Shown here piece by piece: positions 1 to 38,842 of a DNA stretch of 38,842 nucleotides. The stretch is from Desulfobacterales bacterium (GTDB lineage Bacteria > Desulfobacterota > Desulfobacteria > Desulfobacterales > JASJAZ01). Position 1 is the first letter of the stretch; the number at the start of each line of letters is the position of its first letter. A program made the position numbers and the translations under genes. The notes beneath the pieces were generated by a model. That model worked only from the letters and a program-made list of their open reading frames with translations. It made no database searches and was not told the origin of the DNA. The stretch covers positions 1 to 38,842 of the forward strand of contig JASJAZ010000067.1 of assembly GCA_030066785.1 (NCBI GenBank), given 5' to 3'.

Positions 1-791
1 TCACGGATGAAGTTCATGTTCATCTGCTCATCAATGGCAAAGCCGTCGGTACCGACCTGGCAGACTTCTTCCATTACCTTGGTGGCATCGCCACAGATAA
101 AAAAGGAAGAAGTAAATCCGGCATCCGCGATGACCTTATTGGCCGCCTGGCTGTTGGGCGTCACATACTCACGGAATGTTTCAGCCTTAATTTGTGAGGC
201 CACAGGATCGACATTAGCGATAATTTCACAACCCATTTCAGCATAAAATTCAGCTGAACGCGCGCCGATTTCACCGGCAAACTTGCAAACTTCGGCTGCG
301 AATTCGGGGTTTTTATAAACATCGGTGAAAATCCGGACTCCGGCTAAATGACTTGCCAGGGTTAAGGGTCCACAGAAAAGCCCCATCAACACACAATCTA
401 ATTCATCCAGTTGGGGTTTGGCAATTTTGGCAGCTTCATAAAGGACGGGCCAACGGCCATCGTCCTTGTTGGGCATTTTGAGGCCGGCTTCGGCGGGTGT
501 TTTATCCGAGCAGGGATGGGTTTTTACAGAAGGAACATTGTCTTCCCACCATTTAAGCTCGCATCCAACTGCATTGGCTTCTACAGAAAGGTCAAATACC
601 AAGGGAATGCCGTCGGCTTTATACCTTTTGGCGGTCTCTACTACGCCTTTTGCCAACAGCTCCGGATCCTGGAGCATTTTATCGGCAGGTTCATTGATAA
701 TAAACGCACAATGGACCCCCGCATAAGGTACCCAGGGTGGAATGTCCGTCATTTTACCCCGGTAGGCATCAATCAATCGTTGTTTAGCCAT
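1..791 (-). CDS. UroD/MtaA-family corrinoid methyltransferase, 3' end outside the window
   Basis: The gene starts at ATG 791, preceded by AAGGAGA, and runs off the left edge, so about 263 N-terminal residues are visible and the C-terminal part is missing. The protein begins MAKQRLIDAYRGK and contains FDLSVEANAVG, the conserved acidic stretch of the uroporphyrinogen decarboxylase superfamily, and later FFICGD, where the family's zinc-type H/F-x-C motif would lie. In this family such proteins move methyl groups between a substrate or coenzyme and a corrinoid protein, and are cytoplasmic. It is the last visible gene of the minus-strand methyl-transfer operon and lies 265 bp after the DUF2284 gene. 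The methyl donor cannot be read from sequence. A true heme-pathway decarboxylase is unlikely given its neighbours. Confidence 0.8.
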   Translation of the reverse strand, partial: MAKQRLIDAYRGKMTDIPPWVPYAGVHCAFIINEPADKMLQDPELLAKGVVETAKRYKADGIPLVFDLSVEANAVGCELKWWEDNVPSVKTHPCSDKTPAEAGLKMPNKDDGRWPVLYEAAKIAKPQLDELDCVLMGLFCGPLTLASHLAGVRIFTDVYKNPEFAAEVCKFAGEIGARSAEFYAEMGCEIIANVDPVASQIKAETFREYVTPNSQAANKVIADAGFTSSFFICGDATKVMEEVCQVGTDGFAIDEQMNMNFIR

Positions 792-978
792 GTGTTGTCT
801 CCTTTCTTTGGCTTGTTCGGTAAAAGGTTCCTACAAGCTTTGCCTATGAATACGCGTTTATCACCCCCCCTCCAAAATTTGTGTTGTGTGTGGGCACCTT
901 AACGGTATGCTGCTCAACAAATCAGCAGCGCTTTCAGAAAAATCAGTGCAACTAATATGTCAAAGGTGCCTAAGGTTC

Positions 979-1032
979 GCAAGGTATTTCTCAATGAATT
1001 GCTTTGAGTTTGATTATAATGAATAACCTTGC
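979..1032. repeat. Inverted repeat in the 792-1056 intergenic gap
   Basis: GCAAGGTATT (979-988) pairs with AATAACCTTGC (1022-1032), with one extra base. A CTCAA/TTGAG pair lies inside the loop. It falls between the DUF2284 gene and the second UroD-like gene and may fold in their mRNA. There is no strong T-run, so it is not a clear terminator. Confidence 0.35.
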
Positions 1033-1056
1033 ACAGGTACGTGAGATTTAACGCTT

Positions 1057-1656
1057 TTACTCCAAAAGAATAATGGCAAAATAATTATAATCTTGGTGAT
1101 TACTGGTGGCGACCCTGGTGGTCAATCCCAGCTTCTTTAACGTTCCTATCACATCAATACCGAAAGATTCCACCGACGGACGTTTTTCCTGGGGGAAGCG
1201 GCAGTCTTCCGGATAAGCGCACTCTTTGCACAATGCGCAACATTCACCGACCAGGCTAAAGGCCTTGTAATAGCCTTCCAAAAACAACATCCGTTCTATG
1301 CTGATGGTGCCTTTCCAGCAGCGGACCTGACTGACCCGTTTGCGTCCATTGTTCATGTAAAAATCGGTGCAGTTCTTGCTGCCCACCAGCAGAAGGGCCA
1401 TTGAGTATTCACCGAGAATCGATTTGACCTTTTCAGAAGATGGTGTGGCCGGCGGGCAGGTCCAATTGGTGTTATATTTGTTGCAACCGTAACGGCATTT
1501 CAAATGAACCCAATCCGCCACAATGATTTGCTGTGTGCTGATCGGAAAAACGGCGCTCAGACCATTGGGCCTGCCCCGTTTAAGGAGTCGTTGGGTCAGC
1601 TCATAGGAAATACCGGCATCATCTTTAAAAGGGATGACTTTTTTTTGTTCCACCAC
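1057..1656 (-). CDS. DUF2284 cysteine-rich putative metal-binding protein
   Basis: The 199-residue protein carries the DUF2284 cysteine pattern: an N-terminal CRYGCNKYNTNWTCPP block and a C-terminal CCALCKECAYPEDCRFP block, which together suggest an Fe-S cluster or other bound metal. The family has no established biochemical role but recurs beside corrinoid methyltransferases. GTG at 1656 was chosen because AGAGGTG lies at the right distance inside the end of the upstream gene; a second GTG directly follows at 1653. A longer in-frame extension to 1758 overlaps the upstream gene and lacks a ribosome site. A second DUF2284 gene lies at 14388-14894. The family call is firm and the function unknown. 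Confidence 0.85.
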   Translation of the reverse strand: MVEQKKVIPFKDDAGISYELTQRLLKRGRPNGLSAVFPISTQQIIVADWVHLKCRYGCNKYNTNWTCPPATPSSEKVKSILGEYSMALLLVGSKNCTDFYMNNGRKRVSQVRCWKGTISIERMLFLEGYYKAFSLVGECCALCKECAYPEDCRFPQEKRPSVESFGIDVIGTLKKLGLTTRVATSNHQDYNYFAIILLE

Positions 1657-1658
1657 AG

Positions 1659-2042
1659 TTACACCTCTTGGTTGACGAATTGGATGCAGACGGGTCGCGG
1701 CAGGGCCATCTCCAGCGCCACTTCCACGGTTTTCAATACGGCTGCCGGAATCACACAAGACGGGTGGCAGCCTGATTTTTCAGCCGCAATGTAGACCGGG
1801 TTGCGGGTCAAGGGCATAAACAATTCTTTGAGTGACATTTGCCCGATTTGTTCAGCCAACTGCTGAATCTGGCGGCACTCCGAATCGGAAATTGCCAGTG
1901 CGACTGAACGTTTATCGATGCGGCGTACTATTATCCGGCATTCAAACCCACAGATGCCCGGTGTTACAGCTACACAGGTTTCGTCTGGCTGACAGGGCCC
2001 GGCACTTTCTATAATATCGCAAAGATTCGTTTTGTTCGCCAT
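1659..2042 (-). CDS. Small cysteine-containing protein, DUF6951-like
   Basis: The 127-residue protein has an N-terminal Cys group (GPCQPDETC), then TPGICGFECRIIV, and near the C-terminus SGCHPSCVIPAAVLKTVEVA. This resembles small proteins I associate with the DUF6951 family, recalled rather than searched. The paired cysteines suggest metal or cluster binding. ATG 2042 has AAAGGT just upstream. The stop overlaps the ribosome site of the following DUF2284 gene, so the two are probably translationally coupled. It follows the corrinoid activator in the operon, which suggests a part in corrinoid methyl transfer or its redox support. That role is inferred from position only. Confidence 0.6.
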   Translation of the reverse strand: MANKTNLCDIIESAGPCQPDETCVAVTPGICGFECRIIVRRIDKRSVALAISDSECRQIQQLAEQIGQMSLKELFMPLTRNPVYIAAEKSGCHPSCVIPAAVLKTVEVALEMALPRPVCIQFVNQEV

Positions 2043-2147
2043 AGTACCTTTCAACCAAACTGATGGAGGCTTGGTCGCCCACAGCTATAACCTTTTGAGG
2101 CCGCTGCGGGCGCCAGATTACCCCCACTTCCATCCAGCGTTAATGCA

Positions 2148-4208
2148 TCACTGTTTCAGAATTTCTTCCGGTACGATGCCTTTTAGGTGCGGAAATTCAT
2201 CGGTCATATGCGGCAGTTGCATGGCCTCCATGAAATCCTGCTGGAAGGTTTCTTCAACCGTTAACTCAATGTATTCAACATTGCGCGAGCACCAATTGGC
2301 CTCGATCCGTTTCTTTACGTTCAATAATGCTGCGCGGCAGCCGTCGCCGGCCGCATTGCCCACACTTTGGATCATTTCGATTTCGCAGTCGGGAAACAGC
2401 CCCATGATCAGCGCCTTGGTGCGGTCCACGTGGGTGCCGAAGGCACCGGCAATTTTGACCTTGTCCACCTTTTCCAGACCCATGCGCTTGACCATGAGTT
2501 TGCAGCCGGCATAGAGGGCGCCCTTGGCCAGTTGAATCTGGCGGACGTCCTTCTGGGTTATAACGATGTCCTTGTCGATACTCGATTCCTCGGCCCAGGC
2601 CAACACAAATTCCGGCTGTTTGTTATCCGGATTAATGCGGAAGCGCGGATGATCCTTAAGGCCCTTTTTATTAAACACCCCGCTTTTAGTGATCACGGCA
2701 CTGGTGTATAATTCTGCCAAGACGTCCAGGATGCCCGAACCGCAGATGCCTTTGGCTTTCATATCTTTAGGCTCGGAGTACTTGCGCCAGGCGTCGCGAC
2801 CAATGACCTTGTAATTAACCTCTTTGGTCTCAGGATCGATTTCGATACGTTCCATAGCACCCGGGGCCGCGCGCATGCCAAAGGAAAGCTGAGCACCTTC
2901 CAAGGCCGGTCCCGTTGCACAGGAAGACGATATCAACTTATGCCGGTTGCCAAGCACCAGTTCACCATTGGTGCCGATGTCGATGATCAGCTGGTTTTCT
3001 TCATGCTTATAAGGTTCTTCGGCGATTAGCACACCCACATTGTCAGCGCCCACAAAACCGGCTTCGTTGGGCAGTACGAACATGTAAGAGGACGGATTAA
3101 TTTGGACGCCCAAATCGCGTGCTTTAATGTCCATACTATGATGAATAACCGGCGGAAACGGTGCCAGGCCTACGTACTCAGGATTAAGGCCCAGTAAAAT
3201 GTGATGCATGGCCGTATTAAAGCCGATGGTAATATCTTCGATATCATTACGGGTCAGGCGCAGATAGGTTTTACCCTCTTCGGGCACCTCCACATATTCG
3301 GTCGGTCCTTCTTCGCCCTTTTTCTTTTTCTTCTTTTTCTTGGGTGGATAGGTGTTGGCGATGGCTTTTTCGATCAAATCGTTCAGCCCTTCAATAATGT
3401 CATCGCTCATGCGCTGCAAACCATCCGGTGTGGTCATGTGAAAGGTGATGCGCGCCATGACATCTTCGCCGTATTTACACTGGGGGTTCATCATCGATAC
3501 GGTGTCGATGACTTCCATGGTGGTCAGATCACAGAAATAGGCGGCTACCGTGGTGGTGCCTACATCGATGGCCAGGCCGTACGCTTTTTCGACCTTGCCC
3601 GGCCGCACCCTGATCACTTCTTTATTGTTCCACACACTGACCGTCACGGCCCATTTACCTTCGCGAAGTGCTTCCGGCAGGGTGCGCAACGTAAAAATGT
3701 CGATGGTCAAATCCTGCAGACCATATTCACGTTCCAGGCCCCGGCAAATGCGTTCAAAGTCCCCGGTGGGCTCTTCAAAAGTCGGTGGGTCGACTTCGAC
3801 ATAATACAGTCGAATAGCAGGGTTATGGTCGATATGAATATCACGGGCGGCCTTGCTGACCACCTGCTTGCCGGCACGCGATTCTTCGGGTACAAACACC
3901 AGGAGATCGCCTTCTACCAGCGCCACACAGCCCAAGCGTAACCCTTTTTCGCGTTGCGCCTCGGTAATAAATTTTTCTTCCTCTTCCTGCCAGGCGGTTA
4001 CATTGTCTTTGCTGGAGGTAACGCCATATTTTTCAAAATGACCTTCCTCAATGCGCACAATGCATTTACCGCAGACCTTCTTTTCACCGCAAAGGGCTTC
4101 AATATCGACACCCAACAGTCTTGAGGCTTCAATTAAGGTGACTCCTTTAGGAACTTCACCCCTCCGTCCGGAAGGTTGGAATATCACCATTGCCTTGTCA
4201 TCATCCAT
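2148..4208 (-). CDS. RACo-like reductive activator of corrinoid proteins
   Basis: The 686-residue protein uses ATP and reduced ferredoxin to return inactive Co(II) corrinoid protein to Co(I). Residues 1-110 form a plant-type 2Fe-2S domain with ligands C40, C46, C49 and C94. A middle linker follows, then an ASKHA ATPase domain with YGLAIDVGTTTVAAY and LIIDIGTNGELVLG phosphate-binding motifs. ATG 4208 has GGAGGAGG upstream and is preferred to longer starts. The length is normal for the family. An unusual run of eight lysines lies near residue 290 inside the ASKHA region. It follows the corrinoid protein gene after a 129-bp gap holding a strong stem-loop. It probably reactivates that corrinoid protein. 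Family assignment is firm. Confidence 0.93.
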   Translation of the reverse strand: MDDDKAMVIFQPSGRRGEVPKGVTLIEASRLLGVDIEALCGEKKVCGKCIVRIEEGHFEKYGVTSSKDNVTAWQEEEEKFITEAQREKGLRLGCVALVEGDLLVFVPEESRAGKQVVSKAARDIHIDHNPAIRLYYVEVDPPTFEEPTGDFERICRGLEREYGLQDLTIDIFTLRTLPEALREGKWAVTVSVWNNKEVIRVRPGKVEKAYGLAIDVGTTTVAAYFCDLTTMEVIDTVSMMNPQCKYGEDVMARITFHMTTPDGLQRMSDDIIEGLNDLIEKAIANTYPPKKKKKKKKGEEGPTEYVEVPEEGKTYLRLTRNDIEDITIGFNTAMHHILLGLNPEYVGLAPFPPVIHHSMDIKARDLGVQINPSSYMFVLPNEAGFVGADNVGVLIAEEPYKHEENQLIIDIGTNGELVLGNRHKLISSSCATGPALEGAQLSFGMRAAPGAMERIEIDPETKEVNYKVIGRDAWRKYSEPKDMKAKGICGSGILDVLAELYTSAVITKSGVFNKKGLKDHPRFRINPDNKQPEFVLAWAEESSIDKDIVITQKDVRQIQLAKGALYAGCKLMVKRMGLEKVDKVKIAGAFGTHVDRTKALIMGLFPDCEIEMIQSVGNAAGDGCRAALLNVKKRIEANWCSRNVEYIELTVEETFQQDFMEAMQLPHMTDEFPHLKGIVPEEILKQ

Positions 4209-4281
4209 GCGATAAAGTCCTCCTCCATCGTGCCAACCGCAATTTCTTGGCACTACGCTAATAGTGAATAAAAATGCAATG

Positions 4282-4327
4282 CCGGGCAGGTTTTGGCTGT
4301 TACCAAAACCGCCCGGTTTTTGTTTTT
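4282..4327 (+). terminator. Strong stem-loop between corrinoid-protein and RACo genes
   Basis: The arms 4282-4296 and 4303-4316 pair almost fully with one bulged base, and the plus strand continues into a T-rich tail at 4317-4327. This is the form of an intrinsic terminator reading on the plus strand, yet no plus-strand gene lies to its left. On the operon strand the hairpin sits directly after the corrinoid protein gene without a strong U-run. There it may stabilise the upstream mRNA or reduce read-through into the activator gene. Confidence 0.6.
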
Positions 4328-4337
4328 AGCAGTGGTC

Positions 4338-5000
4338 TTATTTTTTCTGCATTTCACGCAAACGGCCGATCATTTTGATACCCTCGGAAACCGCGTTGCC
4401 GGCGGATTCAGCGTAACCGTCGGCGCCAAAAAGATTGGCAACATCCTTGGTGACCGGGGCGCCGCCGAGCATGATGGCCACATTGGGATTTTTCTCTTTG
4501 ATCATGGCAATAACTTTTTTCATACCCAACATGGTAGTGGTCATCATGGCCGACATGGCCACCACTTCCGAATCGGTGCGCAGCTGTTCTTCCACGAAGT
4601 TTTCCAGGGGAACGTCACGGCCCAGATCGTGAACATCCCAGCCGGCCACGTCAAACATCATTTTGACAAGGTTTTTGCCAATGTCATGCACGTCGCCCTG
4701 AATGGAACCGATGACCACCTGGGCATTCAGGCCGCCTTCTTGCTTCGGAACATGTGGCCGCAGTATAGCCAGGCCGCCATAAAGCGCATCCGCGCACATC
4801 AGAACTTCCGGCACGAAATATTCGTTGCGGTCATACATTTCACCGACCACTTCCATTCCAGCCGCCAGGCCGTCCATAATGCCCTCCAGCGCTTCCAATT
4901 TATCGTCCACCCATGCCTGGGCGGCTTCCTTAACTTCATCTTCCTGGTATTCGATCACACCATTTTTCAATTGTTCTATCAGTTCCTCTTTAGTCGCCAT
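4338..5000 (-). CDS. Methyltransferase cognate corrinoid protein (MtaC/MtbC type)
   Basis: The 220-residue protein is the methyl carrier: its B12 cobalt accepts the methyl group from one methyltransferase and passes it to the other. Residues 1-90 form the helical cap domain (B12-binding 2). Residues 91-220 form the Rossmann B12-binding domain with D103-x-H105-x2-G108, where His105 is the lower cobalt ligand, followed by the SAMMTTTM and GGAPV loops. The length is typical. ATG 5000 has AGGAGG upstream. It lies between the UroD-like methyltransferase and the RACo activator, its likely partners. The substrate specificity cannot be read from this protein. Confidence 0.95.
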   Translation of the reverse strand: MATKEELIEQLKNGVIEYQEDEVKEAAQAWVDDKLEALEGIMDGLAAGMEVVGEMYDRNEYFVPEVLMCADALYGGLAILRPHVPKQEGGLNAQVVIGSIQGDVHDIGKNLVKMMFDVAGWDVHDLGRDVPLENFVEEQLRTDSEVVAMSAMMTTTMLGMKKVIAMIKEKNPNVAIMLGGAPVTKDVANLFGADGYAESAGNAVSEGIKMIGRLREMQKK

Positions 5001-5085
5001 GAGATTGCCTCCTAATTAAAATTTATTTGGTAGCAGGGTTGTTGGTTCGATTTCTAAAGAATAATCACTTTTACGCACATTTGAA

Positions 5086-6138
5086 CTACAGTCTTCCCAC
5101 CGCCGGACTCGGTTTGGCACCATACTCGTGAGTGGTATCCACCGCCGCTTTCATGTTCTCTTCGATGATGGCCGGCCACAGGTCGCAACCCGGCATCACG
5201 GCATCCATGCCACCATCGATGATGCCTTTAATATGTTCGATGGTCTGCTCTTTCTTCGTCTTGGGGTCACAGGTCATCGTATAGGTGTCCACGTTGCCCA
5301 TAAACAGAACATCGGATCCCAGGATTTCGCGGCCTTTTTTGACATCGCATTTAATATCCACCGTCAGTCCGTCGGCGCCACATTCATTCATCATGGCCAG
5401 CAACGGCTCGGTCTGGCCGCAAATATGCAGCAATTTGGGTGATTCCCAGGCCGCCAGAATACGGGTCAGGCGCGGTTGAATGAATTCTTTGAAAGTACGC
5501 GGGCTTAGCAGGTCAGCCGCCACACCCGGTTCACGCAGGGTGATGTAGTCGCAGCCGGCATCTTGCAAAAACTTACCGATTCCGATGATCATGTCGGTTA
5601 ATTGATCCAGTACGTTGGCAACCAATTCTTTTTGCTTGAAAACCCCTTTGAGCATCAAATCCAGTTCCAGCATTTGGCCGGCCTGGGTAAATGGGCCCAG
5701 CTGCCAGCAGCCGATGGGCAGTTCCGGAGCCTCTTTTTTTATGATTTGAATGGCTTCGGGTAAAAACTTTAAGCGTCCCTTTTCCCAGATGTTATCCGGA
5801 ATCGTCACTTCTTCCAAAGTCGACCACATTTTGTTGGGAATAGTCGGATATAAAATATCCTCTGAGTCTTCGTACAGACTGATGGTGTTGCCCACCGCTT
5901 CGGACTCCATGGTCATGTCGTAGGGGATTACCACGCAGTCAAAATCCATCAGACGGGCGGACCAGATGGCCGACATGGCCATGCGTTCCGCATCAGTGTG
6001 AATGGTAGGGAAATTAACACCGGCTTTTTCAATACCCGGCATCACCACCATGCCCATGCCGCTAAAAAAAGGCATGGTATCAATTGGTTCCTTGCGCAAC
6101 AATCGCATAACACGTTCTTTCGGCGTAAGTTCTGCCAT
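5086..6138 (-). CDS. UroD/MtaA-family methyltransferase, likely substrate:corrinoid (MT-I)
   Basis: The 350-residue protein belongs to the uroporphyrinogen decarboxylase superfamily branch that transfers methyl groups. The zinc-ligand pattern H238-x-C240 with C318 (LLHICGQ and MPGCD) is present, and the acidic TMESEAVG segment lies near residue 80. In anaerobic O-demethylases the MT-I component of this family takes the methyl from the substrate and places it on the corrinoid protein. The neighbouring MtrH-like gene would then be MT-II. ATG 6138 has AAAGGAGG upstream. It sits second in the operon, 40 bp after the MtrH-like gene and 85 bp before the corrinoid protein gene. Assignment as methyltransferase is firm; the substrate, perhaps a methoxyaromatic, is inference. 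Confidence 0.88.
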   Translation of the reverse strand: MAELTPKERVMRLLRKEPIDTMPFFSGMGMVVMPGIEKAGVNFPTIHTDAERMAMSAIWSARLMDFDCVVIPYDMTMESEAVGNTISLYEDSEDILYPTIPNKMWSTLEEVTIPDNIWEKGRLKFLPEAIQIIKKEAPELPIGCWQLGPFTQAGQMLELDLMLKGVFKQKELVANVLDQLTDMIIGIGKFLQDAGCDYITLREPGVAADLLSPRTFKEFIQPRLTRILAAWESPKLLHICGQTEPLLAMMNECGADGLTVDIKCDVKKGREILGSDVLFMGNVDTYTMTCDPKTKKEQTIEHIKGIIDGGMDAVMPGCDLWPAIIEENMKAAVDTTHEYGAKPSPAVGRL

Positions 6139-6178
6139 CGTTTACCTCCTTTCTAAATTTAAAATAATTTTAAAATTA

Positions 6179-7132
6179 TTAAGCTAATGATTTTAATTGC
6201 TCGACAAAATCCGGAAACAGTTTAAACAGCGGGTGATTGGGGTCTGTCGGTAATTTTTTGGTTTCAGCAAAGACCGCGGTGGCCAAAAATGCTTCGGCCT
6301 CAGCCACGGCCGGCAATATCCGGGTGGCACCGGCCATGGGTCCGGAAAAAATCATGTCATGATAAAAGAAAGCTGAAAGTGATTCCAGAGCGGCATCGGT
6401 GGCCGACCAGCCTTTGAATTCCCACATATCTTTAAAGCGTTTCAAATCCATATAGGAGCCATTGCTGGGAGCGCTGGCGGCGGGATATCCCCATTTTTCT
6501 TTCACCATTTTATTGGCAATGCTGCAAAAGGCGGTGGCCGGTCCGTTCATGACGGATGTATCCACAAAAATACTTTCAAAGTTGGCACCCACTTTTTCAA
6601 TGGCGTCCAACAATTTTTGGGTGCCAGTGACGCGCCCGCTGGGCATTTGGTCTTCTTGGTCGAAGGCCACCAGCAAGACGTGTTTGACACCGATATCGGC
6701 GATTTCTTTAATTTCGGTTTCAAGGTCTTGTTCCCAGACGGTCAAGCTGTTGTAAAACATCCGATCGAGCAGGCCTTTTTCAGCGCAATAGGCAGCGCCT
6801 TCCAGTTTGGGTTTCATGACCCAGGCATCGATGCAAAACGGCATATCACTAACCGAGGAAACAAAATCGATGAAAAGCCTAAATTCTTTGCCATTGTTGG
6901 CAACGATGTCCGCCATGCCCGGAACACCGGTTTCTTCGGACAGCCGTTCCTGGGTTTTGAGCAGCTCCTCAGCGCGCTTTTCATCAAAACCCTCTTTGCG
7001 TTTGCCGGTAAACACCTTGTCGCCTTTCTGAAAAATTGAGCTGACACAGACGCAAGGGTATTCGCCCGGCTGGCCGCCAAATTTGACGCCTCCTACCTCA
7101 CACACTTTTTGTTCGGTGCTTAATTGAAACAT
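6179..7132 (-). CDS. MtrH-family methyltransferase, likely methylcorrinoid:tetrahydrofolate (MT-II)
   Basis: The 317-residue protein starts MFQLSTEQKVCEVGGVKFGG and contains GGQPGEYP near its N-terminus, the hallmark of the MtrH family related to the dihydropteroate-synthase fold. Family members outside methanogens pass methyl groups from methyl-corrinoid protein to tetrahydrofolate, feeding the Wood-Ljungdahl pathway. ATG 7132 has AAGGAGGT upstream; an extension to 7159 has no ribosome site. It is the first gene of the operon and lies behind a 253-bp regulatory gap with two palindromes. Clustering with UroD-like, corrinoid and RACo genes supports the MT-II role. Confidence 0.9.
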   Translation of the reverse strand: MFQLSTEQKVCEVGGVKFGGQPGEYPCVCVSSIFQKGDKVFTGKRKEGFDEKRAEELLKTQERLSEETGVPGMADIVANNGKEFRLFIDFVSSVSDMPFCIDAWVMKPKLEGAAYCAEKGLLDRMFYNSLTVWEQDLETEIKEIADIGVKHVLLVAFDQEDQMPSGRVTGTQKLLDAIEKVGANFESIFVDTSVMNGPATAFCSIANKMVKEKWGYPAASAPSNGSYMDLKRFKDMWEFKGWSATDAALESLSAFFYHDMIFSGPMAGATRILPAVAEAEAFLATAVFAETKKLPTDPNHPLFKLFPDFVEQLKSLA

Positions 7133-7150
7133 CCTGACCTCCTTATCTAT

Positions 7151-7170
7151 TTGGGGCAAATTGGGGCAAA
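7151..7170. repeat. Perfect tandem 10-mer in the leader of the methyl-transfer operon
   Basis: TTGGGGCAAA occurs twice in succession (7151-7160 and 7161-7170), about 20-40 nt upstream of the MtrH-like start codon. The period of ten equals one DNA turn. It would lie in the 5' untranslated mRNA and could be a protein- or RNA-level regulatory site. This is only a sequence observation. Confidence 0.5.
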
Positions 7171-7204
7171 ATTTTTGCTAATTTTACCCAGTTGGCATTT
7201 ATGA

Positions 7205-7214
7205 CTGTTAACAG
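7205..7214. promoter_or_regulatory. Perfect 10-bp palindrome CTGTTAACAG
   Basis: The palindrome lies about 75 bp upstream of the MtrH-like start. On the operon strand a weak promoter could be TTAACA, 19 bp, TAAAAT in this area, but the spacing is poor. It may be an operator half or chance. Confidence 0.3.
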
Positions 7215-7245
7215 GCATTAATAGCGAAGCGCGAGAGGTTTTAAT

Positions 7246-7283
7246 ATCGTCTAAAGGACGATTTTTATCGTCCAAAAGTCGAT
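7246..7283. promoter_or_regulatory. Two tandem 17-bp palindromes, likely operator upstream of the methyl-transfer operon
   Basis: Palindrome one is ATCGTC-N5-GACGAT (7246-7262, perfect arms). Palindrome two is ATCGTC-N5-GTCGAT (7267-7283, outer ATCG/CGAT perfect). Their start points are 21 bp apart, two helical turns, so two dimers would bind the same DNA face. They lie about 115-150 bp upstream of the MtrH-like start, a usual place for an activator. The adjacent NarL-type response regulator is the natural candidate protein. That link is inference. Confidence 0.6.
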
Positions 7284-7385
7284 TTTTTGATTTATCACAG
7301 TTGATTTCACGAAGCGGTTTGCGGGATGGGAAATGGGTTCTTGGAGGTGATGTACAATAAACCCTTACGGTGGTCGCCAAAATAG

Positions 7386-8048
7386 CTAAAGATCAGGATC
7401 GACCAATCCCAATTGGATGGCAAAATGCACCAGTTTTACCGGGGTGTCAATGCTCAGTTTTTCCATGATATTGGCACGATGCGATTTAATGGTACTGATA
7501 CTGACACACAGCATGTTAGCGATCTGCTTGGTGGAATGGCCCTCCGCAATTAGCTGAAACACTTCGCGTTCGCGATTGGAAAGTTGACTGTAACGTTCTG
7601 CGGTGGAAGAAGCTTTTTGGGGCGACAGGTAAGAATTGACCACCACTTTGGAAATAGAAGGGCTTAAAAAGGTTTCATCTTTCATGGCCGCATGAATCGC
7701 CCTGATAATATCCTGGCCACTGGAATCTTTTAAGAGATACCCGGAAACCCCGGCTTCCAGTAATTGATGGATGTAATGCTCCTGGGAATACATGGAAAGA
7801 ATTAGGATTTTAGTTTTAGGCAGGTGTTTGCGTATCCGCTTGGCCGCTTCGATACCATTCATACGCGGCATGGCAATATCCATAATCACCACATCGGGCT
7901 TCAATTCTTTGGCGCGCTCGATGGCAATCCGACCGTTGGTAGCTTCACCAACGACCTTGATCCCCGGCTGTTCCTCTAAAAGGCGACTTAATCCCTGACG
8001 TACGATGGTATGGTCATCGGCCAATAAGATCTTAATGGATGGTTTCAT
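7386..8048 (-). CDS. NarL/LuxR-family two-component response regulator
   Basis: The 220-residue protein has a receiver domain with acidic pair D11-D12, phosphoacceptor D57 (VVIMDIAMP) and a lysine in LLKDS near residue 109. A C-terminal LuxR-type helix-turn-helix follows (LSNREREVFQLIAEG, KQIANML, STIKSHRANIMEKL). ATG 8048 lies 17 bp inside the end of the histidine kinase gene, showing translational coupling to its likely partner. An upstream in-frame extension overlaps the kinase and is not used. Its stop lies 253 bp before the methyl-transfer operon on the same strand. It probably activates that operon; the tandem palindromes at 7246-7283 are candidate sites. Confidence 0.93.
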   Translation of the reverse strand: MKPSIKILLADDHTIVRQGLSRLLEEQPGIKVVGEATNGRIAIERAKELKPDVVIMDIAMPRMNGIEAAKRIRKHLPKTKILILSMYSQEHYIHQLLEAGVSGYLLKDSSGQDIIRAIHAAMKDETFLSPSISKVVVNSYLSPQKASSTAERYSQLSNREREVFQLIAEGHSTKQIANMLCVSISTIKSHRANIMEKLSIDTPVKLVHFAIQLGLVDPDL

Positions 8049-10299
8049 GGGATGATTCGTCTGCAAATGGTATTTCGATTCGAATTCTGGTCCCGAATTT
8101 GGGTGTGCTGCGTAAATTAAAAGTTCCTCCCAACAGCGATGCGCGTTCGCGCATGCCGAGCAGCCCCAAGCTTTGTTTGTCTTTACCGATGATCTGATCA
8201 TCAAATCCGAAACCGTCATCCTCGGCACTAAAAATGATCATGGGATAGCTTTTAATGATGGAGAGTCTAAAGGTTTCGGCGCCGGCATGTTTTAAGACAT
8301 TGGTAAGCGTTTCCTGGCTGAAGCGATACAGGACGGTTTCGATATCGGGACTGATGCGGCCGTCGAAGCCGACCATATGAAATTCAATGCTAAGTCCAGA
8401 ATGTTTCTCGATTTCATTAAAATAAAGATTCAAGGCAGGTTCCAGACCTAGATCGATCAAAAGGGTTGGATGTAGATGATACGAAAGGCGTCGGATTTCC
8501 GATGATGTGCGTTTCACCATTTTGCGTATTTCGCTGATATCCGTTTTAAGATCGCTGTCTGCGGATTCGATTTTTTCTTCCAGATGATCTAAGCTCAATT
8601 TTACGGCGGTTAACGACTGGCCGGCTTCATCATGCAATTCCCGCGCAATGCGCCGCCGCTCTTCCTCTTGGCTTTGAAATAATTTTTCAGTTAATTGGCG
8701 CAATTCTTGGCGGTGCTGTTGGATGGTATCCAACAGGCGTGTATTTTCAATGGCGCCCCCTAGAAAATTACCGAGAGATCCGAGCAAATGCAGCTCACGT
8801 TGATTCAGATCCTGGCTTGCTGGTTTTTGCAGCGCGAAGAAGCCCACCCCACGTCCTTTAAAGGTGATTAAAAAACAGGCCAGCCAGGGTAATTGCTGGC
8901 CTTTTTTGGAGGTATATCTCATTTGGAAGACGGGAAACGTCGGTTTTGGTGTAAACGAAACCGTTTCTTCGATTAGATATTTTTTCAACATCTCATCTTT
9001 GAATGAGATGGGGTCTGCTTGATCGTCGGCCATATCGGGAAGATTATGTTTGACGGCCAGAACCGCTTTTTTCTCCTCACGGTCAATGAGAAAAAGCGCC
9101 CCACTTTTTAACCGCAATATTTTCAAGACATCGCGCAGGGTGAATTGAAGAATTTGTTTTAAATCCATCGTATGATTTAAGGCCACTGCGATGGTATTTA
9201 AAATCGAAAGCTCACGATTACGCTCTTTGATCTCAACTTCCGCCTGTTTACGGCGGGTGATGTCTTTAATAATTCCCTCATATTCAACCTCGCCGGTTTT
9301 GGGATTTTCATACCGGCGACTGGAAATGAGCACATGTAAGGGGGAACCATTTCTATTTTTAAAATCGACCTCAAAATCCTTTACAAAACCCTCGGCATTG
9401 ATGGTTTGCAAAAATCTATTGCGGTCATCCGAATTGAAATAGAGATCCTGGGCCGATAAGGCTTCCAGCAGTTCGTCTTTGTTTTGAAAACCAAGCAATT
9501 CGATACCGGCCGGATTGATATCCAAAATTTTACCGGGATAGTTGGTCGAATAGATCATATCGTGGCTGCCTTCAAAAATTCGTCGGAATTTCCTTTCGCG
9601 CTTGATGACCTCTTCCTGCAAGCGCTTCAATTCTGATGTATCTTTAAATATCTCCAATCCCCCGGTAATCTTGCCGGTGCTGTCATAAAAGGCCGAAGTA
9701 GAGCAAATGATGGGTATTTTTTGGCCGGCAATGTTTTTGATGAGATATTCGCGATTATGAATGTCCTTGCCTTCCGCTACGGCCCGTTTTAAGGCGCAAT
9801 CATATTCACAGATGGGATTTTTAAAGACGTCTTTGCAATACATGCCGACGGCATCGTAGGCTGAAAAACCGGTAATTTTTTCAGCGGCCGGATTGAAATA
9901 GGTAATGCGCCACTCCTGGTCGGTGGTGAAAAGCCCGTCAGGGATACGATTTAAAATCTCGATAAAACTTTCTTCTTTTTGATAGATTCTTTCAAGCGCT
10001 TTGACGTTATAGCGATGGAGCTGATCTGAAACAAAATGGTTCCAGCCTTTGAAAAAGTTGGTTCCACGTGCTCTAAAATAGGAGCATGCCAGACAACCGG
10101 CCAGTTTTTCAAAGTAATCTTCCGTCAGGTGGGTGGTACAATGGGTGCGGGGCTCCAACCAGCAATCGATGTCGCTTTTGCCGTGAATCGGGCATAGCAC
10201 CTTGGTGCAGTTCAACAGCTTCCAGCAGGGGTTGCGCCGAATGTTAGCTTGCGGTGTTAACGCAAGGTTAATCAGATGATTTTCGAGCAACGAACTCAC
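8032..10299 (-). CDS. PAS/GAF sensor histidine kinase (HisKA_3) with CW-type cysteine-rich N-terminus
   Basis: The 755-residue kinase starts at GTG 10299, chosen because GGGAG lies nine bases upstream; it overlaps the preceding V4R gene by 32 bp. Residues 25-75 carry C25-W26, C31, C36-P37, C46-W47, C54, C69 and C72, a CW-type cysteine set likely to bind metal or an Fe-S cluster. About 110-340 hold two PAS domains, about 365-510 a GAF domain. HisKA_3 follows with H556 in ARELHDEAG, and a C-terminal HATPase with DDGFGFD. No membrane segment is visible, so it is cytoplasmic and may sense redox state or a soluble ligand. It is coupled to the NarL-type regulator. Family is firm; the signal is unknown. 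Confidence 0.92.
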   Translation of the reverse strand: MSSLLENHLINLALTPQANIRRNPCWKLLNCTKVLCPIHGKSDIDCWLEPRTHCTTHLTEDYFEKLAGCLACSYFRARGTNFFKGWNHFVSDQLHRYNVKALERIYQKEESFIEILNRIPDGLFTTDQEWRITYFNPAAEKITGFSAYDAVGMYCKDVFKNPICEYDCALKRAVAEGKDIHNREYLIKNIAGQKIPIICSTSAFYDSTGKITGGLEIFKDTSELKRLQEEVIKRERKFRRIFEGSHDMIYSTNYPGKILDINPAGIELLGFQNKDELLEALSAQDLYFNSDDRNRFLQTINAEGFVKDFEVDFKNRNGSPLHVLISSRRYENPKTGEVEYEGIIKDITRRKQAEVEIKERNRELSILNTIAVALNHTMDLKQILQFTLRDVLKILRLKSGALFLIDREEKKAVLAVKHNLPDMADDQADPISFKDEMLKKYLIEETVSFTPKPTFPVFQMRYTSKKGQQLPWLACFLITFKGRGVGFFALQKPASQDLNQRELHLLGSLGNFLGGAIENTRLLDTIQQHRQELRQLTEKLFQSQEEERRRIARELHDEAGQSLTAVKLSLDHLEEKIESADSDLKTDISEIRKMVKRTSSEIRRLSYHLHPTLLIDLGLEPALNLYFNEIEKHSGLSIEFHMVGFDGRISPDIETVLYRFSQETLTNVLKHAGAETFRLSIIKSYPMIIFSAEDDGFGFDDQIIGKDKQSLGLLGMRERASLLGGTFNLRSTPKFGTRIRIEIPFADESSHETIH

Positions 10300-10870
10300 A
10301 ATAGGGATCTCCCTTGGCCCGGCAAAACGGTTCCTGGGCGGAATAATCAAAACACCCATCCGGGTAATCATCTCCATACAGTAAATCCATAAAGGCGCCG
10401 GCAACCCCGCGCAACATGTAACACTTGCCGGATTCGGTCATACCATAATGCTCCAGGTGCCCCCTTGCCTCGTACGAATCGGTGACCCGGATGACCAGCT
10501 TTTCATGGGGTATTAGTTCTTTCACAACCAGATCGCCCCACCCAAATGCGACCGATACAGCGGTGAACCCTTCGATTTGGTCTTCTTTGGTTTCAATCAT
10601 TGGTTTGACGATTTCACCCCACTCCCAGGAATTGCGAATGCCTTGGAAAGTTGCATAACCACACTCCTGCGCGGCTTTCACCAGCAAGGCCTCGGCTTCG
10701 GCGGCACGCTCCCCCCTTAACTTGTTTTCAAATTCAAACGATAGTGTATTATAATACTGAACCGAGGCAATTGAAAGATAAACGCCAAAAAGCGGTATGA
10801 TGCCCTTGGATTCTCGAATGCGGCTGCCTTCCATCACGGCATGGACTATTTTGGAGCCATCGATTGCCAT
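10268..10870 (-). CDS. V4R-domain small-molecule sensor protein, second of a pair
   Basis: The 200-residue protein ends with a V4R (4-vinyl reductase) type domain. It has E180-x2-C183-x7-C191 (QEPFCRAKGDPYCEFV) and an upstream C150, fitting the zinc motif of V4R ligand-binding domains in phenol regulators such as MopR/DmpR, as I recall it. Those domains bind aromatic compounds. There is no DNA-binding or enzyme domain. ATG 10870 directly follows the TGA of the first V4R gene with GGGGG upstream. It precedes the sensor kinase. The likely role is ligand sensing for the kinase, possibly of aromatic or methoxyaromatic substrate. The ligand is inference. Confidence 0.72.
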   Translation of the reverse strand: MAIDGSKIVHAVMEGSRIRESKGIIPLFGVYLSIASVQYYNTLSFEFENKLRGERAAEAEALLVKAAQECGYATFQGIRNSWEWGEIVKPMIETKEDQIEGFTAVSVAFGWGDLVVKELIPHEKLVIRVTDSYEARGHLEHYGMTESGKCYMLRGVAGAFMDLLYGDDYPDGCFDYSAQEPFCRAKGDPYCEFVARKSSD

Positions 10871-11395
10871 TCAAACCCCCGTTACCTGAAAAACACATTC
10901 TTTATCGCGCATCATTTTGCAGTGTGTTTCTTCAATGGTGTAATGCCCGGCCGGTTTATCAAAAACCGCTTCAAGCACCCCCGCAATCCAACCGCGGGTA
11001 AAATGACATCCGGGCGTATCCCGCAAACCATGCTTGGCCAACCAACCAGTAACATGATGGCTGGAAGGGCTTAAAATAGTACCGCCTTGGCGGTTAACCC
11101 CTTGCAAGTGAATGATGCCAAAACCGGAATTTTGGTAAATAACCGCGGCCATTTCTAACTTGGATTTGTTGGTTTTGAGCTGGCGATACTCATTGAAAAA
11201 AGATGTGAACCCAATACGATTCGCCTCTTCGGCGGAGTGAAATAGCAACTGAATGCCCTCATCGCCAAGGGTATCTTCCAAAGTTTTTTGTAAATTAATG
11301 TTGTAGTGATGACAATGCATGGCCACGGGTAAACCGGCCACAAAGACCCGGCTGCCATCGCGGGCCAATTCGCTTTGCCAATTAAATGCTGTCAT
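10871..11395 (-). CDS. V4R-domain small-molecule sensor protein, first of a pair
   Basis: The 174-residue protein has the same C-terminal motif as its neighbour: C130, then E156-x2-C159-x7-C167 (EETHCKMMRDKECVFQV). It has an N-terminal region of about 100 residues that differs in sequence from the second protein. ATG 11395 has AAGGGA upstream, and a sigma70-like promoter lies in the divergent gap. Its TGA stop is in frame with, and directly followed by, the ATG of the second V4R gene, so the two are paralogs in one operon with kinase and regulator. It is probably a ligand-binding sensor subunit. The ligand is unknown. Confidence 0.72.
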   Translation of the reverse strand: MTAFNWQSELARDGSRVFVAGLPVAMHCHHYNINLQKTLEDTLGDEGIQLLFHSAEEANRIGFTSFFNEYRQLKTNKSKLEMAAVIYQNSGFGIIHLQGVNRQGGTILSPSSHHVTGWLAKHGLRDTPGCHFTRGWIAGVLEAVFDKPAGHYTIEETHCKMMRDKECVFQVTGV

Positions 11396-11439
11396 TGTAA
11401 TCCCTTATTATTATTGCTATTTCAGTAACAAGGATGTGT

Positions 11440-11468
11440 AATGTAATCGGTCTGCTGAACTTGGTCAA
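11440..11468 (-). promoter_or_regulatory. Sigma70-like promoter for the V4R-kinase operon
   Basis: On the minus strand TTGACC (11468-11463), a 17-bp spacer and TACATT (11445-11440) lie about 45 bp upstream of the first V4R start codon. The -35 matches five of six and the -10 four of six consensus bases. Confidence 0.5.
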
Positions 11469-11493
11469 ACAAAAAATCGAATAAATGCTTAAA

Positions 11494-11530
11494 TTGACAT
11501 GCTTGCCGATTGTGTTTATACACGAATCGG
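11494..11530 (+). promoter_or_regulatory. Sigma70-like promoter with overlapping palindromic operator for the CobW gene
   Basis: TTGACA (11494-11499), a 17-bp spacer and TATACA (11517-11522) precede the CobW start by about 120 bp. An inverted repeat, CCGATTGTGT (11506-11515) with ACAC-g-AATCGG (11520-11530), covers spacer and -10, the classic place for a repressor. It may respond to a metal, given the CobW target, but no regulator is next to it. Confidence 0.55.
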
Positions 11531-11643
11531 TATGATGAACCTGTTTCAAATAAGAATTTTGATCGAACACTTTGTTGAAGTCCTAACATTGTATTGCAAC
11601 ATCCAAAAAGTTAATTTCGGACATTAAACACCGGGAGGTTTGA

Positions 11644-12663
11644 ATGAATACTTCAGACGGTTCGGCCAAAGCCGGCGTGGTCTTGTTGTCTGGTTTTTTA
11701 GGCGCCGGCAAAACCACCCTGCTGAAACGCGTGCTTGCTTGGGAAACCGATCTTTCCGACACGGTAGTGGTTGTCAATGAATTTGGGGCGGTGGGAATTG
11801 ATGGAGCCCTTTTAAAAACCGCCGGTTCCGATGTGGTTGAGCTGACCAGTGGTTGCATTTGTTGCACTTTGAGCGCCGATTTAAAACAATCTCTGACCAA
11901 TATTTGGAACCGTTTTCACCCGCGCCGAATTCTGATCGAATCTTCAGGGGTGGCGGATCCCACATCGATTATTACGGTGCTGCAAACCTCAGATTTGGCT
12001 GATTGTATGCAACTCAATAAAATCATAACGGTTTTGGATGCTGATTTTTGGGAGGGACGGGAAATGTTCGGGCCGCTTTTTTATAATCAACTGGAGTCGG
12101 CCCATCTGGTTCTGTTTAATAAAGTTGATTTGGTTGACAAGGACAAGATCCCGGCATTCTTGAAAGAGTTGCATGCAATCATACCCAATGCCAGGGTGGT
12201 TCCGACCATTCAATGTGGCATCGATCCTGAAACCCTCTGGGCACCCAGTCAGACCCAAGGAATCGGCTTGAAATCAATCCGATCATTTCGCCCTTTGCAA
12301 TGGGGTGAGCAGCATGAAACACCTGAATCAGACAACGATTCCACCGCGGATCCACACGATCATGATCATCCAACCGAATCCGTATCCGCCAGCCATTTTG
12401 TTACCTTTGTTTTTCAAGAACCCGCAAAGCTGGATGAGAACGGATTTAATCAATTCATCAAAAAGCTGCCCCTGGAAGTGTTTCGTATGAAAGGGCCGGT
12501 CTGCTTTCAAGACCGTACGATCATGGTGAACTATGTGGGCGGCCAAATTGAATCCTTGCCTTGGGAAGAAACCAAAGAGACCCAATTGGCCTTTATTGGT
12601 TGGAATATCGATAGTGATCAAATCCTCACCCAGTTGCAACAGTGTGTAATTCAACCGGAATAA
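11644..12663 (+). CDS. CobW-family (G3E) GTPase metallochaperone
   Basis: The 339-residue protein has Walker A GFLGAGKT at 17-24, the metal-binding CxCC motif C71-I-C73-C74, an ESSG switch segment, and FNKVD for guanine recognition. A His/Asp-rich stretch (DPHDHDH) lies near residue 240. The C-terminal third is the CobW-C domain. Such proteins insert or deliver metal (Zn, Co or others) using GTP. ATG 11644 has GGGAGG upstream. It is transcribed away from the V4R-kinase operon and forms an operon with the SUMF1-like gene seven bases downstream. Near corrinoid methyltransferases a cobalt or zinc role is plausible, but the metal is unknown. Confidence 0.92.
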   Translation: MNTSDGSAKAGVVLLSGFLGAGKTTLLKRVLAWETDLSDTVVVVNEFGAVGIDGALLKTAGSDVVELTSGCICCTLSADLKQSLTNIWNRFHPRRILIESSGVADPTSIITVLQTSDLADCMQLNKIITVLDADFWEGREMFGPLFYNQLESAHLVLFNKVDLVDKDKIPAFLKELHAIIPNARVVPTIQCGIDPETLWAPSQTQGIGLKSIRSFRPLQWGEQHETPESDNDSTADPHDHDHPTESVSASHFVTFVFQEPAKLDENGFNQFIKKLPLEVFRMKGPVCFQDRTIMVNYVGGQIESLPWEETKETQLAFIGWNIDSDQILTQLQQCVIQPE

Positions 12664-12670
12664 AGATTAC

Positions 12671-13750
12671 ATGGACACAACCAAAGATCTATTTCTGAAC
12701 AAACTGTCACAAGCGCTCAAAACCATTATCTGTGAAAAGCTTTATGCGGATGAGCCGGATAGTGTTAAGCAGGCCACCGCTAGAGACATCGAGGAATTTA
12801 TTCAGGAAAACGTTAGCCAATATTCCCTGCCAGAATTGCAGTCAACATTTGCATCTGCGGATATCGCCATGGGGTTGTTTTTTGAATATCAAGACGCCAA
12901 ACGACTTTGCGACGATGCTGCCAATCAGGCTGAATCGGTTGTGGATCAAAATGCCGCAAAAGCAGCGCCTTCACATTTACATGATTGGATTGAACCCGCG
13001 ACCGCCATGGCCTTTGTGTGGGTCCCCGGCAGTTTTTTTGATATGGGTAGCGGCCCTTGGGATGACCAGGGCCAGTTGGACGAAAAACCGCTGCATGAAG
13101 TCTGGCTTGATGGATTTTGGATCAGTAAACATCCGGTCACGGTTGGCCAATACTTAAAATTTTCCGATCAGAACCCGGAACATGCGCCGGAGTGGATGCA
13201 AACCGATCATCCCTGCCATATTCAAACCGGCGATGATGATCGTTACCGCATTTTAGGTGAATCGGTCACAGCGATGCATTATCCGATTGTCGGTGTTTCC
13301 TGGCGTAATGCGGCAGCTTTTAGCAAATGGTTATCCGATACAACCAAGCATTTATTGCGATTGCCCACGGAAGCTGAATGGGAATATGCGGCTCGCAGTG
13401 GCGGTAAGCCGGAAAAATATGCCGGTGGCACGGATGTTTCTGAGGTGGCCTGGTATGCTGATAACAGCGGGGGCTGCGCCCAACCGGTGGGCACCAAAGC
13501 ACCTAACGGTCTCGGCATTTTTGATATGTGCGGCAATGTTGCGGAATGGTGCCAGGACACCTATGATAAATTTGCCTACCGGCAGCATGCCTTGCATAAT
13601 CCGATTCATCAAGGAAACAGTGGTGTCCGGGTGGTGCGCGGCGGCAGTTGGCAATATGGTGCCCGCGATGTGCGGTGTGCGGATCGGGGGTTATTTGTAG
13701 AAGATTACCGGGGGGTTGATCTCGGGTTTCGAGTGGTGCGGCCGGCCTAA
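12671..13750 (+). CDS. SUMF1/formylglycine-generating-enzyme-like domain protein
   Basis: The 359-residue protein has about 110 N-terminal residues of unknown type, then a SUMF1-type domain from residue 115 to the end with WVPGSFFDMGS, HEVWLDGFWIS, VGVSWRNAAAFSKW, RLPTEAEWEYAARSG and GLGIFDMCGNVAEW. In true formylglycine-generating enzymes two cysteines near the final RGGSW bind copper. Here the segment is RGGSWQYGARDVRC, so the first cysteine position is tyrosine while the second remains. It is therefore probably not a classic sulfatase-activating enzyme. It may act in another C-type-lectin-fold oxidation or binding role. It starts seven bases after the CobW stop and is co-transcribed. Confidence 0.88.
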   Translation: MDTTKDLFLNKLSQALKTIICEKLYADEPDSVKQATARDIEEFIQENVSQYSLPELQSTFASADIAMGLFFEYQDAKRLCDDAANQAESVVDQNAAKAAPSHLHDWIEPATAMAFVWVPGSFFDMGSGPWDDQGQLDEKPLHEVWLDGFWISKHPVTVGQYLKFSDQNPEHAPEWMQTDHPCHIQTGDDDRYRILGESVTAMHYPIVGVSWRNAAAFSKWLSDTTKHLLRLPTEAEWEYAARSGGKPEKYAGGTDVSEVAWYADNSGGCAQPVGTKAPNGLGIFDMCGNVAEWCQDTYDKFAYRQHALHNPIHQGNSGVRVVRGGSWQYGARDVRCADRGLFVEDYRGVDLGFRVVRPA

Positions 13751-13754
13751 TGTC

Positions 13755-14375
13755 CTAACTGGCATCCAAATATTGCAATGCCCGTTGCAATACCTCTTCC
13801 AATGGTTTCAAAGATCCTTGGGTCGTCTCCAATCGAAGATTGAATTCCTCAGCGATCTGATGGGCTTTAGCACGCAGCCTGGCAGGGTCTCCCACTTGGG
13901 TGTCGATGAACAAAGCCCGGGTGTAGTCTTTTAACATACGGTGGGCCACTTTCAGCGGATCGATATTCTTCTCCGCCAGATGATTCAGCTGCAGTTCATG
14001 AAAAATGAATTCCATGCCCATTTCAGTCCAGCCGGGCGTTAAAAACCAGGTACCCGCCTCTTGTTTTAGTTCTTCATCATACCGCTTCTGGCCGAGCAGA
14101 ACGCCGATACAATCTTCCGCCTGGGGCGCAAAAATCGGGATGTCGAAATTTGGTGGTATTTTGTCCAATGCCTGGCAACGGCCGTATCCCAAAACAATGG
14201 CCTGCACGTTGGTCTGCAGCTTTGCGATAGCGTTTTCAAGGGTTTGCGCCAGGCGGTCGGGTTGGGTGTGAAGGCCCCATTCCATTACTTCAATATGCGT
14301 GACCGCCGGCTGATTGCGGGCGATGTGTTTGATTTCTTTTTCAAGAACTTTGCAACAGATTATTCCGATTGACAT
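13755..14375 (-). CDS. DUF1638 protein
   Basis: The 206-residue protein carries DUF1638 features: IGIICCKVLEKEI at the N-terminus, VLGYGRC, EDCIGVLLG and GTWFLTPGWTEMG. The function is not established; the family is found beside corrinoid methyltransferases in anaerobes. Conserved cysteines at C7, C8, the YGRC loop and the EDC loop could bind metal or a cofactor. It follows the DUF2284 gene by 12 bp on the same strand and faces the SUMF1-like gene four bases away. A longer relative lies at 27236-28000. Confidence 0.85.
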   Translation of the reverse strand: MSIGIICCKVLEKEIKHIARNQPAVTHIEVMEWGLHTQPDRLAQTLENAIAKLQTNVQAIVLGYGRCQALDKIPPNFDIPIFAPQAEDCIGVLLGQKRYDEELKQEAGTWFLTPGWTEMGMEFIFHELQLNHLAEKNIDPLKVAHRMLKDYTRALFIDTQVGDPARLRAKAHQIAEEFNLRLETTQGSLKPLEEVLQRALQYLDAS

Positions 14376-14387
14376 CCTGGCAGCCTT

Positions 14388-14894
14388 TTAATCGATAAGG
14401 ACCATACTGTACCAGGCGGGCAGCAGCTGGCCTTGGGGATCGAATTCAACTTTAAAGCCTAGCGGCGCTACCGTTTTACCGATATCAATGCCGTAGGCAT
14501 CCATGGAGGGGCGCGCTAGATGCGGATACCGGCAAGGGTCAGGGCAGGCGCATTCTTCACACTCAACACACAACACCATGGCAAAGGCAAATGAGCAACC
14601 CATACTAAGCATGGCTTCTTTTTCAATCCCAAGGGTTACGGTCTGCCCGACTTTGGGATCGGTGGTTTTAATGATGATGGCGGTTTCATACCGTTCAAAA
14701 GCCTCCATAAAGCTTTCCGGTGAAATCGAGAGATTGGGCGGACATGTCCAATACTGCCCCCAGCGATTGCAGCCGAAGCGGCATTTCAAATAGGATCGTG
14801 GATCAAACACAATCTGCTGGGTCTCCACCATTTTGGCTTCGGAGGCACCCAATTCAATGGCTTTGTCTACCAAATTGTCAAATTTTTTTTCCAT
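14388..14894 (-). CDS. DUF2284 cysteine-rich putative metal-binding protein, second copy
   Basis: The 168-residue protein shares the CRFGCNRWGQYWTCPP and CVECEECACPDPCRYP blocks with the gene at 1057-1656, ending in YSMVLID where that copy ends in FAIILLE. ATG 14894 has AAGGGAG upstream. It is located between the NorD-like gene and the DUF1638 gene. The paired cysteine blocks suggest one or two bound clusters. The function is unknown; linkage to DUF1638 and methyltransferases suggests a role in corrinoid or methyl metabolism. Confidence 0.86.
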   Translation of the reverse strand: MEKKFDNLVDKAIELGASEAKMVETQQIVFDPRSYLKCRFGCNRWGQYWTCPPNLSISPESFMEAFERYETAIIIKTTDPKVGQTVTLGIEKEAMLSMGCSFAFAMVLCVECEECACPDPCRYPHLARPSMDAYGIDIGKTVAPLGFKVEFDPQGQLLPAWYSMVLID

Positions 14895-14937
14895 TCGTTT
14901 GTCTCCCTTCCATGATGACAGCGTACGCTAGAGCGAT

Positions 14938-17199
14938 CTATACCGTCAAGCGTTTGTAAATTGCCGGCAATAAGGTGGGAAGCAGTTCGACTTTCGGTAA
15001 TATGATGCTCTGGGTCTGCGGGGCAATGCGTTGCAGGTAGTCAGTGCTTTTCTGATCGGACGTGATGATAAAGGGATGAATCCGCTTCTGGCGCACCTCC
15101 TGGATTGCCTTGCGGGTGTCGGCGATGGCGTAATCGAGATTGCCGTACTCTAAATCATAGGGCCTGCCATCGGTCAAAATTACCATCAGTTTTACAGCCG
15201 CCTGGGTGCTGTCGAGTTTGTGCCGCCCATGGCGGAGTACCGCGCCCATGCGGGTCAATCCTAATGGTTCCAGATTGCCCAACCGGTATTGGATCTGATC
15301 ATTATAGGGCTCGGCAAAATCCTTGATCACAAAAAGATCAACGCGGTGGCGCCCTTCCGAACTGAAACCGTAAATGGCATAAGGGTCGTCGAGGGAATCA
15401 AGGGCTTCGGCCATGAGCACCATGGCCTCTTTCTGAATGTCAATGACCCGCCGGCCGTTGACTTCTTCCTCGGTGGAGCCGCTTAGATCCAGCAGAAACA
15501 GCACCGCCACATCCCGAATCCGTTTGTCCCGCCGAATGTAAACATTTTCAGAAAGAAATGATCCCGAACGCATATCCACCATGGCCTCCACCAGGGCGTC
15601 GATATCCAGCCCGTCGCCGGTAGGCTGGGCCCGGTACTTTTTAAACCGTTCCGGTTTAAGCCGGGTGAATTGTCGTCGAATCAGACCGATAATGCCATGC
15701 AACCGGGATCGAACTTCTTCAACAAATCGATTGGGCTCGTCGTCGGCCATGCGCTGCCGGACCAGACACCACTCCATTTTATAATCAGATAGGTTCTGGT
15801 CCCATTCCTTATAGAAAAAGGTTTTTACGTTTGCTTCAAGATCTTCAGGATCGGGAGAGTCAAAAACCATGTTGTCCAGCATTTCCTGAAACATTTGCCA
15901 CAGGGCATCCACCTCCCGCTGACCATCGGCCATCATGGAGGTCAATAGGGACTCCACCAGTTCCGGTGGGACATCTCCGTAAGCGGCGGCTTTGTCCTGA
16001 ATAGTGCGAATCGTTGCATCGGTTTCACTGCGAAGCTGCGGCAGGATATCACCCCACCATGGCAGCGGGCCGCGGAATTCGCGCGCCAGCTTTTCCGGAT
16101 AATTTTGTGGCAGTCCGGTGGCAATCTGCGTCATATCCCCGCGTAGGTTCGGCAATCCTTGCAACATGCGCTGATCGGCATCCAAATGCAGCGCTAAGGG
16201 GTCAAAGAGAATTTTGCCCGAAGTTTCCAAAAACTGCTCATGTTCCAGAAGCATGGTCTGGTGCAGGGCCATCAGTTTCATCAGGTTAAAGTTGGGGACC
16301 ATGTCCGGCAAAAAAATGGTCCGTCCATCGGTAGCCGCACCACCGCTAAAATCTTTTTGTCCAACCAAGGCGGTATTGGACCGGATTTTTACAGGTCGAC
16401 CCATAACAGCTTCGCAAATCAGAGATAGCGTGTTGCTACGCTCTTTCAGCGATACGCCAGAAACCAAATCGTCCCTTTTTTCCAAGGCCTTCAGGGAAGT
16501 GCCGCTAAAAAAACTCTCGAGTTCTTCGTCAGTACGACAGTCTTCCAGTCCGTCAGAGATCCACTGGATGGTTTCCGATTCATTGAGCAGCAGGCAGGCG
16601 CGATTGCCGTGCTGGATGAATGTCTGCGCGGCCGATGGGGACCGAGCGGCGATGCGATCGGCCTGTTCAAGGTAAAAAGCCCATTGGGCCAAAGGGATCG
16701 AACACCGAGCGGCGGCTGATTCCTCCAGATATGCTTTGACAGGCCTCCAGACCCGGTTTGGGGAATTCAATGCCGCCATGGCTTGTTGGCCCCATGTCCA
16801 AATTTCTTCAAGATCAAGCGTTTCCATAGCGTTGGGTGTCTGCGCTAAAAAAGCGAGGCCAACGTCGATGTCCTTTTGGGCCAACGTCTCAGCCAGCAAA
16901 GTCCAACGATGCACGGTTTTTTCATCGGCCGGTAAAAATTGAACGGCATCGAAATAGGGCGTCACCAAGGCCCAGTTCAAGCGGCTCAACCGCAAGACGC
17001 CTTTTTGCTTGCGCTTTTTAAGCGGTTTATCTTCCAGGGCTTCCAGGTTCAGGAGGGTTCGGATGAAAAAGTCTTTGGCTTTGCGGGATCGCAAATGCGC
17101 CATGGAAGCACAAATGTCCAGATAGACGGTCTGCGCCGCCGGGCTCAATCGGGGCAGTAGGTCCGGGTTTTCTTTAAGGAAATCTTCAATGGCGCCCAT
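14938..17199 (-). CDS. NorD/CbbO-like VWA-domain protein
   Basis: The 753-residue protein has a long helical N-terminal region and a C-terminal von Willebrand A domain from about residue 560. The MIDAS metal site is D571-L-S573-G-S575, with later ILTDGRPYD. It pairs with the NorQ-like AAA+ ATPase: the genes overlap by one base in TAATG, and such pairs work as a chaperone for insertion of metal or remodelling of metalloenzymes (NorQD, CbbQO, and the related CobS/CobT). No nitric oxide reductase or Rubisco gene is in the window, so the client is unknown. Nearby methyltransferase and CobW genes suggest a methyl-transfer or metal-maturation client, as inference. Confidence 0.87.
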   Translation of the reverse strand: MGAIEDFLKENPDLLPRLSPAAQTVYLDICASMAHLRSRKAKDFFIRTLLNLEALEDKPLKKRKQKGVLRLSRLNWALVTPYFDAVQFLPADEKTVHRWTLLAETLAQKDIDVGLAFLAQTPNAMETLDLEEIWTWGQQAMAALNSPNRVWRPVKAYLEESAAARCSIPLAQWAFYLEQADRIAARSPSAAQTFIQHGNRACLLLNESETIQWISDGLEDCRTDEELESFFSGTSLKALEKRDDLVSGVSLKERSNTLSLICEAVMGRPVKIRSNTALVGQKDFSGGAATDGRTIFLPDMVPNFNLMKLMALHQTMLLEHEQFLETSGKILFDPLALHLDADQRMLQGLPNLRGDMTQIATGLPQNYPEKLAREFRGPLPWWGDILPQLRSETDATIRTIQDKAAAYGDVPPELVESLLTSMMADGQREVDALWQMFQEMLDNMVFDSPDPEDLEANVKTFFYKEWDQNLSDYKMEWCLVRQRMADDEPNRFVEEVRSRLHGIIGLIRRQFTRLKPERFKKYRAQPTGDGLDIDALVEAMVDMRSGSFLSENVYIRRDKRIRDVAVLFLLDLSGSTEEEVNGRRVIDIQKEAMVLMAEALDSLDDPYAIYGFSSEGRHRVDLFVIKDFAEPYNDQIQYRLGNLEPLGLTRMGAVLRHGRHKLDSTQAAVKLMVILTDGRPYDLEYGNLDYAIADTRKAIQEVRQKRIHPFIITSDQKSTDYLQRIAPQTQSIILPKVELLPTLLPAIYKRLTV

Positions 17200-18023
17200 T
17201 AGAAGATTCCGGCCACGATTTCGGCAATGGCTTCCTGCATTTCCGAATCGTCAGACATGGACCGGATCACAGCCACGTTGCAAGCCGCTGCTGGCGAAAC
17301 GCCATCCACCATCAGTTTGGCCGCGTAGACCAGCAGCCGGGTACTGATCCCTTCTTCGAGTCCGTGTTGACGGAGGTTTCGAACCATTTCCCCCAGCCGG
17401 ACAAGGCGTTCGGCCATTTCCGGTTCAACGCCGCTCTCCTTTACAATAATGGCCTGTTCATCGGTTGCCGATGGATACGTGAAATCCAGCGCCACGAAGC
17501 GCTGGCGGGTGGAGTGTTTGAGGTCTTTCATGACGCTTTGATAGCCCGGATTGTAGGAGATCACCAGATGAAAGTCCTGGTGGGACTCCAGGAGAATGCC
17601 CCGTTTCTCCTGGGGCAGAATCCGGCGATCGTCGGTCAATGGATGAATAACGACCGTAGTATCTTTACGTGCCTCTACCACTTCGTCTAAATAACAAATG
17701 GCGCCGTGTTTGACCGCCAGGCTCAAGGGACCGTCCTGCCAAGCGGTTTCTTCGCCCCTGAGCAAATAACGGCCCACCAGATCAGATGCCGTTAAATCTT
17801 CATGACAGGCGATGGTAACCAGTGGTTTCTTGAGCCGCCAGGCCATGTACTCCAGAAAACGTGTTTTACCGCAGCCGGTGGGTCCTTTGAGCATCACAGG
17901 CAATTTAAGCCCATAGGCGGATTCGAACACCTCGATTTCATCGCCGGTGGGCAGATAATGGGGTTCGCTATCGATGCGGTAATTTTCGATGGCGACGCCA
18001 TTGGTTTGCTGAATATTTTTCAT
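17199..18023 (-). CDS. NorQ/CbbQ-family MoxR-type AAA+ ATPase
   Basis: The 274-residue protein has Walker A GPTGCGKT at 47-54, Walker B YLDEVVEA at 111-118 and a C-terminal CbbQ/NirQ region ending with [11 protein letters not shown]. Family members remodel a target enzyme together with a VWA partner. The stop overlaps the start of the NorD-like gene by one base. A terminator separates it from the UroD-like gene upstream, so it probably has its own promoter in the 113 bp before ATG 18023, though I could not find a good one. Confidence 0.92.
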
Positions 18024-18123
18024 GATAGCCGCGACTCTCTTTTTTTCCTATGATCTGGTCTAAAGCACGTATGGATTTTGACAGGCAACTTTCGGAAACG
18101 ATCACCCTGTGGATGGATTTTTG

Positions 18124-18165
18124 CATCAAAAAAGAGGCCCTGAGGCAATCAGTTTGCCTCAGGGC
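18124..18165 (-). terminator. Rho-independent terminator after the UroD-like gene
   Basis: On the minus strand a 12-bp perfect stem (18165-18154 with 18148-18137) and five-base loop are followed by CTCTTTTTT. It ends transcription of the CobW/UroD gene group before the NorQ-like gene. Confidence 0.9.
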
Positions 18166-18173
18166 GTAAGATT

Positions 18174-19214
18174 TTAGTACTTGCCATACAGCTCTGCGGC
18201 TTCCATCATGGCAATGGCATTCATCAGGGAGCCGTTGGGCGGGTATTCGCACCCTGTGGCTAAAATGAACCGGCCGTCTGCGGCCAATTCTTCAATTTCT
18301 TTTTTGCACTCTTCTTTCATCTCTTCCGGAGTACCCAAAAACGCGTATTGGGCCGGACTGGCATAACCGATGATCGTGACCTTGTCGCCCCATTTTTGCT
18401 TGGTTTCCACCCAATCGGCGCAATCATCGGGTGGATAGGCACAGGAAATGGCGATGGGATCCATCATTTCAATCTGGGCATCGAAGTAGAGGCCGTTGCC
18501 GCAGTTATGTACGATAACCATCATGCCGCTATCTCGGACAGCGTCGGCTAGCACTTTCGTGAACGGCCCTTCGATCTCCAACCACATGTCTTTGCGCATA
18601 ATCGTCTGGGATGCAAACAGGGTGTCCAGTACGATGGCGTGACAGCCGGTTTTGGCAATGGCTTTGATGTACTCCACAAGCATGCCGTTGATAACTTCTT
18701 CCGCGTGGATGACCGCTTCCTTGGCTTTGTAGCAATCCCGGAAAAGGTTTTCCGCACCGCGCATCATGGACAAGATGCCCAGGGGCGCATAGACAAAACC
18801 CATTATGGCAGTTGTGGCGGCTTTGGCATCGCAAAGGATGTCATAATATGTCAGGGATTCTTTCATGCGCGGTGATTTGGTGGGATCCACCGGTTCAATT
18901 TTGAAATAGTCATCCGGGGTTTTGATAAAGGGGTCGTCGTAATCCGGATGCGCCGTATCCTCGACGGGATAAATCATCTTCTGGCCCAAATCAGCGGCCT
19001 CGACGGAAAGATCCACCAATCCCAAAATGCCGTCGTAGCCGATCAGGTCATGGGCCTGTATTTGGGACTTGGCCATGATTTCGCCGTCCTGTGACCATTC
19101 CTCATAAGTGACGCCGTACACCCGCCGGGATGCACCGCAGACCAGGGGGCCTGCCGGCACCCGATCCGGAATGCCGCCTTGAAGTACGGTTCCGATTCTT
19201 TCTAATCCAGTCAT
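18174..19214 (-). CDS. UroD/MtaA-family methyltransferase
   Basis: The 346-residue protein begins MTGLERIGTVLQGG, typical of the uroporphyrinogen decarboxylase superfamily. It has the zinc motif H236-x-C238 (VIVHNCGNG) and C322 (ATGCEYPP), and acidic VDLSVEAADLG around residue 70. ATG 19214 has AAGGAGA upstream; an extension to 19295 is not supported. It is the only enzyme gene of the CobW-containing group and ends at a strong terminator. No corrinoid protein is adjacent, so it probably uses one encoded elsewhere, possibly that at 4338-5000. The substrate is unknown. Confidence 0.87.
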   Translation of the reverse strand: MTGLERIGTVLQGGIPDRVPAGPLVCGASRRVYGVTYEEWSQDGEIMAKSQIQAHDLIGYDGILGLVDLSVEAADLGQKMIYPVEDTAHPDYDDPFIKTPDDYFKIEPVDPTKSPRMKESLTYYDILCDAKAATTAIMGFVYAPLGILSMMRGAENLFRDCYKAKEAVIHAEEVINGMLVEYIKAIAKTGCHAIVLDTLFASQTIMRKDMWLEIEGPFTKVLADAVRDSGMMVIVHNCGNGLYFDAQIEMMDPIAISCAYPPDDCADWVETKQKWGDKVTIIGYASPAQYAFLGTPEEMKEECKKEIEELAADGRFILATGCEYPPNGSLMNAIAMMEAAELYGKY

Positions 19215-19323
19215 GGGATGTCTCCTTTCTTTTATGTTGGTGAAAGCGGTTTGCCGACTATCGTTAACTGCATCGAACCTGGCAGTTGGTTCCACCGGTT
19301 AAGGTTCTGGTGAAGGATAAGGG

Positions 19324-19926
19324 TCAGACTGTATTTAATTCAGGCACATTCTTCACAATTTTTTCTAAACTGGCATCATCATGGACACTCAGCAGGTGGA
19401 TACCGTTGCAGTGTGGTCGCAATATCTGGCGGATATCGTCGGGTGATGAATCTTCCAGCCGGTCAACGCGGCTCAAGGCCACCAGGTCTGCGCCCTTGAT
19501 CTGGCCAAGCATCAACTGCTGTCGTTCCGCCCACATAAAATCAAATCGGGCGGCGTCCACAAGGGTGATCAGGGGGCCGATCTGATAGCGTATATCCCGG
19601 TGTCCCATGGCCGCCACATTCTGCAGTTCCTGGGTAACGACCATCTCGGACGGTTCAACAAACAGGAGTTCCGGGTGATGCTTGCGTTTGATTTTTTTTA
19701 TTCGATCAACCAGACTGGTTGCCAGGCTGCAGCCCACTCAGCCACCCCGCAGATATTCAACCGGCAGCTTCAGATCGTTGATAAACGCGTCATCATAGGC
19801 CTCCTCGCCGCTCTCGTTGACAATCACGGCCGATGGTTTGTCAAGCTCAGCAGCCTTGCGAATCAGGGCTTTGATCAAAGTCGTCTTGCCGCTGCCTTTA
19901 ATGCCCGATACACAGATCAGCCGCAA
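19324..19926 (-). CDS. CobW/G3E GTPase selenoprotein, Sec at residue 63
   Basis: Read through an in-frame UGA at 19738-19740, this is a 200-residue G3E GTPase. Walker A is GIKGSGKT at 7-14, the motif region is LRGG-Sec63-VGC66, then FVEPSE and LSRVD. Aligned with the Cys paralog at 20460-21074 (GGGCICC), Sec63 falls exactly on the first cysteine of CxCC; the middle one is Gly and the last is Cys66. Homology continues past the UGA with VEPS, RYQIGP and LVDAARF against VEPT, KISIGP and LFDATRP. A 6-bp hairpin with GUC loop starts 17 nt after the UGA, loop at 22 nt. The start is TTG 19926, directly after the upstream TAA. Reading UGA as stop would remove most of the GTPase. A pseudogene is the alternative, but no other lesion is seen. 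Confidence 0.88.
19707..19721 (-). promoter_or_regulatory. Candidate bacterial SECIS hairpin for the CobW selenoprotein
   Basis: CAACCA-GUC-UGGUUG, six perfect pairs and a three-base loop beginning with G. The loop lies 22 nt after the UGA, close to the 18 nt of E. coli fdhF. Confidence 0.65.
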
Positions 19927-20457
19927 TTATCCATCTCCGCTCGTGGTAGTTTCGTCATCGTCTTGCTGCAACTGTTCTTCAAGCTGTTTGATGTAGTCTT
20001 GTTTGGAAGCGACAAAGTCGAATTCGTCAAAATAGGTATGTTCTTTTTCTTTCACCACGGATAGACCGCGCTGTTCGGAAATCTCGTGCATACCTTCCAA
20101 GGTCGCCGCCTTTACGGCATCTTCGGGTATTCCCTGTACGATGCTGTTAATGGCGATAAACACATCTGTTACCGGTTTCGTGAGATGACCTTTGGAATAG
20201 GAACCATGGGAAGCACCGATGGTGTCGGCCTTGATGGTGCCGGCATCGGTGCGAATGTGCGATTTGATATGCCCGATGCAGCGCGCACCCAGTTCCATGC
20301 ATTTTTCGGCAATTGATACCATCATCAATTCGGCCATATTTTTTACAAAGCTTTCGTTCATCAATTCTTTACGACTCAATTTAGCCGCCACACCGTAACC
20401 GCTGACGCCATGTTCGGTATAACAGCCGCTTTCGTTGACTGTTGTTGAATCCGCCAC
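19927..20457 (-). CDS. Conserved protein of unknown function between two CobW GTPase genes
   Basis: The 176-residue protein is not recognised. It is predicted soluble, with a helical central part holding C54, C61 and histidines (KCMELGARCIGHIKSHIRTD, SHGSYSKGH) and an acidic, Gln-rich C-terminus with coiled-coil character. GTG 20457 is chosen because GGGAGG lies at the right spacing in the end of the CobW gene; an ATG at 20472 overlaps that gene by 13 bp. Its TAA is followed at once by the TTG start of the selenoprotein CobW. Tight packing suggests a partner or client of these GTPases. His and Cys residues could bind metal; that is inference. Confidence 0.75.
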   Translation of the reverse strand: MADSTTVNESGCYTEHGVSGYGVAAKLSRKELMNESFVKNMAELMMVSIAEKCMELGARCIGHIKSHIRTDAGTIKADTIGASHGSYSKGHLTKPVTDVFIAINSIVQGIPEDAVKAATLEGMHEISEQRGLSVVKEKEHTYFDEFDFVASKQDYIKQLEEQLQQDDDETTTSGDG

Positions 20458-20459
20458 TT

Positions 20460-21074
20460 TTAAGCCTCCCATGCTAAGATCGTATCTGCCAATTGATCCA
20501 GACCGATACCGGTAAAGGAAGATAAATTGAATATGTTTGCTTTGGCATTATAGTCGCGAACTTTTTCAGCCGATTCTGAAACCGCCGTATCGTCTACGGC
20601 ATCCACTTTGCTGATGGCAATGACATCGGCATCCTTGATCTGAGTCGTGACCAATTGGCCCAGCATGTCCATATCTAAAAGTTCCGCCGGACGCGTGGCA
20701 TCAAACAGCACAATGGCCGGGCCAATGGAAATTTTAGCATCACGGCCGCCCATTCGGGCCGCCAATTTTACCTGATGGGGGACGGCGACGCCGGTGGGCT
20801 CCACCAAAACATGGTCTGGCTTGAAATCTTTGTATAGCCGGTAAATGGTTTTAGCGAACGTCGACGCCACTTCACAGCAAATACAGCCCCCGCCGATGTC
20901 TTTAACCTGCATGCCGCTTTCTTCCATGACTTTGCCATCTACAGGAATTTCACCGATTTCATTGACAACCAGGGCAACTTTGCGTTCACCATCATCGGCG
21001 AGTTGTTTTGAAAGTTTGAGCAGGAGTGTAGTTTTCCCGCACCCTAAAAATCCGGCAATTTGCGTAATTTTCAT
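20460..21074 (-). CDS. Small CobW/G3E-family GTPase
   Basis: The 204-residue GTPase has Walker A GFLGCGKT at 8-15, the metal motif C64-I-C66-C67, LVEPTGVAVP, and ISKVD for base recognition. It lacks the CobW-C domain and so resembles short G3E proteins such as HypB or UreG. ATG 21074 has GAGGGGG upstream. It is the first gene of a minus-strand group with the unknown protein, the Sec paralog and the UroD-like methyltransferase. The likely role is GTP-driven metal or cofactor delivery, possibly to methyltransferase or corrinoid components. The metal is unknown. Confidence 0.92.
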   Translation of the reverse strand: MKITQIAGFLGCGKTTLLLKLSKQLADDGERKVALVVNEIGEIPVDGKVMEESGMQVKDIGGGCICCEVASTFAKTIYRLYKDFKPDHVLVEPTGVAVPHQVKLAARMGGRDAKISIGPAIVLFDATRPAELLDMDMLGQLVTTQIKDADVIAISKVDAVDDTAVSESAEKVRDYNAKANIFNLSSFTGIGLDQLADTILAWEA

Positions 21075-21390
21075 GCATCCCCCTCATTGGGCCGAACATG
21101 TGGTTAGGATCGATTTGCGCGATGATTTGTGATGGTCAATTAAACTCGCATAGTTGAAGGGGGTTGGTAAAGGAGTAAATTCAGGTAAAAAATGGGTATA
21201 TTTATATACCTTTTTTTAAGCCGATTTGGCGATTCCATAAACCGAGTTAAGATTTGATAATCAAATTATTAGATGGCGTTAAAATGTCGTTTTTTGAGTA
21301 TCTTTGAGCATCGGGTATTGGTTAGGAAATGGGCTTTTCAATAACGGTAGATGATGTTGGGCGACCCGTGGGTTGATCCGTCAATCCATG
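21075..21390. other. Intergenic region, 316 bp
   Basis: It holds the leader of the CobW group and a weak bidirectional hairpin at 21195-21210. No coding signal, riboswitch fold or clear promoter was recognised. Confidence 0.6.
21186..21217. terminator. Weak bidirectional hairpin terminator
   Basis: GGTATA-TTTA-TATACC (21195-21210) is followed by T7 on the plus strand and by CATTTTTTA on the minus strand. It probably ends the minus-strand gene at 21391-22176. The AT-rich stem is weak. Confidence 0.5.
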
Positions 21391-22176
21391 CTATTGGGTC
21401 AATAATTGTGAATTGATGATTTTAAACAATCCCACCAAGATTTCAGCAAAGTGTATCACTGGATTTTGATTGGATTGTTTAAAAAGCGCTTTCAAAATGC
21501 CCTTGTCTTCCGGCGACAAATACGTATGGCAGCGCCACCAATAAGATTCCAGTTCGGGGGCGATGCCTGTCTGTTTTAATAACGCCACCGGTGCAAAGTC
21601 TTTATTAATATTGCATAGAAAGATAGCGCGTATCCATTGATGGGCTACAAGCCGCTGATAATTTTCGGCGTCACCAACCGAAGGGTTGATTTTATGGTAG
21701 TAGTAATAAAATAACGGCTTTCCGTGGCCGATATCAATGAGCATTTGGGCCGCAATCAAATTTTTTAATCCGGTTTCCAAATGTGCTACCATCTGCCGCA
21801 CCATGTGAAGGCCGGATCCTGATATATAAAAAAGGGGGCGAAATTGTTTTTGGAAATTAAATCGATACAGTTTCGGTTCAAGCGCTAGCTGCTGATAGGC
21901 TAAGGCCATATCCAGACAACCCTGCAGCGCTGGCGGTGATATACCCACCAAAGCCTTTTCAAATAAATGAATGGTCAATTTTTGATGTTCAAGTTTGGCA
22001 TAAACGGGACCGGCTTGAGGCAGGTGCTCATTGCCATCGCGGGCGTGTCGTTCCACCAAAATAGTCAGCGAGGATGGAAAGGCTATTTGGCTGCAAAATT
22101 GCTCAATAAAATGATCTGTGAGTTCAGCCAGTTCCGCTGGATCGGAAATAGTGGATTGGTCCTGATTCGTGTCCAT
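21391..22176 (-). CDS. Protein of unknown function
   Basis: The 261-residue protein is not recognised. It is mostly helical, with aromatic clusters such as PLFYYYYHKINPS and ESYWWRCH, and no signal peptide or obvious membrane segment. Cysteines are few and scattered, and no enzyme motif is visible. It stands alone on the minus strand between the CobW group and a PAS-LuxR regulator gene, followed by a weak hairpin. It could be regulated by that upstream regulator, but nothing in the sequence proves it. Confidence 0.65.
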   Translation of the reverse strand: MDTNQDQSTISDPAELAELTDHFIEQFCSQIAFPSSLTILVERHARDGNEHLPQAGPVYAKLEHQKLTIHLFEKALVGISPPALQGCLDMALAYQQLALEPKLYRFNFQKQFRPLFYISGSGLHMVRQMVAHLETGLKNLIAAQMLIDIGHGKPLFYYYYHKINPSVGDAENYQRLVAHQWIRAIFLCNINKDFAPVALLKQTGIAPELESYWWRCHTYLSPEDKGILKALFKQSNQNPVIHFAEILVGLFKIINSQLLTQ

Positions 22177-22264
22177 AGGGCATTAGCAATAGTAATCTTG
22201 GATGTTGCTGTTTTCAATTGATGGATTCATTGAACTAAATGGATTTTGATATTCTATTGCCAGA

Positions 22265-23143
22265 TTAAATATGTCGAAAAAATGATTTTGATGCCAATAG
22301 GGCATGTAGATTAATTTTGCGACCGCGCAGCCCCAACTTTTTACGAATATTGCGCCGGTGCGCCTGAACCGTTTCAAATGAAATTTGCATTTGTTGAGCG
22401 ATTTCCTTGCTCGCTAGACCAGTCTGGATTAATTTGCAAATCTTCATTTCAGTGCGTGTTAACCGCAGAAACCGTCCATCGAGTTCTTTGGAGAAGCCGG
22501 CGGTCAAGTTGATGAGCTGATCGCGCATGACATTCAGGTAGGCGTTGCGCACATCCACCGACGACTCCCGTTTGATTTTTTCAATGGTGGGCAGCAACAA
22601 GGTTTTAATCCGATGTGAGATGCCGGTTTCAATGCCACTGCGTTCCCGCTCAAAGGCCCGCATCAAGTTTTTCAAGGTGACATACATTTCACGGCGATGT
22701 GATTTTTCCTGGCGTAACAGTTCTCTTAAAGTTTGATATTCGGACATGTCCCTGATGACCAGACAGAAAAGGGTTTGATTGACCAAAGAAAATTTTTTAA
22801 CAGTGATATCGATGGGAAACGTATCATCATCAGTACGCCGAGCGGACATCTCACCGACCCAGCTTTCAAAGTCATTCAGATCCCGAAACGCCTGATTCAA
22901 AAAGCGCTTATGCCCCGAGGCAATCAAATCGCGGCAGTCCATTCCAATCATATTTTTGCGGGAATTTTCAAATATCTCACAGGCGCGATCATTGACCTCC
23001 ATAATTCGCATATCATAGGAAATAAAAAAAACGCCGTCGCCAATATCATTTAACAGCGAGTGCAGTAGTTTTTCAAAAGAATCGAAGGTTAGCGTATATT
23101 CTTTGGGCATGTTTGTCAGTTGTCTGTCGGGCTGTGTCTGCAT
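22265..23143 (-). CDS. PAS-domain LuxR-family transcription regulator
   Basis: The protein of about 292 residues has one PAS domain in the N-terminal half (DIGDGVFFISYDMRIMEVND), a helical coiled-coil linker, and a C-terminal LuxR-type HTH (LTRTEMKICKLIQTGL, SKEIAQQM, TVQAHRRNIRKKLGL). It has no receiver or kinase domain, so it senses directly through PAS. The start is uncertain: ATG 23143 is given, ATG 23110 is also possible, and neither has a good ribosome site. It is divergent from the PNPOx-like gene and could control it. Confidence 0.85.
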   Translation of the reverse strand: MQTQPDRQLTNMPKEYTLTFDSFEKLLHSLLNDIGDGVFFISYDMRIMEVNDRACEIFENSRKNMIGMDCRDLIASGHKRFLNQAFRDLNDFESWVGEMSARRTDDDTFPIDITVKKFSLVNQTLFCLVIRDMSEYQTLRELLRQEKSHRREMYVTLKNLMRAFERERSGIETGISHRIKTLLLPTIEKIKRESSVDVRNAYLNVMRDQLINLTAGFSKELDGRFLRLTRTEMKICKLIQTGLASKEIAQQMQISFETVQAHRRNIRKKLGLRGRKINLHALLASKSFFRHI

Positions 23144-23350
23144 TATCAGTAAAAGCAGGTATGCGCTCCGAAGCAATGCGCCCCCATTTTGTGCCATCAA
23201 ATACTATCTGGCAAGATTTTTATTTCCCAGCATGAAACTATGCGGCTTGAAAAAAAACGGAAAAGGCTTATCATCGCATATAGGTCAAAACCTGATCATT
23301 TCCAAAACCAATTCTTGTTCCAACCCACAAAAAAAGAAAAGGAGGTCGAT

Positions 23351-23782
23351 ATGTCAAAAGAACTAATGGAATATTTTAACAAGCAACCCCGATTGGGAAC
23401 TCTCAGCACTGCCAATAATGAGGGCCAGGTGGATGTCGCCTATTTCGGTTCTGCCCACATGCCAGATGAAAATAGCGTCATCGTCGGTTTGGGGCACAAC
23501 CGGACGTATGCCAATCTTCGCGAAAATCCTAATGCCGTATTTATGATTATGCAACCGGGTGAAGATCCACCGTCCTGGAAGGGCGTGCGCGTCTATCTAA
23601 AAATGACCGAGTACCATGAGTCAGGGCGTAAACTTGATGAACTTAGAGCCCAGATTGCCAAGAAAATTGGCGAAATGACTGCCAATAAAATGATTCATGC
23701 CTATGTGCAATTCGAAATTGATGAAATCCGGCCCTTTGCAGACTTCGGTCAAAGCTGGCGTAAATCAATCGGTGCCGAATAA
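23351..23782 (+). CDS. Pyridoxamine 5'-phosphate oxidase-family flavin-binding protein
   Basis: The 143-residue protein has the split-barrel PNPOx fold signature: LGTLSTANNEGQVDVAYFGS at the N-terminus, VGLGHNRTYANLRENPNAVF and later KGVRVYLKM. Such small proteins bind FMN or F420 and act in redox or detoxification. They are mostly not true pyridoxamine oxidases. ATG 23351 has AAAGGAGGTC upstream. It is monocistronic and divergent from the PAS-LuxR gene. The substrate is unknown. Confidence 0.87.
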   Translation: MSKELMEYFNKQPRLGTLSTANNEGQVDVAYFGSAHMPDENSVIVGLGHNRTYANLRENPNAVFMIMQPGEDPPSWKGVRVYLKMTEYHESGRKLDELRAQIAKKIGEMTANKMIHAYVQFEIDEIRPFADFGQSWRKSIGAE

Positions 23783-23929
23783 GTTCGATATGCCTGAGGC
23801 CAAGCACATCGCGCCATAGTGCCAGAAAAGATATCACAAACAAGGATATTGCAATCTTGCTTTCAAAAAGTAATCGGCGACATCAAGAGTTTGAATATGC
23901 AATCGCTATTTAACTTTAGCCGGGTGACA

Positions 23930-24682
23930 TTAATCCGCTGGAAAAATTCGATCCAACTTTATTTGCGCCAGGAGATTACTTAGACGGCTGTCGGTCCCCT
24001 CCTGGCACAGTTGTTTGATCACAGCAAATTTTCCCAAGACAGCCTTTTTGGTGCCTAACGCCAAAGAAGCCATCAGATAGCTAAAATCAGAATAATATTC
24101 ATTTTCAAACTTGGTTTGAAGATCGGCCAAGGCCTGATCGAGAAGATAAATCTCTTCCAGGATGACCATAAGTTGCTCGTCGGTTATGTTGGCGCCCGAT
24201 TGACAGGTGACTTGATCACAGTAATCCATTTCAGCGACAATCTTGTCCGGCTTCATATCGATGCCATAGCGCTGCCACATCTCAACGAGTATCTGCTTGC
24301 CGTCGCGGCTCTCCTGGGTGCGTGCTTGCCCCATTTTGTCACTCCACAAACCGTAGGCTCGACAGGCAAAAGTGCGAAATTCATAGATACCGCAATGCCC
24401 CTTGGATAAAAAAGGACAGCCCATATGCCGGATCGGATTGGTGAGATAGAATTCAACAAATTTGCGAAGCAGTTTTACGCGTTCCGTTTCCGGTGTTTGA
24501 TGCATTACTTGAAACCACTGCAAAGCCTCCATTAGCGTCATCTCAGGCAGAAATGCACAACAGCTCCCCGGTTTTTCGCAGTTACATGCGGTTGACGGCA
24601 GTTTTTGGTAAAAGCGCTGGATTTTTTCAAAGATCGGTTGCGCTTTCTGAACAGCTGCTTGCAACTCAGTGGGTGAAATCAT
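23930..24682 (-). CDS. YkgJ-family cysteine cluster protein
   Basis: The 250-residue protein has the cysteine set of the YkgJ/CxxCxxCC family: ACNCEKPGSCCAFLP, MGCPFLSKGHCGIYEFRTFAC and YCDQVTC. These cysteines likely bind zinc or an Fe-S cluster. The C-terminus is helical. ATG 24682 is chosen; the ribosome site is weak, and an extension to 24877 that overlaps the SMC-like gene is not supported. It follows the SMC-like gene after 151 bp on the same strand. The function is unknown. Confidence 0.8.
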   Translation of the reverse strand: MISPTELQAAVQKAQPIFEKIQRFYQKLPSTACNCEKPGSCCAFLPEMTLMEALQWFQVMHQTPETERVKLLRKFVEFYLTNPIRHMGCPFLSKGHCGIYEFRTFACRAYGLWSDKMGQARTQESRDGKQILVEMWQRYGIDMKPDKIVAEMDYCDQVTCQSGANITDEQLMVILEEIYLLDQALADLQTKFENEYYSDFSYLMASLALGTKKAVLGKFAVIKQLCQEGTDSRLSNLLAQIKLDRIFPAD

Positions 24683-24833
24683 GGTAGGCCTTAAACAATT
24701 AATGGTTGGTAAGAGATGCGCTTCGATGCATACAAATTGAGATTGACGGTCAATCTGAAATACGTATCGGCAAAGCAACCGGCAAAATCGGCTTGACAGC
24801 CACAAACCGAATTCGGTGCCTGGACGAAATGGA

Positions 24834-25814
24834 TCAACAGCACTTATACATTCTGAGCAAGCTTTCGTGCATGACAAAATAAAATTTCATGAAGGACGAA
24901 CCGTCGAAACGCGTGCGTACGCCGTGTAAGGTGTCCGCCAGCTCAATGGTGCTTCTTAAATGGGTGATCATGATCAATTGCTTGTCGGTGGCGACATCTT
25001 TTAGGAAAGCCTGCATGGATTTGTGGTTGGTGTAATCCAAAGACGGCTCCACCTCATCCATCAGATAAAAAGGACTTTCCATTTGACTGAATAGTGCCAG
25101 TTTGAAAGCCAAGCTGGTAACCGATTTTTCACCTCCCGATAATTGATGCACCCGGCGCACCCGGTTGCCGGGCAGGGTTACGATGATTTCAAAATCGGTT
25201 TGTCCATTTTGAGAGAGCGTCTCCACTTGAACTTCGCCCAAGGGCATCAAATAGTTCATGTAACGCTGTAACAGTGGGGCGACCTTTTGATTCAAACAGT
25301 CTAGAACCTCTTCAGTCGATTTGTTTTCCAACAACGATTGAATCGATTGAAACCGCTGAACGGGATTTTGCTGGAGGATATCGTTAATCTGCTCTTGCCG
25401 AATGATGGTTTTCAACGACTGCCTTAATTGCAATTTTTCCAACTTGGCCAGATAGGTTTCGGCATCCACCAGGTCATCGCCAATCCAGAAACGGTTTCGA
25501 CCGTTTTTGGCCATTTCACGTTTTAATTGCATGCTCGGTGCGTCTTTGCCCTGATTTTCCTTGAGATTGAGATCAATGCGGATATTGGAAGCCGGGGGGT
25601 ACTTTTTACTGCCGGAGAAAAAGAGTTCTTCCTGATCATAGCAACGCACACGTTCCAAATCGTCTTCGCCCAATGCCCAGACGATGGCATCCAGAATATT
25701 GGACTTGCCCACCCCGTTGTTTCCGATGATGACCCCGATACCGGGCTGAAAACTCATGTTGGTTTTTTCCGAAAACGATTTGAAACCCTCGATATTGACA
25801 TCTTCCAAATACAT
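24834..25814 (-). CDS. Head-only SMC-like ATPase
   Basis: The 326-residue protein has an SMC-type N-terminus (VNIEGFKSFSEK, Walker A GNNGVGKS at 31-38) and SMC C-terminal motifs (signature LSGGEK at 225-230, Walker B YLMDEVEPSLD at 250-260). Only about 130 residues separate them, against the several hundred residues of coiled coil and hinge in true SMC proteins, and no zinc hook is seen. It therefore forms an ATPase head alone, probably dimerising on ATP. ATG 25814 follows the stop of the thioredoxin-like Sec gene by one base (TGATATG), so it is translationally coupled. The role is unknown: DNA repair or a switch acting with its small redox neighbour. Confidence 0.87.
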   Translation of the reverse strand: MYLEDVNIEGFKSFSEKTNMSFQPGIGVIIGNNGVGKSNILDAIVWALGEDDLERVRCYDQEELFFSGSKKYPPASNIRIDLNLKENQGKDAPSMQLKREMAKNGRNRFWIGDDLVDAETYLAKLEKLQLRQSLKTIIRQEQINDILQQNPVQRFQSIQSLLENKSTEEVLDCLNQKVAPLLQRYMNYLMPLGEVQVETLSQNGQTDFEIIVTLPGNRVRRVHQLSGGEKSVTSLAFKLALFSQMESPFYLMDEVEPSLDYTNHKSMQAFLKDVATDKQLIMITHLRSTIELADTLHGVRTRFDGSSFMKFYFVMHESLLRMYKCC

Positions 25815-25815
25815 A

Positions 25816-26112
25816 TCAATCACCCTGGTTTTTTTCCTTGAATCGACGTTGGATTTCCGCAATCAACTCTTCCTGGGGTGGAATCAGCGACTCATACATC
25901 AGTTCTTCGTCCAGTGCCACGCTGGGCAACGATTTGGCCTTTAGTTCCCGAAATCGCTCCACCCCCTCGCGGGTGCGCAAATCCCACTCATGCACTTCGA
26001 TGATGGCTTGAATCTCATCCGGTAAAACCTTTACCGACTCCGCCATGTAGACGCAGGCCACTCACTGGTTAAAATCAGTCAGCAGTACATCCACCAACAC
26101 CGGTTTTGTCAT
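25816..26112 (-). CDS. Thioredoxin-like selenoprotein with Sec17-x2-Cys20 motif
   Basis: The gene begins at ATG 26112 with GAGGAG upstream and contains an in-frame UGA at 26062-26064, giving a 98-residue protein. MTKPVLVDVLL is the first strand, followed by DFNQ-Sec17-VAC20, a redox motif at the thioredoxin active-site position. Later come EVHEWDL and the cis-Pro-like SLPSVALD loop. The sequence after the UGA is unbroken to 25816. A perfect 7-bp hairpin with GGU loop lies 32 nt after the UGA. Without read-through the start lacks the first strand and any good ribosome site. Its stop overlaps the SMC-like start region. It is likely a thiol/disulfide or peroxide-type redox protein in the cytoplasm; the partner is unknown. 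Confidence 0.86.
26020..26036 (-). promoter_or_regulatory. Candidate SECIS hairpin for the 25816-26112 selenoprotein
   Basis: CGGUAAA-GGU-UUUACCG has seven perfect pairs, with a loop starting in G that lies 32 nt after the UGA. Confidence 0.6.
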
Positions 26113-26122
26113 TAAAAACTCC

Positions 26123-27070
26123 TCAGGCTGCTATTTCTTTGGTTTCAAAATGGATCGCATCGGCCTCGACGTTTAAAAGCCCCCAATTCAAGCATTCTTT
26201 TTTTTGAGCCGGTCCCACGCTGATAAAATCTTTGCCGCCCACTTGCCAGTGGCCCCAACGTCGAGCTTGGCTGAAAATGATGATATCGGCTTGAAATTGA
26301 GGAATCATTGCTTCCAGGGCTGGAAAAACGGTCTCATCCTGCATGAAATTGGTGAGGCCGCAGACCATGTTCATTTCCAGGGCAAACGGTTCGAAATCTG
26401 AAAAGCCAGGAAGTTGTTGCAGATAATCCCCAAAAAAGGCGATCGCTTTTTTGCGCTGTATTTGAAAGTCAAGTACATGGGGCAGCTGTAACAGCCAATC
26501 ACGGTTTTTAGGGCTCAGGTTGGGCAAGTTATGGGTGCCTTCCGTCTGAGCCAGTTGCCAGTCAAGCGCACCTTGAATGGCGGTCAGCTTCTGTTTTCTG
26601 ATAAACTTTAGCAGTTCGGCATTGTCGGCCGATCGGCCGGTTAAATTACCCAGGCAGTAAACCGCTTGTACTCGCTCATCTTTAAGGTGGGCCAGCACCT
26701 TTGCCAACGTTTGATGATTGCCGACCAATTCGCCGATTAAACCTACTTTGGTGTAATCACCCTTATCCTGATGTACCCGGAATGAATCGGCTGGTTTTAA
26801 ACGGCCGTTTGCTGAGGCAATAATGGCCCGGGCCAGTTGATCCGGGCAGGATGTTTGATTGCGGCAATCAATGCCGTCCAATTGGTCTAATACGTCTTTG
26901 ATGGACCGCCCTTTTAACAATCGGCTAACCAGTTGGGCATTGCCGGGGCAGCCACCTCCCACGAAACGAATCTCTTCAATAATATCCTTGTTGATTTTGA
27001 AATGTATTTCCGGAGGACAAACGCCTTGGGTGGTATAGATAAACCGCTGGCTTGAATCGTTGTTGCTCAT
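26123..27070 (-). CDS. TSCPD domain fused to a degenerate metallophosphoesterase-like domain
   Basis: Residues 1-95 of 315 form a TSCPD domain with C18 (GVCPPEI), GGGCPGN at C41, C69 and TSCPD at C75, similar to the zinc-type tail of some ribonucleotide reductases. Residues 105-315 resemble a YfcE-like metallophosphoesterase, but its metal ligands are changed. The D-x-H motif reads GELVGNHQ, GD reads GN in CLGNLTG, and GNHD reads GALD. It is therefore likely an inactive or altered phosphoesterase. ATG 27070 is used; an extension to 27115 is possible. It is 10 bp before the thioredoxin-like Sec gene. Confidence 0.78.
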   Translation of the reverse strand: MSNNDSSQRFIYTTQGVCPPEIHFKINKDIIEEIRFVGGGCPGNAQLVSRLLKGRSIKDVLDQLDGIDCRNQTSCPDQLARAIIASANGRLKPADSFRVHQDKGDYTKVGLIGELVGNHQTLAKVLAHLKDERVQAVYCLGNLTGRSADNAELLKFIRKQKLTAIQGALDWQLAQTEGTHNLPNLSPKNRDWLLQLPHVLDFQIQRKKAIAFFGDYLQQLPGFSDFEPFALEMNMVCGLTNFMQDETVFPALEAMIPQFQADIIIFSQARRWGHWQVGGKDFISVGPAQKKECLNWGLLNVEADAIHFETKEIAA

Positions 27071-27235
27071 AGTATTCAAATATAATCCGAATTCATCGAA
27101 ATACAATTCATACACAACCGGTCTATTTGTGGAAATCGTCCGATAGTTGATTTTTGGTCAGGCAAGAGTTGGTTTTCAGCCTTTTAGCAATGGTAATCGG
27201 CTGATTCATCGGGGCCAGATCGATTGGTTGAAAAG

Positions 27236-28000
27236 CTACGTTTGCTTGTGTAAAAAATTCTTGGCAGCATTCCAGGTATCAAGCAATATCGCAAAACTGC
27301 CTTCACATGCTTCGGTGCGCAGGCCAAACATGTTGTTAAATTCTTCAATATTGGCCTTCATCCGGGTTTCAGACATTACCGGTGAGGAAACGAGTAAAGA
27401 ACGTTCATAGTTTTTAAACAATTGTTTGGCCACATCGACCGTGATGCTGCCAAATTCTTGCTCAAACATTCGCTGCCAATGGTAAGTCCAACCGGGGATC
27501 ATAAAAAAGGTGCCGGCCACCTTGCATTGTTCGCCATAATACCGTTTGCGACCGCCGATAAATAATCCCACACAGTCGTCCACCGGATGATCTTCATCCA
27601 TGGGAATAAATATCGGCACGCCGGCATCGGCCAGCAGTTTCTCAGGATCTTCGAGCGCATTGCCACACAAACCATAGCCCAGCAGCAATGCATCCACATA
27701 TGGTCCCATGGCATGGGCGGCCTGCTGCAATCCTTCCTGCAGCGTGCGCTTGCGGTTGTGAAGTGCCAATTCAAGCACCTGCAGCACAACCTCAATTTGA
27801 GGCACGTCATCCGATTGAAATGCATTCATTTCCGATACACGGTCCAATGCCAAACCATCGCTCTCCTGCAGCTTTTGGATGAGGCGATCAGAACGTTGAT
27901 CATCAACCACGGTGATGCGCTTTATATCTTTGTCTTTGCCTAATAGATAGGCAAATTCAAGTTCCAGAATTTCACAGGTTAGAATACCTAAAACACTCAT
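27236..28000 (-). CDS. DUF1638 protein, second copy
   Basis: The 254-residue protein starts SVLGILTCEILELEF and has LLGYGLCGNAL, DCVGLFIGGRKRY and GTFFMIPGWTYHW, the same blocks as the DUF1638 protein at 13755-14375. ATG 28000 has GAGGA upstream. Members of this family occur beside corrinoid methyltransferases, and conserved cysteines suggest cofactor or metal binding. The function is unproven. Here it precedes the TSCPD fusion gene by 165 bp. Confidence 0.85.
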   Translation of the reverse strand: MSVLGILTCEILELEFAYLLGKDKDIKRITVVDDQRSDRLIQKLQESDGLALDRVSEMNAFQSDDVPQIEVVLQVLELALHNRKRTLQEGLQQAAHAMGPYVDALLLGYGLCGNALEDPEKLLADAGVPIFIPMDEDHPVDDCVGLFIGGRKRYYGEQCKVAGTFFMIPGWTYHWQRMFEQEFGSITVDVAKQLFKNYERSLLVSSPVMSETRMKANIEEFNNMFGLRTEACEGSFAILLDTWNAAKNFLHKQT

Positions 28001-28087
28001 TTGTATTTGTCCTCGGAAATATTCGAAATTAGATGATACTTAACTGTTCATGCTGAGGTCTTCATCTAAAATTATAATCCTTGGCGG

Positions 28088-28765
28088 TTAACCGACACCG
28101 TTGTTCGCCGATTGCTTATGTCGAGAGCTTGTTAATGCGGTCATAACGCCGTGGCATCGGCAGGCAGTGCTCACTAACATGTTACCGGATATATTAGTGA
28201 CCTGTTGGCGCAGATTGAAAAGCTGTTGGGGGCGATATCCCCCGACACCGGGTGCCAATTGGTGGCTGCGAATCACCAGTGATGTATATTCCGGCATTTT
28301 GACCTGTTGGAGTACCTCAAACATGTTACGTTGCCTGGACTGGCCGGTGATAGTACAGACTTCATTGGGCTCGTCACAATTATCGGGACAGGTAAAATCG
28401 GCATGGCTGACATACAGGTCTTTATCTTCGCCCTTGAGGGGGTGTGGTACCATCGCCGCCAAATTCTCAGGAAGATCGATGCGGTTCAGGCCGTTTGCAG
28501 CCAGTTGTTCAAGACACCATTCCGCGGCCAGATGGACCGGCAGTGCCGGTATGATCCAATCGGGTGCAGCTTGCGGCTGAAGATGTTGGTTCACAAAGGC
28601 CACGCCATCGATATGTGCCAGCGTCCGGTTCGGCCCCTCGGCTTTGGCAAGGTTTGCTTTATCCGGATCGACACACACAAATGCGGCGCCGGGAAACTTT
28701 GCGGATAGTCTTTTGACGGCAATCAATCCAAATTGACCGACGCCAATGATCCAGAAACGTTGCAT
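28088..28765 (-). CDS. Rossmann-fold NAD(P)-binding protein with cysteine motif
   Basis: The 225-residue protein begins MQRFWIIGVGQFG, a GxGxxG dinucleotide-binding loop, followed by an acidic VCVDPD end of strand two. A cysteine set DFTCPDNCDEPNEVC sits in the middle, which could hold a metal or Fe-S cluster. The rest is not recognised. ATG 28765 lacks a clear ribosome site. It lies between the DUF1638 gene and the FNR-type reductase gene and may exchange electrons with it. The function is unknown. Confidence 0.7.
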   Translation of the reverse strand: MQRFWIIGVGQFGLIAVKRLSAKFPGAAFVCVDPDKANLAKAEGPNRTLAHIDGVAFVNQHLQPQAAPDWIIPALPVHLAAEWCLEQLAANGLNRIDLPENLAAMVPHPLKGEDKDLYVSHADFTCPDNCDEPNEVCTITGQSRQRNMFEVLQQVKMPEYTSLVIRSHQLAPGVGGYRPQQLFNLRQQVTNISGNMLVSTACRCHGVMTALTSSRHKQSANNGVG

Positions 28766-28846
28766 AGCCGATTTATAACACACCGTATCCGGGAGTGCCA
28801 GATTTAAGGCTTGAAATCAAAGCGGAAATCCGTTGAAAAAGGCAGG

Positions 28847-29542
28847 TTAGTAAAAGACTTCCGTGAACACCCTTGATTCAGGGAATTGGGCATCCACGAT
28901 CAGGGTGACATCCCGAATCATATCCTGGCGCCCGCACAGATAAAAATCATACGGTTGGGGGGGCAGTTTTGTTTTGATGTAGTCAAATACTTTGCCTTTG
29001 AAAGCCCCCTTTGGCAATGGGTCCGTCTTGGTTGCGCCGGAAATGCAGGGCACATGCTGGGCAGCAATGGGCTGCAAAAACGATTGGTAATACAGATCAA
29101 CGGCTGTGCGAATGCCGTGCAACAGAATAAAATCTTTGATCCCCGAACGTCCCATGGCAACAAAGGGTGCAATGCCGGTGCCCGTGGCCACAAAAACCGC
29201 GGTTTTTTGTGAGGGCTTATAGGTAAAATATCCGTGGGGGCCGGTGAGTGTTAATGGGGTGCCAATGTCGGTATCGGCCAGAAATGGCGTTAGCAGACCC
29301 TTTTTGATATAACGGATGCACAATGCAATACCGGTATCGCTGGGGGCTGATACTGGCGAATAATACCGCTCCGTATTCTGATAAAGAATACAAATATTTT
29401 GTCCGGCCTGAAAATCGAAACCTACTGGACGTTCGCATTCCAATTCAAATGTTTTTTCAGATAACCAGCGGCGCTTTAAGATCTTGGTTTGAAACCTCTT
29501 TTTGGGATTTTCCGCTGTTGTTTGGGGATCTGGTGCGACCAA
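28847..29542 (-). CDS. Ferredoxin-NAD(P) reductase-family FAD oxidoreductase
   Basis: The 231-residue protein has an FAD-binding barrel with ERYYSPVSAPSD and an NAD-binding half with VATGTGIAPFVAMG and YLCGRQDMI. It transfers electrons between NAD(P)H and a small carrier. The start is TTG 29542 with AGGA upstream; no ATG occurs in the N-terminal part. An in-frame stop lies 12 codons upstream. It is shorter than fused reductases and has no 2Fe-2S domain. The partner is not visible; the next gene is the cysteine-bearing Rossmann protein. Confidence 0.87.
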   Translation of the reverse strand: MVAPDPQTTAENPKKRFQTKILKRRWLSEKTFELECERPVGFDFQAGQNICILYQNTERYYSPVSAPSDTGIALCIRYIKKGLLTPFLADTDIGTPLTLTGPHGYFTYKPSQKTAVFVATGTGIAPFVAMGRSGIKDFILLHGIRTAVDLYYQSFLQPIAAQHVPCISGATKTDPLPKGAFKGKVFDYIKTKLPPQPYDFYLCGRQDMIRDVTLIVDAQFPESRVFTEVFY

Positions 29543-29657
29543 TGCTTTAATTCCTAATTCGTTATATTTGGATCCTTAAAGGCCTACAAGGCGACTGTGG
29601 TAAAAATTATTTATAATAAATTTAATTGTTTAGATCAGTATTTACACACACGCAACA

Positions 29658-29686
29658 CATACCGATTCATCCCCACCGTGTCAAGC
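29658..29686 (-). promoter_or_regulatory. Possible promoter for the FNR-type gene
   Basis: Minus-strand TTGACA (29686-29681), a 17-bp spacer and TATGTG (29663-29658) lie about 120 bp upstream of the TTG start. The -35 is perfect and the -10 weak. Confidence 0.4.
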
Positions 29687-29770
29687 AATTTCAAAGTGCA
29701 TATCCAACCGAATGATAATTGACGCCTTTAGAAATTCTTACTATTGTCTTTTAGAAAAGACATCTTACTA

Positions 29771-29799
29771 TTGATTTAACAATTTTGTAATTTTACATT
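29771..29799 (+). promoter_or_regulatory. Possible promoter for the 67-residue protein
   Basis: TTGATT (29771-29776), a 17-bp spacer and TACATT (29794-29799) lie just upstream of the small gene in AT-rich DNA. Confidence 0.35.
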
Positions 29800-29822
29800 T
29801 CTAAACGATTGGAGGTGCTAAA

Positions 29823-30026
29823 ATGGATTGGGAAAATACCTACGCTGATTATGTTAAAAAAGATGGTGTAAAATCCATCCAGGCTTTAGAAAAAGAAACC
29901 GGCAAGCTTATTCTGGCATATCCGACCCCGCCGGTGGCAGCTGATTTAACCCCCGAGCAGATGAAAAAAATACGAAAACTTGAAAAGAAACTCTGTGTGC
30001 GCCTGGTGGCCTATGAAAGCCACTAG
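29823..30026 (+). CDS. Small protein of unknown function, 67 residues
   Basis: The protein is hydrophilic, with one cysteine (KKLCVRL) and a Lys-rich helix near the C-terminus. ATG 29823 has GGAGGTG upstream, a strong ribosome site. A clear stem-loop follows the stop. These signals support a real gene. It has a short LILAYPTPPVAADLTPEQ segment but no recognised family. Confidence 0.7.
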   Translation: MDWENTYADYVKKDGVKSIQALEKETGKLILAYPTPPVAADLTPEQMKKIRKLEKKLCVRLVAYESH

Positions 30027-30053
30027 AGGTCTCAATACATTAAATTGCAACGC

Positions 30054-30077
30054 AAAGCAGGGCCCCGGCCCTGCTTT
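30054..30077 (+). terminator. Stem-loop after the 67-residue protein
   Basis: An 11-bp perfect stem (30054-30064 with 30067-30077) closes on CC. Only a short T-run follows, so it is a moderate terminator. Confidence 0.65.
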
Positions 30078-30247
30078 CACATAGCGGTTTCTGGGTTTTC
30101 GTTCGGAATTAGGCTAAGGAACGATTTCCACCTGATCTTAGCCTGGCTCACTTAGCTAAAAGTGTTCAGTCTACGTGTTTCTGATTGACAGGACCATTTG
30201 AGGGCGCCCGCCCAGTTGCTTTCGCTATAGTTTGATTATGATCGCCG

Positions 30248-30757
30248 TTAAATTTTTTGTTCACCGATGCCACTGTACACCGCCTTGCACATACCCGAGA
30301 CACCGCCCTTTATACCTTCGGGGTTTTTCAAACCCTCTGAACCTCTTAAAACCTTCAGATACCCGCCGGCATCAGCGAGGTTACCCATGGCCGCATCAGT
30401 TTCCGATTCAGGTTCAATTTTAAACAGCCATCCTTGACCGTATGGATCTCGGCCTATCAAAAACGGGTTTTCTTTAACACGGCCGTTGAAAGATATGCTA
30501 CCGCTAACGGGCGCATCGAGATAAGATATTTTGCCGGTAATGGCGAATATCACAGAGTCGCCGGCTTGAATTGCCACGCCATCGGCGACCAACCAATCAA
30601 CACCTTTGATGCCGGCGGACAATACCAGCGCTGGTTCAGATAAGCCGCACACAATCGCGTTGTCTTCTAATTTGGCCCAAACGCCTTGTTTAACCGCATA
30701 TCGTCGATCATCCGGAATATTAACACGCTGCCCTAAGAATTTTTCAATTACTGCCAT
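30248..30757 (-). CDS. GcvH-like lipoyl-domain protein, unusual lysine context
   Basis: The 169-residue protein has the H-protein layout: PVSGSISFNGRV and DPYGQGWLFKIEP match the end of the lipoyl domain of glycine cleavage H protein. K76 in ITGKISYLDAPVSG is near the lipoyl-lysine position, but lies seven residues before the PVSG proline against eight in ordinary GcvH, as I recall it. Lipoylation is therefore uncertain. The tail holds one cysteine (SGMCKAV). ATG 30757 has AAGGAACG upstream. No P-, T- or L-protein gene is near. It follows two seleno-redox genes, so it may carry a sulfur or thiol group, as LbpA-type lipoate proteins do; that is inference. Confidence 0.72.
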   Translation of the reverse strand: MAVIEKFLGQRVNIPDDRRYAVKQGVWAKLEDNAIVCGLSEPALVLSAGIKGVDWLVADGVAIQAGDSVIFAITGKISYLDAPVSGSISFNGRVKENPFLIGRDPYGQGWLFKIEPESETDAAMGNLADAGGYLKVLRGSEGLKNPEGIKGGVSGMCKAVYSGIGEQKI

Positions 30758-30793
30758 TAGCGTTCCTTTCGCAAGTACAAGCAAAGTTTGATT

Positions 30794-31105
30794 CTAAAAC
30801 AGTCGTTTCAGCAAACCTTTTTTTTCAGGTTTCGGTGGCGGTAGCCCCAGTTGACGGCAGACTTCTTCTTCCACTTTGAATTGACTAACATCGGATCCCT
30901 CCACCACCACCTCATCGCCTACCATGACCGCCGGTGCAACGGGAAGATCCAATTCGAAATATTCATCGGTGATGTAATCTGCTTTGGGCTTTGACATGGT
31001 TTCGATTTCTACTTCGTACCGTTGTCCCAACACGGGGATCATTTTTTTAAAATGCTTTCACGGCTTGCCATTGGGTTCGTTGAGGAAAAAGCGTATTTTT
31101 AACAT
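30794..31105 (-). CDS. Thioredoxin/glutaredoxin-like selenoprotein with Sec16
   Basis: ATG 31105, with GGAGGC upstream, opens a 103-residue frame interrupted only by UGA at 31058-31060. The protein begins MLKIRFFLNEPNGKP-Sec16-KHFKKM, a first strand and helix with the selenocysteine in the position of the thioredoxin-fold active site. Later LPVAPAVMVGDEVVVEG gives a cis-Pro-like loop and strands, and the C-terminus is Lys-rich. A small hairpin with the loop about 24-31 nt after the UGA fits a SECIS. A start at 31042 would have no ribosome site and no active site. It lies between the rhodanese-DsbD fusion and the GcvH-like gene. It likely shuttles electrons or selenol/thiol groups in that operon. 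Confidence 0.86.
31019..31038 (-). promoter_or_regulatory. Candidate SECIS hairpin for the 30794-31105 selenoprotein
   Basis: CCG-UG bulge-UUG-GGA-CAACGG (31035-31019) resembles the bulged fdhF SECIS, with its loop 30 nt after the UGA. An alternative UCCC/GGGA hairpin starts at 31038. Confidence 0.55.
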
Positions 31106-31142
31106 GCTAAGCCTCCATTCTAAAAAATTTTATCATAGTAGA

Positions 31143-32873
31143 TTATCTTAGAGTTGCCATAAGGTTCAAGAAATCATCAGGTTTGATGTAATCGATCACA
31201 CGCAGTTCCTTTTTTTCCTGTCCGTTTGGATCTAAAAAAACCACTGTGGGCACACCTTTGACATTAAATTGATGGAGCAGTTCATCATAGCTGCGATCGC
31301 TTTTTTGGGTCAGATCCACCTTGACCATCATGAAATCTTTTTGGGAAAGTTTCACAATATCAGGATGATGAAATGTCACCTCATCCAATTTGCGACACGG
31401 TGCACACCAATTAGCATAAAAATCAATAATCACCGGTTTTTTGTGGTTTGCGGCCGCCATCATCACAGTTTCTGAATAAGGGTGCCACTTGACGCCCGGT
31501 CCTTTCAACAGCTCAGAGCCGCCCCAATAGATGCCCAACACAAGCCAGACAACCCCCACCATTACTTTAATCCAGGTGAAGGCACGAAACAACGCTTGGG
31601 TGCGGTCAAACCACCCCAGGTGTAGGCCGGCGCCAATCGCAATGGCGGCTAGCAGGTAATTCTGGAAACCGGGCGCTAGCAGCGATCGAATAAAATAGGC
31701 CGCCATGCCCAACAGAATCCAGCTCATTAATCGCCGGACCCAGAGCATCCATTCGCCGGAAGATGGCAACTTGTTTAATTGGCCTGAAAATAAGGCCAGT
31801 AGGAAAAGCGGAAAACCCAAACCGAGGCTGAGCGTAAAAAACACACCGAAACCGATCAGGGGATCACCCAGTGACGCCACCCACGTCAGCAATCCGATGA
31901 TAAAAGGCCCGATACAGGGTGCGGCCACAACCCCAAGGGTAATGCCCATGAAAAATGATCCGAAAAAACCGGTGTAGGATTTCGAAGCTGCCTGGGTCAG
32001 CCAAAAGGGTAGTTTTATTTCCCAGATGCCAAAGAGGCTGGATGCAAAAATAATTAATACGCCGGCTATTCCCGCCAGCACCAACGGATTTTGCAGCATG
32101 GCGCCCATCAGGTTGCCGGTCAGCGCAGCAAACACCCCCAGCAGGGAGTTGGTTAACACCAGTCCACCGATATAGCAGACGCCATGTCTGACGACATCGC
32201 CTTTGCCGCGGCCACTGCGGCCGCCAAAGTAGGAAACCGTGATGGGAATCAACGGATAAATACAGGGGGTCAGGTTTAATGCCAGTCCGCCGGCAAAGAT
32301 TCCTAAAAGCGTCCAAAGCAGCGCCCAACCGTGCAATGGTCTGCTGGAAGAGGTTGGGAAAGACGATCTGGATACTGGTGGTTGGCTTTTAGAGACCGGT
32401 AGACCTTGTTCAAGCCATTCCGGATAGCCGTGGGGATGCCGGTAAACCTTTGTGTAGCCAAGTTGAACGGCTACCCGAGCCGCCGAGTCGCTACGGACTC
32501 ACGCTAGGCCGGCTCAGTAAAAAACAGTGGGGCGCTGTTTATCTGGGCCCAGGATTTCTTTGAGGGCTGCCCGTTTGCGCCAGCGGTCTAACCAGGTTGG
32601 TTCGATTGGAAAATTGATCGCATCCTTTATATGACCTGTACGAAACTCCCATTCCTGGCGGGTATCAACGATAACTGCATTTTTTGATGGTTGCTGGTAT
32701 AAATCCCAAAACTGATCGGTGTTGATAATATGATAGCCGCCGTTTTGGGCTTCCCGTAAAACATCATCCCAGGTGGCACTGGGGGTTTCTGTCTGACGAT
32801 TTTCAAACCATAATACACCGCAAGTAATGACAACCGCCAGGACAGGCATCAATATGGCACGAAATAGTTTCAT
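31143..32873 (-). CDS. Rhodanese-DsbD-thioredoxin fusion selenoprotein with two Sec (Sec120, Sec125)
   Basis: One frame of 576 residues runs from ATG 32873 to the TAA at 31143, crossing UGA at 32514-32516 and 32499-32501. Residues 1-25 are a signal or membrane anchor. About 35-165 is a rhodanese domain with VIVDTRQEWEFRTGHI, then VFY-Sec120-AGLA-Sec125-VRSDSAARVAVQLGY and HPHGYPEW. Related rhodaneses carry Cys at both Sec positions. From 180 follows a DsbD-type membrane domain with C204 (LTPCIYP) and C320 (AAPCIGP), then a thioredoxin domain with W-C490-x2-C493. The continuous homology past both UGAs rules out a simple stop. It would pass reducing power across the membrane to a sulfur-transfer domain outside. 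Orientation is inferred. A weak ribosome site precedes the start. Confidence 0.92.
32468..32482 (-). promoter_or_regulatory. Candidate SECIS for the second UGA of the rhodanese-DsbD gene
   Basis: CGGCU-CGGGU-AGCCG, five pairs, with G at loop position two. The loop lies 21 nt after UGA 32499-32501. Confidence 0.6.
32485..32500 (-). promoter_or_regulatory. Candidate SECIS for the first UGA of the rhodanese-DsbD gene
   Basis: GAGUC-CGUAGC-GACUC, five pairs, with G at loop position two. The loop lies 18 nt after UGA 32514-32516, the same distance as in fdhF. The hairpin includes two bases of the second UGA. Confidence 0.6.
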
Positions 32874-33327
32874 ATGATGGATGGCAGGGCGAACGTTTTA
32901 CGTTACAGATAGCTAAAATGCGGTGCTTTTGGTGATAAATGGCCTGGGGAAAATTATCTGCAACGATTCACGGTTATAGATAATAATGATAAAAGAATAA
33001 TTTTAAATTTAAATAATCTATAGCCGTCTCCTACCGATCTTGCAAGATTTTATTGTCTTGCCGTACAGGTTGTTTCCAGGGGAAGAGCTGTGTTATCGGG
33101 ACTGTTGGTTTTAAACTTGTGTTCAATTTCAAGGACCGGCTCAGCTGAAAATGGCACAAACTGACGCTTATTTTAGATACTTGCTAATGCGCTTCGGAAA
33201 CGATAAAAACCAATAGTAAAGTTTATTACAGTATTGGCGGTCGATCTTTTTGAAATAAATGTTGCCAACTTCTGAATGGTTCATTCCTTTTTAAGTTACT
33301 CATATTGATCTTGATAAGGAGGTTCAC
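32874..33327. other. Intergenic region, 454 bp
   Basis: A divergent gap between the rhodanese-DsbD gene and the DUF169 gene. It is AT-rich and holds the inverted repeat at 32971-33026. No tRNA, ORF with ribosome site or riboswitch fold was recognised. Confidence 0.6.
32971..33026. repeat. Imperfect inverted repeat in the divergent gap
   Basis: CGGTTATAGATAAT (32971-32984) pairs with ATAATCTATAGCCG (33013-33026), with one mismatch and one wobble, across a 28-bp AT-rich centre. It is possibly a regulatory site for the rhodanese-DsbD operon or the DUF169 gene. Confidence 0.45.
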
Positions 33328-34155
33328 ATGCAAGCGCTGGATGCACTGCCCCAATTTTTAGATATATTAGGGCTTAAAGAAGAACCCATGGGCATTTTTT
33401 ATACCGATACGAAACCGGCGGATGGTTTTGCACCTAAACCCAACGATTTGCCGACGCGTGAAAAGGAACAGAAAAATGCAATCGATTGGCAGGCTATATT
33501 TGGAAATTTTTCATGTGCGATGGGCCATATTTGGCGTGCACGCAAAAAAAAGACGGCGGCCTATTTCTCCGCCGAACAATTCGGTTGCCCGGGTGGCGCT
33601 TTCTGGCTGGGGTTTAACAAACCCCAGGCCGAAACAATTATTAATTATGTTTCCACCGGAATCCCCAATTGGACCGAAGGTGAATTTTACTGTGACTCAC
33701 CGGATGAGCTGCGCCGTATTTTTGAGTATGTTGATCCCCGACCGGCCCCCCACAAATATTGTGTCGTCAAACCGGTAAGCCAATTTGCAGAAACCGAGAT
33801 TCCGGAACTGGTTGCCTTTTTTACAAGGCCGGAAGCCTTGGCAGGGTTGCACCAGCTGGCGGCATTTGTTACCAATGATCCCGAGGTGGTGGCATCACCC
33901 TGGGGTGCGGCTTGCGGAAACTTGGTGGTGTGGCCGTTGCATTATCTTTCCGTAAACCAACACAAAGCTGTCATTGGCGGTTGGGACCCTTCGGCCCGCA
34001 AGTTTTTTAAGACCGACGAGCTTTCCTTCACCGTACCCTACCAGATGTTTGCCGACATGCTGAATCGATTTGATGGTTCTTTTCTAAAGACCAAGACATG
34101 GTCAACCGTACAAAAAAAGATCGCCCGCAGTAACCAAACCTGGGGTGAGGATTGA
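33328..34155 (+). CDS. DUF169 protein
   Basis: The 275-residue protein fits DUF169: an N-terminal LDILGLKEEPMGIFYTD, a central NFSCAMGHIWRARK and FGCPGGAFWLGF, and later PWGAACGNLVVWPL. These cysteines are typical of the family and may bind a metal or cofactor. No function is established. ATG 33328 has AAGGAGG upstream. It is monocistronic and divergent from the rhodanese-DsbD operon. DUF169 genes are common in anaerobes. Confidence 0.85.
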   Translation: MQALDALPQFLDILGLKEEPMGIFYTDTKPADGFAPKPNDLPTREKEQKNAIDWQAIFGNFSCAMGHIWRARKKKTAAYFSAEQFGCPGGAFWLGFNKPQAETIINYVSTGIPNWTEGEFYCDSPDELRRIFEYVDPRPAPHKYCVVKPVSQFAETEIPELVAFFTRPEALAGLHQLAAFVTNDPEVVASPWGAACGNLVVWPLHYLSVNQHKAVIGGWDPSARKFFKTDELSFTVPYQMFADMLNRFDGSFLKTKTWSTVQKKIARSNQTWGED

Positions 34156-34468
34156 ATTGGGGTAGTATCGGTGGGCTTTGAATACGTTGATTGATCCGTA
34201 AGATTTCTTTAGCTTCATCGAGTAAACTCATTTTGATAAAGAAGTGAGAAGTCAGGAGACAGAAAAAAGAAGCAAACGGATGAATTTCTATTTCTACCAA
34301 ATTAACTTCTGGCTATGGATGCTTCTCAGAATTATTGCTTACGATATCAATAAAGCGACAAAAGAAAAGCTCGTTAATAGCTTAATTTGATATGAATGTG
34401 CAAATCGGAAAAGGCGATAGAGGCACGCTCAATTTGAAACGATTGATGCCAACCAAAGGAGGCCGCGG
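34156..34468. other. Intergenic region, 313 bp
   Basis: No gene with a ribosome site, RNA gene or strong hairpin was seen. Purine-rich DNA near 34240-34280 may be a decayed gene remnant, but this cannot be shown. Confidence 0.5.
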
Positions 34469-36952
34469 ATGATGCGTCGATTTTTCATTCATAACGCTTT
34501 GATCTGTTTGCTTTTGTTTGTCGGACTGTTGCTGGCACCCCAGTTTGCGGCGGCCAATCCCCAGGCGCTAATGGTCAGTAGTGGCAAGGATACCGGCAAT
34601 GATACTGACACATCCCAAGATTCTATCGGCAGCAAGTCGGCGGAAGGAATCGTAGCGGAACTCAGCGATGAGCAGGTTCGGCGTATGTTAATCGATGAGT
34701 TGCGCAAACAGTCTGTATCGGCGGATGAAACCGCATCCCCGGAAGAAGTCGGCGGCCTGGCCGGTTTGATTGGAAAGATTCGATTTCTGGCCAATGAAAT
34801 CCAGTGGCGCATCTACACGCTGAAAAACGATAGCGGCATGGACCCTGATGAAATGCCGCGTCTATTTCACCTGCTTCGCAAAGATGAAAGTCAGACCAAA
34901 CCAGATGCGTTTAAGACCATCATGAGTGTTATCGGGCTATTGGCTGGTAGCCTGATTATTTATGGATTGTTTCGGCGATATTTGGCGGCTGCGTACGGAC
35001 GCATTGAGGGCGTGACCGATCCCAGCGGAAAAACAAAGGTCGGGGGATTGCTGTTGCGTGCCCTATTGGATTCTCTGTGTATGCTGGTATTTGCCATTGC
35101 GGCGCTGGTTATCTTTTTTCTTTTCATGCAACGCACCGGCCCCCAGAGTGTACTTGTGGCCACCTATGTGGCTGCCTTTTTGATTGTCATGGGCGTTCAG
35201 GTCGTGTTGCGATTTTTTCTGGTCCCTAAGAAACCGGTGCTGCGGTTTTTGCCGCTGGAAGATCATACGGCCAAGTATCTTTACCGCTGGATTGTAGCCA
35301 TCGCAGTGGTTATCAGCTTTGGTTTTTTGACCTGTGGCATTTTCCGGCTGGCGGGTAGCAGCGAGGCCAATCATCTGTTAATGATCGCGGTTTTAAAAAT
35401 GGTCGTCATCGGTATGATCATTACGATGATTTTGCAAAAACGCCAGCAGGTGAAGCAGACTTTGATCAAAGATCTCCCGGATACCAAATTGCTGTATCAT
35501 CTGGCGGGCAACTGGCACCTCCTGGCAATTGTTGCCGCTTTGATGCTGCTGGTGGTCTCGACATTTAACCTGTTTCTTTTCGGTATTCGGCCAGGGCTTC
35601 CAGGTGTCCAGACGTTAATCATCATCCCTTTGTATTTCCTGTTTGACTGGGTTTTGAGGCAAATTTTGCGGGTCTTGTTCGGCATCGCCAAAAGGCCCGA
35701 GAATATGCGCGCCCCCTGGGTGTCGGTGGATCAGGAAGACCTTCCAGACGAAGCAGATGCAGTTGAACCCAAGCTGGCCTCACAGACAAGTCCACTGCCG
35801 GCGACCGCAACCCACGAAGAAGAGCCGGCCGATGAAGAAGAACCCGAACCACCCGTGAAAAAATATCTGGATGTTCATCGTCTGAACCGAATCGTAGGCG
35901 GTGGCCTGCGATTGGCATTGGCGGCCTTTGCATTTTTTTATCTTCTGAAAATATGGGGAATTGAAATCCAATTCGGCATTGCGGTCATCCGCACAGCCCT
36001 TAGTCTGCTGATTGTCCTATTGATTTGCTATGTCACCTGGGAGATTATCAGTGCCGCCATTCAACGTCGATTGGAAGAGGAAATGCCCGAGACCGATGAA
36101 GATATGGAAGAGGGCGGTGCCGGGGGATCGCGTATGGGCACGTTGTTATTATTGCTGCGCAAGTTTTTGTTTGCCGTGATCTCTGTGATGGTAACTCTGA
36201 TCATGCTTTCCTCCATTGGAGTTGACATCGGTCCGTTGATTGCCGGTGCCGGTGTGGTGGGTTTGGCCATCGGTTTTGGCGCCCAGACACTGGTCAAGGA
36301 TATTATCGCCGGGGTGTTCTTTCTAGTAGATGATGCATTTCGCGTGGGAGATTACATCGAAGCCGGCGGCACCAAGGGGATGGTGGAGCAAATTTCGTTG
36401 CGATCGCTAAGATTGCGGCACCCGCGGGGCATGGTTAACACAATTCCATTTGGTGATATCGGCATCGTCACCAACATGAGCCGCGACTATATCATTACCA
36501 AGCTCGATTTTCGGGTACGCTATGATACCGATGTGGAACAGGTCCGCAAAATTATAAAAAAGAAGGTCTATATGCCGATTATGGCCAATGAAGAGATGGG
36601 GCCCAAACTGCTTGACAAGATAAAATCCCAGGGTGTCCGGGAAATGGATGACTCCGCCATGATCATGCGGGTTAAATTTAAAACCATCCCGGGCCAACAA
36701 TTTATCATTCGTAAAGAAGTTTACCGGTTAATGCAGGAAGCTTTTCAAGAAGCAGGCATCGAGTTCGCCCACCGCAACGTGACCGTTTATATGCCACCGG
36801 ATCCATCTGACGAAGCGTCTGAAGACACACCTGATGGAAAAACTGAGACAACCCCTACCCCCGATCGAACGGTGATGGAACGCGCCGCCGCCGCGGCAGC
36901 CATAGCGGCAGACCAGGCGAGTGCGAAAGCCGAAGAACCGCAAAAACCATAG
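34469..36952 (+). CDS. Large MscS-family mechanosensitive channel
   Basis: The 827-residue membrane protein has a signal peptide (residues 1-29, ending AAA), a periplasmic segment, several membrane helices between about 145 and 420, an acidic cytoplasmic loop near 450, two more helices at about 480-530, and the MscS core from 560. The pore region is IGPLIAGAGVVGLAIGFGAQ and the beta domain follows with DDAFRVGDYIEAGG. The C-terminus is rich in Ala, Pro and Glu. It releases solutes under osmotic down-shock, like MscK or YbdG-type channels. ATG 34469 has AAAGGAGG upstream. It is followed by an ArsR gene after 94 bp. Confidence 0.92.
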   Translation: MMRRFFIHNALICLLLFVGLLLAPQFAAANPQALMVSSGKDTGNDTDTSQDSIGSKSAEGIVAELSDEQVRRMLIDELRKQSVSADETASPEEVGGLAGLIGKIRFLANEIQWRIYTLKNDSGMDPDEMPRLFHLLRKDESQTKPDAFKTIMSVIGLLAGSLIIYGLFRRYLAAAYGRIEGVTDPSGKTKVGGLLLRALLDSLCMLVFAIAALVIFFLFMQRTGPQSVLVATYVAAFLIVMGVQVVLRFFLVPKKPVLRFLPLEDHTAKYLYRWIVAIAVVISFGFLTCGIFRLAGSSEANHLLMIAVLKMVVIGMIITMILQKRQQVKQTLIKDLPDTKLLYHLAGNWHLLAIVAALMLLVVSTFNLFLFGIRPGLPGVQTLIIIPLYFLFDWVLRQILRVLFGIAKRPENMRAPWVSVDQEDLPDEADAVEPKLASQTSPLPATATHEEEPADEEEPEPPVKKYLDVHRLNRIVGGGLRLALAAFAFFYLLKIWGIEIQFGIAVIRTALSLLIVLLICYVTWEIISAAIQRRLEEEMPETDEDMEEGGAGGSRMGTLLLLLRKFLFAVISVMVTLIMLSSIGVDIGPLIAGAGVVGLAIGFGAQTLVKDIIAGVFFLVDDAFRVGDYIEAGGTKGMVEQISLRSLRLRHPRGMVNTIPFGDIGIVTNMSRDYIITKLDFRVRYDTDVEQVRKIIKKKVYMPIMANEEMGPKLLDKIKSQGVREMDDSAMIMRVKFKTIPGQQFIIRKEVYRLMQEAFQEAGIEFAHRNVTVYMPPDPSDEASEDTPDGKTETTPTPDRTVMERAAAAAAIAADQASAKAEEPQKP

Positions 36953-37046
36953 GCTGATAGAGTTTCATTTTTGATGAGCAACAAGCAAAGATGGACTTGA
37001 CTTTGCGTTTCATCGACAGTATATTGCCAACCAGGAATATATATAT

Positions 37047-37391
37047 ATGCGATCATTTATCCGCCTCATGAAAGCCTGTTCCGATCCGAATCGGGTTAAA
37101 ATCATAAAGCTCCTGCAGCACAAGACCATGTGTGTGTGTGAGCTGCAGGGGGCCTTAGGCGTTGCCCAACCAACAGTTTCCAAGCACCTAAAAATATTGG
37201 AAGAAGCTGGGGTCGTTGAATCCATTAAAGACGGTCTTTGGGTTAATTATTATCTAGCCGATGGCAGCGGCAGTCCCTATGTGGCCAATCTGATCGGCAA
37301 TTTGAAGCATTGGCTCAATGATGATCCCGAGGTGCTTGAATTAACCAACAAGATTCCGTTTCTGGACCGTGAAACGTTGTGTCGTAAATGA
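37047..37391 (+). CDS. ArsR-family metal- or metalloid-responsive repressor
   Basis: The 114-residue winged-helix protein has C29-V-C31 in the recognition-site position of As(III)/Sb(III) or metal sensing (MCVCELQ), then AQPTVSKHLKILEEAGVV as DNA-binding helix. C11 near the N-terminus may be a third ligand. ATG 37047 has AGGAA and an AT repeat upstream. It precedes the permease gene by 75 bp and probably represses it. Confidence 0.9.
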   Translation: MRSFIRLMKACSDPNRVKIIKLLQHKTMCVCELQGALGVAQPTVSKHLKILEEAGVVESIKDGLWVNYYLADGSGSPYVANLIGNLKHWLNDDPEVLELTNKIPFLDRETLCRK

Positions 37392-37466
37392 TATATTTTT
37401 TACCAGATTATATTGCTATATGGCGATACAGTAATTTGATTTCATTCTTTTCAGGAGATTAATTAA

Positions 37467-38842
37467 ATGGCAACCACAACGGTGGTGCAAGCAGAGGATT
37501 CATCTTTGAACGAATCCACCACTTCAAAAAAGACACCTTTACCGGCCAGCCGGATTGACTGGAAAACCATCTGGAAACCCCTGATTGCGATTATTGGCGT
37601 TTTTGTGCTTTTTTACTGGCTTCCGATCGAAAACAGTCGTTTCGGTGGAGCCGTGATTGAATCTTTGGCATTGGCCAAGTGGTACGCCCAGGAGCACGTG
37701 CTCTTATGCCTGGTTCCGGCTTTTTTTATTGCCGGTGCGATTTCCGTTTTTGTTTCCCAGGCCGCAGTTATTAAATATCTGGGCGCCGGCGCTAAAAAGA
37801 TCATGTCCTACGGTGTGGCCTCGGTTTCCGGTACTATTTTAGCGGTGTGCTCCTGTACTGTTCTGCCATTATTTGCCGGAATCTGGAAGCGGGGTGCCGG
37901 CCTGGGGCCGGCCATCGCATTTTTGTATTCCGGTCCGGCTATTAACGTTTTGGCCATTGTAATGACAGCGCGTATTCTGGGTGTTGAGATTGGATTGGCG
38001 CGGGCCTTGGGAGCGATTTTATTTAGCATCGTCATCGGTTTTTGTATGCATTGGCTTTACCGCAAAGAGGAGCAGGCCAAAATCGAAGCCGCCATGCACT
38101 TGCCCGAACCCGAGGTAGACCGTCCCTTATGGCAGAATGGCGCCTATTTTGGTGTCATGGTGGGAATTCTGGTGTTTGCGACATGGAGCGAACCGGAAAG
38201 TTCTGCCAATCTTTTAAATTTGGTCTACCAGCTTAAATGGTTGCTGACCGGCTTTTTTGCGATGCTTCTCGGCGCTCTCCTGGTCAAATGGTTCGGCGTC
38301 AAAGTTTATAAGGTCATTCTGGCCGCTACAGCTGTTTTGGCCTTGGCACTCGTTTTTCCGCATACGCCGCTGGTGGCTTTTTCAGCCGGTATCATTTCGC
38401 TGGCGGTTCTCACGACCACTACCCGCGGCGAGACCGAGTCGTGGTTTCTGGCCTCATGGGATTTTGCCAAACAGATCATGCCGTTGTTGTTGGTCGGTGT
38501 TCTGGTGGCCGGTTTGCTGCTGGGACGTCCCGGTTCTCAGGGATTAATACCCTCCAGTTGGGTGAGTAGCCTGGTCGGTGGAAACTCTCTGTCGGCCAAC
38601 CTTTGTGCTGCCATCTTCGGTGCGTGCATGTATTTTGCCACCCTAACGGAAGTGCCCATTTTGCAGGGGTTGATTGGTGCCGGTATGGGCAAAGGACCGG
38701 CACTGGCTCTGCTGCTTGCTGGCCCTGCTGTAAGTCTGCCCAACATGTTGGTAATTCGAAGCGTGCTGGGCACCCCGAAAACGATGGTCTTTGTCAGCCT
38801 TGTGGTAGTAATGGCCACCATCAGCGGGCTGATTTTTGGCAC
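37467..38842 (+). CDS. ArsP/DUF318-type permease, truncated by the window end
   Basis: At least 458 residues are visible, with about ten membrane helices. The motif AVCSCTVLPLFAGI in the fourth helix region and FLYSGPAINVLA belong to the permease family that includes ArsP. The second half repeats the pattern (ATLTEVPILQGL, LLAGPAVSLPN). ATG 37467 has AGGAG upstream. The ArsR gene just before it points to metalloid or organoarsenical export; another thiol-reactive substrate is possible. The 3' end lies outside the window. Confidence 0.85.
   Translation, partial: MATTTVVQAEDSSLNESTTSKKTPLPASRIDWKTIWKPLIAIIGVFVLFYWLPIENSRFGGAVIESLALAKWYAQEHVLLCLVPAFFIAGAISVFVSQAAVIKYLGAGAKKIMSYGVASVSGTILAVCSCTVLPLFAGIWKRGAGLGPAIAFLYSGPAINVLAIVMTARILGVEIGLARALGAILFSIVIGFCMHWLYRKEEQAKIEAAMHLPEPEVDRPLWQNGAYFGVMVGILVFATWSEPESSANLLNLVYQLKWLLTGFFAMLLGALLVKWFGVKVYKVILAATAVLALALVFPHTPLVAFSAGIISLAVLTTTTRGETESWFLASWDFAKQIMPLLLVGVLVAGLLLGRPGSQGLIPSSWVSSLVGGNSLSANLCAAIFGACMYFATLTEVPILQGLIGAGMGKGPALALLLAGPAVSLPNMLVIRSVLGTPKTMVFVSLVVVMATISGLIFG

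What the first reader, a model, noticed from the sequence alone, without database searches (positions are those of the whole stretch)
31143..32873. Rhodanese-DsbD fusion with two selenocysteines in its rhodanese active site
Two in-frame UGA codons lie five codons apart exactly where related rhodaneses have cysteines (FY-U-AGLA-U-VRSD). The downstream frame continues the rhodanese fold (AARVAVQLGY, HGYPEW) and then a full DsbD and thioredoxin domain. Each UGA has its own short hairpin, with loop at 18 and 21 nt. A membrane selenium sulfurtransferase fed by DsbD-type reductant would be new as far as I know.
Basis: partly seen in the sequence, partly recalled or inferred. Interest (0 to 1): 0.95.

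Follow-up and report, generated by a model that had tools for sequence, protein, structure and literature searches.

The report
Double-selenocysteine rhodanese–DsbD protein TsoB
This gene encodes a membrane protein that joins a rhodanese domain to a DsbD-type electron relay and has two UGA codons in its active site that are predicted to be read as selenocysteine; it belongs to a family already catalogued as TsoB, and it would likely pass electrons from inside the cell to a sulfur- or selenium-handling site outside the inner membrane.

Summary
The frame 32873-31143 has exactly two UGAs, at residues 120 and 125. It is NCBIfam NF045694 "rhodanese/DsbD fusion-like selenoprotein TsoB" (945.5 bits, cut-off 805). 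A 2026 review lists the family (UxxxxU) and credits Haft & Tolstoy 2025, so it is already known. The next gene is TsoC, also with one UGA.
New support: 59 of 59 over-cut-off copies in the order carry both UGAs and no other stop. Two wobble-to-wobble pairs in hairpin 2 have the highest mutual information of 5,795 third-position pairs. Cys/Cys full-length homologues exist, one in a genome that also has a Sec/Sec copy. The four DsbD relay cysteines are invariant (58 of 58).
Gaps: no tRNA-Sec in this 93%-complete assembly, though SelA and SelB are there and 7 of 7 tested relatives have it. Biochemistry is untested. I favour a trans-membrane sulfane-sulfur reductase in which the Sec pair replaces DsbD's alpha-domain Cys pair.

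The parts
31143..32873 (-). tsoB: rhodanese–DsbD fusion, 576 residues, two in-frame UGA (U120, U125), stop TAA
   Evidence: translate with TGA=U; NF045694 945.5 bits against cut-off 805
32514..32516 (-). UGA1 (residue 120), first residue of the active-site loop after the rhodanese strand 116-119
32499..32501 (-). UGA2 (residue 125)
32485..32500 (-). hairpin 1 (SECIS candidate for UGA1): 5 bp, 6-nt loop CGUAGC, loop 18 nt after UGA1; its 5' arm contains the GA of UGA2
   Evidence: RNAalifold on 58 sequences, pair counts
32467..32483 (-). hairpin 2 (SECIS candidate for UGA2): 6 bp, loop CGGGU, loop 21 nt after UGA2; two compensatory wobble pairs
32802..32870 (-). N-terminal helix (residues 2-24), probable membrane anchor that would put the rhodanese in the periplasm
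   Evidence: AlphaFold2 model; location inferred
32409..32693 (-). rhodanese domain (residues 61-155)
   Evidence: PF00581 54.7 bits; fold matches to rhodaneses, incl. Wolinella polysulfide-sulfur transferase 1qxn
31683..32318 (-). DsbD_TM / CcdA-like membrane domain (residues 186-397) with C204 and C320
   Evidence: PF02683 128.8 bits; Cys 58 of 58
31227..31487 (-). C-terminal thioredoxin (DsbD gamma-like, residues 463-549), WCAPC = C490/C493
   Evidence: PF13899 61.6 bits; top fold hits are DsbD gamma; Cys 58 of 58
30794..31105 (-). tsoC: small thioredoxin-like selenoprotein candidate, motif NEPNGKPU
   Evidence: NF045708 144 bits against cut-off 45; residue-16 codon TGA in 53 of the 53 homologues found in 80 named loci; model is a thioredoxin-like fold
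31058..31060 (-). in-frame UGA of tsoC (residue 16)
30248..30784 (-). GcvH-related protein, third gene of the run
   Evidence: NF045810 252.2 bits against cut-off 150

Best explanation
The locus encodes TsoB and TsoC, members of catalogued selenoprotein families; the two TsoB UGAs are predicted to be decoded as selenocysteine, each with its own hairpin, and the protein likely works as a membrane electron relay that reduces sulfane sulfur bound at a periplasmic Sec-X4-Sec rhodanese site. Steps. (1) Shown in sequence: both UGAs, the rhodanese, the DsbD membrane core and the thioredoxin domain lie in one conserved frame. (2) Shown by comparison: RNA constraint on the hairpins, strongest for hairpin 2. 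(3) Inferred: the ribosome reads UGA1 with hairpin 1, which it unfolds in moving on; hairpin 2 then serves UGA2, which itself lies inside the arm of hairpin 1. (4) Inferred from DsbD: cytosolic thiol electrons pass through C204/C320 to C490/C493. (5) Inferred: the thioredoxin domain reduces the Sec pair, which sits where DsbD has its alpha-domain Cys pair. (6) Inferred: U120 takes a sulfur (or selenium) atom from a polysulfide-like donor, U125 resolves it, a chalcogenide is released and a diselenide is left to be re-reduced.
For: Family: NF045694 and NF045708 well over cut-off. Sec: 59 of 59 over-cut-off copies in 389 genomes of the order have exactly two TGA; 22 of 23 over-cut-off copies in 395 genomes of the phylum have two TGA and the 23rd is a Cys/Cys copy (three of the matching genomes are shared); 72 of 80 named-genome loci read TGA/TGA, 7 give no alignment over the site, 1 (L235) is an ordinary DsbD (this set overlaps the others). 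RNA: the two hairpins are the RNAalifold answer; 99.4% of cells paired, 25 cells changed on both sides against 7.4 in shuffles (0 of 500), and 22-60% paired when slid; codon pairs +11/+15 and +12/+14 rank 1st and 2nd of 5,795 third-position pairs by mutual information and are the only two with at least 90% Watson-Crick and at least 5 double changes. They fit the loop, stem and spacing limits of the bSECIS model in PMC13188914. SelA and SelB in the genome. Relay: C204, C320, C490, C493 58 of 58, C233 54 of 58. Alpha-domain replacement: four DsbD relatives among the 80 loci (L234-L237) have Pfam DsbD_N over cut-off and all four carry CX4C there, the spacing of TsoB's UX4U. Sulfur link: ArsR–rhodanese fusions (AYCRGPYC) lie upstream, within 9 kb, in 16 of 58 loci; fold match to polysulfide-sulfur transferase.
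Against: No tRNA-Sec in this assembly: best Rfam match 45.4 bits, under the 47-bit threshold and a tRNA-Ser by ARAGORN (150 of 499 candidates scored); a recalled selC pattern gave one match that ARAGORN does not call a tRNA, although the same pattern and ARAGORN both find the gene in 7 of 7 related TsoB genomes (73-77 bits); none on the selA or selB contigs. An assembly gap is likely but not shown. SelD was not searched. Hairpin 1 has no double-sided change; neither hairpin is more stable than shuffles; two measures do not favour the structure (pairs with a double change 2 against 1.7 in shuffles, 367 of 500 reach it; further pair types 7 against 7.7), and its shuffles do not keep relatedness. 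TsoA is absent, so the named three-selenoprotein operon is incomplete here, as in 34 of 56 TsoB genomes counting this one. No substrate evidence: the neighbours also fit metal, arsenic or selenium handling. The model is only moderately confident as a whole (pLDDT 75.3, pTM 0.49), so domain contacts are not known.
Confidence: 0.5

Rival explanations
1. Same double selenoprotein, but its job is general periplasmic thiol/disulfide reduction (a DsbD/ScsB-like reductase); the rhodanese fold serves only as a scaffold for the Sec pair.
For: The whole DsbD relay is conserved and the Sec pair has the CX4C spacing of the alpha domain in four of four DsbD relatives with that domain.
Against: The rhodanese core around the loop (D70, E76, G80, H81, R127, S128) is kept in at least 57 of 58, and ArsR–rhodanese fusions occur upstream in 16 of 58 loci.
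Confidence: 0.25
2. Same double selenoprotein, but in metal, arsenic or selenium-oxyanion handling: TsoB/TsoC would bind or reduce a metal(loid) under ArsR/SmtB control.
For: ArsR-type regulators upstream in some loci; NCBI names a TsoR 'ArsR/SmtB-type metalloregulator'. TsoC's model also matches the arsenic chaperone ArsD. Methyltransferase and VTT-type membrane genes lie nearby in some loci (names by my reading).
Against: By a crude motif test, 0 of 21 members of the fusion cluster and only 1 of 16 of the ArsR cluster have CxC[DEQ]L, and that one is the window's own ArsR about 4 kb away on the other strand. ArsD matches are no better than thioredoxin matches.
Confidence: 0.2
3. The UGAs are true stops: the locus is a pseudogene or two separate genes (rhodanese, DsbD).
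For: No tRNA-Sec found in this assembly; 114 of 120 listed database relatives cover at most 77% of the protein, though gene callers that stop at UGA would give just that.
Against: 59 of 59 copies keep both UGAs and the open frame; in the 14 closest pairs dN is below dS in both regions after the UGAs; Cys/Cys full-length copies exist; covariation.
Confidence: 0.02
4. UGA is read as another amino acid throughout this organism (altered code).
For: None found.
Against: SelA and SelB are present; a neighbouring gene (33328-34155 +, DUF169) ends at TGA (sequence).
Confidence: 0.01

Closest known systems
TsoB, NCBIfam NF045694 (rhodanese/DsbD fusion-like selenoprotein; Haft & Tolstoy 2025, seen only through review PMC13188914)
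   Same: Full-length match, both Sec positions (UxxxxU), TsoC neighbour
   Different: TsoA not found in this genome; a GcvH-related gene is third in the run
DsbD (thiol:disulfide interchange protein)
   Same: Membrane core with the two relay cysteines, C-terminal CxxC thioredoxin
   Different: Alpha domain replaced by a Sec-rhodanese; fails the NCBIfam DsbD cut-off (226 against 330)
Rhodaneses without a DsbD part, with YCX4CxRS (loci L023, L024, L025, L028)
   Same: Same loop with Cys at both Sec positions
   Different: No DsbD part, no UGA in the loop
NF041203 rhodanese-related (seleno)protein and rhodanese forms 1-4 of the review table
   Same: Rhodanese with a Sec
   Different: One Sec with other motifs (UxxS, UxxG, CxU); TsoB scores 30.8 against a cut-off of 115
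Polysulfide-sulfur transferase of Wolinella succinogenes (1qxn)
   Same: Rhodanese-like fold
   Different: Separate protein; its sulfur-carrier role is recalled, not tested here

Membership tests
TsoB (NF045694) | Full-length HMM match over curated cut-off | tested here: met
   945.5 against 805 bits
TsoB (NF045694) | Two UGA codons spaced UxxxxU in the rhodanese loop | tested here: met
   U120, U125; motif given in PMC13188914
TsoB (NF045694) | Selenocysteine actually inserted | not testable with these tools
   needs mass spectrometry or 75Se
Tso operon (three selenoproteins) | TsoC next to TsoB | tested here: met
   NF045708 144 bits; 37 nt between the genes by coordinates
Tso operon (three selenoproteins) | TsoA present | tested here: not met
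   no match in this genome; the same search finds it in 22 of 56 TsoB genomes, 20 over cut-off
Selenoprotein-encoding genome | SelA and SelB | tested here: met
   617.8 bits, 373.9 bits, both over cut-off
Selenoprotein-encoding genome | tRNA-Sec | tested here: inconclusive
   none over 47 bits and no pattern match that is a tRNA; both methods are positive in 7 of 7 related genomes; assembly 92.86% complete
Selenoprotein-encoding genome | SelD | not tested
   no genome search left
bSECIS (model in PMC13188914) | Loop 3-9 nt, stem 4-16 bp, G in first two loop positions, spacing 16-37 nt | tested here: met
   hairpins 1 and 2: loops 6 and 5 nt, stems 5 and 6 bp, G second in 58 of 58, spacing 18 and 21
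bSECIS (model in PMC13188914) | MFE at or below -7.5 kcal/mol | tested here: inconclusive
   42-nt stretches from each UGA pass in 58 of 58; the bare hairpins of the window give -6.3 and -8.2, and bare hairpin 1 ranges from -6.4 to -0.7 over the 58
Rhodanese | PF00581 over cut-off, Cys/Sec at the start of the active-site loop | tested here: met
   54.7 against 22.2 bits; strand 116-119, loop 120-126, helix 127-137
Rhodanese | Sulfur transfer activity | not testable with these tools
   bench assay needed
DsbD proper | NCBIfam DsbD cut-off, alpha domain | tested here: not met
   226 against 330 bits; no DsbD_N match, N-terminal domain is rhodanese
DsbD-like relay | Two membrane Cys and a gamma CxxC | tested here: met
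   C204, C320, C490, C493 in 58 of 58

The most novel reading that the evidence does not exclude
A membrane protein that drives a periplasmic diselenide rhodanese with cytosolic electrons: a one-chain trans-membrane sulfane-sulfur (or selenium) reductase, written with two interlocked SECIS hairpins in which the second Sec codon forms part of the arm of the first codon's SECIS, so that the two insertions must take turns.
Probability: 0.4. Interest if true: 0.75.

Novelty: already known. Interest (0 to 1): 0.42.

Why it matters
As a gene family it is already catalogued. What remains open is its chemistry: two predicted selenocysteines five residues apart sit at the end of a complete trans-membrane thiol relay, with the spacing of the cysteine pair that ordinary DsbD relatives have in their alpha domain. 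If the mechanism holds, relatives of sulfate-reducing bacteria would be using selenium to send reducing power out to sulfur compounds in the periplasm. The covariation data also give a clean test case for how neighbouring Sec codons are decoded.

Tried and rejected
Pseudogene or separate genes: rejected by conservation, dN below dS after the UGAs and Cys copies. Altered code: rejected (SelA, SelB; a TGA-terminated neighbour). Loss of the N-terminal half in relatives: three short matches were checked; two run into a contig end (L120, L122) and one into a run of N (L121), so none of the three shows a real loss. TsoY as a partner: no match in 56 genomes, with no positive control, so nothing is concluded. 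TsoX was not searched. tRNA-Sec by a recalled pattern: one match, on a contig where ARAGORN finds no tRNA. Rfam scan of 30000-34000: only sub-threshold hits. Thermodynamic stability as SECIS evidence: not better than shuffles, dropped as an argument. TsoC hairpin: -5.8 kcal/mol, no better than shuffles; not claimed. The founding paper (PMC12013261) is not held, nor is PMC1976440. Search inside the deep-Sep paper (PMC12013277) finds neither rhodanese nor TsoB. A paper listed for 'TsoY' (PMC10536192) only cites an author named Tsoy.

Full report
Observation. The gene is on the minus strand, 32873 to 31143. Reading TGA as Sec gives 576 residues with exactly two U, at 120 and 125, and a TAA stop. 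Pfam finds a rhodanese (54.7 bits), a DsbD membrane domain (128.8 bits) and thioredoxin families (best 61.6 bits) in that order.

Already catalogued. NCBIfam names it: NF045694 seleno_TsoB, 945.5 bits against a cut-off of 805, residues 6-575. The next gene, 31105-30794, is NF045708 seleno_TsoC, 144 bits against 45. Review PMC13188914 (passages seen; its SECIS section read) lists TsoB with motif UxxxxU and two Sec, describes the 'Tso (three selenoprotein operon)', and credits Haft & Tolstoy 2025 (mSystems 10:e0141724), which the library does not hold, so I have not seen it. Five literature searches showed no other paper on TsoB in the listings returned; the listings are partly capped (20 of 41, 5 of 19,073, 15 of 31) and cover only the open-licence library.

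Conservation of the UGAs. In 389 genomes of the order, 56 have an over-cut-off TsoB, 59 copies in all, and 59 of 59 have two TGA and no other stop inside the match. I fetched 58 of these 59 (one of the two copies of G283 was not fetched) plus three partial copies, which I dropped because they are cut by a contig end or an N run. All 58 read TGA at both places. In 395 genomes of the phylum (three matching genomes shared with the first set), 23 over-cut-off copies were listed: 22 with two TGA and one, in G656, with none. That one reads FYCAGPDCVRSD with TGC and TGT, and the same genome also carries a Sec/Sec copy. In the stretch printed it is the same as P0005 of the protein search. That search found 6,192 relatives at E <= 1e-20 and listed 120. 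Six of the 120 cover at least 97% of the query: four have Cys at both positions, one (P0006) has Gly and Arg, and one (P0038) lacks the loop. The other 114, the window's own 397-residue piece among them, cover at most 77%, as expected of gene calls that begin after UGA2. Among 80 loci of named genomes, 72 read TGA/TGA, 7 have no alignment over the site, and 1 (L235) aligns there without UGA. Four of those eight (L234-L237) are ordinary DsbDs with Pfam DsbD_N over cut-off, two (L230, L233) have the membrane and thioredoxin parts but no N-terminal domain match, one (L231) runs into a contig end, and L238 was not settled. These contigs overlap the unnamed set, so they add names rather than independent counts: mostly deltaproteobacterial (Desulfo-) records, with TGA/TGA copies also in records titled Nitrospirae (L195), Gemmatimonadetes (L218) and Thermodesulfovibrionales (L223).

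RNA evidence. RNAalifold on the 58-sequence alignment A1 predicts exactly two hairpins, columns 23-38 and 40-56. With that structure 99.4% of cells pair; 25 cells have changed on both sides, against 7.4 expected from shuffles (0 of 500 reach it), while sliding the partner by 1-3 columns drops pairing to 22-60%. Two other measures of the same call do not favour the structure: pairs with a double change 2 against 1.7 (367 of 500 shuffles reach it), further pair types 7 against 7.7 (500 of 500). The double changes are all in hairpin 2 and both pairs join two third codon positions: codons +12/+14 are C-G in 50 and T-A in 8 of 58; codons +11/+15 are G-C 36, A-T 18, G-T 3 and C-T 1. As a control that shares the relatedness of the sequences, I tested 5,795 third-position pairs 2-12 codons apart over the codon alignment: these two rank 1st and 2nd by mutual information and are the only two with at least 90% Watson-Crick pairs and at least five double changes (with G-U allowed at 95%, a third pair, +14/+20, passes, but its mutual information is 0.03). 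The ten-codon stretch starting at UGA2 has the lowest third-base entropy in the gene, 0.67 bits against a median of 1.48. Hairpin 1 shows only conservation and one-sided changes. Neither hairpin folds better than shuffled sequence in the window. The Cys copy in G656 keeps hairpin 2's stem but has C in place of the invariant loop G at column 49 (my reading of the DNA); one example, so only suggestive.

A spatial oddity. The 5' arm of hairpin 1 contains the GA of UGA2. If both hairpins act, they must act in turn: hairpin 1 for UGA1, then hairpin 2 once the ribosome has opened hairpin 1. This is inference.

Machinery. SelA and SelB are present over cut-off. tRNA-Sec was not found: the best Rfam match (45.4 bits, threshold 47) is a tRNA-Ser, a recalled pattern gave one match that is not a tRNA, and the selA and selB contigs hold none. 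In 7 of 7 related TsoB genomes tRNA-Sec scores 73-77 bits, ARAGORN calls it tRNA-SeC and the same pattern matches it, so the methods work. The assembly has 278 contigs and 92.86% completeness, so a gap is the likely reason. SelD was not searched.

Anatomy and mechanism. Across 58 copies U120, U125, C204, C320, C490 and C493 are invariant and C233 is kept in 54. C204 and C320 sit in LTPC and APC contexts of the DsbD membrane core, and C490/C493 in a WCxPC thioredoxin motif whose model best matches DsbD gamma structures. Of the four DsbD relatives with an alpha domain (L234-L237), four carry a CX4C pair in it, the same spacing as UX4U. TsoB therefore looks like a DsbD whose alpha domain has been exchanged for a rhodanese. 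By analogy with DsbD (electron path recalled, not tested) electrons would run cytosol, C204/C320, C490/C493, Sec pair. The rhodanese fold, a match to the polysulfide-sulfur transferase of Wolinella, and ArsR–rhodanese fusions with AYCRGPYC upstream (within 9 kb) in 16 of 58 loci make a sulfane-sulfur substrate the best guess. I put the Sec reading at about 0.97 and the sulfane-sulfur reductase reading at about 0.5.

Neighbourhood. TsoC lies within 1.5 kb downstream on the same strand in 40 of 58 loci (55 have at least 350 nt downstream), and its UGA is kept in 53 of the 53 homologues found in the 80 named loci. Its model is a thioredoxin-like fold with the Sec just before the first helix; no Foldseek match reaches E 0.001. 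TsoA is found in 22 of 56 TsoB genomes, 20 over cut-off, and lies within 1.5 kb upstream in 19 of 58 loci; it was not found here. The window has tsoB, tsoC and a GcvH-related gene (NF045810, 252.2 bits) in a row.

Verdict. A correct and sharp observation of a known family. Novelty is in detail only: strong covariation support for the second hairpin, interlocked hairpins, a Cys/Cys copy in the same genome as a Sec/Sec copy, the shared X4 spacing with DsbD's alpha domain, and a TsoA-less form of the operon. Whether any of these is in Haft & Tolstoy 2025 I could not check.

Noticed in passing
L136 and L138, 1501-1932 (+): TsoA (LULAEC) ends in a winged-helix match in L138 (PF13412, 24.3 bits against 21.9; no Pfam match in L136), so it might be a Sec-based redox-sensing DNA-binding protein.
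   Followed up: partly
L269 (G656:C128) and L270 (G656:C82): One genome carries a Cys/Cys TsoB with no TsoC match in the 17 kb fetched around it, and a Sec/Sec TsoB followed by two TsoC homologues (66% and 43% identical to the window's), both with a UGA at the TsoC position.
   Followed up: partly
window 37047-37391 (+): ArsR-type regulator with CVCEL, the arsenic-type motif (recalled); 44.2 bits to TsoR NF045707, under its cut-off of 115. Probably unrelated to tsoB.
   Followed up: partly
window 30248-30784 (-): GcvH-related protein (NF045810) third in the run; whether it keeps the lipoyl lysine is unclear (GKISYLDAP). Matches to it occur in 10 of 58 loci, this one included.
   Followed up: partly
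P0006: Full-length TsoB homologue reading FYGHGLARVRSD: Gly and Arg where Sec is expected; each could be one base from TGA (its DNA was not seen). Inactive copy or sequencing error not settled.
   Followed up: no
upstream of tsoB in 16 of 58 loci, e.g. L093: ArsR–rhodanese fusion regulators with AYCRGPYC, the same CX4C loop as the Cys relatives of TsoB's rhodanese.
   Followed up: partly
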